From Hymenobacter yonginensis (GTDB lineage Bacteria; Bacteroidota; Bacteroidia; Cytophagales; Hymenobacteraceae): a DNA stretch of 64,000 nucleotides. Each line of letters starts with the position of its first letter. The stretch's first letter is position 1. The stretch covers positions 2,480,001-2,544,000 of the forward strand of contig NZ_CP115396.1 of assembly GCF_027625995.1 (NCBI RefSeq). Reading direction: 5' to 3'. The position numbers were made by a program, and so were the translations under genes. Shown one piece after another: positions 1 to 64,000 of the stretch. The notes beneath the pieces were generated by a model that saw only the letters and a list, made by a program, of their open reading frames with translations, was not told where the DNA came from and ran no database searches.

Positions 1-482
1 ATCAGCGGCTTGAGGCCTTCCACGCAGTTCGTCCACCCCTGCTCGTCGGAGAGGCCGCGGCGGCTGCCGCTGAAGCAGATGAGGTTAGTATAGCCGGCCT
101 GCGCCACCTGCGGAATCATGGCGGCGTAGCGCTGCCGGAGCTGGGCGTGGAATTTGGGGTCATTGAAGCCGTCGGTAAGGTTGATTTCCGCGCCGTTGCA
201 CATCGGCGAATCGAGGCCGTACTTTTTGAGCGTGGGCCACTCGGCGGGGCCCACCAGGTCGATGCCCCGGAGACCCATTGCCTTAGCCGCCGCGCACAGC
301 TCGTCCAGCGGCATCTTGCCGAAGCACCAGCGGCACACCGACTGTTTCAGGTTGTTCTTCAAGGGCTGCGAAGTGGTTTTCTGATCCTCCGCTGCACACG
401 CCGCCGAAACGCCCAGCGTACCCACGGCCGCCGTGCCGGTTATCAGGCCCTTCAGGGCGGCTCGTCGGTTCCAGGTAGCCAT
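1..482 (-). CDS. Hydroxypyruvate isomerase-like TIM-barrel protein, Tat-exported (3' part cut by window edge)
   Basis: The start ATG is at 482 and the reading frame stays open to the window edge, so about 160 N-terminal residues are visible. The N-terminus MATWNRRAALKG followed by a hydrophobic stretch is a Tat-type signal, so the enzyme probably works in the periplasm. Downstream, LKQSVCRWCFGKMPLDELC and GLRGIDLVGPAEWP are typical of hydroxypyruvate-isomerase-like sugar isomerase/epimerase barrels. It lies 2 nt downstream of the MFS gene stop, so the two are probably co-transcribed. Family membership is clear; the substrate is not. Nearby dehydrogenase genes suggest an oxidised (keto) sugar or glycoside. 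Confidence 0.85.
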   Translation of the reverse strand, partial: MATWNRRAALKGLITGTAAVGTLGVSAACAAEDQKTTSQPLKNNLKQSVCRWCFGKMPLDELCAAAKAMGLRGIDLVGPAEWPTLKKYGLDSPMCNGAEINLTDGFNDPKFHAQLRQRYAAMIPQVAQAGYTNLICFSGSRRGLSDEQGWTNCVEGLKPL

Positions 483-484
483 AC

Positions 485-1744
485 TTAGACGGCTTGGGTG
501 AGTGAGGTGGCGGGGTCGTGCAGGGTATCGGCGGCGGCAGTGGCCTGGGGCTGGGGCTGGTCGCGGAAGAAGGCCAGGAAGGCCAGCAGCACTACCACCG
601 CAATGCCGGCCGGAATCAGCCAGATCATGCGCCAGTCGTGAGTGGTGGGCGTGGTCTGGTAGGCGTCGAAGATGCGGCCCGAGAGCAGCGTGCCGATGAG
701 CATGCCCACGCCGTAAGTGGCCAGGGTGATGAAGCCCTGGGCCGAGCTTTTGAACCGTTCCCCGGCCAGGTTGTCGGTGTAGATCTGGCCCGTCACGAAG
801 AAGAAGTCGTAGCAGACGCCGTGCAGCACGATGCCCGCAATCAGCATCCAGTAGTTGCCCAGGCCGTCGCCGTAGGCGAAAAACACGTAGCGCAGCACCC
901 AGGCCGCCATACCAATGGCCAGCATCTTCTTCACGCCCAGCCGGCTAAAAAACAGCGGAATGGCCAGCATAAACAGCAGTTCCGACACCTGCCCCAGACT
1001 CTGCACCCCCGCCGCCGACTTCATCCCGACTTCGTTGAGAAACGGGTTAGTAAAGCCGTAGTAAAAGGCCAGCGGAATGCAGATGGCAATGGAGGCCAAA
1101 AAGAAGATCAGGTAGGAGCGATTGCGCAGCATGCCAATGGCTTCCAGCCCCAGTAGGTCGCCGAGGGAGCTGGTCTGGTCTTTCTTGACGGGCGGGGTGG
1201 CCGGCAGCGTGAAGCTGAATACGCCCAGCAGGGCCGAGGCGCCGGCCGCCATCAGGAAGGTGCTTTGCAGGCTGTTGGTCTGCTCCCAGTTCAGCCAGCC
1301 GATGGTGAGGCCGGCCACAATCCAGCCCAGTGTGCCCAGCACCCGGATGGGCGCAAACTCCTTCTGCGGGTTTTGCATCTGCCGGAAGCTGATGGAGTTC
1401 ACCAGCGCCAGCGTGGGCATATACAGCACCATGTAGGTGAGGATGCTGGGGTAGAAGCTGCCGAAATCAGGCGCCGCTGAGGCCCGCCACAGCAACACCG
1501 CGCCAGCCAGGTGCAGCACGCCCAGAATCTTCTGGGCCGAGAAAAACCGGTCGGCAATGAGCCCGATGATGAACGGCGCCACAATGGCCCCGATGGACTG
1601 CGTCAGAAACGCCACCCCCACCTGCGTGCCCGACGCACCGAGGTTGTGCAGCAGGTACGTGCCCAGCGTCACGAACCACGCGCCCCAGATGAAGAACTCC
1701 AGGAACATCATGATGGATAGCCGTATGCGGATGGAAGCAGTCAT
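485..1744 (-). CDS. MFS transporter of the NupG-like nucleoside:H+ symporter family
   Basis: The product is 419 aa, a normal length for a 12-helix major facilitator. The N-terminus (RLSIMMFLEFFIWGAWFVT) and the early loop IGLIADRFFSAQKIL are characteristic of the NupG/XapB family, and hydrophobic segments run throughout. In Cytophagales such genes are common in sugar-catabolic clusters next to TIM-barrel isomerases and Gfo/Idh oxidoreductases, so the cargo may be a sugar or keto-sugar rather than a nucleoside; that is inference. The downstream isomerase-like gene begins 2 nt after its stop, indicating an operon. Start is ATG at 1744. Confidence 0.88.
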   Translation of the reverse strand: MTASIRIRLSIMMFLEFFIWGAWFVTLGTYLLHNLGASGTQVGVAFLTQSIGAIVAPFIIGLIADRFFSAQKILGVLHLAGAVLLWRASAAPDFGSFYPSILTYMVLYMPTLALVNSISFRQMQNPQKEFAPIRVLGTLGWIVAGLTIGWLNWEQTNSLQSTFLMAAGASALLGVFSFTLPATPPVKKDQTSSLGDLLGLEAIGMLRNRSYLIFFLASIAICIPLAFYYGFTNPFLNEVGMKSAAGVQSLGQVSELLFMLAIPLFFSRLGVKKMLAIGMAAWVLRYVFFAYGDGLGNYWMLIAGIVLHGVCYDFFFVTGQIYTDNLAGERFKSSAQGFITLATYGVGMLIGTLLSGRIFDAYQTTPTTHDWRMIWLIPAGIAVVVLLAFLAFFRDQPQPQATAAADTLHDPATSLTQAV

Positions 1745-1778
1745 GGGCAGGTGGGGATTAGGAATAGGTTGATTTTAA

Positions 1779-2114
1779 ACGTCATGCTGAGCGGAGGCGC
1801 AGCCGCAGCCGAAGCATCTCGCGTGCTGACGTTGCAATGATTGCGCCTCACCCCCCGGCCCCCTCTCCTTCAGAGAGGGGGAGCCAGACGACTGGTTAGG
1901 CGGTGTAGAGACGCGACACTTCGCGTCTCGGCGCGTGCTGATGTTGTTTTGGCTGGTGCGGGAACCGGTCGTTCAACGACGAGACGCGAAGTGTCGCGTC
2001 TCTACAATCGACCAGTCTGTCTGGCTCCCCCTCTCTGAAGGAGAGGGGGCCGGGGGGTGAGGCAATCGACCAACGAAGCGGTGGAGATGCTTCGGCAAGC
2101 TCAGCATGACCGTT
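1779..2114. repeat. Triple-nested palindromic repeat (family A enclosing B enclosing C)
   Basis: This 393-base gap between two minus-strand genes is almost wholly three concentric inverted repeats. Outer arms (A) are near 1779-1832 and 2082-2114, built on GTCATGCTGAGC and GAGATGCTTCGGC. Middle arms (B) are 1846-1890 and 2013-2062, built on CCCCCTCTCC and GAGAGGGGG. Inner arms (C) are 1902-1931 and 1977-2006, built on GTAGAGACGCG and CGCGTCTCTAC. All three families recur singly elsewhere in the window. No ORF is credible here. Confidence 0.9.
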
Positions 2115-2137
2115 CATCCCAACTGACGCCGCTCCGG

Positions 2138-2611
2138 CTACTTCAGCGCCAGAATGTAGCGGGTCATTTCCTCGGCGTCTTTCTGGGAGAGGGCGGGGTG
2201 GGGCGTCATCGGGATTTCGCCCCAGTTGCCTTTGCCGCCGTTGATGATCTTCTTGGCCAGCATGGTCACGTTGGCGGCGGTGTTGGGGTATTTGGCGGCA
2301 ATTTCCCGGTAGCCGGGGCCGATCAGCTTTTCGTTTTCGCGGTGGCAGCTGGCGCAGTCGGAGCCTTCCATCAGCTTGGCACCCACGGCCACTGCCCCGC
2401 CAGTCGGGGCCGTGCCTATTTTGGTAACGCTGGTATCGACCTGGGGCTGGCGGGCCACGGCGCTGAGGTTGGCGGTGGTGGTGCTGTCCTGAGCGGGGGC
2501 CGATTCGTCGGCCAAGGTGTATTCTTCTTGGGCTTTGGTGGAAGCGGTGTTATCGGAGCCGCAGGCCAGCAGGAAAGAGCCCGACGCGAGCAATAGAAAA
2601 GCCTTTTTCAT
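2138..2611 (-). CDS. Small c-type cytochrome lipoprotein
   Basis: The product is 157 aa. The N-terminus MKKAFLLLASGSFLLACGSD is a lipoprotein signal with its lipobox at the Cys. After an acidic, Ser/Thr/Ala-rich linker (about residues 20-75) comes one class I cytochrome c domain with heme motif CASCH near residue 90 and a candidate distal Met in EIPMTPHP near residue 137. It should accept electrons in the periplasm. The nearby GMC dehydrogenase and its subunit 3 normally need such a cytochrome, so it is the likely electron acceptor, although repeats and other genes separate them. Confidence 0.88.
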   Translation of the reverse strand: MKKAFLLLASGSFLLACGSDNTASTKAQEEYTLADESAPAQDSTTTANLSAVARQPQVDTSVTKIGTAPTGGAVAVGAKLMEGSDCASCHRENEKLIGPGYREIAAKYPNTAANVTMLAKKIINGGKGNWGEIPMTPHPALSQKDAEEMTRYILALK

Positions 2612-2623
2612 GGAAAGGAAGCG

Positions 2624-3676
2624 TTAGAGACCGAGAAGCTGGTGGTTGAGGGATTGGTCGATGCCGGAGGCGGCGAAATCGTCGAAGGCCTTATCGGTGA
2701 CGCGGATGAGGTGGTTCTGAATGAAGGGCGCGCCTTCGCGGGCACCGTCTTCGGGGTGCTTGAGGGCGCACTCCCACTCCAGCACGGCCCAGCCGGGGTA
2801 GTCGTACTGGGTGAGCTTGCTGAAAATGGCCTTGAAATCCACCTGCCCGTCGCCGAGGGAGCGGAAGCGGCCGGCGCGGTCGGTCCAGCTCTGGTAGCCG
2901 CCGTACGCGCCCTGCCGCCCGTTGGGCCGGAACTCGGCATCCTTGACGTGAAACGCCCGGATCCGCTCGTGGTAGATGTCGATGTACTCCAGGTAATCGA
3001 GGCACTGCAGCACGAAGTGCGAGGGGTCGTAGAGCAAGCAGGCACGCGGGTGCTGATCTACTTCGGCCAAAAACCGCTCGTAGCTGACGCCGTCGTGCAG
3101 GTCTTCGCCGGCGTGCACCTCGTAGCACACATCCACCCCGCACGCGTCAAAGGCATCCAGAATCGGTCGCCAGCGCCGGCCCAGCTCGGCAAAGCCATCC
3201 TCCACGAGGCCAGCCGGCCGCTGGGGCCAGGGGTACAGGTAGGGCCAGAGCAGCGCCCCGCTGAAGGTGGCGTGGGCCGTGAGCCCCAGCCGCTGCGAGG
3301 CTTGGGCGGCGTACTTCAGCTGTTGCACCGCCCACTGCTGCCGGGCCTTCGGGTTGCCGCGCACGGCTTCCGGCGCGAAGCCGTCAAACAGGGCATCATA
3401 CACCGGGTTCACGGCCACCAGCTGCCCTTGCAGGTGCGTGGACAGCTCCGTGATTTCCAGCCCCGCCGCCTGCACCCGGCCCTTCAGCTCGTCGGCGTAG
3501 GTCTGGCTTTCGGCGGCCAGCTGTAGGTCGATGATGCGCGGGTCGGTGGTGGGGAGCTGCACGCCCTTGTAGCCCAGCCCGGCCGCCCAGGCACAGATGC
3601 TGTCCAGGTTGTTGAACGGGGCCTGGTCGCTGAGGAACTGCGCCAGAAAGATGCCGGGGCCTTTGATGGTATTCAT
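2624..3676 (-). CDS. Sugar phosphate isomerase/epimerase-family TIM barrel, cytoplasmic
   Basis: The product is 350 aa with no signal peptide. Metal-binding positions of the AP-endonuclease-2-like barrel are visible: E186 in CYEVHAGE, D217 in LYDPSHF, H243 in FHVKD and E300 in AVLEWEC. Such enzymes isomerise, epimerise or dehydrate sugars and keto-sugars. The cytochrome gene begins 12 nt after its stop, and the Gfo/Idh gene is just upstream, so they may form one transcription unit interrupted by a repeat. The substrate cannot be read from the sequence. Confidence 0.87.
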   Translation of the reverse strand: MNTIKGPGIFLAQFLSDQAPFNNLDSICAWAAGLGYKGVQLPTTDPRIIDLQLAAESQTYADELKGRVQAAGLEITELSTHLQGQLVAVNPVYDALFDGFAPEAVRGNPKARQQWAVQQLKYAAQASQRLGLTAHATFSGALLWPYLYPWPQRPAGLVEDGFAELGRRWRPILDAFDACGVDVCYEVHAGEDLHDGVSYERFLAEVDQHPRACLLYDPSHFVLQCLDYLEYIDIYHERIRAFHVKDAEFRPNGRQGAYGGYQSWTDRAGRFRSLGDGQVDFKAIFSKLTQYDYPGWAVLEWECALKHPEDGAREGAPFIQNHLIRVTDKAFDDFAASGIDQSLNHQLLGL

Positions 3677-3680
3677 GTTT

Positions 3681-3763
3681 GAGAGCTGAGAGCTTAGAAC
3701 CTAGAGCTTAGAGTGCAGGTGAACTGAGTCTAAGCTCTACGTTCTCTGTTCTAAGCTCTCAAT
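3681..3763. repeat. Inverted repeat built on GAGAGCTTAGAAC, overlapping a gene end
   Basis: Arms around 3684-3712 and 3729-3763 contain GAGAGCTTAG and CTAAGCTCTC. The right arm runs into the 3' end of the Gfo/Idh gene and includes its TAG stop (3737-3739). Confidence 0.75.
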
Positions 3764-4915
3764 AGCCGGGAAGTCCGTCCACTTCTGCGCGGAGCGGCCT
3801 GAGGCAATGACGGTTTCGATGAAGGCCATGCCGCGCAGCCCGTCCCGGATGCCGGGGTAGTCGGCAGCTTCGGGCGGGGCGGGCGGGCCGCCCAGGTCGG
3901 CGCGCAGGGTGAGGGCGAAGTTGCGGTAGAGGTTGGCAAAGGCTTCGAGGTAGCCCTCGGGGTGGCCGGGCGGAATGCGGCTGTTGTGGCGGGCGGCGGC
4001 GCAGAGGTAGCCCGCGCCCGTGCGGCGAATTTCCGTGGGCCGGTCGGGCCACTTCACCAGCAGGGTGTTGGCGTCGGCCTGCTGCCATTCCAGACCGCCT
4101 TTTTCGCCGTAGATGCGCAGGCGCAGGTTGTTTTCCTCGCCGGCCGCCACCTGGGTAGCTACCAGCACGCCGCTGGCCCCGCCGGCAAACTGCAGCAGCA
4201 CGGCCCCGTCGTCGTCGAGCTGGCGGCCGGGCACCACGGTGTGGATGTCGGCGCAAAGCTGGCTTACTTCCAGCCCGCTCACGTACTCGGCCAGGTTGAA
4301 GGCGTGGGTGCCGATGTCGCCCATGGCCCCGGCCACGCCGCTGCGGGCGGGGTCGGTGCGCCAGGCGGCCTGCTTGTTGTCGGCGTTGCCTTCCTTGAAG
4401 CTGCTGAGCCAGCCCTGTGGGTACTCCACGTACACCTTGCGCACAGTGCCCAGCGCCCCCGACGCTACCAGGTGGCGGGCTTCCTTGAGCATGGGGTAGC
4501 CGGTGTAGGTGTGCGTGAGGCAGAGCCGACGGCCGGTGGCCTGCACCACGGCGGCCAGCTCCCGGGCCTCGGCCAGGGAAAACGTCATGGGCTTATCCAG
4601 CACCACATCAAAGCCCAGCTCCAAAGCCATTTTGGCGGGCGCGAAGTGCAGGTGGTTGGGCGTCACAATGCTGATTACCTGCACCCGCTCCTGGGCCGGC
4701 CGCTGCGCCTCCTGCTCCAGCAGCTGCTGGTACGAATCATACACCCGCCCGGCGTCCAGGGCCAGCTCCTGGCCGGTGGCGCGGGAGGTAGCCGGGTTGC
4801 TGCTGAAGGCCCCAGCCGTCAGCTCGTACAGCCCGTCCATCGCCGCCGCCATGCGGTGCACCGCCCCGATAAAGGAGCCCTGCCCCCCGCCAATCATGCC
4901 CAAGCGTAATTTCAT
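3737..4915 (-). CDS. Gfo/Idh/MocA family NAD(P)-dependent oxidoreductase
   Basis: The product is 392 aa. The N-terminal Rossmann fold is shown by LRLGMIGGGQGSFIGAVHR, and the conserved E/D-K-P motif appears as VVLDKPMTFSLAEA near residues 110-125. The C-terminal half has the family's substrate-binding fold. There is no signal peptide, so it acts in the cytoplasm, probably oxidising or reducing a sugar, inositol or keto-sugar. Odd point: the last residues (IESLEQRT) and the stop codon are encoded by an arm of an inverted repeat, so the native C-terminus was probably replaced. Start ATG is at 4915. Confidence 0.88.
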   Translation of the reverse strand: MKLRLGMIGGGQGSFIGAVHRMAAAMDGLYELTAGAFSSNPATSRATGQELALDAGRVYDSYQQLLEQEAQRPAQERVQVISIVTPNHLHFAPAKMALELGFDVVLDKPMTFSLAEARELAAVVQATGRRLCLTHTYTGYPMLKEARHLVASGALGTVRKVYVEYPQGWLSSFKEGNADNKQAAWRTDPARSGVAGAMGDIGTHAFNLAEYVSGLEVSQLCADIHTVVPGRQLDDDGAVLLQFAGGASGVLVATQVAAGEENNLRLRIYGEKGGLEWQQADANTLLVKWPDRPTEIRRTGAGYLCAAARHNSRIPPGHPEGYLEAFANLYRNFALTLRADLGGPPAPPEAADYPGIRDGLRGMAFIETVIASGRSAQKWTDFPAIESLEQRT

Positions 4916-4950
4916 GCAGTGCCTGTTGTGTTATTATATAATCCATTGGC

Positions 4951-5049
4951 CGTCATGCTGAGCGCAGCCGAAGCATCTCTACCTAGGGTAATCATTCCTC
5001 ATGGCAACGAAGCGGTAGAGATGCTTCGACTGCGCTCAGCATGACGTTC
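4951..5049. repeat. Family A palindromic repeat
   Basis: Arms CGTCATGCTGAGCGCAGCC and its complement at about 5021-5049 flank a roughly 40-base loop. It fills the gap between two tandem minus-strand genes. Confidence 0.88.
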
Positions 5050-5061
5050 TGGGAAAATGAA

Positions 5062-5676
5062 TCAGGTAGTAGCCCAGGCCCGGTCGCCTTTTTTGTAGGG
5101 CACGTTGCCGTCGTAGCGGCCCGGTACGGGGAGGTAGCGCAGGGCTTTGGTGGCGCCGGGCTCGGAGGTGAAGAAGCCCAGCAGCGTCAGCTCCTTCACC
5201 ATGCGGAAGTAGTGGTTGGGCTGCTCCGGGGTTTTGGCCTTCTCGTATTGCTTCATTTCCTTGTCGAGGGCGGTGAGCAGGGTGGTGCGCTGCGCGGCAT
5301 CCAGGGCCAGAAAGTCCTTGCCGCCGCTTTTCTTCGCCGCCGCTTCCAGCTTAGTCAGGCCATCGAGGAAGATTTTCTGCTCTTCCGGCTTGTAACAGTC
5401 GCGCACCATCACGGCCATGAAGCCGCCCACGTTGGCCTCCTTGGCCCCCGGGGTTTTGGTGGCCGGAAGGATGGTTTCGCCTACTTCATTAAGCAGGTTG
5501 ATCTGCTGGGCGTTCAGCACCTCGGCCAGCTTTTCGGGCTTGGCCGGAGCAGTTTTAGCTTTTGTAGTGGCCTTCTTGTCATTGTCGGCGGTGCAGCCGG
5601 ACAGGAAGTAGTCGGCCCCGATGAGCGTGCCGCCCATGAGGAGGGCTACGCGGGCTACGGCGTCTCTTCTGTTCAT
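5062..5676 (-). CDS. Gluconate 2-dehydrogenase subunit 3-family protein, Tat-exported
   Basis: The product is 204 aa. The N-terminus MNRRDAVARVALLMGG has a twin-arginine motif and ends in a lipobox-like FLSGC, so it is exported and possibly lipid-anchored. The rest matches the small gamma subunit that accompanies GMC-type membrane dehydrogenases and carries them through the Tat pathway (LLNEVGETILPATKTPGAK and VRDCYKPEEQ are typical). It lies 12 nt downstream of the GMC gene and is surely its partner. A flavin-free helper role is known for the family; the complex here is inferred from gene order. Confidence 0.9.
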   Translation of the reverse strand: MNRRDAVARVALLMGGTLIGADYFLSGCTADNDKKATTKAKTAPAKPEKLAEVLNAQQINLLNEVGETILPATKTPGAKEANVGGFMAVMVRDCYKPEEQKIFLDGLTKLEAAAKKSGGKDFLALDAAQRTTLLTALDKEMKQYEKAKTPEQPNHYFRMVKELTLLGFFTSEPGATKALRYLPVPGRYDGNVPYKKGDRAWATT

Positions 5677-5688
5677 GATGGGCAGTGG

Positions 5689-7365
5689 TTAGACGTTCTG
5701 TTTTTTCAGCTCGCTCACGGCGTGGTCTACGGCGCGGGCCGTGAGAGCCAAGTAGGTGAGGGACGGGTTCTGGCAGGCCGCCGAGGTCATGGCCGCGCCG
5801 TCGGTTACGTACACGTTGGGGGCGTCCCAGACCTGGTTGTACTGGTTGAGCACCGAGGTTTTCGGGTCGCGGCCCATGCGGGCGGTGCCCATTTCGTGGA
5901 TGCCGCCGCCCAGCGTGTAGCCATTGTTATAGGTCTTCACGTTTTTCACGCCGGCCTTTTCCAGCATTTCCTGGGCATCGGCCATCATGTCGATGCGCAT
6001 TTTCTGCTCGTTGTCGCGGATGCTGGCGTCCATCACCAGCACCGGCAGGCCCCACTTGTCTTTCTCGGTTTTGGAGAGCGAAATCTGGTTGTCGTGGTAG
6101 GGCAAGGTTTCGCCAAAGCCCATGATGCCCATCGTCCACTGGCCCGGCTCGGTCAGCGCATCCTTGAAGTCGCCGCCGATGTTCATCTCGGCAATTTCGC
6201 GGCCCCAGCCCTCGCGGCCGGCTCCGCCCTGGTAGCCGAAGCCGCGGATGTAGTCGCGCTTATCGCCGAACAGGTTACGGTAGCGGGGCACGTAAATGCC
6301 GTTGGCGCGGCGGCCGTACACGTATTTGTCTTCGTAGCCGGGCATTTCGCCGGAGGCCCCGGCCCGGAAGTGGTGGTCCATCACGTTGTGGCCCAGCTCG
6401 CCGCTGCTGCTGCCCAGGCCGCCGGGCCACACGTCGGTGGCCGAGTTCATCAGCACCCAGGCCGAGTTCAGGGCCGAGGCGTTCAGGAAGATTATTTTGG
6501 CGTAGTACTCGTAGGTCTGGTTGGTTTCGGCGTCCAGGATTTCCACGCCCTTGGCCCGCTTGGTGTCCTTATCATACAGGATGCGCGTGACGATGGAAAA
6601 CGGCCGCAGCGTGAGGTTGCCGGTCGCCACCGCCGCCGGCAGCGTGGCCGACTGCGTGCTGAAATACGCCCCAAATGGGCAGCCCAGCCAGCACTTGTTG
6701 CGGTACTGGCAGCTCACGCGGTTGTTGTGGTTCTGGGTGATGTTGGCCGTACGGCCGATGATCATGCGGCGGTGCTCGTAGTGTTTTTTGAGGCGGGCCG
6801 CCACGTCCTTTTCCACGATGTTCATCTCCATGGGCGGCATAAAGTCGCCGTCGGGCAGCTGGGGCAAGTTTTCGCGCGAGCCGCTGATGCCGGCAAACTT
6901 CTCGGCGTGGCTGTACCACGGGGCCAGGTCCTTGTAGCGGATGGGCCAGTCCACGGCAATGCCGTCCTTGGCGTTGGCCTCAAAATCGTAGTCACTCAGC
7001 CGATACGACTGCCGGCCCCACATCAGGGAGCGGCCGCCCACGTGGTAGCCCCGGAACCAGTCGAAGGGCTTGGCCTCCACGTAGGGGCTTTCCTTCTCGT
7101 TTACCCAGTAGTCGAGGTTGCTTTCGTTGAGCGTGTAGTCGCGGCTCAGGACCGGGTGATCCTTAATCATCTGCTGCGTTTTGCCGCCCCGGTGCTCAAA
7201 CTCCCACGGGTTCTTGTTGGCATTCACGTAATCCTTGATGTGCTCAATGTTGCGCCCCCGCTCCAGCATGAGGGTTTTCAGGCCTTTCTCGGTCAGCTCC
7301 TTGGCCGCCATGCCGCCCGAAATACCGGACCCAATGACGATGGCGTCATACGTGTTCTTTTCCAT
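5689..7365 (-). CDS. GMC family FAD-dependent sugar/glycoside dehydrogenase
   Basis: The product is 558 aa. The N-terminal FAD fold is clear (YDAIVIGSGISGGMAAKEL). A cysteine-rich stretch CQYRNKCWLGCPFG lies near residues 220-235. The C-terminal GMC signature holds the catalytic His in GGGIHEMGTARMG and the Asn in ACQNPSLTYLALTAR. It has no signal of its own; export with its subunit 3 partner (5062-5676) is expected. Within the family it is closest in layout to glucoside 3-dehydrogenases and gluconate or 2-keto-gluconate dehydrogenases that pass electrons to cytochrome c. The substrate is not proven. Confidence 0.9.
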   Translation of the reverse strand: MEKNTYDAIVIGSGISGGMAAKELTEKGLKTLMLERGRNIEHIKDYVNANKNPWEFEHRGGKTQQMIKDHPVLSRDYTLNESNLDYWVNEKESPYVEAKPFDWFRGYHVGGRSLMWGRQSYRLSDYDFEANAKDGIAVDWPIRYKDLAPWYSHAEKFAGISGSRENLPQLPDGDFMPPMEMNIVEKDVAARLKKHYEHRRMIIGRTANITQNHNNRVSCQYRNKCWLGCPFGAYFSTQSATLPAAVATGNLTLRPFSIVTRILYDKDTKRAKGVEILDAETNQTYEYYAKIIFLNASALNSAWVLMNSATDVWPGGLGSSSGELGHNVMDHHFRAGASGEMPGYEDKYVYGRRANGIYVPRYRNLFGDKRDYIRGFGYQGGAGREGWGREIAEMNIGGDFKDALTEPGQWTMGIMGFGETLPYHDNQISLSKTEKDKWGLPVLVMDASIRDNEQKMRIDMMADAQEMLEKAGVKNVKTYNNGYTLGGGIHEMGTARMGRDPKTSVLNQYNQVWDAPNVYVTDGAAMTSAACQNPSLTYLALTARAVDHAVSELKKQNV

Positions 7366-7417
7366 AGAATGTGGTGGGATGAGGGTAGGCAGATGAAGGC
7401 AGGGTGGTTTGAAAGCC

Positions 7418-7528
7418 CGTCATGCTGAGCGAAGGCGCAGCCGCAGTCGAAGCATCTCTACCTCTGACTAATGAATGCTATTACAACGAAGCGGTAGAGA
7501 TGCTTCGGCTGCGCTCAGCATAACGTTC
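7418..7528. repeat. Family A palindromic repeat
   Basis: Arms CGTCATGCTGAGCGAAGGCG and AGATGCTTCGGCTGCGCTCA enclose a loop of about 45 bases, between tandem minus-strand genes. Confidence 0.87.
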
Positions 7529-7536
7529 TTCTGCAC

Positions 7537-8418
7537 CTACACCAGGCTGCGCTTGATGTAGCTGATGCTTTGCTGGATGCTGTCGAAGGGCGAGCCGGGG
7601 GTTTGGTCCTGCTCCACGAAGAAGTGCTGGAGGCCCGCCGTTTTGGCCTGGGCGAAGATGCGCTTGAAGTCGATGGAGCCGTTGCCGACTTCTGTGAAGC
7701 TGTGCGGCGGCGTTTTGGCCATGTCCTTCACGTGCCAGAGCGGGAAGCGGCCGGGGTTCTTGCTGAACAGCGCCACCGGGTCGTGGCCGGCTTTGGTGGC
7801 CCAGTACAGGTCCAGCTCCATCTTCACCAGGTTCTTGTCGGTGGTGAGCAGCACGTCGTAGGGCAGCTTGCCATCCTGGGCCACAAACTCGAAGTCGTGG
7901 TTGTGGTAGCAGAGCTGGATGCCGGCCTTTTTGCACCGCTCCCCGGCCTTGTTCAGGCGCTCAGCCAGCAGCTTGTAGTGGTCGAGGCTGCCGCGCTCCG
8001 ACTCGGTGAGCCAGGCGCACACCATGTACTTGATGCCTACCTGGGCCGCGTCGTCCACGGCTTTATCCCAGCCGTGCAGGATGGTGCCGGCCGTGGGCTG
8101 GCCGTTGTTCTGCTGCTCGCCCAGCAGGTAATGGCTGCTGGGCATCCGCAGGCCGGCTTTTTTGAGCGCCTGGGCAAAAGCGGCCGGCGTCATGTCGTAG
8201 AACTTGAGGCTGCCCGTGTAGGTAGCGCCTTCCACGGTGGTGTAGCCCATTTTGGCCACCTGCGCCAGCGTGCCCACCGGGTCTTTCAGCATGGCGTCGC
8301 GCAGGGTATACAGCTGCAGGCCGATATCAGTCTGGCCCTTGGCCAGCAAAGCGGGAGAGGCGAGTACGCCGGCGGAGAGCACGGAGGCGGACTTTACAAA
8401 GGCACGTCTGGATAGCAT
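7537..8418 (-). CDS. Sugar phosphate isomerase/epimerase-family protein, Tat-exported
   Basis: The product is 293 aa. MLSRRAFVKSASVLSAGVLA is a twin-arginine signal, so this TIM-barrel enzyme is periplasmic. Metal-binding positions appear as E in TTVEGA, the acidic group in YHNHDFEF, D/E in MELDLYW, H in WHVKD and E in FFVEQD. It is upstream of the GMC and subunit 3 genes and probably processes their oxidised product, for example a 3-keto-glycoside. Family assignment is firm; the reaction is inferred from neighbours. Confidence 0.88.
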   Translation of the reverse strand: MLSRRAFVKSASVLSAGVLASPALLAKGQTDIGLQLYTLRDAMLKDPVGTLAQVAKMGYTTVEGATYTGSLKFYDMTPAAFAQALKKAGLRMPSSHYLLGEQQNNGQPTAGTILHGWDKAVDDAAQVGIKYMVCAWLTESERGSLDHYKLLAERLNKAGERCKKAGIQLCYHNHDFEFVAQDGKLPYDVLLTTDKNLVKMELDLYWATKAGHDPVALFSKNPGRFPLWHVKDMAKTPPHSFTEVGNGSIDFKRIFAQAKTAGLQHFFVEQDQTPGSPFDSIQQSISYIKRSLV

Positions 8419-8790
8419 AACGGCAGGAATGGGGAGGGAGACAGAACTGCGTTTGCCCGGGCGGCGCCTGCCCCAGTATTCAGGACAGCAGAAAGCAGTT
8501 CCAGGCAGCCTTTCGGACTTTACTACTCGCGGTCAGACAGCGCAGGCGCTGCCTATTGCTTGTTGCGAGTAAGTTACAAGTTGTTATTGCTAAACAAAAT
8601 GCAGCCCGCCCATCAATCCTCTCTGCGAGCCTTTCTTCCTGCGTATAGTTGCTTTACGCCCATATTTCATAGGATAATGAACAGGCATAATTTTTCTTGA
8701 GAAACTGCGACAATCCCCCTGCCCAGCCGAACACAACCCCTATATTCGATAATATAATTATTGCCGGTTTCACTCATTCCGGCCTCTCCC
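8419..8790. other. 372-base gene-free region, AT-rich in its right half
   Basis: It separates the start of the Tat-exported isomerase gene (minus) from the 3' end of the phosphatase gene. The stretch 8575-8770 is notably AT-rich for this genome and probably holds the promoter of the sugar-oxidation genes. I see no repeat of the common families and no RNA gene. Confidence 0.5.
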
Positions 8791-9417
8791 CTACTGTCCG
8801 GGCTCCTGCAGATGCGCCACATCCAAGAAGCTGCGCACCGTGAACATCGAGCCTGAGTAGTGCAGCTGATACAACCCCAAGTTGCGGTGGTCGAAGGCGT
8901 CCATGTAGCGCAGCGGGTAGTTGAGCAGCTGGCACAGCAGCACCCGCATGGCGCGGCCGTGCATACACACCAGCACCGTTTCCTCGGCCGGCCGCGTTTT
9001 CAGCAGCTCAATAAACGGGCGCTGGCGGGCGGCCACTTCGTCGGGGCTTTCGCCACCGGGCAAGCGGGCGGCGGTGTTGCCGGCCGTCCACTGGCGCAGC
9101 ACGCCGTAGTACTCCTCGTCTTCCTCGGGCGAAATGCGGGTGCCTTCGCGGGTGCCCCAGCTGATTTCGTTGAGGGCCACGTGCTGCTCGTGGGGCAGCT
9201 GCTGGTCGAGGAAACCCTGCACCGACTGGTGCGTGCGGCGCAGCACCGAGGTGTACACCCGGTCGAAGGGCAGATGGGCGTAAGCCGCGTGGAAGCGTCC
9301 GGCCTGCTGGTGGCCGGTGGCGTTGAGGCTGGAGTCGATACCGCTGCCCTGCACGATGCCGCGCACGTTGAAGTCGGTCTGTCCGTGCCGAATGAGGTAT
9401 ATTTTTTTGACGCTCAC
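8791..9417 (-). CDS. Histidine phosphatase (phosphoglycerate mutase-like) family protein
   Basis: The product is 208 aa. The catalytic LIRHGQTDFN motif is at residues 8-17, an acid/base candidate lies in ALNEISWG, and the second His is in VCMHGRAMRVL. It removes phosphate from small molecules or sugar phosphates through a phospho-His intermediate; specificity cannot be told. The start is a GTG at 9417, because no ATG lies before the RHG motif. It is transcribed away from the menaquinone genes, whose promoter overlaps its 5' end. Confidence 0.86.
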   Translation of the reverse strand: MSVKKIYLIRHGQTDFNVRGIVQGSGIDSSLNATGHQQAGRFHAAYAHLPFDRVYTSVLRRTHQSVQGFLDQQLPHEQHVALNEISWGTREGTRISPEEDEEYYGVLRQWTAGNTAARLPGGESPDEVAARQRPFIELLKTRPAEETVLVCMHGRAMRVLLCQLLNYPLRYMDAFDHRNLGLYQLHYSGSMFTVRSFLDVAHLQEPGQ

Positions 9418-9433
9418 TTTCCCGCTAGCTTTG
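9406..9433 (+). promoter_or_regulatory. Bacteroidota-type promoter for the menaquinone genes
   Basis: TTTG at 9406-9409 and a perfect TAnnTTTG box (TAGCTTTG) at 9426-9433 are 16 bases apart, about 70 bases before the menI start. It overlaps the GTG start of the divergent phosphatase gene. Confidence 0.6.
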
Positions 9434-9506
9434 CTGTTTATGGGGTCAAAAGTAGCTTTTTCAGCTCCCGGAATCCCTGACCTCGCGCCTTATTTCCCTG
9501 CATCTG

Positions 9507-9959
9507 ATGTACCCCGAATACCTTTCAGCTGACCTGGCTCAACTCAACGCCTTATGCCGCAACACGCTGGGCGAGCAACTGGGCATTGAAATTACCGCCG
9601 TGGGAGAGCGAAGCCTCACCGGCCGCATGCCCGTCGACCGCCGCACGCACCAGCCGATGGGCCTGTTGCACGGCGGCGCCTCCGTAGCCTTGGCCGAAAC
9701 GCTGGGCAGCATCGGGGCGCAGCTGCAGGTAGACGTACGCAAGAAAGCCTGTGTGGGGCTGGAAATCAACGCCAACCATCTCAAAGGCGTGCATTCGGGC
9801 TACGTGGTGGGCCACGCCACGGCTTTGCACGTGGGCCGCAGCACGCAGGTGTGGGAAATCCGCATCACCCACGAAGAAACCGGCGTGCTGGTGTGCGTCA
9901 GCCGCATCACCATGGCCGTCATCGACCTGCCCGGCGGCCCCCAGAACCCGGCCGCGTGA
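9507..9959 (+). CDS. menI: Hotdog-fold thioesterase, probable 1,4-dihydroxy-2-naphthoyl-CoA hydrolase
   Basis: The product is 150 aa, the usual size of a PaaI/YdiI-type hotdog enzyme. The active-site stretch LLHGGASVALAETLGS has the catalytic Glu and is very close to the E. coli MenI (YdiI) motif. It hydrolyses DHNA-CoA, the step after MenB. It is the first gene of the menaquinone group, and its TGA stop overlaps the GTG start of menF by 4 nt (GTGA), which indicates translational coupling. Other acyl-CoA substrates are possible, but position favours MenI. Confidence 0.85.
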   Translation: MYPEYLSADLAQLNALCRNTLGEQLGIEITAVGERSLTGRMPVDRRTHQPMGLLHGGASVALAETLGSIGAQLQVDVRKKACVGLEINANHLKGVHSGYVVGHATALHVGRSTQVWEIRITHEETGVLVCVSRITMAVIDLPGGPQNPAA

Positions 9960-11176
9960 GCAGCCTGCAGCGCCTGCCCTGGCACCCCGACCTCGCCCCG
10001 GCCGCCCGCCAGCGGCAGCTGGTAGCGCTGGCCCTGAGCAGCGGCCGGCCCGTGGCGCTGTGGCGGCTGCCCGGCGCCAGCCACGCCCGGCTCTGCCTGA
10101 GCTTGCGGGTGGAGGCCGCCTACGTGGGCTTGCCGCCGGCGCTGGAAGCCACGTCCCCGGCCGGTTTCGCCTTTTTTCCGTTCCAGGATTCCGATCAAAA
10201 CCCGCCGCTGTTTCTGCCGGCCGACCTGTTTTTCGACCTGGCCTGGCCCGACGAAATCCAGGTCAGCGCCACGGCGGCAGCCCGGCTGCCGGCCCTGCGG
10301 CAGCAGTTTATGGCGTTGCCTGTTGAGGCTTCGCTGCCCTGGCACGTGAGCCCGCAGCCCGCCCCGGCGGCGGCCTCGCAGCCCGAGTATGAGGCGCTGG
10401 TGCAAACCGGCGTGGCGGCCATTGCCAGCGGGCAGGTGCAGAAAGTGGTGAGCAGCCGGGCCGTGCGGCGGGAGCTGCCCGCCGGGTTTGATGTACTGGC
10501 AGCCTTCGAGGAGCTTCAGGCGCGCTACCCCAACGCCTTTGTGTCGGTGGTGAGTGCGCCGGGCGTGGGCACCTGGCTGGGCGCCACGCCCGAGGTGCTG
10601 GCCGAGGTGGGCGCCGACGGCGTATTCCGGACAATGGCCCTGGCCGGCACGCAGCCGCTGCTGCCCGGCCACCGGCCCAGTGAGGCCATCTGGCGGCAGA
10701 AGGAAATCGAGGAGCAGGCCCTGGTGGCGCGCTACATCGTCAACTGCTTCAAGCAGCTGCGGCTGCGCGAGTACCAGGAAACCGGGCCGCGCACCGTGGC
10801 CGCCGGCGAGGTGTTGCACCTGCGCACCGACTTTGCCGTGGATTTGCGCAAGGTGCCCTTTGCCACGCTGGGCACCGATATGCTGCGGCTGTTGCACCCT
10901 ACGTCGGCCGTGGGCGGCATGCCCCGGCAGGCGGCCCTCGACTTCATTGCCCGCCACGAAGGCTACGACCGGGCCTACTATAGCGGTTTCCTGGGCCCCG
11001 TAAACCTGCCCGACGCCGGCGTGGCCCGCCTCTATGTAAACCTGCGCTGCCTGCAACTGCGGCCCACCGAGGCCATCCTCTACGCCGGCACCGGCCTCAC
11101 CGTCGACTCCGACCCGGCCCGCGAGTGGCAGGAAACCGAACTGAAGCTGCGCACCGTAGGAGCTATTCTGAAGTAA
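9956..11176 (+). CDS. menF: Isochorismate synthase
   Basis: The product is 406 aa from the GTG at 9956, which overlaps the menI stop (GTGA). The frame stays open further upstream to 9851, but that part is antisense-like His/Arg/Pro-rich sequence inside menI, so the GTG is the better start. The chorismate-binding C-terminal half is clear: KVVSSRAVRREL, FRTMALAGTQPL, HLRTDF and PTSAVGGMPRQAA followed by HEGYDRAYYSGFLGPV. It converts chorismate to isochorismate, the first committed step to menaquinone; genes for the next steps follow. Confidence 0.9.
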   Translation: MSSLQRLPWHPDLAPAARQRQLVALALSSGRPVALWRLPGASHARLCLSLRVEAAYVGLPPALEATSPAGFAFFPFQDSDQNPPLFLPADLFFDLAWPDEIQVSATAAARLPALRQQFMALPVEASLPWHVSPQPAPAAASQPEYEALVQTGVAAIASGQVQKVVSSRAVRRELPAGFDVLAAFEELQARYPNAFVSVVSAPGVGTWLGATPEVLAEVGADGVFRTMALAGTQPLLPGHRPSEAIWRQKEIEEQALVARYIVNCFKQLRLREYQETGPRTVAAGEVLHLRTDFAVDLRKVPFATLGTDMLRLLHPTSAVGGMPRQAALDFIARHEGYDRAYYSGFLGPVNLPDAGVARLYVNLRCLQLRPTEAILYAGTGLTVDSDPAREWQETELKLRTVGAILK

Positions 11177-11250
11177 CGCCAGGTTCCGGCCTGATGAATC
11201 GTTGAACGTCTCGGCTCGTAAGCTGTTCAACGCACACCGTCCACCGACTC

Positions 11251-11268
11251 GCCAAGCTAGAGCTTGGC
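11251..11268. repeat. Short perfect hairpin GCCAAGCT-AG-AGCTTGGC before menD
   Basis: Eight-base arms with a 2-base loop end 10 bases before the menD ATG. A TTG in the right arm (11264) is in frame with menD but is unlikely to be the real start. Confidence 0.6.
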
Positions 11269-11278
11269 GCTACCGCCT

Positions 11279-13186
11279 ATGCAAGCCGTCCATAACATCC
11301 CCGAAATCTGCGCGCAGTTGGGCATCACCGATGTGGTGCTTTCGCCGGGCAGCCGGTGCGCGCCGCTCACCATTGCTTTTGCGCGCCATCCGGGCATTGC
11401 GGTGCGCACCGTGCCCGACGAACGGGCGGCGGCCTTTATTGCGCTGGGGCTGGCCCAGGCGCAGCGGCGGGCGGTGGCGCTGGTGTGCACCTCCGGCACG
11501 GCTGGCCTCAACTACGCGCCCGCCGTGGCGGAGGCCTACTTCCAGCAGATTCCGCTGGTGCTGTTCACGGCCGACCGGCCGCCGGAATGGATTGATCAGC
11601 TCGACGGCCAGACCATCCGGCAAACCGACCTGTACGGAGCCCACGCCAAAGGCTCGTTCACGTTTCCAGCCGACACCACGCACGCCGATGCGCAGTGGCA
11701 CGCCACGCGCATCGTGAGCGAGGCCATCGGGCTGGCGCAGCAGTTTCCGGCCGGACCGGTGCAGGTGAACGTGCCGCTGCGCGAGCCATTCTACCCCAAG
11801 CAGGGCGAGGAGCTGCAGTTTGGCCCGGTGAAGGTGACGCGCGAGCTGCCCGGCCGGCCGCAGCTGCCCGCCGCCGTACTGCAGGAGCTGCACGAGGCCA
11901 TCCGCGGCACCAGCCGCGTGCTGGTGGTAGCCGGCCAGCACCCCGCCGACACCGAGCTGCTGCTGGCCCTGCAGCAGTTTGCCGCCACCCACCACGTGCC
12001 CGTCGTCGGCGACCTGATTGCCAACCTGCACCTACCCGCTGCCGCCACCTACGACCAGCGCCTGCGCCCCTTGGGCCGCCAGGATGTATTCATGGCCGTG
12101 CCGGAGCCGGGCCTCAAGGAAGCCCTGAAGCCGGAGCTGCTCATCACCTTCGGCCAGTCCTTGATTTCCAAAGCCCTCAAGCTCTACCTGCGCAACGCCA
12201 AACCCGCCCAGCACTGGCACATCCAGCCCGCCGGCCCTGTAGCCGACACGTTCCAGTCGCTGACCAAAGTGGTACGCATGGAGCCGGTTGATTTCTTCAC
12301 GGCGCTGGCCGCCGCCCCAAATCCACTCTCCAAAAGAGAGGAGTTGAACGGTTCGGTTGCGCTAGCGTCAGGCACCCCCTCTCTTTTGGAGAGGGGGCCG
12401 TGGGGTGAGGTCCCCGCCCAGGACGCCACCCGCGTAGCCCCGCGCCCGCAGCAGCTGGGCGAGCCGGTGCGCCTGAGCTGGCCCACGCCGGACGCCGATC
12501 CGGCCAAAGCCGCCTACCTCAAGCCCTGGCTGGCCGCCGAAAGCTGGGCGACCAGCTTTCTGCAGGACTTCATGCAGCAGCCCAGCCAGCCGTTCAACGA
12601 ATTCACGGCCATCTACCGCGCCCTGCAGCACCTCCCCGACCGCACGGCACTGCACCTGGCCAACAGCATGGCCGTGCGCTACGCCAACATCCTGGGCGTG
12701 CCGGCCGGCCGCACGGTGGAAATCTTCGCCAACCGCGGCACCAGCGGCATCGACGGGTGCACCAGCACGGCCGTGGGCGCGGCCCTGGCCCAACCCGGCC
12801 GCCCGGTAGTGCTGCTCACCGGCGACGTGGCTTTCTTCTATGACCGCAACGCCTTCTGGCACAACTACCCTACGCCCAACCTGCGCGTGGTGCTGCTCAA
12901 CAACCACGCGGGCGGCATTTTCCGGCTCATCGACGGGCCCCGCCAGCAGCCCGAGCTGGAGGAGTTCTTCGAGACGCGGCAGCCGCTGCGCGCCGAGAAT
13001 ACGGCCCGGGATTTTGGGCTGCACTACCAGGCCGTTTCCACTTTTGCTGAACTAGAGTCGGCGCTACCGGTTTTCTTTGCAGCCGAAACCGGCGCGGCGC
13101 TGCTGGAAATCACCACCAACAGCGCCACCAACGCCGAATTCTTTGAACACTACCGGGCCCTGGTCCGCACTTCTTTTTCACACTAG
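11279..13186 (+). CDS. menD: SEPHCHC synthase (2-succinyl-5-enolpyruvyl-6-hydroxy-3-cyclohexene-1-carboxylate synthase)
   Basis: The product is 635 aa from the ATG at 11279; an in-frame TTG at 11264 would add 5 residues. The N-terminal PYR domain shows VLSPGSRCAPLTIAF and CTSGTAGLNYAPAVAEA. The C-terminal ThDP domain shows NRGTSGIDGCTSTAVGAAL and TGDVAFFYDRNAFW with NNHAGGIFRLIDG. It joins isochorismate and 2-oxoglutarate using thiamine diphosphate. Odd feature: residues about 347-379 are encoded by an in-frame family B palindromic repeat inserted in the linker before the C-terminal domain. The enzyme's length is otherwise normal, suggesting the insert is tolerated. Confidence 0.93.
   Translation: MQAVHNIPEICAQLGITDVVLSPGSRCAPLTIAFARHPGIAVRTVPDERAAAFIALGLAQAQRRAVALVCTSGTAGLNYAPAVAEAYFQQIPLVLFTADRPPEWIDQLDGQTIRQTDLYGAHAKGSFTFPADTTHADAQWHATRIVSEAIGLAQQFPAGPVQVNVPLREPFYPKQGEELQFGPVKVTRELPGRPQLPAAVLQELHEAIRGTSRVLVVAGQHPADTELLLALQQFAATHHVPVVGDLIANLHLPAAATYDQRLRPLGRQDVFMAVPEPGLKEALKPELLITFGQSLISKALKLYLRNAKPAQHWHIQPAGPVADTFQSLTKVVRMEPVDFFTALAAAPNPLSKREELNGSVALASGTPSLLERGPWGEVPAQDATRVAPRPQQLGEPVRLSWPTPDADPAKAAYLKPWLAAESWATSFLQDFMQQPSQPFNEFTAIYRALQHLPDRTALHLANSMAVRYANILGVPAGRTVEIFANRGTSGIDGCTSTAVGAALAQPGRPVVLLTGDVAFFYDRNAFWHNYPTPNLRVVLLNNHAGGIFRLIDGPRQQPELEEFFETRQPLRAENTARDFGLHYQAVSTFAELESALPVFFAAETGAALLEITTNSATNAEFFEHYRALVRTSFSH
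12317..12415 (+). repeat. Family B palindromic repeat inserted in frame within menD
   Basis: Arms contain CTCTCCAAAAGAGAG (about 12326-12340) and CTCTCTTTTGGAGAG (about 12379-12393), with the family's outer CCCCA and GGGGTGAGGT flanks. The same family is intergenic at 1846-2062 and 27782-27900. The 99-base segment adds 33 codons with no stop. Confidence 0.88.
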
Positions 13187-13195
13187 CACACCGCG

Positions 13196-13291
13196 CCCTC
13201 TGCGAAACCTCTGCGCCCTCTGCGGGCTGAAGACGTACCAACGACGTAGCCCGCAGAGGGCGCAGGGATTTCGCAGAGGACGCAGAAACCC
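13196..13291. repeat. Family F palindromic repeat
   Basis: Long imperfect arms (CCTCTGCGCCCTCTGCGGGCT and its complement, then TTTCGCAGAGG) lie between menD and menB. Only one copy is in the window. Confidence 0.8.
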
Positions 13292-13300
13292 GTTCATTCT

Positions 13301-14125
13301 ATGTCAGAGCAAATCACCTGGACTCCGATTAAGGAGTTCCGCGAAATCCTCTTCACCCAGCACGGAGGCATCGCCAAAATCAGCATCAACCGCCCGCAGG
13401 TGCACAACGCCTTCACGCCCCTCACGGTGCAGGAGATGATTGAGGCCATGCGCATCTGCCAGGACCGCACCGACATCGGCGTTATCATCCTGACGGGTGA
13501 GGGCGGCAAGGCCTTCTGCTCGGGCGGCGACCAGAGCGTGCGCGGCCACGGCGGCTACGTAGGCGAGGACACCGTGCCCCGCCTAAACGTGCTGGAGCTC
13601 CAGAAAATCATCCGCTCCATCCCGAAGCCAGTGGTGGCCATGGTGGCGGGCTGGGCCATCGGGGGCGGCCACGTGCTGCACGTGGTCTGCGACCTGAGCA
13701 TTGCCGCCGAAAACGCCCGTTTCGGCCAGACCGGCCCCAACGTGGGTTCGTTCGACGGCGGCTTCGGTGCCTCCTACCTCGCCCGCGTGGTGGGCCAGAA
13801 GAAGGCCCGCGAAATCTGGTTCCTCTGCGACCAGTACGACGCGCAGGAAGCCCTCGACATGGGCCTCGTAAACAAAGTGGTGCCGCTGGACAAGCTGGAG
13901 GAAACCACCGTGGCCTGGTGCCACAAAATCCTGCAGAAAAGCCCGCTGGCGCTGCGCATGCTCAAATCCAGCTTCAACGCCGAGTTGGATGGCCAAGCCG
14001 GGATTCAGGAGCTGGCCGGCAACGCCACGCTGCTCTATTACCTCTCGGAGGAAGCCAAGGAAGGCCGCAACGCCTTCATCGAGAAGCGCCAGCCCGACTT
14101 CTCCAAGTATCCGAAGTTCCCATAA
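13301..14125 (+). CDS. menB: 1,4-dihydroxy-2-naphthoyl-CoA synthase
   Basis: The product is 274 aa, normal for this crotonase-fold enzyme. Key motifs are [30 protein letters not shown] (oxyanion hole) and [21 protein letters not shown], all highly characteristic of MenB. It cyclises o-succinylbenzoyl-CoA to DHNA-CoA. It follows menD after a palindromic repeat and is followed by a strong hairpin terminator, so the menI-menF-menD-menB unit ends here. The C-terminal SKYPKFP is also typical. Confidence 0.95.
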
Positions 14126-14151
14126 CGCCGGGAACCGGCCGCTATTCGACG

Positions 14152-14189
14152 AAAACTGCCCGCCCGAATCCGGGCGGGCAGTTTTCTTT
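14152..14189 (+). terminator. Rho-independent terminator after menB
   Basis: Perfect 15-base arms (AAAACTGCCCGCCCG at 14152-14166 and its complement at 14171-14185) with a 4-base loop and a following T-rich run. Confidence 0.85.
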
Positions 14190-14248
14190 TCGTATTTTTC
14201 TGACTGCGGCCCTTCTCCAGGCGCTTTCTTCAGTTGAACCGGCATTTT

Positions 14249-14605
14249 ATGAAACCCTTCCTGACCTCTCTGCTGCTGGCCTTCGCCACCACCACTGCCG
14301 CCTACGCGCAGGCGCCAGCCGCCGCTATGGCCACGCCCGACAAAACCAAGGAAGTGCTGCTGGTCGACGCTTCATGCGGGCAGTGCCGCCTGGGCCTGAA
14401 GGGCAAGGACTGCGACCTGGCCATCCGGCTGAACGGCAAAGCCTATTTCGTGGACGGCACCACTATCGACTCGCACGGCGACGCCCACGCCAACAACGGC
14501 TTCTGCAACACCGTGCGCAAGGCCGAAGTGCAGGGCGAAATCGTGGACAACCGGTTCAAAGCCACCTACTTTCAGCTGCTGCCGGAAACCACCAAGGCCA
14601 AATAG
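14249..14605 (+). CDS. Exported DUF6370-like cysteine-containing protein
   Basis: The product is 118 aa. MKPFLTSLLLAFATTTAAYAQ is a clear signal peptide. The mature part has conserved-looking Cys positions (VDASCGQCRLGLKGKDCDLA and GFCNTVRKAEV) and a YFVDGTTIDSHGDAHA segment, matching what I recall of DUF6370, a Bacteroidota family of unknown role. The paired Cys suggest metal or heme binding or a disulfide, which is speculation. An in-frame TTG at 14234 would add residues before the signal and is unlikely. Strong terminators on both sides make it a single-gene unit. Confidence 0.75.
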   Translation: MKPFLTSLLLAFATTTAAYAQAPAAAMATPDKTKEVLLVDASCGQCRLGLKGKDCDLAIRLNGKAYFVDGTTIDSHGDAHANNGFCNTVRKAEVQGEIVDNRFKATYFQLLPETTKAK

Positions 14606-14630
14606 CTCCGTCGGCATTGCATCAAGACGC

Positions 14631-14666
14631 AAAAAGCGCCTCCTGCAGCAGGAGGCGCTTTTTGTT
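14631..14666. terminator. Bidirectional hairpin terminator
   Basis: Arms AAAAAGCGCCTCCT (14631-14644) and its complement (14650-14663) have A and T runs on both sides. It serves the DUF6370-like gene and the convergent small ORF. Confidence 0.85.
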
Positions 14667-14679
14667 TGTCTGAAGGAAG

Positions 14680-14892
14680 CTAGAATATCGAGCCGTAGGC
14701 TTCGCAGCCGCTGCACCAGGCGAAGAAGTCGCGCAGGCGGGCGTCTTTGGCCTGCTGCTTACGCCGGCGGCGGGCTTCGCGCAGGGCGCGGGCGCAGGTT
14801 TTGGTGGCGTTGAGGTAGTGGCGGAAGGTGATGAGGCGCCGGAACACCACGGTTTTGGCGCGGGCAAACGGGCTGACGACGGTGGTATCCAT
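14680..14892 (-). CDS. Small basic hypothetical protein with a C-terminal CSGC motif
   Basis: I chose the ATG at 14892 (70 aa, beginning MDTTVVSPFARAK); the frame is open further upstream to 15102, but that would run across menE. The protein is Arg/Lys-rich in the middle (REARRRRKQQAKDARLRDFF) and ends FAWCSGCEAYGSIF. No known domain is recognised. Upstream on the minus strand, TTGACA (about 14945-14950) and TATCTT 18 bases later could form a promoter, diverging from menE. It could be a nucleic-acid-binding or zinc-binding small protein, but that is only suggested by composition. Confidence 0.55.
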   Translation of the reverse strand: MDTTVVSPFARAKTVVFRRLITFRHYLNATKTCARALREARRRRKQQAKDARLRDFFAWCSGCEAYGSIF

Positions 14893-15046
14893 GAGGCGAA
14901 TGGTAAGGTGAGCAGGATAAGATACACTTTTAATAGCCTCTCTGTCAAGCGCCCGCAAAATTTCAACCCACTGAACTGGCTTGGCGTACGTAGTTCCGGT
15001 TGTTTCTGAAAATCTTTGCCGCTTCTCTCGCCTGCTACTGCCCGCT

Positions 15047-16198
15047 ATGGATACTGCCGCTACCTCCGCCGACCTGCTCCTGCCCGATTCCCTCCTGCTC
15101 AACGGCCGCGAGTTCCGCTACGCCGACATTCAGCAGTATCCGGCCAACTCGCCGCAGGACCTGAACGGCTACGAGGCCCGCGTGCTGGACTTTGTGCGGC
15201 AGTGGCTGAACGGGGCCCAGGAGTTTGGTTTGCGCACCTCGGGCTCCACGGGCAAGCCCCAGCTGGTGCAGATGAAGCGGCGGCAGCTGGAAGCCTCGGC
15301 CCGCCGCACCGGCGACTACTTCGACCTGGGCCCCGGCGACCGGCTGCTGGTGTGCCTGAACTGCGAGTTTGTGGGCGGCCTGATGATGCTGGTGCGCGGC
15401 CTGGAGCGGCGCATGCACCTGACCATCGTGGAGCCCCACGCCGACCCGCTGGCGCTGGTGCCGGCCGGCGCCGAGTTCGACTTCACCTCCTTTGTGCCCC
15501 TGCAGCTGCGCACCGTGCTCGATGCCGGCCACGCCCCGCGCCTCAACCGCATGAAGGGCATTCTGGTGGGCGGCGCGGCCGTGGAGCGCAGCCTCGAAAC
15601 CGACATCCGCAAGCTGAAGGTGCCGGTGTACGTGACGTACGGCATGACCGAAACGGCTTCGCACATTGCCCTGCGCCGCCTCAACGGCCCCGATGTGCAG
15701 ACCACCTACCGCATGCTGCCCGGCATCCACGTCGGGCAGGATGCGCGCGGCTGCCTCACCGCCCGCGCCGACGTCACCAACGACCAGCTCATCATCACCA
15801 ACGACCGGATAACCCTCTCCGACGATGGCCACAGCTTTGAGTGGCTGGGTCGCGCCGACTTCGTGATAAACAGCGGCGGCGTGAAGGTGCAGGCCGAAAA
15901 GGTGGAGCTGGTGCTGGAAGTGGCCCTCACGGAGCTGGGGCTGGGCCGCCGCGCCTTCGTGGCCGGCCGCCCCGACCCGCGCCTGGGCGAGCAGGTGACG
16001 GCATTTCTGGAAGGCGCGGCCCTGCGCCCGCAGCAGCAGCAGCAGCTTCTGGCCCTGCTCAGCCAGCGCCTCGACAAGTACGAAGTACCCCGCGACATGG
16101 TGTATGTGCCGCAGTTCCGCACCACCGCCTCCGGCAAGCTGGATAGGCTGGGCACGGTGCGCGGCCTCGCGCCCGCGCCGGGCGTGGGCGGCCGGTAG
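15047..16198 (+). CDS. menE: o-Succinylbenzoate-CoA ligase
   Basis: The product is 383 aa from the ATG at 15047; an in-frame TTG at 14981 is upstream but the added residues look non-coding. It is an ANL-superfamily AMP-forming ligase: phosphate loop LRTSGSTGKPQLVQMKRRQ, VLVGGAAVERSL and VTYGMTETASHIALRRL, then the hinge WLGRADFVINSGGVKVQAEKVE and the C-terminal lysine in TASGKLDR. It is shorter than average, as usual for Bacteroidota MenE. It makes o-succinylbenzoyl-CoA for MenB. menC, which makes its substrate, is not in this window. Confidence 0.9.
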   Translation: MDTAATSADLLLPDSLLLNGREFRYADIQQYPANSPQDLNGYEARVLDFVRQWLNGAQEFGLRTSGSTGKPQLVQMKRRQLEASARRTGDYFDLGPGDRLLVCLNCEFVGGLMMLVRGLERRMHLTIVEPHADPLALVPAGAEFDFTSFVPLQLRTVLDAGHAPRLNRMKGILVGGAAVERSLETDIRKLKVPVYVTYGMTETASHIALRRLNGPDVQTTYRMLPGIHVGQDARGCLTARADVTNDQLIITNDRITLSDDGHSFEWLGRADFVINSGGVKVQAEKVELVLEVALTELGLGRRAFVAGRPDPRLGEQVTAFLEGAALRPQQQQQLLALLSQRLDKYEVPRDMVYVPQFRTTASGKLDRLGTVRGLAPAPGVGGR

Positions 16199-16270
16199 CG
16201 GGCTGGCGCAAATATTAATTATGTGAAATTATCCGTTGATTTGTGCAAGTTCCTACTCTGCACCCGATCA

Positions 16271-18463
16271 ATGAAGCGTACCCAAGTTTCTGTAGCGGCC
16301 TTGTTGCTGGCCAGCCAGTTGGTGGGCGGCTGTGCCACCACAGCCAGCACCACCACTACCCCCACCACTGCCGTCGGCAATGCGACTACTGAGGCCGTGA
16401 GCCAGCTGGGCGCGGCCGCCGCAGTGGTCCAGGAGGCGCCGGTCGCGCCGGCTTCGGCTGCCGTGCCGGCTGCCCCGCCGTTTCAGGTGGTGGCCGAGCA
16501 GTTTGCCGATCTGCGCGTGCTGCGCTACCAGGTGCCCGGCTTCGAGACACTGGAGCCTCAGCAAAAAGAGCTGCTCTACTACCTGTATGAGGCGGCGCTG
16601 AGCGGGCGCGAAATCATCTACGACCAGAACTACCGCCACAACCTGCGCGTGCTGCGCACCATTCAGGCCGTGTGGACGGCCAACGAGCAGCGCCGCACCG
16701 CCAGCACCAACCCGCGCGAGCTGGACCAGGCCACCAAGTTTGCCACCTACGCCAAGCGCGTGTGGTTCTCGAACGGCATCCACCACCACTACAGCACCCG
16801 CAAGATGCTGCCCGAGTGCACGCCGGCCTACTTCCGGGAGCTGATTTTTGCCGTCGATGCCAAGCAGCTGCCGCTGGAGCCCAGCGAGAGCGTGACGAAG
16901 TTTCTGGGCGCGATGACGACCATCCTGTTCGACCCCGCGGTGGCGCCCAAGCGCGTCAACCAGGAGGCCGGCAAAGATTTGGTGAAGACCTCGGCCATGA
17001 ACTTCTACCAGGGCGTGAGCCAGACCGAGGTGGAAGCCTACTACAAGCGCAAAATCAACACCCAGGACCCGCAGCCCATTTCCTACGGCCTCAACTCGCG
17101 CCTCGTGAAAGACAAGCAGGGCCAGCTGCAGGAGCGCAAATGGATGACCGACGGCCTCTACGACAAGGCCCTCTCGCAGGTGGTGTTCTGGCTGAACAAG
17201 GCCGTGGAAGTGGCCGAAAACCCCGAGCAGAAGCTGGCCCTGCAGAAGCTGGTGAAGTTCTACCAGACCGGCGACCTGAAGGTGTGGGACGAGTACAACA
17301 TTGCCTGGGTGCACGACACCAAAAGCCGCACCGACGTGGTAAACGGCTTTATTGAAGTGTACGGCGACCCGCTCGGCTACCGCGCCAGCTACGAGTCGGT
17401 GGTGTCGTTCAAGGACCTGGAGGCCACCAAGCGCATTCAGGCCATCGGCGACGAGGCCCAGTGGTTCGAGGACAACTCGCCCATCAAGCCCGAGCACAAA
17501 AAGCAGAACGTGGTGGGCATCACGGCCAAGGTGATTACGGCCGTGGTGGAAGCCGGCGACGCCGCCCCCGCCACGCCCATCGGCATCAACCTGCCCAACG
17601 CCACCTGGATCCGCAAAGAGCACGGCTCGAAGTCGGTGAACCTGGGCAACATCGTGGACGCTTACGGTGCTGCCGATGCGGGCGGGATGCTGGATGAGTT
17701 TGCCTACGACGAAGCCGAAATGCAGCGCGCCCGGCAGTTTGCGGGCATGGCCGGCAAGCTCCACACCGACATGCACGAGGTTATCGGGCACGCCTCGGGC
17801 CAGATCAACAAAGGCGTGGGCACACCCAAGGAAACCCTGAAAAGCTACGCCTCGGCCCTGGAAGAAGCCCGCGCCGACCTCGTGGCCCTCTACTACCTGC
17901 CCGATGCCAAGCTGGTGCAGCTGGGCGTGGTGCCGGCCGGCGGCGAGCTAGCCAAGGCCGAGTACGACAACTACATCCGCAACGGCCTGATGACCCAGCT
18001 GGTGCGCCTGCAGCCCGGCGAAACCGTGGAGGAAGCCCACATGCGCAACCGCCAGATGGTGGCCAAGTGGGCCTTCGAGAAAGGCCAGAAAGATAAGGTG
18101 GTGGAGAAAGTGACCCGCGACGGCAAGACCTACTTCCGCGTGAACGACTACGAGAAGCTACGCGGCCTGTTCGGGCAGCTGCTGCGGGAGCTGCAGCGCA
18201 TCACCAGCGAAGGCGACTACGCCGCCGGCAAGGCCCTCATTGAAACCTACGGCGTGAAGGTAGACCCCGTGCTGCACAAAGAGGTGCTGGCCCGCTATGC
18301 CAAGCTCAACATCGCGCCCTACGCCGGCTTCATCCAGCCCAAGCTGGTGCCGGTGCTGACCAACGGCCGCATCACGGACGTGAAGGTGGAATACCCCACC
18401 GACTTCGCCCAGCAGATGCTGGAATACGGCCGCAAGTACCGCCTGCTTCCGAACTACAACTAG
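16271..18463 (+). CDS. Dipeptidyl peptidase III (M49 metallopeptidase), lipoprotein
   Basis: The product is 730 aa from the ATG at 16271. LLLASQLVGGCATT is a lipobox, followed by a Thr/Ala/Pro-rich linker, so the enzyme is tethered to a membrane. The zinc site is HEVIGH at residues 502-507 (family pattern HExxGH) with the third ligand in EEARAD (531-536). It removes dipeptides from peptide N-termini. The GTG at 16223 is in frame but precedes the lipoprotein signal and is less likely. It is alone between unrelated genes. Confidence 0.9.
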   Translation: MKRTQVSVAALLLASQLVGGCATTASTTTTPTTAVGNATTEAVSQLGAAAAVVQEAPVAPASAAVPAAPPFQVVAEQFADLRVLRYQVPGFETLEPQQKELLYYLYEAALSGREIIYDQNYRHNLRVLRTIQAVWTANEQRRTASTNPRELDQATKFATYAKRVWFSNGIHHHYSTRKMLPECTPAYFRELIFAVDAKQLPLEPSESVTKFLGAMTTILFDPAVAPKRVNQEAGKDLVKTSAMNFYQGVSQTEVEAYYKRKINTQDPQPISYGLNSRLVKDKQGQLQERKWMTDGLYDKALSQVVFWLNKAVEVAENPEQKLALQKLVKFYQTGDLKVWDEYNIAWVHDTKSRTDVVNGFIEVYGDPLGYRASYESVVSFKDLEATKRIQAIGDEAQWFEDNSPIKPEHKKQNVVGITAKVITAVVEAGDAAPATPIGINLPNATWIRKEHGSKSVNLGNIVDAYGAADAGGMLDEFAYDEAEMQRARQFAGMAGKLHTDMHEVIGHASGQINKGVGTPKETLKSYASALEEARADLVALYYLPDAKLVQLGVVPAGGELAKAEYDNYIRNGLMTQLVRLQPGETVEEAHMRNRQMVAKWAFEKGQKDKVVEKVTRDGKTYFRVNDYEKLRGLFGQLLRELQRITSEGDYAAGKALIETYGVKVDPVLHKEVLARYAKLNIAPYAGFIQPKLVPVLTNGRITDVKVEYPTDFAQQMLEYGRKYRLLPNYN

Positions 18464-18497
18464 CACGCTCGCTTGAGTGGAACGTCGTTCTATAAAA

Positions 18498-18600
18498 AGA
18501 ACGTCATGCTGAGCCTGCCGAAGCATCTCGCGTGCTGATGTTGCGTTACTGCTCCTGAGTCAGCACGCGAGATGCTTCGGCAGGCTCAGCATGACGTTCT
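18498..18600. repeat. Family A palindromic repeat
   Basis: Arms GAACGTCATGCTGAGCCTGC and GAGATGCTTCGGCAGGCTCA enclose a short loop; inner CGCGTGCTGA and TCAGCACGCG also pair. Confidence 0.9.
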
Positions 18601-18655
18601 CTTTCAAAACGACGTTCTTTTCGTCCCATATCAACCTCTCAACCAACCACACCAC

Positions 18656-19024
18656 ATGAAACACCTTTCCGCCCTTTTCCTGCTGCTGGCGCTGCTGCTG
18701 GTTGCCCCCGCCGCCCGCGCCCAAACTGCCCCCGACGCGGCGCGCTACGAGTACTGCGAGCTGCACCTGAAGGGCGCCGACGTATTTGCCGATTTCGGCT
18801 ACGGGCCCGAGAAGCTGGGCGGCGGCTCGCTCTCCAAGCTGGAAGCCGGCAAGCTGCAGGTTTTCGCCACCCACATCAGCGCCCTCAACTACATGGGCTC
18901 GCTGGGCTGGGACGTGGTGCAGGTGTACGGCGACATCAACTCCGGCAGCGTGCGCAACAAAGAGCAGTTCTTTATGCTGCGCCGTCTGCGCTCCTCGCAG
19001 GGCGTAAACGTGAACAAGCAGTAA
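18656..19024 (+). CDS. Small exported hypothetical protein
   Basis: The product is 122 aa with a clean signal peptide (MKHLSALFLLLALLLVAPAARAQ). The mature part of about 100 residues includes YEYCELHLKGADVFADFGYG and LNYMGSLGWDVVQVYGD, suggesting a small alpha/beta domain. I do not recognise a family. It starts 55 bases after a family A repeat and ends before a large hairpin. Periplasmic or secreted location is inferred from the signal. Confidence 0.75.
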   Translation: MKHLSALFLLLALLLVAPAARAQTAPDAARYEYCELHLKGADVFADFGYGPEKLGGGSLSKLEAGKLQVFATHISALNYMGSLGWDVVQVYGDINSGSVRNKEQFFMLRRLRSSQGVNVNKQ

Positions 19025-19042
19025 GCAGACGAATTACCTGTT

Positions 19043-19120
19043 AAATGGCTGCATGGTTAACTGGCTGGCCGTTCTACTACACTCAGTAGAATGGCCAGCC
19101 AGTTAACCATGCAGCCATTT
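19043..19120. terminator. Large hairpin between convergent genes, probable bidirectional terminator
   Basis: Arms of 36 bases (19043-19078 and 19085-19120) pair with one mismatch around a 6-base loop. It lies between convergent genes, but neither side has a long T run. Confidence 0.6.
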
Positions 19121-19133
19121 ATCCATTAAACCG

Positions 19134-19871
19134 CTACCAGTCGGCGCGGCGCAGGCCCTGCTGGGTGAAGAGGCGCTGCCGGCCGCGGGCGACTTTGTAC
19201 AGGTCGCCGAGGGAAAGCTTGACGCGGCCGTAGAACACCGGGCCGTTGAGCTCGCGCTCCGTGAACTTGTTTACGAACACCGGCTGCCGCCAGCCCAGCC
19301 CCGTGCCCAGCGCCAGCCAGCGGTACACCCGCATCTGCCCCGACAGAGAGGGCTCGGCCAGCCAGATAATTTTTCGGGGCGAGCGAATGACAGTGCCATC
19401 GGGCAGCGCGTAGCGGGCGTAGGTTCGACCCACGCCCAGCTGCAGCTGCGTGGCTATTTCCCAGCGCGGGTTGCCCAGCACCACGTACTCGCCGTAGGCG
19501 GCCACGTAGCGCAGCCGCAGCTCCGATCGGGTAGCGGCCGGCAGCTCCGAGGGAATCGGCTGGCGCGACGGGATGCCGTTGCTGAGCAGGTACACGCCCA
19601 GACCGGTGCGCAGCCGCCCGCGCCATTCCACGCCCAGCTTCAGGCCCGGAATGGTAACCAGATGGTGGTTGATGATGGAGTTGCGGATATCCAGCTGAAA
19701 CACCGGCCGGCGGTGCGGATGCCGCACGCTCACCGAGTCGTCGGTGGTGGTGGTGGTGGGCAGGGCGGGAGTAGCCGCCCGCGCAGAAGCGGCGGCAGCG
19801 CCGGCCAATAGCCACCCGGCTCCCAGGGTCAGGAGCCTTTTTCCCAAACGAAACTTTTCCGATGCTAACAC
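19134..19871 (-). CDS. Exported hypothetical protein, possibly outer-membrane barrel
   Basis: The product is 245 aa from the GTG at 19871. I prefer this to the ATG at 19922 because a perfect -7 box (TACCTTTG, 19876-19883 on this strand) lies just 4 nt upstream of the GTG, and the signal-like segment KRLLTLGAGWLLAGAAAAS then sits near the N-terminus. The mature part has alternating polar/hydrophobic strands such as LRLRYVAAYGEYVVLG and WEIATQLQLGVGRTYARY, like a small outer-membrane beta barrel. No named family is recognised. Confidence 0.65.
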   Translation of the reverse strand: MLASEKFRLGKRLLTLGAGWLLAGAAAASARAATPALPTTTTTDDSVSVRHPHRRPVFQLDIRNSIINHHLVTIPGLKLGVEWRGRLRTGLGVYLLSNGIPSRQPIPSELPAATRSELRLRYVAAYGEYVVLGNPRWEIATQLQLGVGRTYARYALPDGTVIRSPRKIIWLAEPSLSGQMRVYRWLALGTGLGWRQPVFVNKFTERELNGPVFYGRVKLSLGDLYKVARGRQRLFTQQGLRRADW

Positions 19872-19875
19872 GCCG

Positions 19876-19883
19876 CAAAGGTA
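19876..19883 (-). promoter_or_regulatory. -7 box TACCTTTG, 4 nt before a GTG start
   Basis: Perfect TAnnTTTG match. Transcription would begin at or next to the GTG start codon, implying a leaderless mRNA. Confidence 0.6.
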
Positions 19884-20014
19884 CGGCTCGCCGCCGAGGT
19901 GGTTGCCGCCTCTGCTGCGCATCGGCCAACGGCTGACCCCACCGCTGCCAACGGTTCAACGGCCTTGCGCGTCAACTCACCCCGTTTGCGGATGGCAGGG
20001 CCCTGCCGGCCTGG

Positions 20015-20022
20015 TATCTTCG
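20015..20022 (+). promoter_or_regulatory. -7 box TATCTTCG before the ABA4-like gene
   Basis: One mismatch to TAnnTTTG, 24 bases before the ATG at 20047. Confidence 0.45.
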
Positions 20023-20046
20023 GATCATCATCTAGGCCCTACTCCC

Positions 20047-20514
20047 ATGCCCCTCACTCCCGACTCCCTGTTTGCCTTCGCCAACCCTGTAGCGCTGCTG
20101 GGCTGGGCCCTGCTGGTGCTGGCGCCGCGCTGGCGCGTCACGCGCTGGCTGGTGCTTAGCGGAGTGTGGCCGCTGCTGCTGGCCGTGGCCTACGCTTTGC
20201 TGATTGGCGGCCACTACCTGGGCCCGCACGCCACGGACGGCGGTTTCAATTCGCTGGCTGAGGTGGCGGCGCTGTTTCGCAATCCGTGGGCGCTGCTGGC
20301 CGGCTGGGTGCACTACCTGTGCTTCGATCTGAGTGTTGGCATCTGGGAAAGCCTGGATGCGCGGCGGCGCGGGGTGCCACACCTGCTGCTGGTGCCGTGT
20401 CTGCTGCTCACGTTTCTGTTTGGGCCGGTGGGGCTGCTGCTCTACGCCGTGGTGCGACGCTTCTACGCGGCTCCCGCCCCTGCCGCGTCCACTTCCCTTT
20501 CTGCTTCTCTTTAA
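20047..20514 (+). CDS. ABA4-like membrane protein
   Basis: The product is 155 aa with about four membrane segments. The pattern FAFANPVALLGWALLVLAP at the start, FRNPWALLAGWVHYLCFDLSVGIWE in the middle and FLFGPVGLLLYAVVR at the end fits the ABA4-like family (DUF4281), related to plant neoxanthin-synthesis protein ABA4. In bacteria the role is unclear; a link with carotenoids is possible in a pigmented Cytophagales organism. It is 12 nt upstream of the next membrane-protein gene, so both are probably one operon. Confidence 0.8.
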   Translation: MPLTPDSLFAFANPVALLGWALLVLAPRWRVTRWLVLSGVWPLLLAVAYALLIGGHYLGPHATDGGFNSLAEVAALFRNPWALLAGWVHYLCFDLSVGIWESLDARRRGVPHLLLVPCLLLTFLFGPVGLLLYAVVRRFYAAPAPAASTSLSASL

Positions 20515-20526
20515 CCTTTCTGCGTC

Positions 20527-21402
20527 ATGGCTACTCTTGACTTTTCGCTGAAATCCGGCGCCGCTGCCGCCGCTGGTTCTACCGTTGCTGGCGCTGCTTC
20601 GCCGGCCGGCTATGCGGCCACCTGGCTGCGCGTGCTGCACCGCGTGAATCCGGTGCTGGCCTGGGCCGGCTGGCTGCACGTAGCGCTGCTGCTGCTGGCG
20701 TTGGCGCTGCTGCCCTTCGACCACCGCCTCGTAACGGGCCTGCCCGTGTGGATCAAGCCGGCCAAGTTTGCTCTTTCCGGCCTGCTCTACCTCTGGACGC
20801 TGGCCTGGCTGCTGGCCGACCTGCCGGCGGTGGCGCAACGGTCGGTGCGCCGCATCAGCGGAGGCGTGGCTTTGAGCATGGTGGTGGAAATGGTGTGCAT
20901 CACCACGCAGGCCGCCCGCGGCACCAGCTCGCACTTCAACGGCGCCACGGCGCTGGATGGGGCCCTGTTCAGTGTGATGGGCGTGTTCATTGTGCTCAAC
21001 ACCGTGCTGACTGTCTGGGCGGTGTATCTGGTGTGGCGGCACCGGCCCCACGGCCCGGCCGGCTACGTGTGGGGCGTGCGGCTGGGGCTGCTGCTGTTTC
21101 TGCTGGGCAGCCTGCTGGGCGGCATGATGATTCACCTCAACCAGCACACCGTAGGTGCCCCCGACGGCGGACCCGGCCTGCCCGGCCTGGGCTGGAGCAC
21201 CCGCGCCGGCGACTTGCGCATTGCGCACTTTCTGGGTTTGCATAGCCTGCAGGCATTGCCGCTGCTGGGCTGGTGGCTGAGCCGGCACCTGCCGCGCCGC
21301 GCTGCACTGCTGACGTGGCTGGGCGCCGCCACCTACGCCGGTCTGGTAGTGCTGCTGTTTGCGCTGGCCCTGCAGGGCGTGCCGCTGCTGGCTGTCCGGT
21401 AA
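20527..21402 (+). CDS. Multi-pass membrane protein of unknown function
   Basis: The product is 291 aa with about seven hydrophobic segments. Distinct polar stretches include LPVWIKPAKFALSG, TTQAARGTSSHFNGATALDG and LNQHTVGAPDGGPGLPG before GLHSLQALPLLGWWLS; the conserved-looking His and Gln could bind a cofactor. I do not recognise a family. It follows the ABA4-like gene by 12 nt, so the pair may act together. The Ala-rich first 25 residues look like a cytoplasmic tail. Confidence 0.75.
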   Translation: MATLDFSLKSGAAAAAGSTVAGAASPAGYAATWLRVLHRVNPVLAWAGWLHVALLLLALALLPFDHRLVTGLPVWIKPAKFALSGLLYLWTLAWLLADLPAVAQRSVRRISGGVALSMVVEMVCITTQAARGTSSHFNGATALDGALFSVMGVFIVLNTVLTVWAVYLVWRHRPHGPAGYVWGVRLGLLLFLLGSLLGGMMIHLNQHTVGAPDGGPGLPGLGWSTRAGDLRIAHFLGLHSLQALPLLGWWLSRHLPRRAALLTWLGAATYAGLVVLLFALALQGVPLLAVR

Positions 21403-21449
21403 CCAACTACTTCGTGTAGTCTACTTCTCATCGATACTCTCCCTTGCAT

Positions 21450-22400
21450 ATGTCTGCTTTCCAACTCCTGTTTCGCCAGTTACTGGTGGTTTTCGGCCTG
21501 CTCCTGCTTGCTACCCCAACCGCCATAGCCCAGCAGCGGGCCGGCCGGCTCACCAACGGCCCCACTGCTTTGCTCACCTCCGATTCGGTGCAGCTGTACG
21601 TGCGGGTGGCGGGCCAGGGGACGCCGTGCGTGTTTGTGCACGGCGGACCGGGGGCCGGCAGCTATTCGTTTGAGAAGCTGGGCGGCAACCGCCTTGAAGA
21701 CAAGCTGCGCCTGATCTACTACGACCAGCGCGGCAGTGGCCGCTCCGGCAGCCCTCGGCGGCCCAACTACAGCATGGCGCGCATGGTGCAGGATCTGGAA
21801 GAGCTGCGGCAGCAGCTGAGGCTGGAGCGCTGGGTGCTGATGGCCCACTCATTCGGGGGTACCATTGCCACGGCCTACGCCACGCAGTATCCGCAGCGGG
21901 TGCAGGCCCTGGTGCTGGTGAATGCCGTGCTGAACCCGCCGGCTTCGCTGGAAAGCATGGTGCAGTACGGCACCACCCTGCTGCCGGCCGCCGCCCAGCC
22001 CAACCCCGGCCTGCCGATGATGCAGCGCGTGGGCATGGTGATGGGCGCGCTGCAGCAGCAGAAACTGGCCTGGCAGCTGCAGTTTTCCGCCGACTCGCTG
22101 GCTGCCCGCGCCAGCCGCGTGAGCCGCAGCGTGCCCGCCAACCCCGATTTCGGCACCCAGGTGTTCAGCGGCCAGCTGCCCGACTACGGCCAGGATTTCG
22201 TGCCTGCCACTGCCCAGCTCCGCATGCCCGTGCTCAACATTGTGGGCCAGGACGACCGCACCACGGGCGCCGCGCCCGGCACCTTCCGTTTCCCAAAGCA
22301 GCAGACGGTGGTGCTGCCCGGCAAGCACAATTCGTTTCTGGAGCAGCCGGCGGCCTTCCGGCAGGCCGTGGTTAGCTTCGTGCAGAAGCTACCGCGCTAA
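21450..22400 (+). CDS. Exported alpha/beta hydrolase, proline iminopeptidase-like
   Basis: The product is 316 aa with a signal peptide (LLVVFGLLLLATPTAIAQ). The oxyanion region HGGPGAGS and the strand motif YYDQRGSGRSG are typical of the S33/proline-iminopeptidase group. The nucleophile Ser lies in MAHSFGGT, the acid is probably in VGQDDRT and the His in LPGKHNSF. It is an ester, peptide or lactone hydrolase in the periplasm; the substrate is unknown. I chose the ATG at 21450 over the in-frame TTG at 21444. Confidence 0.85.
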   Translation: MSAFQLLFRQLLVVFGLLLLATPTAIAQQRAGRLTNGPTALLTSDSVQLYVRVAGQGTPCVFVHGGPGAGSYSFEKLGGNRLEDKLRLIYYDQRGSGRSGSPRRPNYSMARMVQDLEELRQQLRLERWVLMAHSFGGTIATAYATQYPQRVQALVLVNAVLNPPASLESMVQYGTTLLPAAAQPNPGLPMMQRVGMVMGALQQQKLAWQLQFSADSLAARASRVSRSVPANPDFGTQVFSGQLPDYGQDFVPATAQLRMPVLNIVGQDDRTTGAAPGTFRFPKQQTVVLPGKHNSFLEQPAAFRQAVVSFVQKLPR

Positions 22401-22410
22401 CCGTAGCTTA

Positions 22411-22515
22411 GGCGGCGCGGCAGTAGCGCGAACTGTGTAGTTCGCGCCCTCGCGCCGTTCAGACGACTTTAATGGCGCGGAGACGCGAACTACACAGTTC
22501 GCGCTATTGCCGCTC
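22411..22515. repeat. Family D palindromic repeat
   Basis: Outer arms CAGTAGCGCGAACT and AGTTCGCGCTATTG each contain a smaller hairpin (GCGAACT...AGTTCGC). Related copies are at 25636-25730, 55143-55174 and 61479-61569. Confidence 0.85.
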
Positions 22516-22543
22516 ACTGAACGCCAAACGGATTTACTACTGC

Positions 22544-23590
22544 ATGCCGCTTCCCGCCGACCGCCCCGCTGCCTTCCTGAACGACCGGTGGTTTCTGCTG
22601 CTCGGCATCCCGACGCTGGCCTTGCTGGTGCTGCTGCCGCGGGGGCTGCTGCAGGTGCCCTCCGTGCCAGAGGCGCTGGGCGCCTGGGTGGTGTCGCTGG
22701 GCATTACCACCACGTTCTGGCTGGCGGGCCGGCAGCTGTGGCGGCTGCTGCTCCGGCGGTTTCCGCGCGTCGAGCAGACCACGCGGCGGCTGTGGTGGCT
22801 GGCCGTCATCAACACGTCAATCACGGCCGTCGTCACGCTGGGCATCGGGCTGCTGGCGGCGTGGGCGCAGGGCGGGCAGCTCACGGGGCGCGGCTTCCTG
22901 GCGGAGTTCGGGCTGAATATGGTGCCCACGGTGGTAGTGCAGCTGATTTATGAGAGCTGGCACCTGTTTCAACAGTGGAAGCAGAATCTGCGCCGCGCCG
23001 AGCAGCTGCAGAGCGCCGGCATCCGAAGCCAGCTCGAAGCCCTGCAAAGCCAGCTCGACCCGCACTTCCTGTTCAACTCCCTGAACACGCTGTCGGCACT
23101 GGTGGAGCCCGAAAACGAAGCGGCGCAGCAGTTTCTGGAGCAGCTTTCGGATGTGTACCGCTACGTGCTGCTGGCCCGCGACAAGCCCACGGTGCCGCTC
23201 GGCGAGGAATTGGCCTTCGTGGATACCTACCTAGCCCTGCACAAAACCCGCTTCCGCGACAACCTGCGCGTAACCACCACCGTGCCGGCCACGCTGCACA
23301 CCCGGCAGGTGGCGCCGCTGAGCGTGCAGCTGCTGGTGGAAAACGCCCTCAAGCACAACGTAGCCTCGCGTGAGCATGCGCTGGAGCTGCGCATTGGAGT
23401 GGATGCCGGGCAGCAATTTCTGGTGGTGGAAAACACGCTACGCCCCCGCACCGCCGGCCTCGCGCCCGGCACCGGCACCGGCCTGCGCAACGTGCGCCAC
23501 CGCTACGAGCTGCTGCAGGCCGCCGCCCCCGTAACCGTATCAGCCGCCGACGGCTGGTTCCGGGTGCAGCTGCCGTTGTTGAATGGGTGA
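22544..23590 (+). CDS. Membrane sensor histidine kinase, LytS-type (His_kinase family)
   Basis: The product is 348 aa from the ATG at 22544; the frame is open upstream only because it crosses a family D repeat. About four membrane helices fill residues 15-140, then a short coiled coil leads to the phospho-acceptor box QLDPHFLFNSLNTLSALV with H174. The ATPase part has LLVENALKHNV and GTGTGLRNVRHRYELL. It has no extracellular domain, so it may sense membrane or small hydrophobic cues. Its partner is the LytTR regulator starting 200 bases downstream. Confidence 0.92.
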   Translation: MPLPADRPAAFLNDRWFLLLGIPTLALLVLLPRGLLQVPSVPEALGAWVVSLGITTTFWLAGRQLWRLLLRRFPRVEQTTRRLWWLAVINTSITAVVTLGIGLLAAWAQGGQLTGRGFLAEFGLNMVPTVVVQLIYESWHLFQQWKQNLRRAEQLQSAGIRSQLEALQSQLDPHFLFNSLNTLSALVEPENEAAQQFLEQLSDVYRYVLLARDKPTVPLGEELAFVDTYLALHKTRFRDNLRVTTTVPATLHTRQVAPLSVQLLVENALKHNVASREHALELRIGVDAGQQFLVVENTLRPRTAGLAPGTGTGLRNVRHRYELLQAAAPVTVSAADGWFRVQLPLLNG

Positions 23591-23601
23591 TGAGGTGAAA
23601 A

Positions 23602-23770
23602 AGAACGTCATTCCGAGCATGTGGCGCATCAAGCCAGTGACGAGGAATCTCGCCAGAAGCTAATCCCCTTTCCTGGACTGATAGACTGAATCAGAAATTC
23701 TCCCACAATCCACCATATTACCGGATTACTAATCTGGCGAGATGCTTCGGCTCCGCCTCTGCATGACGTA
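23602..23770. repeat. Family A palindromic repeat with long loop
   Basis: Left arm AGAACGTCATTCCGAGC and right arm AGATGCTTCGGCTCCGCCTC with GCATGACGT flank about 90 bases; it separates the kinase and regulator genes and ends 20 bases before the regulator ATG. Confidence 0.75.
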
Positions 23771-23789
23771 CCACATATCACCCAAAAAA

Positions 23790-24557
23790 ATGACCGTTCT
23801 GCTGCTTGAAGACGAATACCCGGCGGCCGAGCGGCTGCAGCGGCAGCTGCTGCAGGCCGCGCCCGAAGCCCAGGTGCTGGCCTTGCTCGACAGCGTGGCG
23901 GCCACCCTGCAATGGCTGGACAACAACCCCGCGCCCGACCTGATTCTGAGCGACATCCAGTTGGCCGACGGCCTCAGCCTGGAGGTGTTCGAGCAGGCCG
24001 TGGTGCGCAGCCCGGTCATCTTCACAACGGCCTACGACGCTTACGCCATCCGGGCCTTCCGGGCGAATAGCGTGGATTACCTGCTGAAGCCGGTGAAGCT
24101 GCTGGAGCTGCAGGCGGCACTGGCCAAGCTGCGCGAGTGGCGCACGGCCACCGCGCCCACCCCGCCGGCCCAGCGCCTGGAGCACCTCCTCGACAGTTTG
24201 CCGCGGGCCGAACGGCCGTACAAAACCCGCTTCCTGGTGCGCCACGGCGAGCAGCTGCTGCCCCTGCCCGCCACCCAGGTGGCCTGGTTCCAGAGCCGCC
24301 ACGAAACCACCACCCTCGTAGCCCAGGACGGCCGCCGCTTCGTGGTCGACTACACGCTGGAGCAGCTGGAAAGCCTCCTCGACCCGCGCCAGTTTTTCCG
24401 CCTCAACCGCCAGTTTCTGGCCCAGCTGCCCGCAGTGCAACGCCTGCACCCGCACTTCAACGGCAAGCTGCTGCTGGAGCTGCACCCCGCCCCTAGCGAG
24501 GAAGTGCTGGTAAGCCGCGAGAAGGCTGGGGCGCTGAAGCAGTGGCTGGAGGGCTGA
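23790..24557 (+). CDS. LytTR-family response regulator
   Basis: The product is 255 aa. The receiver domain has VLLLEDE, phospho-acceptor D55 in LILSDIQLADG, T in FTTAYD and K in YLLKPV. The C-terminal half is a LytTR DNA-binding domain (RFLVRHGEQLLPL, ETTTLVAQDGRRFVVDYTL, FFRLNRQFLAQLPAV). It is phosphorylated by the kinase at 22544-23590. The start ATG at 23790 immediately follows a repeat; an earlier in-frame ATG at 23742 lies inside the repeat and is unlikely. Confidence 0.92.
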   Translation: MTVLLLEDEYPAAERLQRQLLQAAPEAQVLALLDSVAATLQWLDNNPAPDLILSDIQLADGLSLEVFEQAVVRSPVIFTTAYDAYAIRAFRANSVDYLLKPVKLLELQAALAKLREWRTATAPTPPAQRLEHLLDSLPRAERPYKTRFLVRHGEQLLPLPATQVAWFQSRHETTTLVAQDGRRFVVDYTLEQLESLLDPRQFFRLNRQFLAQLPAVQRLHPHFNGKLLLELHPAPSEEVLVSREKAGALKQWLEG

Positions 24558-24563
24558 GTGCGC

Positions 24564-24734
24564 TGTCATTGCGAGGACGAAGGATGAAGCAATCCGTCCT
24601 CTCGTGGCAGACACTTTCCTCGCAGCAAAGCCCTCCGGCGCTAGTGTAACACTACTGCCGGAGGGCTTTGGGTTGAGGGTAGCTTAGAGCACGGAGAGGA
24701 CAGATTGCTTCGTCCTTCGCCCTCACAATGACAG
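24564..24734. repeat. Family E repeat around a terminator-like hairpin, between convergent genes
   Basis: Outer arms TGTCATTGCGAGGACGAAG and CTTCGTCCTTCG...CAATGACA bound the unit. Its centre (24627-24669) is a hairpin AAAGCCCTCCGGC...GCCGGAGGGCTTT with A and T ends. Confidence 0.85.
24627..24669. terminator. Bidirectional terminator hairpin in the family E repeat
   Basis: Stem of about 13 pairs flanked by AAA and TTT, between two regulator genes that face each other. Confidence 0.7.
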
Positions 24735-24739
24735 GCAAT

Positions 24740-25525
24740 TTACCGATCCAGCCAGGCCTTGAACGTGCTTACTTTCTCGCGGCTTACCAGCACGGTGTCG
24801 TTGTCGGGTGGGGTGGGCTTGAGGACGGTTTGCAGGCGGGAGTTGGTGTAGTGGATGATGTCATGGATGGCGTCGGCGTGGGCCAGGTAGGCGCGGTTGA
24901 GGCGGAAGAATTCCAGCGGATCGAGCAGGCCTTCGAGCTGCTCCAGCGTGTAGTCGACCACGAACCGGCGGCCTTCGCGGGTATGCAGCAGCGTCACTTT
25001 TTCCAAGCTGGCGAAGTAGGCAATCTGCTCCACCGGAATGGCCTTGAGGTGCTCGCCCACCCGCACCACGAAGCGCGTTTTGTACTCCTTGGCGGGCTGG
25101 GTTTGCTGCAACACCCGCGCCAGCAGCGCCGCATCCAGCTGCGGTGTGGCGGCCTCGCGCTGGCGGTGCAGCTTGGCCAGGGCAGCCGTCAGCTCGTCGG
25201 CGTCGATGGGTTTGAGCAGGTAATCCACGCTGTTTACTTTGAAGGCCCGCAGCGCGTACTTGTCGTAGGCGGTGGTGAAGACCACCGGGCTGCGGATTTC
25301 CAGCCGCTCAAACAGCTCGAAGCTGAGCCCGTCGGCCAGATGGATGTCCAGAAACAGCACGTCGGGCGCGGGCTGCACGGTGCGCAGCAGCGCCTCCGCC
25401 TCGGCCACCGACTCGGCCGTGCCCACCACCTCTACGGGCTGGGCTTGCTTGTTGAGAAGCCCAATCAGGCGGTTGGCCGCCAGCGGCTCGTCTTCGATAA
25501 TCAGGGCGCGTAGGGGTGTTGGCAT
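24740..25525 (-). CDS. LytTR-family response regulator
   Basis: The product is 261 aa from the ATG at 25525 (MPTPLRALIIEDEPLAANRL). Receiver: D60 in VLFLDIHLADGLSFE, FTTAYDKYALRAF and YLLKPID. LytTR domain: RFVVRVGEHLKAIPV, EKVTLLHTREGRRFVVDYTL and FFRLNRAYLAHADAI. It is a clear paralogue of the regulator at 23790-24557, facing it tail to tail. Its partner kinase is the next gene upstream (25743-26858). Candidate targets are the TPR-like and TonB-receptor genes next door, whose promoters carry 21-bp-spaced direct repeats. Confidence 0.92.
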   Translation of the reverse strand: MPTPLRALIIEDEPLAANRLIGLLNKQAQPVEVVGTAESVAEAEALLRTVQPAPDVLFLDIHLADGLSFELFERLEIRSPVVFTTAYDKYALRAFKVNSVDYLLKPIDADELTAALAKLHRQREAATPQLDAALLARVLQQTQPAKEYKTRFVVRVGEHLKAIPVEQIAYFASLEKVTLLHTREGRRFVVDYTLEQLEGLLDPLEFFRLNRAYLAHADAIHDIIHYTNSRLQTVLKPTPPDNDTVLVSREKVSTFKAWLDR

Positions 25526-25568
25526 AGGCGAAAGTAAACAGGTAAAACCTGTTGTAAGCATAATTGCG

Positions 25569-25606
25569 CGGTGTAAAGACGCAATACGTTGCGTGTCGTC
25601 GTTGCG
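25569..25606. repeat. Single arm of a family C repeat
   Basis: GGTGTAAAGACGCAATACG followed by TTGCGTGTCGTCG; the second arm is missing. Confidence 0.6.
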
Positions 25607-25635
25607 GGTAGCGTATGAATCGGTTTAGACACTGC

Positions 25636-25730
25636 CCGCCAGTAGCGCGAACTTTGCAGTTCGCGCCCCCGCACCGTTATAGCCATCCGAACGGCGCGGG
25701 GACGCGAACTACAAAGTTCACGCTACTGCG
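25636..25730. repeat. Family D palindromic repeat
   Basis: Same layout as 22411-22515: CAGTAGCGCGAACTTTGC and ACAAAGTTCACGCTACTG as ends, with GCACCG and CGGCGCGG inside. It ends just after the kinase stop codon. Confidence 0.82.
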
Positions 25731-25742
25731 CTACTGGCCGCG

Positions 25743-26858
25743 CTACGTCAGCTCCAGCAGCGGCAGCGTCACCACAAATTCGGTGTCGGTTTTCTCGATT
25801 AGCACGGGCTGGCTGGTCAGGAACTGGTAGCGGGCCTGCAGGTTGGCCAAACCCAGGCCCGTCGATTCGCCGTCGGGCACGCGGCGGTAGCGCAGGGCGT
25901 TGCGCACCACCAGCTGCCGGGCCGCTACGTCCAGCGTGAGGCTGAGGCGCAACGGGTCGCGCTGGGAAGTGGCGTTGTGTTTGAGAGCGTTTTCGAGCAG
26001 CAGCTGGACGGCTAGCGGCGGCACCAGCAGCGCGTCCAGGTCGGCGGCAGGCGGCAGGCTGATGTCCACCTGCAGGCCCTCGCCGAGACGGGTTTGCTGC
26101 AGATACACGTAGGATTCCACGAACCGCATTTCCTCGCGCAGCGGCACCACTTCCTGCTCCTGCGAGTCGAGCACGTAACGGTATACCTGGGCCAGCTGCC
26201 GCACGAAGCGCGTGGCGCGGGCCGGGTCGTGGTCTTCGATGAGCGAGGTGAGGGCGTTCAGCGAGTTGAACAGAAAGTGCGGGTCCACCTGCCGGCGCAA
26301 CGAATCGAGGCGGGCCACGGCGTTTTCCTTTTCCACCCGCTCCACCCGGATAGCGGCCTCGCGCCAGCCCATCAGAAACGAGCGGCTGTGCATAAACAGC
26401 GACACCACCACCGTAATCAGCAGCGGAATAACGAAGGGCCGCCAGGTAAGCGAGCTGAGCGGCCGGTGGTGGTAGAACACCAGAAAGCCACCGGTCACAA
26501 GCAGAATCACGAGCAGTGACATCACCACCGACAGTAGCAGCGTAATCAGGAAGCGGCGGAACGGGTGCAACGTCCAGTCGACGCGGCGGTTCAGCCACTC
26601 GCTGGGAAAGCCGTTGGCCAGCCACAGGCCGGTGGTGTAGCAGAAGTTGTAGCCGAACGTGACCAGAAAATCCTCGCTCAGCAGCGGGCACTCAGAGCAG
26701 AACGTAAATGACAGCACCAGCGACATGGCCAGCATCAGCCCCAGCATCATCGCCCACTTGCGGTGGGGGTAGTATTGCCCCAGGTTGGCGAAGTGCCTGG
26801 CTGCCGGCGGCGGGGTGGCCGCTGTTTTCGGCGGCGCGGCAAAAGCGGATTCCAGCAT
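25743..26858 (-). CDS. Membrane sensor histidine kinase, LytS-type (His_kinase family)
   Basis: The product is 371 aa. About four membrane segments lie between residues 35 and 165 (WAMMLGLMLAMSLVLSF, FLITLLLSVVMSLLVILLV, FVIPLLITVVVSLFM). The phospho-acceptor box is QVDPHFLFNSLNAL with H194, and the ATPase has LLLENALKHNA and STGLGLANLQARYQFL. It lies 217 bases upstream of its LytTR partner, with repeats in the gap. It is a paralogue of the kinase at 22544-23590, so the locus has two complete pairs arranged as mirror images. Confidence 0.92.
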   Translation of the reverse strand: MLESAFAAPPKTAATPPPAARHFANLGQYYPHRKWAMMLGLMLAMSLVLSFTFCSECPLLSEDFLVTFGYNFCYTTGLWLANGFPSEWLNRRVDWTLHPFRRFLITLLLSVVMSLLVILLVTGGFLVFYHHRPLSSLTWRPFVIPLLITVVVSLFMHSRSFLMGWREAAIRVERVEKENAVARLDSLRRQVDPHFLFNSLNALTSLIEDHDPARATRFVRQLAQVYRYVLDSQEQEVVPLREEMRFVESYVYLQQTRLGEGLQVDISLPPAADLDALLVPPLAVQLLLENALKHNATSQRDPLRLSLTLDVAARQLVVRNALRYRRVPDGESTGLGLANLQARYQFLTSQPVLIEKTDTEFVVTLPLLELT

Positions 26859-26966
26859 AAGCTAAAGAGGCCTAAAGGCCGGTAGTACGAGCGAAAAGAT
26901 ACCACTTGTGCCGCGGATACCCGGCAGGCCACAGCCCGGCAGATATCCGCGGCACTGGCCGCCGGC

Positions 26967-27668
26967 TTACTTCACCGAGGCCGTTTCGTAGGCTTTCAGG
27001 CGGCCCAGCAGCTGCCGCTCGCCCCAGTTGGGGGCCGTGGCGGAAACCGGCGTGAAGGCGGCGTAACGCTTCTTGGCTTCCTCGTACAGCGGCTTGGCCA
27101 CGTCGGCGCCGCCCCCGAACATGGCGGGCGTGTAGTACACGTTGTTGGCCTGCACCAGGTAGATGCGCGGGTTGGCGGCGTTCAGCTTCTTGGCCTGCTC
27201 CAGGGTGGCCGTCACCATGCCCGAGTACTTCATGGAGCGCAGCATCGGCGACACGCCCAGGCGGGCCTGATAGATGTAGGCCTGCAGCACCAGCAGCTCC
27301 GACTCGTCGCCGCCCAGCTTGCGGGCCTGGGCCAGGGCGGCTTCGGCTTGGTCGAGGTATTTGTCTTTGGTGTCGCCGTCTTCCTTGCTCTGGAAGCAGG
27401 TGATGAGGCGGGCGTAGGCCTGGTAGTAGCGGGGCAGCCAGTCTTTGCCGTTGACGGCAGCGGCGCGCTCTAGCTTGGCATCCACCTGCTTGAGCTGGGC
27501 TATGTCGCCGGTGCTCATCAGCTCCTTGATGGTCGCCGTCATCATGTCGGTGTAGGGGTCGTTGACAGCGGCAGTGGTAGCAGCGGCGGGCTTGGCGGCG
27601 GGCACCGTTTGAGCAGTGGCGGCGAAGCAGGCGGCAACGAGGGCGAGGGTGAACAGCGACTTTTTCAT
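26967..27668 (-). CDS. Exported TPR-like protein
   Basis: The product is 233 aa from the ATG at 27668 (MKKSLFTLALVAACFAATAQ, signal peptide). The mature protein is helical: DWLPRYYQAYARLI, DKYLDQAEAALAQARKLGGDESELLVLQAYIYQARL and MVTATLEQAKKLNAANPRIYLVQANNVYYTP look like degenerate tetratricopeptide repeats. The upstream start at 27788 is in frame but crosses the promoter and should be ignored. Its promoter is a near-copy of that of the adjacent TonB-type receptor, so the two are probably regulated together. Confidence 0.82.
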   Translation of the reverse strand: MKKSLFTLALVAACFAATAQTVPAAKPAAATTAAVNDPYTDMMTATIKELMSTGDIAQLKQVDAKLERAAAVNGKDWLPRYYQAYARLITCFQSKEDGDTKDKYLDQAEAALAQARKLGGDESELLVLQAYIYQARLGVSPMLRSMKYSGMVTATLEQAKKLNAANPRIYLVQANNVYYTPAMFGGGADVAKPLYEEAKKRYAAFTPVSATAPNWGERQLLGRLKAYETASVK

Positions 27669-27700
27669 GACAGGAAAATGGTTTGTGGTGGTTGAGTGAT

Positions 27701-27775
27701 TCAAAGGTGGGCGGCCCGGGGCGGCCCTGAAACTTGCCGTTACCGAAGCGTCGGATTTGACGGATGAAGCGTCGG
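27701..27775 (-). promoter_or_regulatory. Promoter with 21-bp-spaced direct repeats, shared with the TonB-receptor gene
   Basis: Reading the minus strand, a 46-bp element (27730-27775) holds two CCGACGCTTC copies whose starts are 21 bp apart, followed 20 bp later by CACCTTTGA (27701-27709), a -7-like box. The ATG is 32 bp further on. The same layout occurs at 30117-30191. Confidence 0.72.
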
Positions 27776-27781
27776 TGGGGA

Positions 27782-27900
27782 ACCTCACCCCAACCCCTCT
27801 CCAAAAGAGAGGGGCTCTAGTTTTAGCATCTAGAGGATAAAGACTAGAGACTAAGACTAGTCCCCCCTCTCATTTGGAGAGGGGGCTAGGGGGTGAGGTC
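27782..27900. repeat. Family B palindromic repeat
   Basis: Arms ACCTCACCCCAACCCCTCTC and GAGAGGGGGCTAGGGGGTGA flank small inner hairpins (CTCTAG...CTAGAG). It touches the stop codon of the TonB-type receptor gene. Confidence 0.85.
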
Positions 27901-30094
27901 ACTCCGGCCGCTCGTTCACGTCGCCGGGGCTTTTCTTGTTGATGGAGATGAACACGCCCACGAACAGCATGCGCGGGGCGGTGGGCGTAATGGCCACGCG
28001 GCGGTACTGGCCGGTAGCGGCGTCGGGCGTGGTGGCGTAGCGGTAGCCGAACACGTTGGGGCGGCCCAACACGTTGGAGGCCGACACGTGTACGACCGTG
28101 AACTGGCCGAACAGCCGCGTGAGGTAGCTGGCGTTGAGGCTCAGGTCCTGGTAAGTGGGCAGCACGCCCTGGTTGTAGCCGTCCTGGTTGGGGTCGTGGT
28201 AGCGGCGGGAGCTGCCGTAGCTCCAGGTGGCCCCGAAGAGCGTGGTCAGCTTGGGCACCCAGTATTTCCCCACCACCGACACGTTGTGCTTGGCGGCAAA
28301 CGTAGGCACGGCCGACACGGGGTCCTGGCGGTACTGGCGGCGGGTGTCGAGCAACCCGTAGCTCACCCAGTACTCCAGGTATTTCACCGTTTTCCGGTCG
28401 CGCCACAGCACGTCGAGGCCGCGGGCGTAGCCGGTGCCGTCGTTGTTGTAATCAGCGGGGTTGCGGGGGTTGCGGCCGTCGAAGCGGGTGAGGTGGGCGT
28501 AGGTTTTGTGGTAAGCTTCGGTTTGCAGCAGGCGGCCGTTGTGGTTGTACTGGTAGGTGAGCACGGCGTGCTGGGCCTGCTCGAAGCGCAGCCGGGGCTG
28601 CACGAGCAGCAGCGTGTTGTCGGGCGTCTGGTAGAAGCGGCCGTAGGCGCCTGACACGGAGCTATGCTCGGTGGTCTGGTAGGCCAGCGCCAGGCGCGGC
28701 GCGGCGTTGGCCAGCCCCAGCAGCGCCGAGTACTCGGCCCGGCCGCCCACCCGGCCGGCCAGCCGGTCGGTCAGCTGAAAGTCAGTTTCCACGAAAGCGG
28801 CCGTGCGCTGCTCCGTGAAGCTGGTTTGGTAGCTAAGCGCCGCCGTAGCGTGCGGCTGATAGGTTTGCGTGACGCGCTGGCCCACGCCTTCCAGGCCCAG
28901 CTTCAGGTTCCAGCGGGTGCCCACCGAGTCGTTGGTGAGCACCACCCGGCCCACCACGGCCTGCTCCAGGGTGCGCAGGCGCAGCGTGTCGGGCTGCAGG
29001 TCTTTGTCGTCGCGGCTCAGGGCCACGCCAATCTGGATGCTCCAGCCGTGGCGCAGGGGGCTGCGGAAGGTGGTGTTGAGGTAGGCGTTGTGGTTTTGCA
29101 GCGCTATCTGCTGGCGGCCGGCGGGCTCGGGGCTGGGCTGCCCGATAACGAAGCGCTGCCCGCTCCAGGTGCCGTACGCTTTCAGCATGCCGGCCTGGCC
29201 GGTGCGGTGGCTGAGCTTCACGGAGCCGCTGCTGCCGCGCGGGGCCTGCACCCAGTCCACGTTCTGCGGCAGCAGGCCCATGTAGGGCGTCAGGTTGGTG
29301 TAGTCGCCGGAGAAGTCCAGCGAAGTCCGCTCCCAGCGCTTGGTGCGCGAAGCCCCCACGAACACCGACGACACCGACACGCCGGTCTGGGTTTCAGCGG
29401 CCAAATCGGTGGAGTTCAGCTGCAGCACTCCCGACAGCGCCTGCCCATACAGCGCCGAATAGCCGCCGGTGCTGAATACCGTACCCCGGAACAGCGTGGG
29501 CGCAAACCGCCCGCGGGCCGGCACTGCGGGCACCGAGCCGGCGTAGAAGTTCTGCACCAGCAGGCCGTCGAGGTACACTTTGGTTTCGTTGGCAGCCCCG
29601 CCGCGCACAAACAGCTGGCCCTCCTCCCCTACTTTGGTGGTGCCGGGCAGCGTGTTGAGAGCCGCGGCCACGTCGGAGAGGGCGCCGGCGGTGGTTTGCA
29701 CGTCGCGGGTGTTGAGGGCGGCGCTGCGGTGCTCGTCGCTGGCCTCGAAGGCGCCGGCCGTCACCACCACCGAGCCCAGAGCGTGCGGGGTGCCTTTCAT
29801 TTTCAGGGCGAGGCGTACCGGCTGCCCATTGAGCGCCACGGGTAGCTCCTGGGGCTGGTAGCCCAGCAAGCTCAGCACCAGCACGGCCGCCCCGGTCTGC
29901 CGGGTCTCAAACCGAAACGCGCCCACCGAGTCGGTGCTGGCGCCATCGAAGGTGCCGCGCAGAAACACGTTCACGCCCGGCAACGCGCCCCCCGACGCGT
30001 CGCGGACGGTGCCGGAAAGCGTGGTGGCAGACTGAGCCAGCAAAGGCAGGCCGGAGGCGAGGAGCAGCAGCAGCGCGAGTAGCAGACGTTTCAT
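27899..30094 (-). CDS. TonB-dependent receptor with N-terminal carboxypeptidase-regulatory-like domain
   Basis: The product is 731 aa from the ATG at 30094. A signal peptide (MKRLLLALLLLLASGLPLLAQ) is followed by a CarboxypepD_reg-like domain (TLSGTVRDASGGALPGVNVFLRG), then a plug domain (TLPGTTKVGEEGQLFVRGGAANETKVYLDG) and a long barrel. It is shorter than SusC-type receptors and has no SusD neighbour. It imports an unknown ligand across the outer membrane with TonB energy. Expression is probably linked to the exported TPR-like gene through the shared promoter element at 30117-30191. Confidence 0.88.
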   Translation of the reverse strand: MKRLLLALLLLLASGLPLLAQSATTLSGTVRDASGGALPGVNVFLRGTFDGASTDSVGAFRFETRQTGAAVLVLSLLGYQPQELPVALNGQPVRLALKMKGTPHALGSVVVTAGAFEASDEHRSAALNTRDVQTTAGALSDVAAALNTLPGTTKVGEEGQLFVRGGAANETKVYLDGLLVQNFYAGSVPAVPARGRFAPTLFRGTVFSTGGYSALYGQALSGVLQLNSTDLAAETQTGVSVSSVFVGASRTKRWERTSLDFSGDYTNLTPYMGLLPQNVDWVQAPRGSSGSVKLSHRTGQAGMLKAYGTWSGQRFVIGQPSPEPAGRQQIALQNHNAYLNTTFRSPLRHGWSIQIGVALSRDDKDLQPDTLRLRTLEQAVVGRVVLTNDSVGTRWNLKLGLEGVGQRVTQTYQPHATAALSYQTSFTEQRTAAFVETDFQLTDRLAGRVGGRAEYSALLGLANAAPRLALAYQTTEHSSVSGAYGRFYQTPDNTLLLVQPRLRFEQAQHAVLTYQYNHNGRLLQTEAYHKTYAHLTRFDGRNPRNPADYNNDGTGYARGLDVLWRDRKTVKYLEYWVSYGLLDTRRQYRQDPVSAVPTFAAKHNVSVVGKYWVPKLTTLFGATWSYGSSRRYHDPNQDGYNQGVLPTYQDLSLNASYLTRLFGQFTVVHVSASNVLGRPNVFGYRYATTPDAATGQYRRVAITPTAPRMLFVGVFISINKKSPGDVNERPE

Positions 30095-30116
30095 GGGAGT
30101 AGCGGCGAAGTGATGC

Positions 30117-30191
30117 TCAAAAGTGAGCACCCGCCGCAGCCCAGGAAACTTGCCGTTACCGAAGCGTCGGATTAGGCGGATGAAGCGTTGG
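30117..30191 (-). promoter_or_regulatory. Promoter with 21-bp-spaced direct repeats, twin of 27701-27775
   Basis: The element 30146-30191 matches 27730-27775 at 43 of 46 positions. Its half-sites CCAACGCTTC and CCGACGCTTC are again 21 bp apart, and CACTTTTGA (30117-30125) again follows after exactly 20 bp. The rest of the gap up to the desaturase gene holds that gene's promoter. Confidence 0.75.
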
Positions 30192-30343
30192 GAAACGGGA
30201 AGAATCTGCTTGCGGCAAGGTCGCGGGCATTGCTATCCGCACAGCTGAATGCCTGCCTGCACCATTAGCGCCCTCCCGCCGTAGGCTCCACATCAAGCTG
30301 TTTTTTTGATTTATCCGACGCGGTTTTGTGCGCGTCAACGCTT

Positions 30344-30351
30344 TATATTTG
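30344..30351 (+). promoter_or_regulatory. -7 box TATATTTG before the desaturase gene
   Basis: Perfect TAnnTTTG; a TTTG at 30325-30328 lies 15 bases upstream. The ATG is 56 bases downstream. Confidence 0.55.
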
Positions 30352-30407
30352 AAGCAGTTCAAAGACTTCGTTCCTACTGTTTTATCCTTGACTATTATCC
30401 GTTGCTG

Positions 30408-31319
30408 ATGCGCTTGTTTAATCCTACTGCCAGCGTTGCCAAGGGCGACCAGCTAACTCCCGGCTGGCTGAAATCGGGCTGGCTGTATCTGCTGCTGCTG
30501 CCGGCCCTGGTGTGGGGGTTCTCTTCGCTGTCGGTGGAGCGGAGCGTGGCCTCCGTACTGCTCACGGTGTTTACCGTGGGGCTGGGTCATTCCATCGGGC
30601 TGCACCGCGGCATCATTCACCGCTCCTACCGCTGCTCGCGGCTGTTGCGCGGGGTACTCGCTTACTGTTTCGTGCACTCAGGCCTGGGCGGGCCGCTCTC
30701 TTGGGTGCGGGTGCACTACTTCCGCGACTACTGGCAAAACCGCCCCGACTGCCCCGCCTACTTCCGCTACGACCATTCCATATGGCAGGACTACGCCTGG
30801 AACCTGCACCTGGCGTTGCGGCCCGCCGATGAAGCCCGTTACGCTATTCCTGCCGAAGACCTGCACGACCCGTGGCTGCGCTTTCTGGAGCGTACCTGGT
30901 ACTGGCACGTGCTGGGCGCAGCGGCCCTGATCTGGAGCGTATTCAGCTTCGAGGCCATGATTGTCTGCGTGTGCGTGCGGATCAGCGTTACCATCCTGGG
31001 GCACTGGTTTGTGGGCTTCGTATCACACAAATACGGCTACGCCCGCTATGATATTGACCAGGCTACCGAGCATGGCTACAACAACTTCGTTTTGGGCGCA
31101 CTGTCCTTCGGCGAAGGCTTCCACAACAACCATCACGCCCACCCCAGCTCCGCCAAAATGAGCACCGCCTGGTACGAACTGGACCTTGGCTGGTACCTGA
31201 TTGCCACGCTGCGGGCTCTGGGGTTGGTCTGGGACGTACAAGTGGTGGGCCAGACGCCGACCCAGAAGCCTCAGGCCAAAGCCCGCGCCTACCGCTGGCA
31301 CTGGCCTTGGCAAGAGTAA
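30408..31319 (+). CDS. Fatty acid desaturase (acyl-CoA desaturase-like)
   Basis: The product is 303 aa from the ATG at 30408. Histidine clusters are at residues 61-71 (HSIGLHRGIIHRSY), 103 (VHYFRDYW) and the strong third box EGFHNNHHAHPSSA, plus GHWFVGFVSH. Membrane helices lie between them, as in integral-membrane diiron desaturases. The second box, usually HRxHH, is degenerate (RVHYFRDYW), so the activity may differ from a standard delta-9 desaturase. The frame is open further upstream to a TTG at 30306, but the promoter sits there. Confidence 0.85.
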   Translation: MRLFNPTASVAKGDQLTPGWLKSGWLYLLLLPALVWGFSSLSVERSVASVLLTVFTVGLGHSIGLHRGIIHRSYRCSRLLRGVLAYCFVHSGLGGPLSWVRVHYFRDYWQNRPDCPAYFRYDHSIWQDYAWNLHLALRPADEARYAIPAEDLHDPWLRFLERTWYWHVLGAAALIWSVFSFEAMIVCVCVRISVTILGHWFVGFVSHKYGYARYDIDQATEHGYNNFVLGALSFGEGFHNNHHAHPSSAKMSTAWYELDLGWYLIATLRALGLVWDVQVVGQTPTQKPQAKARAYRWHWPWQE

Positions 31320-31470
31320 GGCTGCCTACAATTACTACAAACCAAGCCATTATGCTGCTTTCCTGTCTTCGGAAGTGGCACAGTGGCTTTTTCTATGCCG
31401 AGGGCCTGCGGCTAACCGGAATTCATTCAGCAATTGAAACGAGTACAGTCAGCATACAGGCGGGTACACC

Positions 31471-31770
31471 CTACCGAATCACCCGGAAAATCAGCAGCAG
31501 AATAATCCCCACAATACCTACCAGCGCGGCCAGAAACAGGTAGTCGGCGAGACGCTCGGCCCGCTGCTCTTTGGCGCGGTCGGCAGTGCGGATGGAGAGG
31601 AACGAGAGCAGGCACGAAAACGCGAACAGCAACGCAATGAGCGAGGTAAACTCGTCGATGAGGCTGCTGGTGGCGCTGTTGGTGATGTGCAGCGAGGTGA
31701 TGACGAACAGGCAAAAGCCCAGCAGATTGGCGGACGTGGGCAGAATATGTTGCGACGTGGTATTGGCCAT
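31471..31770 (-). CDS. Small membrane protein of unknown function
   Basis: The product is 99 aa with three hydrophobic segments (LLGFCLFVITSLHI, SLIALLFAFSCLLSFLSI, LFLAALVGIVGIILLLIF). Between the last two lies a charged stretch RTADRAKEQRAERLADY. No family is recognised. It is convergent with the desaturase gene and divergent from the metallo-hydrolase gene. Confidence 0.7.
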   Translation of the reverse strand: MANTTSQHILPTSANLLGFCLFVITSLHITNSATSSLIDEFTSLIALLFAFSCLLSFLSIRTADRAKEQRAERLADYLFLAALVGIVGIILLLIFRVIR

Positions 31771-31843
31771 AGACCAGCAATCTGGCGTTTTTGCGGCGTA
31801 TTTCCGTGCCTGACAGGGTACGGCGGTTGCGGGCCCGGGCTAC

Positions 31844-31851
31844 TACCTTCG
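31844..31851 (+). promoter_or_regulatory. -7 box TACCTTCG before the metallo-hydrolase gene
   Basis: One mismatch to TAnnTTTG, 79 bases before the ATG at 31931. Confidence 0.4.
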
Positions 31852-31930
31852 GGGCCGCTAAAGTATCCGGCGGCTTGGGCCGACTACCAAGTTGGCGGCC
31901 ACGGGCGCCGCTTCCCCGTATTCTGTGCGT

Positions 31931-33061
31931 ATGCGTATTTCTTGGAAACTGATTGGGCGGCTGACCGCCAGTATTGTGGCGCTGCTGCTGGTGGCGGGCG
32001 TGGCCTTCGCCAACCTGAGCCCGCAGCTGGGCGGCTCGCCCTCCAAAGCTCAAAAGGCCGCCTACGCGCAGTCGGGGCACTACATGGATGGCGAGTTCCG
32101 CAACCTGGTGCCCACTGAGCTGATGACCGGCGGCAGCACGTTTTCGGCGCTATGGAAATTCGTATTCGGGAGCAAGCCCGCCAACGTACAGCCGCCCGCG
32201 CCGCTGCCCACTCGCCCGCTCGATTCGCTCAGTATCGTGCGCAAGCCGGCCGGGCTACTGCGCGCCACTTGGTTCGGGCACTCGGCCAGCTTGGTGGAAA
32301 TAGCCGGCAAAAACATCCTCTTCGACCCCATGCTGAGCGTGAAAATGGGCCCGCTGCCGCTCGTCACGCCCAAGCGCTACAACCCCAACCTGGCCATCAC
32401 GGCCGAGCAGCTGCCAGCCGTTGATGCGGTGCTGATTTCGCACGACCACTACGACCACCTCGACTACGAAACCATCCGGAAGCTGCGCGACAAGGTGGCG
32501 GGCTTCTACGTGCCGCTGGGCGTGGGTGCGCACCTGCTGGCCTGGGGCGTGGCACCGGCCCGCGTGCACGAGCTGGACTGGAACGACTCGGTGCAGCTGC
32601 CCGGCGGCCTCACCATCATCAGCACGCCGGCGCGCCATTTTTCGGGTCGGGGCCTCACCAACCGCAACTCCACTTCCTGGAGCTCTTGGGTGCTCAAAAC
32701 CCCTTCGCAGCGCGTGTTCTACAGCGGCGACGGCGGCTACGGCCCGCACTTCAAAACCATCGGCCAGCAGCACGGCCCCTTCGACCTGGCTCTGATGGAG
32801 TGCGGCCAGTACGACGACCAATGGGCCCAAATCCACATGAAACCCGAGCAGACCGTGCAGGCCACGCTGGACGTGCGCGGCCGGGTGCTGCTACCAGTGC
32901 ATTGGGGCGCTTTCACCGAGGCCAACCACGCCTGGAACGAGCCCGTGCGCCGCGCCTCCGCCGAAGCTGCCCGCCTACTGCTGCCCATCACCACGCCCGA
33001 GTTGGGACAGCCCGTCACGCCAGGCGCGGGTGCGCTGCCGCAGGTGCAATGGTGGCAGTAG
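31931..33061 (+). CDS. Membrane-anchored MBL-fold metallo-hydrolase (NAPE-PLD/UlaG-like)
   Basis: The product is 376 aa from the ATG at 31931. An N-terminal hydrophobic segment (ASIVALLLVAGVAFA) anchors or exports it. The metallo-beta-lactamase core shows ATWFGHSASLVEIAGKNILFDP, the HDHYDHLD metal motif at residues 171-178, PARHFSGRG and FYSGDGGYG, with a final metal His in LLPVHWGAF. This layout, with the long N-terminal region, is that of NAPE-phospholipase-D-like enzymes, so a phospholipid or phosphodiester substrate is plausible. Confidence 0.86.
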   Translation: MRISWKLIGRLTASIVALLLVAGVAFANLSPQLGGSPSKAQKAAYAQSGHYMDGEFRNLVPTELMTGGSTFSALWKFVFGSKPANVQPPAPLPTRPLDSLSIVRKPAGLLRATWFGHSASLVEIAGKNILFDPMLSVKMGPLPLVTPKRYNPNLAITAEQLPAVDAVLISHDHYDHLDYETIRKLRDKVAGFYVPLGVGAHLLAWGVAPARVHELDWNDSVQLPGGLTIISTPARHFSGRGLTNRNSTSWSSWVLKTPSQRVFYSGDGGYGPHFKTIGQQHGPFDLALMECGQYDDQWAQIHMKPEQTVQATLDVRGRVLLPVHWGAFTEANHAWNEPVRRASAEAARLLLPITTPELGQPVTPGAGALPQVQWWQ

Positions 33062-33078
33062 CTGGCAGGCACAAACTA

Positions 33079-33137
33079 TATAAAGCCCCAAAGCGGAAGG
33101 CAACCACTAGGTTCACCTTCCGCTTTGGGGCTTTATA
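33079..33137. terminator. Bidirectional hairpin terminator between convergent genes
   Basis: Arms of 22 bases (33079-33100 and 33116-33137, TATAAAGCCCCAAAGCGGAAG and complement) have A and T rich outer ends and a 15-base loop. Confidence 0.82.
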
Positions 33138-33178
33138 GCGCTGGTTGCCGCAGAAAATGGCAGCTTCGGTGAATGGCG

Positions 33179-33439
33179 CTACAGGTTGTTCTGCTGGTTG
33201 CGGCGGGCTTCTTCCTGAGCCGCCCGCTCGGCCTTTTTCTTGTCGCGACGGTTGCCGATGACGGCGCCGCCCACAGCACCGGCGGCGCCGCCCAATACGG
33301 CCCCGCCCGTGCCACCTACGGCACCACCTACTACAGCCCCGCCGGCGCCGCCAATGGCCGCGCCGGTGCCGCGGCTGGTAGAACAATCCGTGAACAGAAA
33401 GCAGGCCGCAGCCACGAAAGCAAAACGTATAGTTCTCAT
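33179..33439 (-). CDS. Glycine-zipper lipoprotein
   Basis: The product is 86 aa from the ATG at 33439. MRTIRFAFVAAACFLFTDCSTS is a lipoprotein signal. The mature part is a glycine-zipper: repeated GGAGGAVVGGAVGGTGGAV-type segments from residue 27 to 65, then a charged helix RRDKKKAERAAQEEARRNQQ. Such proteins sit in the outer membrane and may associate with peptidoglycan or form oligomers. The DNA of the Gly/Ala stretch is itself repetitive. Upstream in-frame starts fall before the signal and are unlikely. Confidence 0.8.
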   Translation of the reverse strand: MRTIRFAFVAAACFLFTDCSTSRGTGAAIGGAGGAVVGGAVGGTGGAVLGGAAGAVGGAVIGNRRDKKKAERAAQEEARRNQQNNL

Positions 33440-33579
33440 GATTTCTTTGATTTCAGGTAGAAAATGATGCTTCCCGGCTGGGAAGGTGTCTCCGTAAAAA
33501 CGGCCGTTGCAGGGAGTGGTTGGGGAAAGCAAAAATTATGTACCTACATTACTTAGCCTACCACAACGGCTAGCCTCCC

Positions 33580-33587
33580 TACCTTTG
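33580..33587 (+). promoter_or_regulatory. -7 box TACCTTTG, 4 nt before an ATG
   Basis: Perfect TAnnTTTG match; the acetyltransferase ATG begins at 33592, so the transcript is probably leaderless. Confidence 0.6.
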
Positions 33588-33591
33588 CCCC

Positions 33592-34041
33592 ATGACCCTT
33601 ACCTGGACCACCCTCCCCTTCGACCTGCTTTCCGTGCCCCAGCTCTACGCCTTGCTGCAGCTGCGCAGCGAGGTATTTGTAGTAGAGCAGACCTGCGCCT
33701 TCCAGGACATCGACGGGCAGGACCAGGCCGCCACCCACCTGCTGGGCTATACCGAAACCGGCGAGCTGGCCGCCTACGCCCGCCTGTTTGGGGCCGGCAT
33801 CAGCTACCCCGAGGCCAGCATCGGGCGGGTGGTGGTCAGCCCGAAGTTCCGGCGCTACGGGCTGGGCCGCGAGCTGCTGCATCAGGCCATTGGCGCCGTC
33901 GAGCAGCTGTTCGGGGCCCAGCCCATCCAGATTGGGGCGCAGCTGTATCTGCAGGCGTTTTATGAGAGCTTCGGGTTTCGGCAGGTGGGCGAGGGCTACC
34001 TCGAAGACGGCATCCCGCACATCCACATGGTGCGCGCCTGA
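33592..34041 (+). CDS. ElaA-like GNAT family N-acetyltransferase
   Basis: The product is 149 aa. The N-terminal YALLQLRSEVFVVEQTCAFQDIDGQDQAATHLLGY is the signature of ElaA-type acetyltransferases. The acetyl-CoA loop follows as IGRVVVSPKFRRYGLGRELL, then LQAFYESFGFRQVGEGYLEDGIPHIHM. The acceptor substrate is unknown. The start codon follows a -7 promoter box by only 4 nt. Confidence 0.9.
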   Translation: MTLTWTTLPFDLLSVPQLYALLQLRSEVFVVEQTCAFQDIDGQDQAATHLLGYTETGELAAYARLFGAGISYPEASIGRVVVSPKFRRYGLGRELLHQAIGAVEQLFGAQPIQIGAQLYLQAFYESFGFRQVGEGYLEDGIPHIHMVRA

Positions 34042-34125
34042 GCTGGCAGATTGGGCGGTATCGGGCTGATTGTGCCGCCAATGCTTACCTTACTGTGGAG
34101 CTTTTATAACCGCTGGCTTTGCGTC

Positions 34126-34133
34126 TATATTTG
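34126..34133 (+). promoter_or_regulatory. -7 box TATATTTG before the PAS-protein gene
   Basis: Perfect TAnnTTTG, 62 bases before the chosen ATG at 34196. Confidence 0.5.
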
Positions 34134-34195
34134 CCGGCTTGCTGCCGCCCGCAGCAGCCGTATTTCTGCTTCCCGTTTTTTCATCTGCCTGCTGC

Positions 34196-35500
34196 ATGGC
34201 TTCTGCATTTCCGGTCGACTACCAACAGCTTTTCCGGGCCCTGCCCGAGAACTTTCTGCTTATTGCTCCCGACGCGGAGGCCACCATCGTGGACAATACG
34301 GATAGCCACGCGGCCGTGTCGCTGAAAAGCCGGGACGAGGTAGTGGGCAAGCCGCTTTTTGAGGCCTATCCGGCCACCAACGAAGAATCGGCTGCCATTA
34401 TGCAGGATTCGCACGAGCACGTGCGGCAGCACCTGCAGCCCCACACCATGCCCCTGATCCGCTACGACCTGGAGCGGCCCGCAGCCCAGGGCGGTGGCCT
34501 GCAGGAGCTCTACTGGCAGGCCACGCACTACCCGATTCTGGACGAGCAGGGCCGGCTGCAGTTCATTCTGCAACGCACCCAGGACGTAACCGAGCAGCAC
34601 CTGGCGGCCCGGGAAGCCACCCGCGTAGCCCAGGAACTGGCCGAAACCCAGCAGCGCAACACCTTCATTCTGGAAAACCTGCCGGTGATGGTGTGGACCA
34701 ACCGCGCCGACGGCACGCCTGACTACTACAATCCGCGCTGGGAAAACTTCACGGGCCTGACGCTGGCGGCCAACGCCGAGTGGCAGGAAACGCCCGGTCT
34801 GATTCATCCGGACGATGCCGAGCGGATTGCGACGGAGGTAAGCCAGGCCGTGGGCGCCGGCCACGAATACCAACTGGAATTCCGGCTGCGCCGCCACGAC
34901 GGGCAGTACCGCTGGGTGCTGGCCCGCAACGTGCCCCGCCACAACGAGCAGGGCGAGCTGGTGATGTGGGTAGGCAGCGGCACCGACATTCACGACCAAA
35001 AGCTGCTGGTGCAGGAGCTGCTGGAAACCAACGAGCAGCAGGCCCTGCTGTCTGAGCAGACCTACCAAGCCCAGCGCCAAGCCCAATACCAGCGCGAAAG
35101 CCTATACGACCTGTTTATGCAGGCCCCCGCCCTGATTTCCCTGGCCCGGGGCCCCGAGCATCGGCACGAGTTCGTGAACCCGCCCTACCAGGCTCTGTTT
35201 CCGGGCCGGGAGCTGCTGGGCCGGAGCGTGGCCGAGGTGATTCCGGAAGCGGAAAACCAGGGCTTCATTGCGATTCTCGACCAGGTGTATCAGTCGGGAG
35301 AACCCTTTTTCGGGCAGGAAGTACCGTTTTTGGTGTCAGATCCACAGACCGGCGACAGTACCGAGCGATTCTTCAATGTAACCTATCAGCCAGTGCGCGA
35401 AAACGGGCAGGTAGTGGGCATTTCGCATTTCTCCTACGACGTAACCGAGCTGGTGCTGGCGCGCCGGGCGCTGGCTGACTTCCGCTCCGGGGCGCAGTAA
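34196..35500 (+). CDS. PAS-domain protein without output domain
   Basis: The product is 434 aa from the ATG at 34196 (MASAFPVDYQQLFRALPEN). It contains three PAS modules: about residues 10-130, 155-280 (ILENLPVMVWTNRADGTPDYYNPRWENFTGL with the PAC end RWVLARNVPRHNEQGELVMWVGSGTDI) and 300-425 (DLFMQAPALISLARGPEHRHEFVNPPYQ). No kinase, cyclase or HTH domain follows, so it may act as a sensory partner. The next gene, 45 bases downstream, codes for a small CZB-like protein and may be its partner. An in-frame start at 34070 precedes the promoter box. Confidence 0.82.
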   Translation: MASAFPVDYQQLFRALPENFLLIAPDAEATIVDNTDSHAAVSLKSRDEVVGKPLFEAYPATNEESAAIMQDSHEHVRQHLQPHTMPLIRYDLERPAAQGGGLQELYWQATHYPILDEQGRLQFILQRTQDVTEQHLAAREATRVAQELAETQQRNTFILENLPVMVWTNRADGTPDYYNPRWENFTGLTLAANAEWQETPGLIHPDDAERIATEVSQAVGAGHEYQLEFRLRRHDGQYRWVLARNVPRHNEQGELVMWVGSGTDIHDQKLLVQELLETNEQQALLSEQTYQAQRQAQYQRESLYDLFMQAPALISLARGPEHRHEFVNPPYQALFPGRELLGRSVAEVIPEAENQGFIAILDQVYQSGEPFFGQEVPFLVSDPQTGDSTERFFNVTYQPVRENGQVVGISHFSYDVTELVLARRALADFRSGAQ

Positions 35501-35545
35501 GCCTGTCTTTCTTTAGTATTCGGACTACTACTCCCCACGGCGGCC

Positions 35546-35899
35546 ATGGACATAACCAACCTCGACTTTCAGCAGGCCCGCATCAAGCAGGTGCTGTTTA
35601 AGTCGCGCCTGCGCTCCGTGCTCTACGGAGTGCGCGAGGCGGATGACGCGCTGTTTTCGATGCGCGAAAACCCGCTGGGCGAGTGGCTCCACACCATTGT
35701 GAAGCCCAAATACAGCGCCCACCCGGAGGTGCGCGAAATTGAGCGGGTGCTGCAGCAGATGCTCATGGCCGGCCAGACGCTGGTGCGCCAGTACCAGCGC
35801 GGCCAGCTCGAAGAATCGCGCACCGGCCTAGAGCAGATTGACGGCTACGCCGAGCAGATTGTAGCACTGCTACAGAAGATGGAGCGCGCTTCGGCTTAG
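35546..35899 (+). CDS. CZB-like four-helix protein lacking the zinc ligands
   Basis: The product is 117 aa and fully helical. The pattern QARIKQVLFKSRLRSVLYG, NPLGEWLHTIVKPKYSAHPEVREIERVL and YQRGQLEESRTGLEQIDGYAEQIVALLQKM follows the chemoreceptor zinc-binding (CZB) domain, but the ligand positions (His in helix 1, Cys before LGxW, two His in helix 3) appear as Gln, Asn and non-His residues. It is therefore probably a CZB-derived protein that does not bind zinc in the standard way. Assignment is from pattern memory and is moderate. It follows the PAS-only gene and is probably co-transcribed. Confidence 0.65.
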   Translation: MDITNLDFQQARIKQVLFKSRLRSVLYGVREADDALFSMRENPLGEWLHTIVKPKYSAHPEVREIERVLQQMLMAGQTLVRQYQRGQLEESRTGLEQIDGYAEQIVALLQKMERASA

Positions 35900-35933
35900 T
35901 TGTCAGTTGTCAGTTGTCAGTTGTCAGTTGTCA
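35899..35933. repeat. Tandem repeat, five copies of GTTGTCA
   Basis: Perfect 7-base unit repeated five times, starting at the stop of the CZB-like gene. A shorter related run is at 50393-50417. Confidence 0.9.
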
Positions 35934-35968
35934 GATTGAAAATACGCTGACAACGAGCAACTAACCAC

Positions 35969-37516
35969 TTACCTCAGTCCGCCTTCCCAAGGTGCCAGGG
36001 CGGCCTGGTGCTCGGCGTACACGCGGCGCACCAGCACAGAATCGGGCTGCGTGACCAGGTACAGGCGGGTGCCCCGCTCCCGCGCAAACGGATCGGTGAT
36101 TTCGCCTACCTGCCGCATGGACTGGCAGTGCGCAGCCACGCCGGCGGGCTCGTCATCCTCGACTAGCAGCAGATACGGCCACGGCTGCGCGGGGCGCGCC
36201 GGAAACCAGTATAGGTAGGAGCCATTGAAGCTGTGGGCGGCCGGCAGCGGCCGGTGGCGGTTGAAGTAGTTGATGGCGCCGGCCTGGCCGTAGTTGTCGC
36301 ACTTGATGAGGGTGCGGGCGCGGGTGGCGGCGGGCAGCGTCTGGTACACCTGCCACACCTAGTCGGCCAGTTCCTGCCAGCCCAGCATGTCGGCGTAGTC
36401 TTGCGGCAGCACGTGCTCCACGCCGTCTTCCCAGCGCGTGAGGCCCAGGCTCTGGTAGTTCTGGCCGATGTGGCGCATGTAGGCCGGCGGGTAGAGCGTG
36501 AACAGAAACGGCAGCAGCGGCAGCATGGTCAGCACGGGCAGGGCCAGCAGCGCCGGCCGCCACGCGCGCGGATGCCAGCGGCGCGCCACCCACTGCTCCA
36601 GCCACACCGCCCCAAATGGCAGCAGCACCGGGTAGTAGCCGAGGCTGTAGTAGCTTTTGCCGTGCAGCACCGTCAGGATCAGCAGCCCCGCCACCCACAG
36701 CCAGCCCACCACCCGAAACCGCCGGAACTGGTGCGCCCGCAGCAGCGCCAGCAGCCCCGCGCCCCACACCCACACCACCGGAAAGCACATCAGCAGTTGA
36801 TCTTTCCAGAAACCGGCCGCCGACACGTGCACCAGCTGCGAGTCGTGGAGCAGGGCCATGTGGTGCCGGAACGGAACGCCGTGCAGCAGCTGCCACCCCA
36901 GATTCGGGAGCCAGAGCAGCAGCGCCAGCGCGGCCCCGCCCCACAGGTGGCGGCTGGCCAGCACATGCCGCTGAGGCGACACCAGCAGCGCCACCCCCAG
37001 CGCGGCCACATAAAACAGCGTGGTGTACTTGTTCAGCAGCCCCAGCCCGACGGCCGCGCCCAAGACGTAGAGGTAGCCGGACCGATGGGTTTGCAGGTGC
37101 CGCACCAGCGCGTAGCCGGCCGCTGTGAAAGCCAGCACCTCAAAGGCGTTGGGCTGAAACAGGAAATTGAGCCGCGCATACGCCGCCACCATGTAGCCGA
37201 TGCTGGCCAGCGCCACCGCCCAGGCGCCGCCGCCCAGCTTCAGCACCAGCCGCCCCAGCAGCAGCACCGTGAGGCTGCCCCACAAAATCGGCCAGAGCTT
37301 CACCCACACCCAGCCGCCGCCCAGCGCCAGCGTCAGCCAGCTTTGCAGGGCCGTGAGCGGCGGCACCTCCAGGTAGCCCCAAGCCAGATGCCGGCCGTAG
37401 TCGAGGCAGAGGTACTCGTCGCGGTGCAGCTCGTAGGCCCGGCTGGCCAACCCGTAGCCCGACACGAACTTGAGCAAAGCCAGCAACGGCGGCAGCAAAC
37501 GGCGGGAAGGTTTCAT
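35969..37516 (-). pseudogene. Membrane glycosyltransferase (ArnT/PMT-like) interrupted by an in-frame TAG
   Basis: The first part (36359-37516, 385 aa) has the multi-helix GT-C fold: early acidic motif LHRDEYLCLDYGRHLAWGY, then about ten membrane helices. It stops at TAG (36359-36361) after WQELAD. The same frame resumes at once with VWQVYQTLPAATRARTLIK and continues 129 codons to 35969, including CDNYGQAGAINYFNRHR, which looks like the expected soluble C-terminal part. One base change (for example CAG, AAG or GAG to TAG) explains it. It is a recent pseudogene, a sequencing error, or needs readthrough. Substrate unknown; such enzymes use polyprenyl-phosphate sugars. Confidence 0.8.
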
Positions 37517-37561
37517 CCCTCAATATAACTCACTGATAACCGGAAGACTACCGTACGGCCG

Positions 37562-37807
37562 CTACAGCGGCTGCGGCAGCCGGATGTGGCGCAGGTACTC
37601 GCTCAGGCCGCCGGAGTGCTGAAACAGGTGAATGAACAGCAGATGGTCCTCACCTTGCACCCGCCACTCCTCCGCGTAGAAGTCGCCGAGGGCCAGCAGC
37701 CGCAGCACGAAGCTGTCCTCACGCCGCTCAGCCAAGAAGTGGCCGTGCTGCCGGAGCAGTTCGGCCTGCTGGCCCATGGGAAGCTTTTTGAAGACGCGCA
37801 GATTCAT
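37562..37807 (-). CDS. Small hypothetical protein
   Basis: The product is 81 aa from the ATG at 37807 (MNLRVFKKLPMGQQAELLRQHGHFLAERREDSF in sense, given here only as its opening). The sequence RVQGEDHLLFIHLFQHSGGLSEYLRHI in the second half suggests a compact alpha/beta fold. No family is recognised. A -7 box TATCTTCG lies 17 bases upstream, supporting the start; the frame is open to 38059 only across repeats. Confidence 0.68.
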   Translation of the reverse strand: MNLRVFKKLPMGQQAELLRQHGHFLAERREDSFVLRLLALGDFYAEEWRVQGEDHLLFIHLFQHSGGLSEYLRHIRLPQPL

Positions 37808-37824
37808 GTAGTGCCGGGCAAATC

Positions 37825-37832
37825 CGAAGATA
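37825..37832 (-). promoter_or_regulatory. -7 box TATCTTCG for the small hypothetical gene
   Basis: One mismatch to TAnnTTTG, 17 bases before the ATG at 37807. Confidence 0.42.
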
Positions 37833-37883
37833 CGAAGTTGGGGGAATGAGGTGAGTCGTGGTGATGAGGTGACAGGTAAAGAA

Positions 37884-38067
37884 AGAACGTCATTCCGAGC
37901 GGAGCGAGGAATCTCGCCAGCGTAGTAATTCCCCAAAAACACGGTCGACTGAGAAAAATTCGGGTGTCGCCCGAGAAAGGTCATCTGGCTCCCCATCTCC
38001 ATGGGAGAGGGTGCCGGGGGGTGAGGCCCACGCGAGATGCTTCGACTGCGCCTCTGCATGACGTTCT
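37884..38067. repeat. Family A repeat containing one family B arm
   Basis: Outer arms AGAACGTCATTCCGAGC and GCATGACGTTCT enclose a B-type hairpin at 37983-38028 (CTGGCTCCCCATCTCC and GAGAGGGTGCCGGGGGGTGA). It fills most of the 326-base gap between divergent genes. Confidence 0.8.
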
Positions 38068-38121
38068 CCCCTCATCCCCCCATCACTTCATCACCTCATC
38101 ACTTCACATCCCCTCCCACCT

Positions 38122-38129
38122 TACCTTCG
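38122..38129 (+). promoter_or_regulatory. -7 box TACCTTCG, 4 nt before an ATG
   Basis: One mismatch to TAnnTTTG; the carrier ATG is at 38134, so the transcript is probably leaderless. Confidence 0.5.
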
Positions 38130-38133
38130 CGGC

Positions 38134-39480
38134 ATGAAAACGATACGCTTCCCGCATCCGCTGGTGCTACTGGTGGGGTTTATTCTGCTGGCCTGCCTGC
38201 TGAGCTACGTGCTGCCAACCGGCGTGTTCAGCCGCCACCCTGATGCCGCCACCGGCCGCGACGTGGTGGTAGCCGGCTCCTACCACCGCGTGCCCGCCAC
38301 GCCCGTCAGCCCCCTGCAGGCCATCGTGGACATTCCGAAAGGCATGGTGGATGCCGCTTCGGTCATTTTTCTGGTGTTTCTGGCCGGCGGCGCCTTCACG
38401 GTTGTGGACCAGACCGGCGCCCTGCGTAGCGGCGTCGACTGGCTGCTGCGCCGGTTTCAGGGCCGCGAGGCCGTCGTGATTCCCATCATTTCGGTGCTGT
38501 TTGCCACCATGGGTGCCCTCGAAAACATGCAGGAGGAGATAGTGCCGCTGATTCCGGTGCTGCTGATTCTGATGCGGCGCATCGGCTACCCGGCCCTCAC
38601 GGCGGCGGCCGTCAGCATCGGCTCGGCGGCGGTGGGCGCGGCGTTCAGCCCCCTCAATCCGTTTCAGGTGGGCATTGCCCAAAAGCTGGCGCAGCTGCCG
38701 CTGCTGTCGGGCGGAGGCTTCCGGCTAGCGTTTCTGGTGGTGGCGCTGGCCATCTGGATTGCGGGCACCGTGCGCTACGCCCTGCGCCACCGCGTGCAGC
38801 CCGAAACCAGCGCCGCCGCCGACCCGGCCGCGCTGGCAGAAGGCCGCAACCACGGCCTGGTACTGCTGCTGCTGTTCGCGGCCTTCGCCTTCTTCGCCTA
38901 CGGCGTGCTCAAGCTGGGCTGGGATTTCGAGCAGATGGCGGCCCTGTTTTTCGGGCTGGGCGTAGTGGCCGGCCTCATCGGCGGCTTGGGTTTCACGGGC
39001 ACGGCCGAAGGCTTTTTAGCCGGCTTCCGCGACATTGCCTTCTCGGCGCTGCTCATCGGGTTTGCCCGCGCCATTTTCGTGGTGCTGGAACAGGGCCAGA
39101 TCGTGGATACCATCGTCAATGCGCTGTCAGCGCCGCTGGCGGGGCTGCCGGTTACGCTGTCGGCCCTGGGCATGATGGGCGTGCACACGGCCCTGCACCT
39201 GCCCGTGCCCAGCGTGAGTGGCCAGGCCGTGCTCACCATGCCGCTGCTGGTGCCCCTCTCCGACCTCATCGGCCTCTCGCGCCAGGTGACGGTGCTGGCC
39301 TACCAGTACGGCGCCGGCCTCTGCGAGCTGATTACGCCCACCAACGGCGCCCTCATGGCCATAGTGGCGGCCTGCGGCGTGCGCTTCGACCAGTGGTGGA
39401 AGTTCGTGCTGCCGCTCTACCTGCTCCTGCTGGCCCTAGGCGCCACCGCCGTGATGGTGGGCATTGCCGTGGGGCTGTAG
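38134..39480 (+). CDS. YfcC-like membrane carrier (ArcD/DcuC superfamily)
   Basis: The product is 448 aa with about 12 membrane segments. FVLPTG-like YVLPTGVFSR near residue 27, IPKGMVDAASVIFLVFLAGGAFTVVDQTGAL and the re-entrant stretches ENMQEEIVPLIPVLLILMRRIGYP and FSPLNPFQVGIAQKLAQLPL are typical of the YfcC family of C4-dicarboxylate or amino-acid carriers; the matching second-half loop is ITPTNGALMAIVAACGV. Substrate is unknown, possibly basic amino acids or peptides. The ATG lies 4 nt after a -7 box. Confidence 0.86.
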   Translation: MKTIRFPHPLVLLVGFILLACLLSYVLPTGVFSRHPDAATGRDVVVAGSYHRVPATPVSPLQAIVDIPKGMVDAASVIFLVFLAGGAFTVVDQTGALRSGVDWLLRRFQGREAVVIPIISVLFATMGALENMQEEIVPLIPVLLILMRRIGYPALTAAAVSIGSAAVGAAFSPLNPFQVGIAQKLAQLPLLSGGGFRLAFLVVALAIWIAGTVRYALRHRVQPETSAAADPAALAEGRNHGLVLLLLFAAFAFFAYGVLKLGWDFEQMAALFFGLGVVAGLIGGLGFTGTAEGFLAGFRDIAFSALLIGFARAIFVVLEQGQIVDTIVNALSAPLAGLPVTLSALGMMGVHTALHLPVPSVSGQAVLTMPLLVPLSDLIGLSRQVTVLAYQYGAGLCELITPTNGALMAIVAACGVRFDQWWKFVLPLYLLLLALGATAVMVGIAVGL

Positions 39481-39494
39481 CAACGGCCAGCGGC

Positions 39495-39666
39495 GCTGTC
39501 ATTGCGAGGACGAAGGACGAAGCAATCCTTCCTCTCGTGGCAGACACTTCCCTTACAGCAAAGCCCTCCGGCGCTAGTGTACTACACTACTGCCGGAGGG
39601 CTTTCCACTTAATTTACCTTTTGCGCTTGGAGAGGAAGGATTGCTTCGCTCCGCTCGCAATGACAG
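39495..39666. repeat. Family E repeat around a terminator-like hairpin, between convergent genes
   Basis: Same architecture as 24564-24734: outer TGTCATTGCGAGGACGAAG and GATTGCTTCG...CGCAATGACA. Confidence 0.85.
39560..39604. terminator. Bidirectional terminator hairpin in the family E repeat
   Basis: AAAGCCCTCCGGC and GCCGGAGGGCTTT arms, nearly identical to 24627-24669. Confidence 0.7.
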
Positions 39667-39689
39667 TGGCAGCAATGACAGCCACCTGC

Positions 39690-40100
39690 TTAATCCGGCC
39701 GTAGTTCGTCGGCGCGGAAGATGCGGGGCAGCTTGCGCTTGCGCTCCACAATCTGGTAGCTGGCCGTGTCCGACTGCTCATCCCAGAATACGTCGCTCAC
39801 TACGCCGAAGTGGCGGTAGCGGCCGGGCTCGGGCTGCACTTCCTCCACGGCATCGCCGAAGCTGAAGGCCGGGCGGCGCAGGTGCAGCTCCCGGAATAGC
39901 TCGGGCCGCACCAGAAACTGCTGCTCGTCGTAGCGCAGCGTAATCCACTCGCCCTCTTCGTCTTCGGCAATTTTCTCGAACAGCTTGCCCACCGGTTCCA
40001 GCCACTCAAACGAGCGGCGGTTGGCGGGGTGAATGTAGCGGAAGCCGTAGTCGGGCGTCCAGGGGTACAGGCCGTAGATGACGGGTTTGGGTCGGGGCAC
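39690..40100 (-). CDS. Hypothetical protein, possibly DUF6960-like
   Basis: I take the GTG at 40100 (136 aa, opening VPRPKPVIYGLYPWTPDYGF), because the family-like sequence starts there; an ATG at 40202 would add 34 poorly structured residues. The core YIHPANRRSFEWLEPVGKLF, WITLRYDEQQFLVRPELF and FGDAVEEVQ with a final IFRADEL resembles small Bacteroidota proteins I recall as DUF6960. It has no signal peptide. Function unknown. Confidence 0.62.
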   Translation of the reverse strand: MPRPKPVIYGLYPWTPDYGFRYIHPANRRSFEWLEPVGKLFEKIAEDEEGEWITLRYDEQQFLVRPELFRELHLRRPAFSFGDAVEEVQPEPGRYRHFGVVSDVFWDEQSDTASYQIVERKRKLPRIFRADELRPD

Positions 40101-40234
40101 TTGTAGAGAATGAAAGGCTGATTGGGTATGGAATGAACAACCGTCCAAAGGTAAAGGCTCCCGCACAATCACCCTACGCCCCTGATTTCTCTTCGCCTGC
40201 ATCCACCCGCCAACCCGAAACCGGCTCTGAGCGC

Positions 40235-42811
40235 TTAGTTTTTCACCACCCGCCGCACAAACGTACCGCCGGCGGCGTAGCGCACTTTCAGCACGTAGGC
40301 CCCGGCAGGCAGCGCGGCAATATCCAAGCTCAGCGTTGCCTCATTCACCAAAACCGGCCAGCTCATCACCACGCGGCCCAGGGCGTCGTGCAGCGCTACC
40401 TGCTCGGGGCGGCTGGCGGCGTCGAGGCGCAGGTGCAGCTGGTCGTGAGCCGGAATAGGCCACGCCTCGGTGCGCGGCGCCTGCCGCGAGGCGCCGGCAT
40501 TCAGCACGTTGGCATCGAGCAGCCGGGCCAAGGCGTAGTTGGGCTGATTGCTGCCTATGGGCGAAAACTGGCCGCCCACCAACAGGGCGCCACCGGGCTG
40601 CACGGCCAGCGCCAGCACCAGATCATCGGGACCCAGCGGCGAGCTGAACGAGGCGTCGGTGCTGCCGTCGGGCAGCAGGCGCACCAGACCCGACGTGTTG
40701 GCGTTGGGGCTGAAGACTGTTCCGCCCACCAGAATGCGGTTATTGGGCTGAATGGCCGCCGCGTTCAGCACCACGATATTGCCCGCAATGGCGGCGCTGA
40801 AGCTGGGATCGGGGATGCCGGTGGCAGACAACCGGGCTACCGAGCTGGCCGGAACCCCGCCCAGCTGATCGAAATAGCCGAACACCAGCAGCCGGCCATC
40901 GGGGTAGCGGCGCAGGCCGTTAATGGAAAAGGACTGACTGCCCGACGCCACGGCCGCGAAGGACGGATCGGGGCTGCCGTTGGGGAGCAGCCGCTGCACT
41001 GCCGGATTCTGGTAGCTACCCACCACAATGCGGCCATCGGGCTGCACCAGCAGGGCCGAAGGGCTGAAGTTGGATGGCGGCTGAAACGAATTGTCGATGC
41101 TGCCATTGGGCAGCAGCCGCTGAAACGAGCGGAACGTAGTGCCGGAGCTACCCGGCACCACCAGATTGCCCGCTACCAGCACCGCACCATCGGGCTGCAG
41201 CGCCAGGCTGGTGATAAAGTTGGTATTCAAACCCGCAATGCGGGCCAGTGGGGACACAAAGCCGGCGTCGCGCATGCCGGAGCTTTCCACCCGCACCAAC
41301 GACGTGACCGGCTGGCCGGCGTAGGCGGAAAACCGGCCGGCCACCAGGGCTTTGCCATCGGGCTGCAGCGCCACCTCCGTCGGGTAGCCCTGCGTGATAA
41401 TGCTGGCGGCGGTATAGGCGGCATCCACGCTTCCATTGGCTTGCAGGCGGGCAAGGCCACGCGCGGCACTACCGTTGATTTCCGAAAAAGCCCCCACTAC
41501 CAGCAGTTTCCCGTCGGGCTGCTGCGCAAAGTCCTCCACCTGCCCGGCTGTCTGCAGGACAGGGATGGGAAAGGTGGTATCGAGGGCGCCAGTGGAAAGC
41601 AGCTGGTTTACGCCGGCCGGCACCGCCGATGCCGGCCCGCCCAGCACCTGAGGCGTACTTCCAACCAGCACCTGCCCCCCGGCCAGCAGCTGCAGTGAGT
41701 ACACTGCTATAACGTTCTCCGGCGTGGCGGACACGCTCCAGGTGGGGTCGAGGGCGCCGGTGGCCGTGAAGCGGAGCACATGGCCGGGCGGCGGCGAACC
41801 ACCCCCAAAAGCCGCCAGAATCTTGCCATCGGGCTGCACCAGCAGCGTGGCCGGTCCACCCGAGAAGGCTGGGCGGACACCATAGTTTACCCCGGTGAAA
41901 GTGTTGTCGAAGGCACCCGTGGCAGTGAAGCGCACCAGCGCCTGGTTTACGCCGGGCACCAGGTAGGTGCCGTTGAACGTAGCCGCCAGAATCCGGCCGT
42001 CGGGCTGCACGGCCACCGAGCCCACGAGGGCAGTAGAGGTGGTAACGGGCGCGAACGTCAGGTCGAGGGTACCATCGGCGTTGAAGCGCGCCAGGCCGCT
42101 ACGGGCCCGCCCGGCGGCCGTCCGAAACGAGCCGCCTACTACCAGCTTGCCATCGGCGGGCTGGCGCGCCACTACCGGCCCGAAGCCGCTCAGCGTCAGG
42201 CCGCCGGCCGTATTGGCCACAAATGGCTGGTCGAGGCTGCCGTCTTCGTTCAGGCGCAGGATACCGGCGGCGGCTTGTCCGGCGTAGTTGCTGAAGTTGC
42301 CGGCTACCACCACCTTCCCGTCGGGCTGCACCTGCACCGACGATACGCGGTTCAGGGAGCTGGGCTGCGCCCGAAACGCCGGGTCGGGCAGGCCCGACGG
42401 CAGCAGCCGCACCATGCCGTAGTGCACCTGCCCGTTCAGCGTAGCCGGCCCAAACAGCGTGACAAACACGCGCCCGCCCCCGGCGTCGGTGAGGCCCTGC
42501 GGCGCCCAGGTGTAATCGGCAATGTTCAGCGCAAACGTCGCGTCGGGAGTGCCCGCCGCCGAGTAGCGCAGCAACGACTGCAGGGTTTTCACCCCGTCGG
42601 CCCGCACCAGTTCGCTGCCCAGCACCAGCCGCTCGCCGGTGCTGAGCTGCAGTGCCTGAAGCGCCGTGGCGGGCTGGTAGATCTGCATGGGCCCGTAGCT
42701 GGTATCCACCTGGGTCTGGGCGCGGAGCCTGCCGAAGGGCAGTAGCAGCAGCCAGCACATCAGCCATACACGAGGCCGGGTCAATAATCGGGAAGTAAAT
42801 ATTGCATTCAT
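40235..42811 (-). CDS. Secreted delta-60-repeat protein with T9SS C-terminal sorting domain
   Basis: The product is 858 aa from the ATG at 42811. A signal peptide (LMCWLLLLPFGRLRAQ) leads into a long array of about 50-60-residue beta-propeller-like repeats with alternating LQPDGKVLVAGNF-type and LARLNADGTLD-type motifs, the delta-60 pattern, up to about residue 760. The last 75 residues (WPIPAHDQLHLRL, ALGRVVMSW, LPAGAYVLKVRY, RRVVKN) form a type A sorting domain for the type IX secretion system. It is exported and anchored or released at the surface; function unknown. Confidence 0.88.
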   Translation of the reverse strand: MNAIFTSRLLTRPRVWLMCWLLLLPFGRLRAQTQVDTSYGPMQIYQPATALQALQLSTGERLVLGSELVRADGVKTLQSLLRYSAAGTPDATFALNIADYTWAPQGLTDAGGGRVFVTLFGPATLNGQVHYGMVRLLPSGLPDPAFRAQPSSLNRVSSVQVQPDGKVVVAGNFSNYAGQAAAGILRLNEDGSLDQPFVANTAGGLTLSGFGPVVARQPADGKLVVGGSFRTAAGRARSGLARFNADGTLDLTFAPVTTSTALVGSVAVQPDGRILAATFNGTYLVPGVNQALVRFTATGAFDNTFTGVNYGVRPAFSGGPATLLVQPDGKILAAFGGGSPPPGHVLRFTATGALDPTWSVSATPENVIAVYSLQLLAGGQVLVGSTPQVLGGPASAVPAGVNQLLSTGALDTTFPIPVLQTAGQVEDFAQQPDGKLLVVGAFSEINGSAARGLARLQANGSVDAAYTAASIITQGYPTEVALQPDGKALVAGRFSAYAGQPVTSLVRVESSGMRDAGFVSPLARIAGLNTNFITSLALQPDGAVLVAGNLVVPGSSGTTFRSFQRLLPNGSIDNSFQPPSNFSPSALLVQPDGRIVVGSYQNPAVQRLLPNGSPDPSFAAVASGSQSFSINGLRRYPDGRLLVFGYFDQLGGVPASSVARLSATGIPDPSFSAAIAGNIVVLNAAAIQPNNRILVGGTVFSPNANTSGLVRLLPDGSTDASFSSPLGPDDLVLALAVQPGGALLVGGQFSPIGSNQPNYALARLLDANVLNAGASRQAPRTEAWPIPAHDQLHLRLDAASRPEQVALHDALGRVVMSWPVLVNEATLSLDIAALPAGAYVLKVRYAAGGTFVRRVVKN

Positions 42812-43019
42812 AGGGTATTGGAAGTAAGGATGATGGATGAATCGTAAGTAAAGCCAGTGCTTCGGTATAAGCAGAGCCTGTATGCCCGCAAAAGGTGGCA
42901 TTGCACTTCTAAAAATCAGCGAACTGCTGGTACGCTTGGCGTATAATCACCGCGGCATAAACCCGCTACCGGCAGCACCAGGCCGCTGCTGACGCTACCA
43001 AGCCGAGGCCGGAGCAGCT

Positions 43020-43730
43020 TCACGCGTCCTGCTTACTGCCGGGACTGTCGTTCGGGCCCTGTTGTGCATGGGTTCCCCGCGCCGCGTGTGCCAGCAACTG
43101 GTCGCGGTGCGCGGCGCCGTCGTGCACCTGCGCGAAGGACAACAGGCGCGGCTCGCCGGCCACCGTATGCACCACGGCGTCGGTGGCCCCGACGGGTTCC
43201 ACGCGCGTCAGCTGGTCCCAGCGGAAGTCAAACCGGCGGCGAAACGGGTGCAGCCGCCCGCTGAAGCCGGCTTCGTGCAGGTGCAGAAACCGCCGCCGGT
43301 GCAGCTGCGCCAGCCCGAAGGCCATCAGACCATACCACACGGCCACCGCCCAGTACAGCCACGGCAGCACGTGCAGGCGGTGCACGCCCGTGCGCAAGGC
43401 CGTTTCGTGGTGGCGGTGCCAGATGTGGTAGCCTTCCAAGGCCAGGATACCGGCGGCGGCCAGCTCCAGCCAGGCTATTTTCTCGTGGTGGGCCACGCCG
43501 TGGCGCCGCAATTGCCGCAGCTCGCGCAGCAGCAGTAGCACGTAGGCAGCGCCCACGGCCACTTCCAGCCCCAGCAGTGGCGTCAGCGTTTCCTCGCCCA
43601 CCAGCACGTCCCACAAACCGCTGAACAGGATTAGTGCGGGCAGCAAATGGGAAAACCCGCGCAGCCGCTCAATCCGGCCCCGGTTTTTGTGGTAGAGCGT
43701 AACCGGACCGGACGTATCGGGAGTGTTCAT
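43020..43730 (-). CDS. Membrane protein of unknown function
   Basis: The product is 236 aa. Four or so membrane segments occupy residues 25-155 (LLPALILFSGLWDVL, LEVAVGAAYVLLLL, IAWLELAAAGILALEG, LYWAVAVWYGLMAFGLA), with a His-rich loop EGYHIWHRHHE. The last 80 residues are soluble (FDFRWDQLTRVEPVGATDAVVHTVAGEPRLLSF). No family is recognised. It is divergent from the glycogen genes. Confidence 0.72.
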   Translation of the reverse strand: MNTPDTSGPVTLYHKNRGRIERLRGFSHLLPALILFSGLWDVLVGEETLTPLLGLEVAVGAAYVLLLLRELRQLRRHGVAHHEKIAWLELAAAGILALEGYHIWHRHHETALRTGVHRLHVLPWLYWAVAVWYGLMAFGLAQLHRRRFLHLHEAGFSGRLHPFRRRFDFRWDQLTRVEPVGATDAVVHTVAGEPRLLSFAQVHDGAAHRDQLLAHAARGTHAQQGPNDSPGSKQDA

Positions 43731-43914
43731 AGCCTCTAAGCACGCATTTTTTCCGCAGTCTGCCAGCCTGTTCCAGCCTGGCCATCTGGCACTCTGTACG
43801 GCGCCTTAGCTGCTTACCATCAATTATTTACAAGCCATCATATAACCCCAGCTCTATTTATAGAGTTTAACCCCCGCACTCTCCCCTGCTGTGCTGATTC
43901 CTTTCCTGCTTATC

Positions 43915-45732
43915 ATGTCTACGATTTCTTCTTTGCCTACCTCCACGCTGCAAGCCGGCATGGGGGCTATTCCACACGACCACGGCACCACGTTCCGCGT
44001 GTGGGCACCGGCCGCTACTGCCGTTTCGGTGGTGGGGCCACTCAACGACTGGGATGCCACCACGCACCCGCTGCAGCACGAAGCCGACGGCTACTGGGCC
44101 GCCGATTTTCCGGACCTGCCGGCCGGTACCGAGTACAAGTTCGAGCTGACCACGCCCACCGGCCAGCTCCGCAAAAACGACCCCTACGCCCGCCAGGTGA
44201 CACACTCGGCCGGCAACTCCATCGTGCCCGACCACGGCTTCGACTGGGAAGACGACCAGTTTGAGATGCCGGCCTGGAACTCGCTGGTAATCTATGAGCT
44301 GCACGTGGGCACCTTCAACGTGAAAAACCCCGACCAGCCCGGCACCTTCCTCGACGTGATTGAGAAGCTGGACTACCTGCGCGAACTGGGCATCAACGCC
44401 ATTGAAATCATGCCGCCCACCGAGTTTCCGGGCGGCCGCAGCTGGGGCTACAACCCCTCGCACCCGTTTGCGCTGGAAACCGAGTACGGCGGGCCGCAGG
44501 CATTCAAGGAGCTGGTGAAACAGGCCCACCGCCACGGCATTGCCGTGATTCTGGACGTGGTGTACAACCACTTCGGGCCCGGTGACCTAGACTTGTGGCA
44601 GTTTGACGGCTGGCAGGAAAACGACGGCGGCGGCATCTACTTCTACAACGACTGGCGCGCAGAAACGCCCTGGGGCCACAACCGCCCCGACTACGGCCGC
44701 GACGCCGTGCGGGCCTACATCCGTGACAACGCCCTGATGTGGCTGGAAGACTACCGCGTGGACGGCCTGCGCTGCGACTCCATCTCGCACATCCGCAACG
44801 TAGACGGCGCCTCCGACCCCTCGCGCGACCTGCCCGACGGCTGGAGTCTGATGAAGTGGATCAACGAGGAAGTACAGCGGCACATGCCCTGGAAAATCAT
44901 GATTGCCGAGGATCTGCAGGGCAACGAGTACATCACGCGCCGCCCCGAAGACGGCGGCCAGGGCTTCTCCAGCCAGTGGGACGCGGCCTTCGTCAACATC
45001 ATCCGCGACGCGCTAGTGACGCCCAACGACGCCGACCGCGACATGCCCCACGTGGCCGAAACCCTCACCGGCGTGTACAACGGCGATGCCTTCCAGCGCA
45101 TCATCTACACCGAAAGCCACGACGAGGTAGCCAACGGCAAGAGCCGCGTGACCGAGGAAATCATGCCTGGCGATGCCCACACTTGGTTTCCGAAGAAGCG
45201 CGCCACCCTGGGCGCGGCGCTGGTGTTCACAGCCCCCGGTATCCCAATGATGTTTCAGGGCCAGGAGATGCTGGCCGACGGCTACTTCTCCGACGACCAG
45301 CCCCTGCAGTGGGAGCACGCCGAGCAGCACGCCGGCCTTGTACATCTCTACCGCGACCTGATCAAGCTGCGGCGCAACCTGGCCGGCCACACCCGCGGCC
45401 TGCTGGGCCAGCACACCGAGGTGCACCACCTAAACAACGACGACAAGACACTGGCCTTCATCCGCCGCGACCAGTCGGGCCCCGGCGACACCACCGTGGT
45501 ACTCTGCAACTTCGCCGACCGCTCGCACGACAACTACACCATCGGGCTGCCGCGCGGTGGCACCTGGCGCGTGCGCTTCAATTCCGACTGGGCCGGCTAC
45601 GACGAGGAGTTCGGCAACTTCGAGAGCCTCGACACACTGGCTGAACCCGGCATTTACGACGACCAGCCCTTCCACGCCTCGTTCGGGCTGGGCCCTTACT
45701 CGGTGCTGATTATTTCGCAGGAGCCGGCCTAA
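43915..45732 (+). CDS. GH13 alpha-glucan-active enzyme, probable branching enzyme (TreZ-like layout)
   Basis: The product is 605 aa from the ATG at 43915. An N-terminal CBM48-like domain (TTFRVWAPAATAVSVVGPLNDWD) is followed by the (beta/alpha)8 barrel. Nucleophile D288 lies in VDGLRCDS, acid/base E332 in WKIMIAEDLQ, and the third acid D403 in YTESHDEV. The barrel loops (YNHFGPGDLDL, WGHNRPDYGRDAVRAYI) also resemble trehalohydrolase TreZ, but the glycogen synthase directly downstream and lack of treY favour a branching role. It belongs to central carbon storage. Confidence 0.82.
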   Translation: MSTISSLPTSTLQAGMGAIPHDHGTTFRVWAPAATAVSVVGPLNDWDATTHPLQHEADGYWAADFPDLPAGTEYKFELTTPTGQLRKNDPYARQVTHSAGNSIVPDHGFDWEDDQFEMPAWNSLVIYELHVGTFNVKNPDQPGTFLDVIEKLDYLRELGINAIEIMPPTEFPGGRSWGYNPSHPFALETEYGGPQAFKELVKQAHRHGIAVILDVVYNHFGPGDLDLWQFDGWQENDGGGIYFYNDWRAETPWGHNRPDYGRDAVRAYIRDNALMWLEDYRVDGLRCDSISHIRNVDGASDPSRDLPDGWSLMKWINEEVQRHMPWKIMIAEDLQGNEYITRRPEDGGQGFSSQWDAAFVNIIRDALVTPNDADRDMPHVAETLTGVYNGDAFQRIIYTESHDEVANGKSRVTEEIMPGDAHTWFPKKRATLGAALVFTAPGIPMMFQGQEMLADGYFSDDQPLQWEHAEQHAGLVHLYRDLIKLRRNLAGHTRGLLGQHTEVHHLNNDDKTLAFIRRDQSGPGDTTVVLCNFADRSHDNYTIGLPRGGTWRVRFNSDWAGYDEEFGNFESLDTLAEPGIYDDQPFHASFGLGPYSVLIISQEPA

Positions 45733-45753
45733 CCGCCCTGGCTGACGCCTTCC

Positions 45754-45796
45754 CGGGAGGTCTGCAACGTGGCCCACGCCGCCTGCAGACCTCCCG
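45754..45796. terminator. Hairpin after the GH13 gene
   Basis: Arms CGGGAGGTCTGCA (45754-45766) and TGCAGACCTCCCG (45784-45796); the following DNA is T-rich. It may attenuate rather than stop transcription into glycogen synthase. Confidence 0.65.
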
Positions 45797-45882
45797 ACTT
45801 TTTTCTGGGTTTCCGGCCGCAGTGGCCACGGAAACTGCGTACCGTACCATATCTTTCCTGCCTGCACCCAATCCTGCCCGCT

Positions 45883-47721
45883 ATGCAAGTTCCTGCTGCT
45901 GCCCCCGCCCCCCTCGCCCCCGATGCCCTGCTGGTAGAAGTGGCCTGGGAAGTCTGCAACCAGGTGGGCGGCATCTACACCGTAATCCGCAGCAAGGTGC
46001 CCGCCACCGTGCAGGGCTGGGAAGACCGCTACTGCCTGCTCGGGCCCTACTTCGCGCAGCAGGCCCAGAGCGAGTTTGAGCCTTACGACGACTACCAGCT
46101 TTCCACCCTCAGCGACCCGTTTGCCGGGGCCGTGCGCGAAATGCGCAAGCTCGGCTACGACGTGCACCTGGGCGTGTGGCTCGTGACGGGCCGTCCCCGG
46201 GTGGTGCTTATCAACCCCTACCAGGCCTACCCGCAGCTGGGCCAGATCAAGAGCGACCTGTGGCACCACCACGGCATCCCGACGCCCGACCACGACGACC
46301 TGCTGCACCAGGTGGAGGCGTTCGGGCATCTGGCCAAGATCTACCTGCAGACGCTGGCCGCCGAGGTGGTGCCGCCGCAGCGCGTGGTGGCCCACTTCCA
46401 CGAGTGGATGACGGGCGTGGCCATTCCGGCGCTGCGCCGCGAGCAGACGCCGCTGCACATCGTGTTTACCACCCACGCCACGCTGCTGGGCCGCTACTTG
46501 GCCATGAACGACCCCAATTTCTACGAGCACCTGATGCTGGTGGACTGGGAAGCCGAGGCCAAGCGCTTTAACATCGAAACGGCCGTGCGCATTGAGCGCG
46601 CCGCCGCCCACGGCAGCCACGTGTTCACGACGGTGAGCGAGCTGACCGTGCGCGAGTGTATCTATCTGCTGGACCGAATTCCGGACGCGGTGCTGCCCAA
46701 CGGCCTCAACATCGAGCGGTTTGTGGCCTTGCACGAGTTCCAGAACCTGCACCAGCAGTACAAGGCCAAGATTCACGAGTTCGTGATGGCGCACTTCTTC
46801 CAGAGCTACTCGTTTGATCTGGACAAGACGCTCTACCTGTTCACGAGTGGCCGCTACGAGTACCACAACAAAGGCTTCGACCTCACGCTGGAGGCGCTGG
46901 CCCGCCTCAACTACCGCCTGCAGCAAAGCGGGCTGGAAGGCAATGTGGTGATGTTCTTTATCACCAAGCGGCCGTTCCATAGCATCAACCCGCAGGTGCT
47001 GCAGAGCCGCGCCATCTTGGAAGAGGTGCAGGAAACCTGCGAGGCCATTGAGCGGCAGGTGGGCGAGCGGCTGTTCTACGCCGCCGCCGCCAGCCAGGAC
47101 CACCGCCTGCCCGACCTCAGCAGCATGGTCGACGACTACTGGAAGCTGCGCTACCGCCGCACGCTGCAAAGCTGGAAAACCACCAACCTGCCCCCGGTCA
47201 TCACCCACAACCTCGTCGATGATGCCAACGACGACATCCTCAACTTCGTGCGCGGCGCCAACCTGGTGAACAACCGCCACGACCGGGTGAAAATCGTGTA
47301 CCACCCTGATTTCGTGTCGCCCACGTCGCCGCTGTTTGGCATGGAGTACGGGCAGTTTGTGCGGGGCTGCCATCTGGGCATCTTCCCCAGCTACTACGAG
47401 CCCTGGGGCTACACCCCGCTGGAGTGCGTGGCGCGCGGCGTACCGGCCATCACCTCCGATCTGTCGGGCTTCGGCGACTACGTGATGCAGAACGTGCCCC
47501 AGCACGAAGACAAAGGCATTTTTGTGGTGCAGCGCCAGGAAAAGAGCTTCGACGAGTCGGCCGAGGAGCTGACTGAGATGCTGTGGCAGTTTGTGCTGCT
47601 CAACCGCCGCGAGCGAATCATGCAGCGCAACAACGTGGAAAGCAACGCCGAAATCTTCGACTGGAAAAACCTACGCGTGTATTACGACCGCGCCTACACG
47701 CTGGCTCTGGAGCGGCAATAA
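45883..47721 (+). CDS. Glycogen synthase, GT3 (eukaryotic-type)
   Basis: The product is 612 aa from the ATG at 45883; upstream in-frame codons cross the hairpin. LLVEVAWEVCNQVGGIYTVIRSK at the N-terminus, HFHEWMTGVAIPALRR, FTTHATLLGRYLA and the C-terminal FPSYYEPWGYTPLECVARGVPAITSDLSGFG are hallmarks of GT3, the family of yeast and animal glycogen synthases, rather than bacterial GT5 GlgA. It extends alpha-1,4-glucan, using UDP-glucose in the known members. It forms a storage pair with the GH13 enzyme upstream. No GlgC gene is nearby, consistent with a UDP-glucose route. Confidence 0.92.
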   Translation: MQVPAAAPAPLAPDALLVEVAWEVCNQVGGIYTVIRSKVPATVQGWEDRYCLLGPYFAQQAQSEFEPYDDYQLSTLSDPFAGAVREMRKLGYDVHLGVWLVTGRPRVVLINPYQAYPQLGQIKSDLWHHHGIPTPDHDDLLHQVEAFGHLAKIYLQTLAAEVVPPQRVVAHFHEWMTGVAIPALRREQTPLHIVFTTHATLLGRYLAMNDPNFYEHLMLVDWEAEAKRFNIETAVRIERAAAHGSHVFTTVSELTVRECIYLLDRIPDAVLPNGLNIERFVALHEFQNLHQQYKAKIHEFVMAHFFQSYSFDLDKTLYLFTSGRYEYHNKGFDLTLEALARLNYRLQQSGLEGNVVMFFITKRPFHSINPQVLQSRAILEEVQETCEAIERQVGERLFYAAAASQDHRLPDLSSMVDDYWKLRYRRTLQSWKTTNLPPVITHNLVDDANDDILNFVRGANLVNNRHDRVKIVYHPDFVSPTSPLFGMEYGQFVRGCHLGIFPSYYEPWGYTPLECVARGVPAITSDLSGFGDYVMQNVPQHEDKGIFVVQRQEKSFDESAEELTEMLWQFVLLNRRERIMQRNNVESNAEIFDWKNLRVYYDRAYTLALERQ

Positions 47722-47746
47722 GTGTTTGTGTTGCCATTCCCAAAAC

Positions 47747-47781
47747 CTGGCCTCCCGTAGCGGAGGCCAGATTTTTTTTTT
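47747..47781 (+). terminator. Rho-independent terminator after glycogen synthase
   Basis: CTGGCCTCC and GGAGGCCAG arms (47747-47755, 47762-47770) with a 6-base loop, followed by a run of ten T. Confidence 0.88.
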
Positions 47782-47892
47782 GGTCGATACCTGCTCGAAC
47801 TAGGCGGAGACTTTGCGGAAACAACGCAAAAAAAGTCCTGGCCACGCAAGACGCAGCCAGGATAAGATCAGCGGCTCAAAGCCAGCCCGAAG

Positions 47893-48921
47893 TTAGGGCC
47901 GGAGCACCTGATCAATGACGTGCACGACACCGTTGGTAGCCAAAATGTTGGCGGTAGCAATGTTGGCGGCTGTGCCGCTGCCGCCCCGCACCGTAAAGCC
48001 AGTACCGACAGCAGCCACCGTCACGGGGCCACCCAGCGTCGTGACGGTGCCGGCCGCCAGATCAGACGAGAAAACGCGGCCCGTCCCAATTACGTGACGC
48101 GAAAGAATAGCCGTCAGGTCGGCATCCGACACCGAACTTAGTGGCGCGGTACCCAACAGTGCCCGGAAAGCAGCATCTGTGGGAGCAAACACCGTTACGT
48201 TGGCACTCTGGGTGCCGGCAGCCGCCAGAATAGGCGCGGCGGCTGGGCGCTGCAGCGCCTGTAGCAGCAGCGTAAACTCGGGGTTGGTGGTGCGGGTAGC
48301 ACTGGCCGCCACAATAGCTGCAATAGTCTGGCTCGGCGGCATCAGCACGTTGTCGATGGCATGGATGGTGCCGTTGCTGGCCGCTACATCGGCTGTCACC
48401 ACACGGGTGCCACCATTAATAAAGATGCCCGTTCCGTTTTTAGTCAGATACAGCGTGTTGTCGTTGATAGGCGTGCCGCCCACGGAAGTAGCAGGCCGGG
48501 CCGTAGTGGCAGAGCTGCTGCCATTGGCAATGTCAGCGGCCTTCACATTGGAGCCGAGCACGTGGTAGAGCAGAATGCCCCGAAGCGTAGCAATCTGGGC
48601 AGGATCGGTGATGGCCGTAATGTTGGCAGCGCTGTTGAAAGGCGCCGACAGCTTGGCAAACGCATCGTTGGTGGGCGCGAATACAGTAAAGGGCCCGGTA
48701 CCACTCAGCGTGGTGGCCAGATCCGCCTTCGTAACGGCGGCAACCAGGGTGCTGAACGCTGGGTTACCCTGCGCCACCTGCACAATATTCTGGGCTGGCG
48801 TGGCCATAGTAGTGTCTTCGTCGTCATCGCAGGCTACTAAGCTGAGGCTACCAAGCGCAAATAGGCTCAGCAGTAGCGTGCGAAACAGGTTCCAGGCAGT
48901 GGGAAAGGTGGGTGTGTTCAT
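47893..48921 (-). CDS. Fasciclin (FAS1) domain lipoprotein
   Basis: The product is 342 aa. LLLSLFALGSLSLVACDDDED is a lipoprotein signal with acidic residues after the Cys, typical of surface-exposed Bacteroidota lipoproteins. Two FAS1 domains follow, about residues 45-200 and 205-342; each has the TVFAPTN/TDAAF motif, a YHVLG or RHVIG motif and ends with NGTIHAIDNVL or NGVVHVIDQVL. Such domains mediate adhesion. It stands alone, facing the glycogen-synthase terminator. Confidence 0.92.
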   Translation of the reverse strand: MNTPTFPTAWNLFRTLLLSLFALGSLSLVACDDDEDTTMATPAQNIVQVAQGNPAFSTLVAAVTKADLATTLSGTGPFTVFAPTNDAFAKLSAPFNSAANITAITDPAQIATLRGILLYHVLGSNVKAADIANGSSSATTARPATSVGGTPINDNTLYLTKNGTGIFINGGTRVVTADVAASNGTIHAIDNVLMPPSQTIAAIVAASATRTTNPEFTLLLQALQRPAAAPILAAAGTQSANVTVFAPTDAAFRALLGTAPLSSVSDADLTAILSRHVIGTGRVFSSDLAAGTVTTLGGPVTVAAVGTGFTVRGGSGTAANIATANILATNGVVHVIDQVLRP

Positions 48922-49040
48922 TGCGTTGAACTTTTAAGGGTGAAAGTTTGAACAACACTCATAATACCAGCATCTTCAACTGATGTTGAGGAGGGCCAAA
49001 ATTTTGTAATTACGCTGCACCAGGTGCTTTGTCAGGGTTA

Positions 49041-49048
49041 CATCTTTG
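49041..49048 (+). promoter_or_regulatory. -7-like box CATCTTTG, 4 nt before an ATG
   Basis: One mismatch to TAnnTTTG; the ATG is at 49053, so the transcript is probably leaderless. Confidence 0.48.
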
Positions 49049-49052
49049 CGGT

Positions 49053-49898
49053 ATGCGCCATTCGTTCCGCTTTCGTTTTCGTGTTTGTCTGCTGGCGGGG
49101 GTGTGCCTGCTGGGCGGCACCACTCTGGCCCGGGAGTTCTGGCTGCAGCCAGCCCAGTTCTTCGTAGCGCCCGGCACCAGCCTGGCCCTGCGCGTATTTG
49201 TGGGCGAAAACTTTACTGGCGAACGGTGGGCCGGCAAAAGCAGCCGCGTCACGCGCCTCACCCACTTCGCCCCCTCCGGCCCGCACGACCTGCTGCCCGC
49301 CGCCACCACTGCCGACACCCTGCACGCCGCCCTGACGTTCCAGGAGCCGGGCACGCACCTGGTGGCCCTGGCCACCAACAACACCAGCAGCACTCTTGAG
49401 GCCAGCCAGTTCAACACCTACCTTAAGCAGCAGGGCCTCGACTACATTCTGCTGGAGCGGCAGAAGCGCGGCACCCTCAACCAGCCCGGCCGCGAGGCCT
49501 ACCGGCGCTGCGCCACCACACTGGTGCAAGCCGGTGCCCCCGCCGCCCTCGACACGGCCCGGGCCTGGAGCCGACCCACCGGCCTGCCGCTGGAGCTGGT
49601 GCCCGAGCAGAACCCCTACACTCTGAAAGCCGGCGCCTCGCTCACGGTGCGGGTGCTGGCTGAGGGGCTGCCCCAGGCCGGCCAGCTGGTGCAGGTATGG
49701 CAGCGCAGCCCCGGCCAGCCCGTCCGGATTAGCAAGCTCTACAGTAACCAAAACGGCCGGGTGCTGTTACGTCTATCCGGGGCCGGGACGTTTATGCTCA
49801 GCACCGTCAGAATGGTGCCTGCCACGCTTCCTGAGGCCGACTGGCAGAGCACCTGGGCAAGTCTCAGCTTTGGATTTCGGCCGTTAGCAGCCCGTTGA
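49053..49898 (+). CDS. Exported DUF4198-like protein
   Basis: The product is 281 aa from the ATG at 49053. A signal peptide (RVCLLAGVCLLGGTTLA) is followed at once by REFWLQPAQFFVAPGTSLALRVFVGENF, the conserved start of DUF4198 proteins, and later by LELVPEQNPYTLKAGASLTVRVLAEGLP and SNQNGRVLLRLSGAGTF. The family has an N-terminal Ig-like fold and is often found near metal or nickel transport genes; no such neighbour is seen here. Function unknown. Start codon lies 4 nt after a -7-like box. Confidence 0.82.
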   Translation: MRHSFRFRFRVCLLAGVCLLGGTTLAREFWLQPAQFFVAPGTSLALRVFVGENFTGERWAGKSSRVTRLTHFAPSGPHDLLPAATTADTLHAALTFQEPGTHLVALATNNTSSTLEASQFNTYLKQQGLDYILLERQKRGTLNQPGREAYRRCATTLVQAGAPAALDTARAWSRPTGLPLELVPEQNPYTLKAGASLTVRVLAEGLPQAGQLVQVWQRSPGQPVRISKLYSNQNGRVLLRLSGAGTFMLSTVRMVPATLPEADWQSTWASLSFGFRPLAAR

Positions 49899-49961
49899 GC
49901 GGTTTTTTTTTTAGAAAATTGTTCAACCGCTTGCGCCGCTTCCGACGAATCTTTTTTTTAT

Positions 49962-49969
49962 TACCTTCG
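49962..49969 (+). promoter_or_regulatory. -7 box TACCTTCG before the STAS gene
   Basis: One mismatch to TAnnTTTG, preceded by a T run, 32 bases before the ATG at 50002. Confidence 0.5.
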
Positions 49970-50001
49970 CAACTCTCTTACAACTCCGAACCACCGACGG
50001 T

Positions 50002-50376
50002 ATGAAGTACTCAATTGATAAAAAGGAAACGTACACGATAATTACGATCGACGAGAAGAAGCTGGACACCACCGTAGCTCCCGACCTGAAATCGGAATTC
50101 GTGAAGCTGAATGCCGAAGGAATCAACAACCTGATCCTCGACCTCAGCAACGTAAAGTACACCGACTCATCGGGGTTGAGCTCTATTCTGATTGCCAATC
50201 GCCTGTGCAATTCCACCGGCGGCCTGCTGGTGCTCACCGGCCTGCAGGACCACGTGATGAAGCTCATCACCATCAGCAAGCTCGAATCGGTTCTGCACAT
50301 TCTGCCCACCGTGGAAGAAGGTATCGACCGGATTTTCCTACACGCCATTGAGCGCGATCTGACAAGCAAAGAATAG
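50002..50376 (+). CDS. STAS-domain anti-sigma factor antagonist-like protein
   Basis: The product is 124 aa, a single STAS domain. The phosphorylation-site motif DSSGLSS sits at about residues 55-61 (VKYTDSSGLSSILIANRLC), followed by the strand GGLLVLTGLQDHV. The codon use is more AT-rich than the neighbours, typical of a conserved housekeeping gene in this group. It may regulate through a serine kinase partner elsewhere; none is nearby. RNase Z follows 132 bases later, a pairing I have seen in other Bacteroidota. Confidence 0.9.
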   Translation: MKYSIDKKETYTIITIDEKKLDTTVAPDLKSEFVKLNAEGINNLILDLSNVKYTDSSGLSSILIANRLCNSTGGLLVLTGLQDHVMKLITISKLESVLHILPTVEEGIDRIFLHAIERDLTSKE

Positions 50377-50508
50377 CGTTTTTTCAAGTTGTCAGTTGTT
50401 GGTTGTCAGTTGTCAGACTTTAGGTTAGCTGGCACCTGACAACCAATTTGTATTTCATCCCCCTGGGAACTGCCCCTGACACCCCTCCACTGACCATACC
50501 CAACTCTC

Positions 50509-51426
50509 TTGGAGTTTGAGCTCAAAATCCTGGGCAGCGCTTCGGCCACCCCGTTCATGGACCGGCACCACACGGCGCAGGTGCTCACGGTGGGCGGCAC
50601 CCAGTACCTGATTGACTGCGGCGAAGGCACCCAGCGCCGGCTGATGGAGCACAAGATCCGGCACCAGCGCATCCACACCATCTTCATCAGCCACCTGCAC
50701 GGCGACCATTTTTTCGGGCTGTTCGGCCTGCTGGGCACCATGCACCTGAACGGCCGCACCGAGCCGCTGAAGATATTCGGTCCGCCCGGCCTCGATGAGG
50801 TGCTGACCATGCAGTTCCGGCATTCGTACACGCACCTGAGCTTCGAGCTGGAGTTTACGCCGGTGGATACCACCCAGCACCTCCAGATTTTCGAGGACAA
50901 GCACCTGACGGTGCACACGCTGCCCATGCGCCACCGCATTCCGTGCTGCGGCTACCTGTTCCGCGAAAAGCCCAAGCGCCGCCGCCTGCTGGCCGAGCGC
51001 CTGCCCGATGGCCTCACCCCCGCCCAGCTCACGGCCCTCACCCTCGGCGACGACCTGCTGGACGACGCCGGCCAGCTGCTGGTGCCCAACGCCGCCGTCA
51101 CCACCGAGCCCAAGCACGCCCGCAGCTACGCCTTCTGCTCCGATACGCTGTACACCGAGGGCCTAGCCGATCTGGTGCGCGGTGTGGATCTGCTCTATCA
51201 TGAGGCCACCTTCATGGACGATATGCGCGAGCGGGCCGCCGTGACGCACCACTCCACCGCCCGGCAGGCCGGCCTGCTGGCCCGTCGCGCCGAGGTGCAC
51301 CGCCTGCTCATCGGCCACTTCAGCAGCCGTTACCGCGACCTGGAGCCGCTGCTGACCGAGGCCAAAACCCAGTTCGAGTGGACGGAGCTGGCCGTGGAAG
51401 GCCTGTCGGTTTCGCTGGCCGAGTAG
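50509..51426 (+). CDS. rnz: Ribonuclease Z
   Basis: The product is 305 aa, starting with a TTG at 50509 (MEFELKILGSASATP is the expected N-terminus, and no ATG is available in frame). The metal site HLHGDHFFG is at residues 62-70, with later ligands in TLPMRHRIPCCGY, YAFCSDTLY and LLIGHFSSRY. It cuts the 3' trailer of tRNA precursors. The TTG start is confirmed by the position of the conserved first strand. It is followed directly by a family A repeat. Confidence 0.95.
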   Translation: MEFELKILGSASATPFMDRHHTAQVLTVGGTQYLIDCGEGTQRRLMEHKIRHQRIHTIFISHLHGDHFFGLFGLLGTMHLNGRTEPLKIFGPPGLDEVLTMQFRHSYTHLSFELEFTPVDTTQHLQIFEDKHLTVHTLPMRHRIPCCGYLFREKPKRRRLLAERLPDGLTPAQLTALTLGDDLLDDAGQLLVPNAAVTTEPKHARSYAFCSDTLYTEGLADLVRGVDLLYHEATFMDDMRERAAVTHHSTARQAGLLARRAEVHRLLIGHFSSRYRDLEPLLTEAKTQFEWTELAVEGLSVSLAE

Positions 51427-51431
51427 CAGCG

Positions 51432-51532
51432 CGTCATGCAGAGGCGCAGCCGAAGCATCTCGCGTGCTGACGCCTGACTACCATTACAACGTCAGCACGC
51501 GAGATGCTTCGGCTGCGCCTCTGCATGACGTT
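51432..51532. repeat. Family A palindromic repeat
   Basis: Arms GCGTCATGCAGAGGCGCAGC and GAGATGCTTCGGCTGCGCCT, with inner CGCGTGCTGACG and CGTCAGCACGCG, form an almost perfect hairpin of about 40 pairs. Confidence 0.9.
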
Positions 51533-51577
51533 CGTTTTAGCACCCGAAATCAACCGTTGATTTCTCTCTCCCCTCCT

Positions 51578-52327
51578 ATGCCCCAACCCTTATCCCACAA
51601 AAAGCAGCAGCTGTACCTGGTGCTCAGCGGCATTTTCATCGTGAATGCGCTGCTGGCCGAGATTATCGGGGTGAAGATTTTCTCGGTGGATGCGCTGATG
51701 GGGCTGCCCGGCAACCTCACGGCGGGCGTGCTGATCTGGCCCGTAGTGTTCGTGACCACCGATATCATCAACGAGTACTTTGGCAAGGAAGGCGTGCTAC
51801 GCGTGAGCTACCTCACGGTGGGCCTGATTCTGTTTGCCTTCCTCGTGATTTACGCCACTACCCTGCTGCCCCCGGCCGCCTTCTGGCTCGATGCCAACAA
51901 AGCCGACGCCCAGGGCCGGCCCTTCGACGTGGACTTTGCCTACCGCAGCATTTTCCGGCAGGGTCTGGGCATCATTGCGGGTTCCATCACGGCGTTTGGT
52001 ATCGGGCAGGTGCTCGATGCCACGGTGTTTCAGCTGCTGCGCCGGGCCACCGGGGGACGCTACGTATGGCTGCGCGCCACGGGCTCCACGCTGGTTTCCC
52101 AGCTCGTCGATTCGTTCGTGGTGCTGTTCGTGGCCTTCTACGTGTTCGGCAACTGGACGTTGGAGCAGGTGCTGAGTGTGGCCAACGCCAATTACTGGTA
52201 TAAATTTGCCGCCGCCATCCTGCTAACGCCCGTGCTCTACCTCGCCCACTTCCTCATCGACCGGTACCTGGGTGACGAAGCTACCCACGAGTTGCAACAG
52301 GAAGCCGCTGCTGATGCGGCGGTGTAA
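51578..52327 (+). CDS. Queuosine precursor transporter (YhhQ/VUT family)
   Basis: The product is 249 aa from the ATG at 51578; the upstream in-frame codons fall in the repeat. Six or so membrane helices are visible. Key family features are VNALLAEIIGVKIF, WPVVFVTTDIINEYFGKEGVLRVSYL and the C-terminal RATGSTLVSQLVDSFVVLFVAF. The family imports queuine, preQ0 or preQ1 for tRNA modification. Which precursor is used cannot be told. Confidence 0.9.
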   Translation: MPQPLSHKKQQLYLVLSGIFIVNALLAEIIGVKIFSVDALMGLPGNLTAGVLIWPVVFVTTDIINEYFGKEGVLRVSYLTVGLILFAFLVIYATTLLPPAAFWLDANKADAQGRPFDVDFAYRSIFRQGLGIIAGSITAFGIGQVLDATVFQLLRRATGGRYVWLRATGSTLVSQLVDSFVVLFVAFYVFGNWTLEQVLSVANANYWYKFAAAILLTPVLYLAHFLIDRYLGDEATHELQQEAAADAAV

Positions 52328-52354
52328 CTTGCTTTCTGTTATCTAATAATACTG

Positions 52355-52978
52355 ATGCGTTCTGCTATTCTGGTTTTCTGCCTGCTGTTGCCGCAGGCCA
52401 TCTACGCTCAATTCAAGAAGTTTGAACCCGGCACGTACATCCTGGATGCCGACCGGAAAACCCGGCATGATGCAGAGCTGAAGCTGAAAAGCAGCACGCA
52501 GCTGGTAGTGCGTGAAGGCCGCAAGCAAAACCTAACGCTAAGCCCCAAGGACATTTACAGCTTCCGCATCGGCCCCCGGCGCTATCGTACGGCCCGCGGG
52601 TTTGAAGTGAAGAAGGGGCTCGGCCGAGAATATGTTGACGAAGGATTTGTTCAACTGCTGGACAGCGGGCAGGTCTTGCTGATGCGTTACGATTACGAAA
52701 TCAACTCTCCTAGCCACATGGGAGCTGGCGGCATGATGTCCGGGGGCTTTAGCTATGCCGAAAGCGTGTACCTGCTTCGTGGAGCTACCAGCTACAGTGC
52801 TCCGGTTGTCATTAAAGGCAATGGCAACGCCAAAGAACAGGAGCTACTGAAATCTACCCTCACCTACTACGTTGCCCAGCGCCCCGACCTGGCCCAGCTG
52901 TTGCAGGATGGGCGCATCTTTATCGGCAACCTGCAGTCGTTTGTTCACGCCATCAACACCGGCCAGCCTTTCAATTAA
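52355..52978 (+). CDS. Exported hypothetical protein
   Basis: The product is 207 aa with a signal peptide (MRSAILVFCLLLPQAIYAQ). The mature part starts FKKFEPGTYILDADRKTRHDAELKLKSS and has a basic region RKQNLTLSPKDIYSFRIGPRRYRTARG, then a Gly/Met-rich loop SHMGAGGMMSGGFSYAESVYLLRG. No family is recognised. It is 41 bases upstream of trpS in the same direction, so it may be co-transcribed. Confidence 0.75.
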   Translation: MRSAILVFCLLLPQAIYAQFKKFEPGTYILDADRKTRHDAELKLKSSTQLVVREGRKQNLTLSPKDIYSFRIGPRRYRTARGFEVKKGLGREYVDEGFVQLLDSGQVLLMRYDYEINSPSHMGAGGMMSGGFSYAESVYLLRGATSYSAPVVIKGNGNAKEQELLKSTLTYYVAQRPDLAQLLQDGRIFIGNLQSFVHAINTGQPFN

Positions 52979-53019
52979 CCCTGATCAGGCGCTGCCAACG
53001 CGCCCCTACCCCGAATCTC

Positions 53020-53997
53020 ATGTCCCGCATCCTCACCGGCATTCAGAGTACCGGCCGCCCGCATCTGGGCAACCTGCTCGGTGCCATCCTGCCCGCCATT
53101 GAACTCTCCAAAAGCAGCGCCAACGAGAGCCTGCTGTTCATTGCCGACCTGCACTCTCTCACCACCGTGCGCGACGCCGAGCTGCTGCGCCAGAACACCT
53201 ACGCCGTGGCGGCCTCCTGGCTGGCCTGCGGCTTCGATACCGACAAGAACCTGTTCTACCGCCAGTCCGACGTGCCGCAGGTGACGGAGCTGACGTGGTA
53301 CCTGAGCTGCTTCACGCCCTTCCCGATGCTGGCCAACGCCCACTCGTTCAAGGACAAGAGCGACCGGCTTTCCGACGTGAATGCGGGCCTGTTCACGTAT
53401 CCGGTGCTGATGGCGGCCGATATCCTGCTCTACGACGCGGAAATCGTGCCCGTGGGCAAAGACCAAGTGCAGCACCTGGAAATTGCGCGCGACATTGCCT
53501 CGGCCTTCAACAATCGCTACGGCGAAACCTTCGTGCTGCCCCAGTCGCGGGTGGACGAGCAGATCCAGACAATCCCCGGCCTCGATGGGCAGAAGATGAG
53601 CAAGAGCTACGGCAACATCATCGACATCTTCCTCGACGACAAGGCGCTGCTGAAGAACATCAAGCTCATCGTATCGGACAGCACGCCGCTGGAAGCCCCC
53701 AAAAACCCCGATACCGACACCACCTTCAAGCTGTTCTCGCTGCTGGCCACGCCCGAGCAGACCGCCGAGATGCGCCAGAACTACCTTAACGGCGGCTACG
53801 GCTACGGCCACGCCAAGCAGGCCCTGTACGAGGTTATCCGCAGCCGTTTCGCCCAGGAGCGGGAGCAGTTCAACTTCTACATGAACAACCTGCCCGAAGT
53901 GGACCGCAAGCTGGCCGAAGGCGCCGCTAAAGCCCAGGCCTATGGCTCCGAAGTGCTTAATAAAGTGCGCGAGAAAGTAGGCTACCAGAAGCGGTAG
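53020..53997 (+). CDS. trpS: Tryptophan-tRNA ligase
   Basis: The product is 325 aa, the usual length for bacterial TrpRS. The HIGH-type motif is PHLGN at residues 14-18, and KMSKS lies at 192-196 (GLDGQKMSKSYGN). MLANAHSFKDKS, DILLYDAEIVPVGKDQVQHLEIARDIA and the C-terminal helical part (YGYGHAKQALYEVI) are all typical. It charges tRNA-Trp. The downstream family E repeat ends transcription against the convergent gene. Confidence 0.96.
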   Translation: MSRILTGIQSTGRPHLGNLLGAILPAIELSKSSANESLLFIADLHSLTTVRDAELLRQNTYAVAASWLACGFDTDKNLFYRQSDVPQVTELTWYLSCFTPFPMLANAHSFKDKSDRLSDVNAGLFTYPVLMAADILLYDAEIVPVGKDQVQHLEIARDIASAFNNRYGETFVLPQSRVDEQIQTIPGLDGQKMSKSYGNIIDIFLDDKALLKNIKLIVSDSTPLEAPKNPDTDTTFKLFSLLATPEQTAEMRQNYLNGGYGYGHAKQALYEVIRSRFAQEREQFNFYMNNLPEVDRKLAEGAAKAQAYGSEVLNKVREKVGYQKR

Positions 53998-54004
53998 AAT
54001 ACAT

Positions 54005-54174
54005 CTGTCATTGCGAGGAGGCACGACGAAGCAATCCGTCCTCTTCAAGGCGACAAGTCTCGAACAAGCAGAAAGCCCCTGCCGTCAATACGAACGGCAG
54101 GGGCTTTTCGCGTCTTTGAAGCTTGTCACTTCGGACAGGACGGATTGCTTCGTCGTGCCTCCTCGCAATGACAG
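54005..54174. repeat. Family E repeat around a terminator-like hairpin, between convergent genes
   Basis: Outer CTGTCATTGCGAGGAGGC and CCTCGCAATGACAG bound the unit; the inner hairpin differs in sequence from the other two copies. Confidence 0.85.
54072..54108. terminator. Bidirectional terminator hairpin in the family E repeat
   Basis: AAAGCCCCTGCCGT and ACGGCAGGGGCTTTT arms with A and T ends. Confidence 0.75.
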
Positions 54175-54179
54175 AAAAC

Positions 54180-55022
54180 TCAATACGGCAGGCCGTCGAT
54201 GTTGGGGTGGCGCTGTTCCTGGTAGAAGCTGAATCCGACTTTGCTGCCGCGGCTGACCTGCTGGTTTTCCAGCTTCTGCTTCACGGAAATACGCTGGATG
54301 TCGGTGAGCGGCGGGGCAATCAGGTCGTTGTTGACGGCCGCAATCATGGCGCTTTCCACGAACAGGCGCAGGCTGTCCGGCGTCACGGGGTTGTCCGACA
54401 TGTCGTTGTCGGGCAGTTCCAGTTGCTGCACGCCTTCCAGGAAATAGTGGCTGTCGATGTTGATGAGCAAGCGGCCCACTAGGTAGCCGGGGTCGTTGAG
54501 ACGCTGGTATTTGATGCTGTCGGCCATGAAGTTGTAGGCCATAATGTGCCCGAAGAAGCGCCGGCGGAAGTCCTCCTCCACATATTTCGTATCCATCGGG
54601 CCGTAGTCGTCGGGGAAAGTGACGATGTTGGAGTGCATCACAAACACCAGCAGGTCGCCGCTGAAACGGATGTGAAATTCCATGTCGTTGACCGGCCGGT
54701 ACTCGATGATAACCGAGGAATCGACGGGCGAAATACGGCGGCTCAGCTCCACCACCAGCTCCTGCGACACCTTGCGCAGCATGTCAAACGTGGCCAGGGT
54801 ATTGCGGTAGATAGCCTGTTTTGCCGACGACTTCTGTTTGAGGCCGTCGGAAATCAAATCAAGACGGTCTTCGGGCGACGGAGCCGGCTCGCCGGGCGCA
54901 TTGGGGGCATTGCCCTCGGAGTTGGGCGTGCCGGCCGTGGCGGGCGTTACGTGGGGGGCGCCGGGCGTGCCGTCGTCGGTTTGGGGGGAAGTGGCGGGAG
55001 TGATGGGGGGCAGTTCGTCCAT
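54180..55022 (-). CDS. Conserved hypothetical protein
   Basis: The product is 280 aa from the ATG at 55022. The first 55 residues are Pro/Thr/Ala-rich and unstructured. The rest is well folded: TLATFDMLRKVSQELVVELSRRI, VIIEYRPVNDMEFHIRFSGD, LLVFVMHSNIVTFP and GRLLINIDSHYFLEGVQQLE. No signal peptide or membrane segment is present, so it should be cytoplasmic. I do not recognise a named family, though the core looks strongly conserved. The stop abuts a family E repeat. Confidence 0.78.
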   Translation of the reverse strand: MDELPPITPATSPQTDDGTPGAPHVTPATAGTPNSEGNAPNAPGEPAPSPEDRLDLISDGLKQKSSAKQAIYRNTLATFDMLRKVSQELVVELSRRISPVDSSVIIEYRPVNDMEFHIRFSGDLLVFVMHSNIVTFPDDYGPMDTKYVEEDFRRRFFGHIMAYNFMADSIKYQRLNDPGYLVGRLLINIDSHYFLEGVQQLELPDNDMSDNPVTPDSLRLFVESAMIAAVNNDLIAPPLTDIQRISVKQKLENQQVSRGSKVGFSFYQEQRHPNIDGLPY

Positions 55023-55142
55023 GTAGTAACAACGCAGCGGCAACCGGCCAAACCGGTCGCCAGTGAAACAAAGGCCAGACCGAAGCCCGCACCCGTAAAG
55101 CATTCTGTACGCAAAGTAGCCACCACGGAGTTTTAGCTGGGG

Positions 55143-55174
55143 CAGTAGCGCGAACTACAAAGTTCGCGCTACTG
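55143..55174. repeat. Minimal family D palindrome
   Basis: A 32-base palindrome with 14-base perfect arms (CAGTAGCGCGAACT and complement) and a 4-base loop. It equals the right half of the longer D copies folded on itself. Confidence 0.9.
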
Positions 55175-55179
55175 TGCTC

Positions 55180-56307
55180 CTACTCTGGCCCGAGAGGCGG
55201 CGGCGCGCTCAGGGCAGCCGCTACAGGCCACGCGCTGCTGCGAAACGCCACCGTGCGCACGCCAGCGTACGGGAAGCCGGGCGCGGGTGGCAGCAGCATA
55301 GGCTGGGCCAGCGGGTGGGCCAGGGCCTCCCCTACCGTGCGCACTGCGCCGGCTGGCACGGCCAGTTGCTCCAGTTGGGTTAGCAGTTCTTGGCCGCTCA
55401 CCTCTGCAATGCGCTGGGCCAGTAGCTCTTCCAGCGCGGCGCGGTGCGTTACCCGGTCGGGGTTGCGGCGGAAGCGGGCATCGTCGGCCCACTCGGGGCG
55501 GTGTAGCACGGTGCAGAGGTGGCGAAACTGTCGGTCGGCACCCACGGCCAGCAGCAGGCGCGTGCCGTCCCGGGCCGTGTACACGGTGCCGTAGGGTACA
55601 ATGCTGGGGTGGCCCGAGCCCAACGGCTGCGGTTCCTGCCCCGTGACGAGGTGGGTGGCGGCCTGGTTGGCCAGCGAGGCCAGCGCGCTATCCAGCAAAC
55701 TCACCTGCACCAGCGCGCCCCGGCCGGTCCGCTCGCGGCGGTAGAGGGCCGTGAGCAGGCCTTCCTTGAGCTGGTGGGCGGTGAGCAAATCGATGAGGGC
55801 CACCGGCATTTTCTGGGGTGGCTGGCCGGGGCCGGGGGCGTTGAGGTGCATGAAGCCGGTTTCGGCCTGCAGCACGGCATCGTAGCCGGCGCGGGTTTCG
55901 GCGGGGCCGTAGCCGGTGATGTGGCCGTAAATCAGGCGCGGGTTGAGGGCCGAGAGCGTGGGGTAGTCGGCGCGGAGCTTCTCGGCGTCGCCGGGCTTGT
56001 AGCTGGTCAGCACGATGTCGGCGGTGGCGGCTAGGTGGTGCAAGGCGGCTTGGCCGGCTTTGGTGGTCAGGTCCAGCTGCTGGCTGCGCTTGCCCCAGTT
56101 GGCGCTGCTGAAGTAGGCCGTGACGGTGGTGGCGGGGTCTTCGGCGGCCGTGCGCCAGGTGCGCGTCACGTCGCCGGTTGGGGGCTCCAGCTTTAGCACC
56201 TCGGCCCCCAGCTCGGCCAGAAACTGGCCCACCTGCGGCCCGGCCAGCACCGAAGCCAGCTCCAGCACGCGCAAACCAGCCAGCGGGAGTTCATCGGAAA
56301 CATTCAT
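55180..56307 (-). CDS. CaiB/BaiF-type class III CoA-transferase
   Basis: The product is 375 aa. LAGLRVLELASVLAGPQVGQFLAELGAEVLKLEPP is the strongly conserved N-terminus; WGKRSQQLDL, YDAVLQAETGFMHLNA and the active-site-region Asp in PVALIDLLTAHQLKEGLL follow. It moves CoA between carboxylic acids; the substrate is unknown. A -7 box lies 5 nt upstream of the ATG. The methyltransferase gene starts in the same direction and ends 27 bases upstream. Confidence 0.9.
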   Translation of the reverse strand: MNVSDELPLAGLRVLELASVLAGPQVGQFLAELGAEVLKLEPPTGDVTRTWRTAAEDPATTVTAYFSSANWGKRSQQLDLTTKAGQAALHHLAATADIVLTSYKPGDAEKLRADYPTLSALNPRLIYGHITGYGPAETRAGYDAVLQAETGFMHLNAPGPGQPPQKMPVALIDLLTAHQLKEGLLTALYRRERTGRGALVQVSLLDSALASLANQAATHLVTGQEPQPLGSGHPSIVPYGTVYTARDGTRLLLAVGADRQFRHLCTVLHRPEWADDARFRRNPDRVTHRAALEELLAQRIAEVSGQELLTQLEQLAVPAGAVRTVGEALAHPLAQPMLLPPAPGFPYAGVRTVAFRSSAWPVAAALSAPPPLGPE

Positions 56308-56312
56308 GCGGC

Positions 56313-56320
56313 CGAAGGTA
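56313..56320 (-). promoter_or_regulatory. -7 box TACCTTCG, 5 nt before an ATG
   Basis: One mismatch to TAnnTTTG, directly before the CoA-transferase start, again suggesting a very short or absent leader. Confidence 0.48.
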
Positions 56321-56334
56321 GCACCCGCCCCACT

Positions 56335-57066
56335 TTACCGCTGCCCGGCCCGCGCAAACACCGGAAACACCACCTCCCGCTCGCCCGCCCCCCAGAGGCG
56401 CGTCACCTCGTCAGCCAGCAGCAAAACCGAGTCCTGGCCGTGCTGCTGCTGGTACTTCACCACGCTCGACCAGGTGCGCAGGTAGTTCAGAAACCACTCC
56501 GCCGACCACTGCCGCCGCACCTCGAAACGGGCAGTTTGCACCTCGGCAAACGGGAACGGCAGGCGGGCGTACTCGTCGGTGATGTGCCAGCGGTTGTCGT
56601 CCCAGTAGGGCCGCATGGTGTCGTTGTGGAAGTGCTGTACCAGCGCGTCCAGTTCGGGGCTGATGCGCAGCAGGCCGTAGCCCCACTCGGCCACCACGCC
56701 GCCGGGCTGCAGCACGCGGCGCACCTCGGCGTTGAAAGCGGCCATATCGAACCAGTGCACGGCCTGGGCCACCGTCACCAGCTCGAAGCTGGCAGCGGCA
56801 AACGGCGTGTGCTCGGCCGGGGCTTGCCGGTAGGTGATGTTGGGCCGGCGGGCCGCCTGAGCCAGCTGCGCCGCGCTGATGTCAGTGGCCTCTACCTGCC
56901 CGAAGTGCTCGGCCAGCACGGCCGCCACCTGCCCGTTGCCGGTGGCGCAGTCCCAGGCCCGGCGGCGGTCCGGCACCTGCGGCAGCAGCCAGTCGTAAAG
57001 CGCCGCCGGGTAGTCGATGCGGTAGCGGGCGTAGAGGTCGGCCTGGGCAGAGAATCGGTCGAGCAT
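56335..57066 (-). CDS. Class I SAM-dependent methyltransferase
   Basis: The product is 243 aa. The SAM-binding motif I is AWDCATGNGQVAA near residue 40, motif II/III VEATDISAAQLAQA, and FELVTVAQAVHWFDM follows, the pattern of Methyltransf_11 proteins of the YcgJ/TMT1 kind. The N-terminus DRFSAQADLYARYRIDYPAALYDWL is also typical. The acceptor is a small molecule that cannot be told. It is upstream of the CoA-transferase gene. Confidence 0.9.
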   Translation of the reverse strand: MLDRFSAQADLYARYRIDYPAALYDWLLPQVPDRRRAWDCATGNGQVAAVLAEHFGQVEATDISAAQLAQAARRPNITYRQAPAEHTPFAAASFELVTVAQAVHWFDMAAFNAEVRRVLQPGGVVAEWGYGLLRISPELDALVQHFHNDTMRPYWDDNRWHITDEYARLPFPFAEVQTARFEVRRQWSAEWFLNYLRTWSSVVKYQQQHGQDSVLLLADEVTRLWGAGEREVVFPVFARAGQR

Positions 57067-57111
57067 GGCGGTTGGGTGGTTGAACTGGTGGCTTGCTGAA
57101 TGGGTGATAGA

Positions 57112-57273
57112 AGAACGTCATTCCGAGCTTGCGAGGAATCTCGCGTGCTGATGTTGCAGCGCTAACCATACGGTTGCAACGAAACGGCAGAGATGCTTCG
57201 GCAAGCTCAGCATCACGGTTACCAGTACAACGTCAGCACGCGAGATTCCTCGCAAGCTCGGAATGACGTTCTT
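57112..57273. repeat. Family A repeat with a second A arm nested in its loop
   Basis: Outer arms (57114-57160 and 57229-57273; GTCATTCCGAGCTTGCGAG and complement) are nearly perfect over more than 40 bases. The loop holds one arm of another A copy (GAGATGCTTCGGCAAGCTCA). It lies between divergent genes. Confidence 0.85.
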
Positions 57274-57346
57274 GAAACGACGTTCCCGGAATACCGTTCT
57301 TGACAACCCGTTCTACCGCTTGCTTCCCCAACAACGAAAAACGCCC

Positions 57347-58369
57347 ATGTCCTCTCCCATCCAAACTGGCCTGCTGGCTTACGGCATGTCGGGCCGCATT
57401 TTTCATGCGCCGTTTCTGAGCACGCACCTGGGCTTTTCGCTACGGGCCGTGGTGGAGCGCAGCCGTAAGCAGATGGCCCAGCACTACCCCGCCATCATCA
57501 GCCACGACAGCGTGGCCGAGCTGCTGGCCGACCCGCAGCTAGAGCTGGTAGTGGTGAACACGCCCAACGACACCCATTTTGCCCTCGCCCGGCAGGCGTT
57601 GCAGGCCGGCAAGCACGTCCTCATCGAAAAGCCCGTGGCTACCACCGTGGCCGAGCTGGACGAGCTGCTGGCCCTGGCCGCCGAGCGCCGCCTACACGTG
57701 CTGGCCTACCAGAACCGCCGCTGGGACTCCGACTTCCAACTGGTGCGCCAGGTGGTAGAAAGCGGCCAGCTGGGCCAGCTCACGGAAGTGCATTTCCGCT
57801 TCGACCGGTACAAACTGGCCCTCAACGCCAAAACCTTCAAGGAAGACCCCAGCGTGGCGGGCAGCGGCCTGAGCTTCGATTTGGGCCCGCACGTGCTGGA
57901 TCAGGCCCTGAGCCTGTTCGGGCAGCCCGAGCGTACCCACGTCACGCGCGCCAGCCACCGCCCCGGCTCCCGCGTCGATGACTACTTCCATCTGCATCTG
58001 CAGTATCCGCAGGGGCTGAACGTGTTTGTGGCCGGCAGCCTGCTCACGGCCGCGCCCGGCCCGGCCTACGTGCTGCACGGCACCCGCGGCTCGTTCCAGA
58101 AAAGCCGCGCCGACGTGCAGGAAACCCAACTCGACCAAGGCCTGCTGCCTACCGCCGCCACCTACGGCCACGAGCCCGCCGGCCAGCAAGGAACCCTCAC
58201 GCTGGTGCCCGCCCCCGGCGAAACCCAGGTTTCCCACCTCCCCGCGCCCCAGGGCCAGTATCAGGGTTTGTTTGAAGCGGTATACCAAACCATCCGCCAC
58301 GGCCAGCCCTTCCCGGTGCGCGCCGAGCAGCTGCGCTGGCAACTGGAGGTACTGGAGGGTAAAAGCTAA
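57347..58369 (+). CDS. Gfo/Idh/MocA family oxidoreductase (IolW/YvaA-like)
   Basis: The product is 340 aa from the ATG at 57347. The Rossmann start TGLLAYGMSGRIFHAPFL and VNTPNDTHFALARQALQAGKHVLIEKPVA with the catalytic-region EKP are typical of scyllo-inositol-dehydrogenase-like members. YQNRRWDSDFQLVRQVVESGQLG and LGPHVLDQALSLFG follow. It acts on a cyclitol or sugar with NADP or NAD. Upstream in-frame codons are inside the repeat. Confidence 0.9.
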   Translation: MSSPIQTGLLAYGMSGRIFHAPFLSTHLGFSLRAVVERSRKQMAQHYPAIISHDSVAELLADPQLELVVVNTPNDTHFALARQALQAGKHVLIEKPVATTVAELDELLALAAERRLHVLAYQNRRWDSDFQLVRQVVESGQLGQLTEVHFRFDRYKLALNAKTFKEDPSVAGSGLSFDLGPHVLDQALSLFGQPERTHVTRASHRPGSRVDDYFHLHLQYPQGLNVFVAGSLLTAAPGPAYVLHGTRGSFQKSRADVQETQLDQGLLPTAATYGHEPAGQQGTLTLVPAPGETQVSHLPAPQGQYQGLFEAVYQTIRHGQPFPVRAEQLRWQLEVLEGKS

Positions 58370-58385
58370 AGGGTAAAAGCTAAAA

Positions 58386-58440
58386 AGAACGTCATTCCAA
58401 CTAGAACGTCATTCTGAGTGGAGCGAGGAATGACGTTCTA
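58386..58440. repeat. Degenerate family A fragment
   Basis: Two GAACGTCATTC direct copies and a TGACGTTCTA arm remain, a decayed or partial element. Confidence 0.65.
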
Positions 58441-58484
58441 TGCGGGCTAACGCCGCCCCAACCTCAACCGCACACAAATCCCGT

Positions 58485-58492
58485 TATCTTTG
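58485..58492 (+). promoter_or_regulatory. -7 box TATCTTTG before the helicase gene
   Basis: Perfect TAnnTTTG, about 72 bases before the TTG start; a leader this long is in keeping with cold-shock-type helicase genes. Confidence 0.55.
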
Positions 58493-58564
58493 TTTCAATC
58501 CAATCCAGCGGTTTGCTGACCGAGACGCAAGGTCAGCCCTCTATCATCTTAACGAAGCTGTACT

Positions 58565-60316
58565 TTGACGTTTCACGAGTTTAACCTGCACGATGACCTG
58601 CTCGCGGGCATCGATGCCATGAATTACCAGAATGCCACGCCCATCCAGGAGCAGGCCATTCCCCGCATTCTGGAAGGCAAGGACTTGATTGCCTGCGCCC
58701 AGACCGGCACCGGCAAAACCGCTGCCTACCTGCTGCCGCTGCTCGACAAGATTTCGCACGCCAAGCACGGCACCACCTCCACGCTGGTGCTGGTGCCCAC
58801 CCGCGAGCTGGCCACCCAGATTGACGAGCAGGTGACCGGCTTCGGCTACTTCGTGGAAGCCAGCTCCATTGCCATCTACGGCGGGGGCAAATCCGAGGGC
58901 TGGGAGCAGCAGAAGCGCGCCCTCACCTCCGGCGCCGACATCATCATTGCCACGCCCGGCCGCCTCATTGCCCACATGCAGATGGGCTACGTGAAGTTCG
59001 AGGACCTGAAGTATCTGGTGCTCGACGAGGCCGATAAGATGATGGACATGGGCTTCTCCGATGACATCCTCAACATCGTGCGGCAGCTGCCTAAAGAGCG
59101 CCAGACGCTGCTGTTCTCGGCCACCATGCCCAGCAAAATCCGCGACTTTTCGCAGCAGCTGCTCAAGAGCCCCGAGGAAATCCGCCTGGCCGTATCCAAG
59201 CCCGCTGCCGGCATCGACCAGCAGTTCTACATGGCCTTCGACCGCCAGAAGATCTACCTGCTCGAGCACATCATCAAAACCCAGGATGTGCAGAGCATGG
59301 TGCTGTTCACCAGCCAGAAAGCGGCCGTGGGCGGCATTGTGCGGGCCATCAACAAGCTGGGCATCGAGGCCCGGGGCATCAGCTCCGACCGCACCCAGGA
59401 GGAGCGCGAGGAAATCATGCGCGCCTTCAAAAACAAGCAGTTCCCCATCCTCGTCGCCACCGACGTGCTGAGCCGGGGCATTGATATCGACTCGCTGAGC
59501 CACGTGGTGAACTACGACATCCCGCGCGCGGCCGAGGACTACGTACACCGCATCGGCCGCACGGCCCGCGCTGCCACCAAGGGCACGGCCATCACCTTCA
59601 TTGCCGACCAGGACCAGGACCGCGTGCTCAAAATCGAGAAATTGATTGAGCGCGAAGTAGAAAAGCAGAACATCACCGAAGGCCTCGGCCTGGGCGAAGC
59701 GCCCGAGTTCGACCCCAAACGCTTTAGCGGCCTGCGCGGCAAAGTAGGCGGCCGGCTCGAGCGCGGCCCCCGCAGCGGTGGTTCCAGTGGTTCAGGCGGC
59801 GGCGGTGGCCGCGACCGGGGCCCCCGCCCCGAAGGTGGCGGCGGTGGCGGCCGCTCCGGCGGTGGCCGCGACGGTGCCCGCCCCAACCGCGGCGACGGCA
59901 AGCCCGACGCCGACCAGCAGGCCCGCATAGCCAAAGCCCAGGCCGCCCTGGCCGCCCTCGACGCCGGCCAGGCCCCGGCCCAGCCCTACCAGCGCCCACC
60001 CCGCGAAGACCGCCCCGAAGGCAGCGACAGCCGCCCCCGCCGCGAGCCGCGTGAACCCCGCGCCGAAGGCGAAGCTCGTCCACCGCGCGAACCGCGGGCT
60101 CCACGCCCCGAAGGCGAAGCCCGCCCGCCCCGCGAACCGCGTGCCCCGCGCCCCGAGGGCGAAGCCACCGCTGAGCCGCGGGCCGAAGGCGACAAAGCCG
60201 AAGGTCAGCGCCGCCGTAAGCGTGGGGGCCGCAACCGCTCCGGCCGTGGCCCGCGCCCCGAGGGTGGTGCCGCCACCTCCGAGGCTTCTGCCCCGGTAGC
60301 CCCAGCTGCTGAATAA
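58565..60316 (+). CDS. DEAD-box RNA helicase with Arg/Gly and Pro/Arg/Glu-rich tail
   Basis: The product is 583 aa, starting with TTG at 58565 (no ATG before the conserved Q motif, TFHEFNLHDDLLAGI). Walker A AQTGTGKT is at 45-52, DEAD at 154-157, SAT near 183 and HRIGRTARAA near 326. From residue 395 the tail is low-complexity: Gly/Arg segments, then tandem repeats of about 14 residues (PREPRAPRPEGEAR type) at about 500-540. Such tails bind RNA and favour condensates. It unwinds RNA, probably in ribosome assembly or cold growth. Confidence 0.92.
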   Translation: MTFHEFNLHDDLLAGIDAMNYQNATPIQEQAIPRILEGKDLIACAQTGTGKTAAYLLPLLDKISHAKHGTTSTLVLVPTRELATQIDEQVTGFGYFVEASSIAIYGGGKSEGWEQQKRALTSGADIIIATPGRLIAHMQMGYVKFEDLKYLVLDEADKMMDMGFSDDILNIVRQLPKERQTLLFSATMPSKIRDFSQQLLKSPEEIRLAVSKPAAGIDQQFYMAFDRQKIYLLEHIIKTQDVQSMVLFTSQKAAVGGIVRAINKLGIEARGISSDRTQEEREEIMRAFKNKQFPILVATDVLSRGIDIDSLSHVVNYDIPRAAEDYVHRIGRTARAATKGTAITFIADQDQDRVLKIEKLIEREVEKQNITEGLGLGEAPEFDPKRFSGLRGKVGGRLERGPRSGGSSGSGGGGGRDRGPRPEGGGGGGRSGGGRDGARPNRGDGKPDADQQARIAKAQAALAALDAGQAPAQPYQRPPREDRPEGSDSRPRREPREPRAEGEARPPREPRAPRPEGEARPPREPRAPRPEGEATAEPRAEGDKAEGQRRRKRGGRNRSGRGPRPEGGAATSEASAPVAPAAE

Positions 60317-60327
60317 TTCAGCCAGCC

Positions 60328-60375
60328 CACACCAAAACGGCCCCGTTGCATGTGCAGCGGGGCCGTTTTGGTGTG
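60328..60375 (+). terminator. Hairpin terminator after the helicase gene
   Basis: Perfect 18-base arms (60328-60345 CACACCAAAACGGCCCCG and 60358-60375) with a 12-base loop. Confidence 0.78.
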
Positions 60376-60459
60376 GGCCGGTTGGTGACATCAGCCTAGA
60401 ACTTTACGCATCCGCAATGTATTTTAGCCCTTGCCTATGGTTAATATTAGGCCATTGGA

Positions 60460-60565
60460 CGGTGTAGAGACGCAATATTTTGCGTCTCGTCGTTGAACGA
60501 CCGAGAGCGTGCATTCTGAACAACATCAGCAACGACGAGACGCAAAATATTGCGTCTCTACACCG
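60460..60565. repeat. Family C palindromic repeat
   Basis: Arms GGTGTAGAGACGCAATATT and AATATTGCGTCTCTACACC are perfect over about 35 bases, including CGTCGTT and AACGACG. Confidence 0.9.
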
Positions 60566-60581
60566 TCTGATCTGCCAGGAA

Positions 60582-60833
60582 CTACCCCGGCTCGTCGAGG
60601 CGGCGCTGGAGCTGCGCGGCGAAATCGGGGGGCAGTTGGGCGGTGGAGGGGGCCTGCGCGGCGAGGCGGGCGGCGCGAGCCAGGGCCGGGCTCTGCACGG
60701 CGTAGCGGCGGCAGTAGGCACACAGGCGCAGGTGGGCCCACAGCTGCATCCGCTCAGCCAGGGGCAGCTGCTGGTCGGCGCGGCGCTCAATGAGCAGGGT
60801 GGCGCGTTGGCAATCGGAAATGAAGGTGCGCAT
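60582..60833 (-). CDS. Small soluble zinc-finger (zf-HC2-like) protein, probable anti-sigma factor
   Basis: The product is 83 aa. The HxxxCxxC motif of zinc-dependent anti-sigma domains is WAHLRLCAYCRRYA (near residues 33-46), with a Cys at position 8 (ISDCQRATLL) as another possible ligand. There is no membrane segment, so it would be cytoplasmic. It starts 3 nt after the sigma-factor stop, an arrangement typical of sigma/anti-sigma pairs. The zinc-binding role is inferred from the motif. Confidence 0.78.
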   Translation of the reverse strand: MRTFISDCQRATLLIERRADQQLPLAERMQLWAHLRLCAYCRRYAVQSPALARAARLAAQAPSTAQLPPDFAAQLQRRLDEPG

Positions 60834-60836
60834 ACG

Positions 60837-61427
60837 TTACGAACGGAGAGTGGAGCCGAACCAGTTCTTTTCGAGGCAGCGGCGCAGGTGAAGTTTCAGG
60901 CGGTGTACGATAACCCAGTAGTTGGCGGCCGTCAGCTGCAGCGCCGCGCAGATTTCCTCGGCCGATAGTTCCTCGGCGAAGCGCAGCACAAACACGGCCC
61001 CGTGCTGGGGCGAAAGCCGCTGCTGGCAACTGCGCAACACTGCCTGAAACTCCTGCTGCTCCAGCGCGTCTTCGTCGCTGGGCGCGGCCCAGTCGGCGGG
61101 GCCCTGGCCGGGCTGCCAGTGGCCGGTAGCAGGCTGGAAGAATTCGGCCTCGGGGTCCTGCTCGGGCAACACGGGCAGCGGCACGAAGGGCGAGCGGGCC
61201 TGCCGCCGGTAAAAGTCCACGACTTTGCGGCGCAGAATCACAAACAACCAAGTGCGCTCCGAGGCTTCCCCGCGGAAGGAAGCCAGCGCGTCGAGGGCGC
61301 TGCACAGGGTATCCTGCACCAGCTCCTGCGCCTCCTCCGCCGAGGCCACCCGGCTCAGGGCGTAACGGTACAGCTCGTCGCCGTAGCGGGCAAGCCACTG
61401 CGCGGGCTCGGGCACCAAAAGGGCCAT
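60837..61427 (-). CDS. ECF RNA polymerase sigma factor
   Basis: The product is 196 aa. Region 2 is LYRYALSRVASAEEAQELVQDTLCSALDALASFRGEASERTWLFVILRRKVVDFYR (only the key core is cited: AEEAQELVQDTL). Region 4 is LSPQHGAVFVLRFAEELSAEEICAALQLTAANYWVIVHR. The linker between them is rather long and Pro/Trp-rich (about residues 85-125). It is co-transcribed with the zinc-finger gene and just downstream of a molybdopterin oxidoreductase locus. Confidence 0.9.
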   Translation of the reverse strand: MALLVPEPAQWLARYGDELYRYALSRVASAEEAQELVQDTLCSALDALASFRGEASERTWLFVILRRKVVDFYRRQARSPFVPLPVLPEQDPEAEFFQPATGHWQPGQGPADWAAPSDEDALEQQEFQAVLRSCQQRLSPQHGAVFVLRFAEELSAEEICAALQLTAANYWVIVHRLKLHLRRCLEKNWFGSTLRS

Positions 61428-61478
61428 GCGGGAAAGGATAGGTGAAGATGAGAAAAACCGGGCCGCCTGATTCAGCCG

Positions 61479-61569
61479 ACAGTAGCGCGAACTTTGCAGT
61501 TCGCGCCCCCGCGCCGTAGAAACGAAACCGTCCGAACGGCGCGGGGGCGCGAGCTGCCAGGGGCGCTAC
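61479..61569. repeat. Family D palindromic repeat (degenerate right end)
   Basis: Left end CAGTAGCGCGAACTTTGC; the right end GCGAGCTGCCAGGGGCGCTA has mutated. Confidence 0.75.
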
Positions 61570-61643
61570 GGCACCACGCGGCACCACAATAACGCAAATA
61601 TCCCGGCGGGCAGATTGACCCCTGCCCGTTTCGTCCCCGACTG

Positions 61644-62444
61644 TCACAGGCTGGCGTGCCAGTCGTAGCCCCGGGCGGCCCAGTAGTCGGCCGGGCGCTC
61701 CGCCACGAAGGCCAGCGTACCGATGCGCTTGAGCTGCTTGATGCCGTACTTGCGGGGCGTGATGAGGCGCAGCGGCGCGCCGTGCTCCGGCAGCAGCGGC
61801 CGGCCGTTCATCTCGTAGCACAGCAGGGTTTGCGGGTGCAGGGCACTGGCCATATCGAGGCCCACGTAATAGGCTTCGTCGGGAGTACGCAGGCTTACGT
61901 AGGGCGCTATTTCGGCAGAGGGAAGGGTGGCCAGCGGGTAGCGGGCCAGGAAATCGGTGAGGCGCACCCCGGCCCAGGTAACCACCGTGCTCCAGCCCTC
62001 GATGCACTTGAGCTCGGTGGTCATTTCGGTGCGGGGCAACGCCTGCAGCTCGGCCAGGGAGAACTCCCGGGCCGGCTGCCCGCCGAAACCTTCCACCCGC
62101 AGCCGCCACGCGGCCGTGTCCAGCGGCTGCTTGAGGCCCACGGAACCGTTGGCGCGGGGCGTGCGGGCCTGGCTGCGCGGAAACTCGGGGGCCAGCTGGG
62201 TGGGGCTGAGCAGGGTGGCGGCTACGCGGGCGTTGGCCTCCAGGCCGGCCCGCAGCGGCCCCGGAATACCCATCACCTCAGGTTGGCCCAGCAACCAGCG
62301 CCAGCCGCCCAGGCCCGCCAGCGCGGCCAGCCCACCCACCAGAAAGGCCCGCCGGGAACGGCGCGTCACTTCCCGCTCCAAGGCAACGTCAGCAGCAACG
62401 GGTGGCGTGGCGGGCGGCTGCGGAAGGGATGATTCGGATTGCAT
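61644..62444 (-). CDS. Tat-exported molybdopterin-dependent oxidoreductase (sulfite oxidase/MsrP-like)
   Basis: The product is 266 aa from the ATG at 62444. TRRSRRAFLVGGLAALAGLGG (about residues 27-47) is a twin-arginine signal. The molybdopterin domain has the Mo-ligand Cys at 147 (TELKCIEGWSTVVTWAGVRL) and the C-terminal LPEHGAPLRLITPRKYGIKQLKRI. It has no heme domain. The gene upstream encodes a membrane cytochrome b, its likely redox partner, as in MsrPQ-like pairs. The natural substrate (sulfite, sulfoxide or other) is not known. Confidence 0.88.
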   Translation of the reverse strand: MQSESSLPQPPATPPVAADVALEREVTRRSRRAFLVGGLAALAGLGGWRWLLGQPEVMGIPGPLRAGLEANARVAATLLSPTQLAPEFPRSQARTPRANGSVGLKQPLDTAAWRLRVEGFGGQPAREFSLAELQALPRTEMTTELKCIEGWSTVVTWAGVRLTDFLARYPLATLPSAEIAPYVSLRTPDEAYYVGLDMASALHPQTLLCYEMNGRPLLPEHGAPLRLITPRKYGIKQLKRIGTLAFVAERPADYWAARGYDWHASL

Positions 62445-62567
62445 CGGGCAGTACAATAAACAAGTGAGGAAAAACTGGTAGTTCTGGCTGCTTTGGGTGG
62501 CGCGCCGCAATCAGCCTCATACCCAGGACCGGGGCCAGATGTGGGAGCCTGAACAACGGGGCTCAGG

Positions 62568-63322
62568 CTAGGGCCGCATGGGCAGCGGCGGCACAGCGGG
62601 CAGCGGATTGCCACTGCCGGAGGCTGCATCCGGCGCGGCGGCCCGGGGTGCAGTTGAGGGCATAGGTGCGGGGTCCTCTACCACTTCAAACCCCGCTACC
62701 ATGGCCCGGAAGTTGTTCCAGCCGGCCCGCACCACCTGGGCAATGTGTACCAGAAAAAACAGCACGTACCCGATGGTCAGGGCAAAATGCTCCAGGCGGG
62801 CCCACTCGTAGCCGCCCAGCGCGGTGGTGAGGCCGGCCAGCTGGGTGGGCTTGTAGATGGCCAGGCCGGTGAGCAGCGAGCCGGCCCCATCAGCACCACC
62901 GAGGTGTAGGCCAGCTGCTGGGCTCCGTTGAATTTGGCGGGCGGCGGCGGGTCGCGGCGCAGGCCCACGTCGTGCAGCAGGGTGTGCCAGGCGCTGCGGA
63001 GCGTACCGCGCTGCGGCACCAGGTACCGCCACTCGCCCGATAGCAGGGTGTAGCTCACGTACAGCAGCCCGTTGAGGGCAAACACCCACATCAGCACGAA
63101 ATGCCAGCTCATGCCCTTGGCCAGCTTGTGGTCCATGTCCAGCACATCGTATACCGACTGCGGGAAAAACCGCAGCAGCGTGGTGTCGCCCCACCCGAGC
63201 CGGTACACGTCGTTGGCCCAGTAAATCAGCAGGCCGCTCCAGATCATGAGGCCCAGCACCGGAAAATTGAGCCAGTGAAACCAACGGATAGCCAACGGGT
63301 GCTTTTCAACGAGACGAGGCAT
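62568..63322 (-). pseudogene. Cytochrome b561-type membrane protein, frameshifted
   Basis: The N-terminal part (to about residue 146) reads normally: RWFHWLNFPVLGLMIWSGLL, MDHKLAKGMSWHFVLMWVFALNGLLY and LAYTSVVLMG. The frame then breaks at a run of four G (62885-62888 on the plus strand as C). In the other frame the expected end follows: AGSLLTGLAIYKPTQ, LEHFALTIGYVLFFLVHIAQVV and NNFRAMVAGFEVVEDP. Adding one G restores about 251 aa. It has the heme-ligand His pattern of cytochrome b/b6 domain proteins. Real loss or a homopolymer sequencing error are both possible. Confidence 0.83.
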
Positions 63323-63399
63323 AGGACACAGGGCGTTTGAGGGGAGAAATCAGCAGGCGGCCAGCCGCCGCCACCCCGATAGACGCCTGCTTGGCGTCC

Positions 63400-63447
63400 G
63401 CCTTACAGCTGCCCCCGAAAAATATTTTTCGGGGGCAGCTGTAAGGC
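63400..63447. repeat. 48-bp perfect palindrome inside a larger inverted repeat
   Basis: Every base of 63400-63447 pairs with its mirror partner (arm CCTTACAGCTGCCCCCGAAA, centre AATATT). Weaker outer arms (AGACGCC near 63381, GGCGCGTCT near 63459, AGCCGCCGCC on both sides) extend it to about 63360-63484. It sits between divergent genes. Confidence 0.9.
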
Positions 63448-63510
63448 CGAAAGCGGTGGCGCGTCTAGCCGGGTAGCCGCCGCCGTTGGCTGGCCCTGTC
63501 TGCCTTCTGT

Positions 63511-64000
63511 ATGAAACTGCTGCTTGTCGCCGGTCTGGCTTTCGGAAGTCTGCCGCTCACCTCCCCCACCCCGCTGCCTGGCTCACCTGCCGGGCCGGCA
63601 CCGGCCCGCGTGCCGGTGGCCGTGGAGCTGTTCACGTCCGAGGGCTGCTCCAGCTGCCCCGCCGCCGATGCCGCGCTGCGGGAACTGGAAGCTAGCCAGC
63701 CGGTGCCGGGCGTAGAAATAGTGGCCCTGGGCCAGCACGTGGACTACTGGAACCGCCTGGGCTGGAAAGATGCTTTCTCCTCGGAGCAGTTCACCCAGCG
63801 CCAACGCACCTACGCCGCCGGCTTCGGCTCGGGCTCCTACACGCCGCAGGCCGTCATCAATGGCCGCTACGAGCTGGTGGGCAGCCAGCGGACCAAGCTA
63901 CTGGAAGCCATTGCGCAGGCGGCCCGCACGCCGCGCGCCACTGTGCAGCTCAGTGGCCCCGCCGCCGCCCTGCGCGTGCAGGTGCGTGACCTGCCTGCCG
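63511..64000 (+). CDS. Exported DUF1223-like thioredoxin-fold protein (3' part cut by window edge)
   Basis: The ATG at 63511 opens a frame that runs to the edge, 163 codons. A signal peptide (MKLLLVAGLAFGSLPLTS) and Pro-rich spacer lead to VAVELFTSEGCSSCPAADAAL, the Cys-x-x-Cys start of DUF1223 proteins, followed by VDYWNRLGWKDAFSS and YTPQAVINGRYELVGS, all typical. The CSSC pair suggests thiol redox or metal binding in the periplasm. The C-terminus lies outside the window. Confidence 0.88.
   Translation, partial: MKLLLVAGLAFGSLPLTSPTPLPGSPAGPAPARVPVAVELFTSEGCSSCPAADAALRELEASQPVPGVEIVALGQHVDYWNRLGWKDAFSSEQFTQRQRTYAAGFGSGSYTPQAVINGRYELVGSQRTKLLEAIAQAARTPRATVQLSGPAAALRVQVRDLPA

Follow-up and report, generated by a model that had tools for sequence, protein, structure and literature searches.

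A palindromic repeat read in frame in the interdomain linker of Hymenobacter MenD, a linker that holds tRNA and tmRNA gene ends in relatives

The DNA analysed here (the window) is a stretch of 64,000 nucleotides from Hymenobacter yonginensis (contig NZ_CP115396.1, positions 2,480,001 to 2,544,000). It carries on its forward strand, at 11279..13186, the coding sequence of MenD, an enzyme of vitamin K2, whose interdomain linker is the subject of this work. The frame scan placed the ATG at 11279 within a longer frame, open without a stop over 11264-13186 and beginning with a TTG at 11264. A profile search identified the product as MenD (TIGR00173, 385.7 bits for a cut-off of 244.2) and recovered its two ThDP domains (TPP_enzyme_N and TPP_enzyme_C). 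In the alignment with the solved MenD 2x7j, the matched part stopped at residue 333 and resumed at residue 416, and the gap between the aligned blocks was about 21 residues in 2x7j versus about 82 in the window protein; in two alignments, no residue of the solved MenDs was aligned between residue 334 and residues 407-416. Within this gap lies the linker, 201 nt at 12308..12508 (forward strand), extracted between the anchors FFTAL and AAYLKP. In an AlphaFold model computed with 28 relatives (pTM 0.83, most of the domains confident), pLDDT fell below 50 at residues 353-405 and was also low at residues 488-490 and 546-568. The linker thus looked disordered in the structure model that a preliminary description of this DNA, made from the sequence alone, had proposed as a check, and it is predicted to be a permissive, disordered segment that joins the middle domain to the C-terminal ThDP domain. 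An Rfam search of the window gave no match.

The first part of the linker is a palindromic element of 104 nt at 12308..12411 (forward strand), which is read in frame and encodes about 35 residues (344-378, counted from the ATG at 11279) with the peptide AAAPNPLSKREELNGSVALASGTPSLLERGPWGEV. The preliminary description had recognised a repeat of its family B within the menD frame, without a stop, at 12317..12415, and had assigned to it about 33 residues in the linker before the ThDP-binding domain; we recovered both features with slightly corrected bounds. These were set against the copy of the nearest genome (G001), which retains both ends (ACCTCACC...GGTGAGGT), and by this comparison the left end of the window copy has decayed. 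The two arms of the inverted repeat, at 12323..12346 and 12373..12396 (both forward strand), are 24 nt long and 88% complementary, and they contain the hairpin cores CTCTCCAAAAGAGAG at 12326-12340 and CTCTCTTTTGGAGAG at 12379-12393, respectively. The rest of the linker (12412..12508, forward strand; PAQDATRVAPRPQQLGEPVRLSWPTPDADPAK) includes a DATRVA stretch that recurs in many relatives. Inverted ends are present and no target-site duplication was recognised at the menD palindrome; no plasmid records resembling window positions 12200-12500 were found. The RNA of 12317-12415 folded better than its shuffled versions (z -2.96, 0/200 shuffles as good), and the hairpin that had been suggested within the menD mRNA is plausible as a fold.

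The same family occurs elsewhere in the window. At one mismatch or less, CTCTCCNNNNGAGAG had 14 matches for 0.71 expected, and 12 of the 14 fell in three elements, the menD copy, a second copy of 217 nt at 1846..2062 (CCTCACC...GGTGAGG; core pattern and end comparison) and a third at 27782..27900 (core pattern), the latter two having no assigned strand. The stretch surrounding the third copy matched at about full length in G001, G003 and G119; this copy was rejected as a sign of mobility, there being no empty site. Across the genus, the half-site CCTCACCCCNNNNCCCCCTCTCC was detected in 104 of 120 genomes, with up to 73+71 matches, the reversed pattern used as a control giving one match in all of them together. 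We fetched 26 palindrome loci, four of them menD copies (that of G001 frame-broken) and 22 elsewhere, among which some matches span half an element only. At four of these 22, the frame stays open for 60 codons or more to either side. One of the four (L324) was judged spurious; of the other three, one has the palindrome translated as part of Pnkp (TIGR04075) in G096, another has it in frame within PBP1C (TIGR02073) in G010, and in the remaining one it connects PurQ to a DUF559 domain (loci L305, L320 and L326). The palindromes of Pnkp and PBP1C share with each other a recurrent peptide, xSPPxPLSxREGExD...LERGxGGE. The preliminary description, which gave the copies at 1846-2062 and 27782-27900 as intergenic, was therefore right about the existence of these copies and too narrow for the family, which is also found in frame in Pnkp and PBP1C.

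The palindrome was present in the menD linker of 8 of the 119 genomes compared (the window, G001, G010, G096, G129, G138, G076 and G086), as several units in G129 and as one hairpin in G086. The arm pattern had flagged 11 linkers, from which G034, G097 and G123 were dropped, each having one fuzzy match in a linker of tRNA-Ser type. G001 carries the insertion too, and the comparison with a close relative, which might have revealed an empty site, did not do so; the palindrome in the menD of the window is probably old and inherited with G001. The menD of G001 (G001:C1:3433851-3435774, L175) is shifted by one base within the palindrome, seemingly in the right arm, which may reflect a pseudogene, a frameshift or a sequencing error. 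Using the G010 menD copy as a query against G001, G138 and G096, a comparison from which the window copy was left out, we obtained 96.9 bits for the menD copy of G001 (74.3 for the next other place) and 90.6 for that of G138 (next 59.9), and in G096 the Pnkp copy was best, with 96.9 versus 64.4 for menD. In G001 and G138, the G010 query thus scored higher with the menD palindrome than with the other copies, which suggests that the menD palindromes of the three genomes derive from one old insertion. In the MenD tree of 130 tips, no fewer than 7 changes are required to account for the eight palindrome tips, versus a mean of 7.8 with shuffled labels. The palindrome tips thus follow the tree about as shuffled labels do, so losses, interspecies exchange or repeated insertion must be involved. 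Of the proposal that a mobile repeat had landed at a tolerated site, the dispersed repeat, the tolerated linker and the added peptide stand; the event itself is not private to the window and is probably older.

The linker set comprised 118 genus genomes and the window (n=119), after leaving out G018 (contig break) and G127 (no match). Linker length ranged from 21 to 312 nt and was a multiple of three in 117 of the 119, the exceptions being G001 and G011, whose bounds are unreliable because the match is broken upstream. No integrated element and no ongoing insertion was seen at the menD linker of the 118 genus genomes, where a length of at most 312 nt is too short for such an element. Repeat-like DNA of the kind described above was absent from the linkers of 11 outgroups from the order (15-57 nt) and of 12 genomes that belong to other family genera (15-30 nt). 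As the sampled other genera have linkers of 15-57 nt without it, we rejected the reading of the segment as an ancestral part of MenD, and the outcome that the preliminary description had named as refuting, presence of the segment across distant genera, did not occur. Neither a palindrome nor a tRNA/tmRNA piece (see below) was recognised at a score threshold of 34 in 65 of the 119 linkers, nor in 32 of the 81 linkers of at least 120 nt.

Linkers of relatives contained DNA from the ends of tRNA and tmRNA genes. They were compared with a library of 67 tRNA sequences predicted with ARAGORN in G003, G034 and relatives, reduced to 65 by removing two doubtful "?" entries after the first scoring; four tmRNA ends were added after the null test, which therefore refers to the tRNA library only. 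With a score of at least 34, we recovered 69 pieces in 46 of the 119 linkers. The highest null scores were 33 in 595 shuffles and 31 in 476 other menD stretches, none of which reached 34, and a chance likeness of the linkers to tRNA was thus ruled out. Ten isoacceptors and tmRNA were represented among the strong pieces. The tRNA-Ser(tga) pieces of G006 and G021, which begin at the anticodon stem and run to the 3' end, match at 55/57 nt, and short pieces were identical to library sequences in G137 (Met 29/29 and Cys 22/22), G069 (Arg(cct) 25/25) and G102 (Phe 23/23); the final 27 nt of the Arg(tct) piece of G025 are identical to the genome's own gene. Several linkers are composite, such as that of G022, with Ser(gga), Lys and Met pieces in tandem, and that of G102, with Cys, Met, antisense tmRNA and Phe pieces. 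Pieces were also present in four of the eight genomes of a sister genus, g27 (G220 23/24, G221 18/18, G224 36/40, G225 33/43). A simple AACGAACAACGAA-type run, which may represent a further repeat family, is also present in the menD linkers of G220 and G221 (L240 and L241). No tRNA/tmRNA pieces were found in the 12 genomes of other family genera, and the 11 outgroup linkers scored at most 23 against the tRNA library. Pieces of different species are not independent, linkers of one type having non-tRNA tails in common in different species and the menD palindromes being perhaps one event. On the MenD tree, the antisense tmRNA type required 7 changes for 7 tips (mean of 6.9 with shuffled labels).

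The pieces have consistent ends and orientations. Among the 69 strong pieces, 62 are in sense orientation and 7 in antisense, all the latter being tmRNA, and 58 stop within 3 nt of the 3' end of the library RNA. The starts of the 61 tRNA pieces, counted without a null, fell at library positions 22-35 (19 pieces), 40-53 (22 pieces) and 3-11 (13 pieces, mostly Arg(ccg)). In G014, G095 and G109, the switch from an antisense tmRNA end to a sense Arg(tct) end occurs within the TTCGA of the T loop. Past position 74, some pieces keep the flank of the gene itself: G137 Cys (one base), G137 tmRNA (TGA), G022 Lys (TAA), G025 Arg(tct) (TG), G034 Ser(tga) (AAA) and G015 Ser(gga) (AAAA). The bases past 74 differ from the gene in G021 Ser(tga), G034 Ser(gga), G015 Ser(tga) and the tmRNA piece of G003. 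In both G003 and G007, the Met piece has CCCACCA where the G003 gene has CCCACCC, a sequence that is compatible with an added CCA. The exact sense T-loop motifs of the linkers were all in one frame (51/51), as were the antisense ones (5/5), counts to which no probability is attached because the kinds of piece found in the same frame are perhaps not independent of each other. In 29 of the 31 relevant tRNA genes, the last 26 nt are open in all three frames, so that the single frame is not explained by stops in the T arm; in longer tRNA pieces, the other frames are often closed.

The exact motif GGTTCGAWTCC was located at 106 sites in five genomes (G003, G034, G021, G022 and G137), of which 86 fell in tRNA genes, 5 in tmRNA, 6 in menD and 5 in tRNA-like arrays, with 3 more in degenerate or displaced tRNA-like DNA and one in a 402-aa frame (L238), which is probably a chance occurrence. 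Apart from L238, menD was the only recognised protein gene with the exact motif in these genomes. Regarding the degenerate or displaced sites, L235 has no 60-aa frame, L290 overlaps a mechanical 85-aa frame and L293 lies just before an ATG. The last two, L290 near 990 (G021:C1:3855182) and L293 near 990 (G022:C12:66692), are displaced 3' pieces outside the listed tRNA genes, the first belonging to tRNA-Met and the second to an Arg-like tRNA. Arrays of degenerate tRNA-like units were observed at L206 (G003:C1:1836178-1836398), L207 (G034:C1:921904-922434), L295 (G137:C1:2498515-2498993) and L292 (G022:C9:426989), and the array of G003 adjoins a gene matching RtcB RNA-ligase family models below their cut-offs. 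When one whole linker was searched with BLAST against five genomes, all matches with E ≤0.002 were in menD or in a tRNA-Ser gene. A second linker, searched against seven genomes, gave mostly menD and short matches, those identified being the tmRNA of G003 and G137 and tRNA genes of G003. No viral contigs encoding MenD were matched, and no phage records matched the G102 linker, the one linker searched.

The menD linker seems to gather structured DNA scraps that are read as protein. We propose, with a probability of roughly 0.7, that this permissive linker has been refilled repeatedly by palindrome or tRNA/tmRNA DNA. In Hymenobacter and one sister genus, it would have been lengthened and rebuilt by short hairpin-forming DNA that was later translated. 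The filling in the lineage of the window would be a copy of the dispersed palindromic element, which arrived in frame, presumably by an insertion of MITE or REP type, was inherited with G001 and has partly decayed. Other lineages would have received 3'-terminal DNA of tRNA genes, as well as that of the tmRNA gene in antisense orientation, most of the tRNA pieces coming from genes and not from mature RNA. Such gene DNA may have been moved by recombination centred on the T loop or the anticodon stem, in the manner of integrase attachment sites, and which pieces stayed would have depended on selection for an open frame. We favour DNA recombination at these cores because the attachment sites of integrative elements use the same places and displaced 3' fragments are their usual trace. 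The more specific idea that T-loop-registered recombination writes tRNA- and tmRNA-gene DNA into menD in Hymenobacter and its sister genus, the tRNA being domesticated as linker and the palindromes sharing the landing spot, is put forward tentatively, and the chances are somewhat against it.

The main rival to continuing insertion is an exchange of old alleles between species, which may also act together with DNA recombination. A few ancient linker alleles (palindrome, Arg(ccg), Met+tmRNA and Ser types) would each have arisen once and then been swapped by homologous recombination of menD, with losses. The palindrome and antisense tmRNA types following the MenD tree no better than chance, the non-tRNA tails common to same-type linkers and the best matches of the G010 palindrome, in the menD of G001 and G138, all agree with such a history, which we regard as quite possible while betting slightly the other way. 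However, nearly unmutated pieces (55/57 in G006 and G021, 29/29 and 22/22 in G137, 23/23 in G102) stand beside diverged ones, which implies that some are recent or refreshed, and tandem arrays of different isoacceptors require several events anyway. The linker could also accept any short open DNA without special attraction, tRNA ends and palindromes being simply the available short duplicated DNA; the displaced tRNA pieces outside recognised genes in G021 and G022 (L290 and L293) and the entry of the palindrome into other proteins would fit. We consider this somewhat unlikely, given that the exact T-loop motif is confined to menD among recognised protein genes of five genomes (with the probable chance case of L238) and that 51/51 motifs share one frame.

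An RNA origin of the pieces appears improbable. On this account, mature tRNA or tmRNA, or their 3' fragments, would have been captured at menD either by way of reverse transcription or as templates for repair. Anchoring at the 3' end with variable 5' truncation, which the pieces show, is the pattern of target-primed reverse transcription, and the CCCACCA of the G003 and G007 Met pieces is compatible with an added CCA. Against this, gene flank was retained past position 74 in the six pieces listed above, from G137 (two), G022, G025, G034 and G015, and the Ser(tga) and Lys pieces begin 5' of the anticodon loop. As for the palindrome itself, control of mRNA stability or of translation by its hairpin in the menD transcript might be the reason for its retention. 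The RNA fold does beat its shuffles, but such folding is expected of other palindromes of like shape, the left arm has decayed in the window and such a palindrome is missing from 111 of the 119 linkers, so that we hold this role to be very improbable.

If the proposed refilling is correct, these genomes would provide a natural series in which the linker of one enzyme was rebuilt from identifiable scraps, allowing the emergence of new protein sequence out of non-coding DNA to be traced stepwise. A mechanism is needed to account for the single frame and for the apparent preference for one gene, and it could be tested in environmental bacteria.

The menD palindrome is in itself a protein-coding palindrome in a tolerated linker, a known type of element, and a family of this kind is hereby added for Bacteroidota. 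In passages of two reviews (PMC10969869, PMC2229807; after Ogata et al.), the Rickettsia palindromic elements (RPE) and the protein-coding palindromes of Wolbachia are palindromic repeats of about 100-150 bp with many dispersed copies, inserted in frame in conserved enzymes and giving a recurrent peptide, as here. By analogy, the Hymenobacter family behaves as the protein-coding palindrome class of Rickettsia because it has many dispersed copies and is in frame in several unrelated conserved protein genes (MenD, Pnkp and PBP1C), and also between PurQ and DUF559. The likeness is claimed for behaviour and not for descent, the menD palindrome coming from another phylum. In addition, the same linker holds tRNA/tmRNA DNA in relatives, a feature absent from the RPE descriptions in those passages. 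The REPs of the GTAG and CGTC superfamilies, described in PMC3733652 as mostly intergenic with some copies within ORFs at presumably neutral positions, resemble the menD element as short palindromes that can lie within an ORF. In contrast to them, the menD element consists of two hairpins in one unit of about 104 nt, and no GTAG or CGTC tag was seen by eye at the palindrome ends in G001 and G010 (ACCTCACC/GGTGAGGT). Among the matches listed from the open-licence literature, as far as their available text goes, neither protein-coding palindromes of Hymenobacter nor tRNA/tmRNA ends in a protein linker were described, and the wider pattern, tRNA and tmRNA gene ends in one protein linker and in one frame, is new with respect to them. 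The closest parallel for these ends is found in integrative elements and the tDNA fragments that stay behind after them (Islander, PMC4383910; van der Gulik et al., PMC9897764); these elements use attachment subsites in the anticodon loop, the T loop or the T/acceptor junction (PMC4383910) and leave displaced 3' tDNA fragments as their usual trace (PMC9897764). The linker pieces are likewise 3' fragments of tRNA and tmRNA, many with 5' breakpoints that may correspond to such subsites, but unlike integrative-element tDNA they occur, without an island and often in tandem, within the reading frame of a protein gene, and they come from many isoacceptors with all their exact motifs in one frame.
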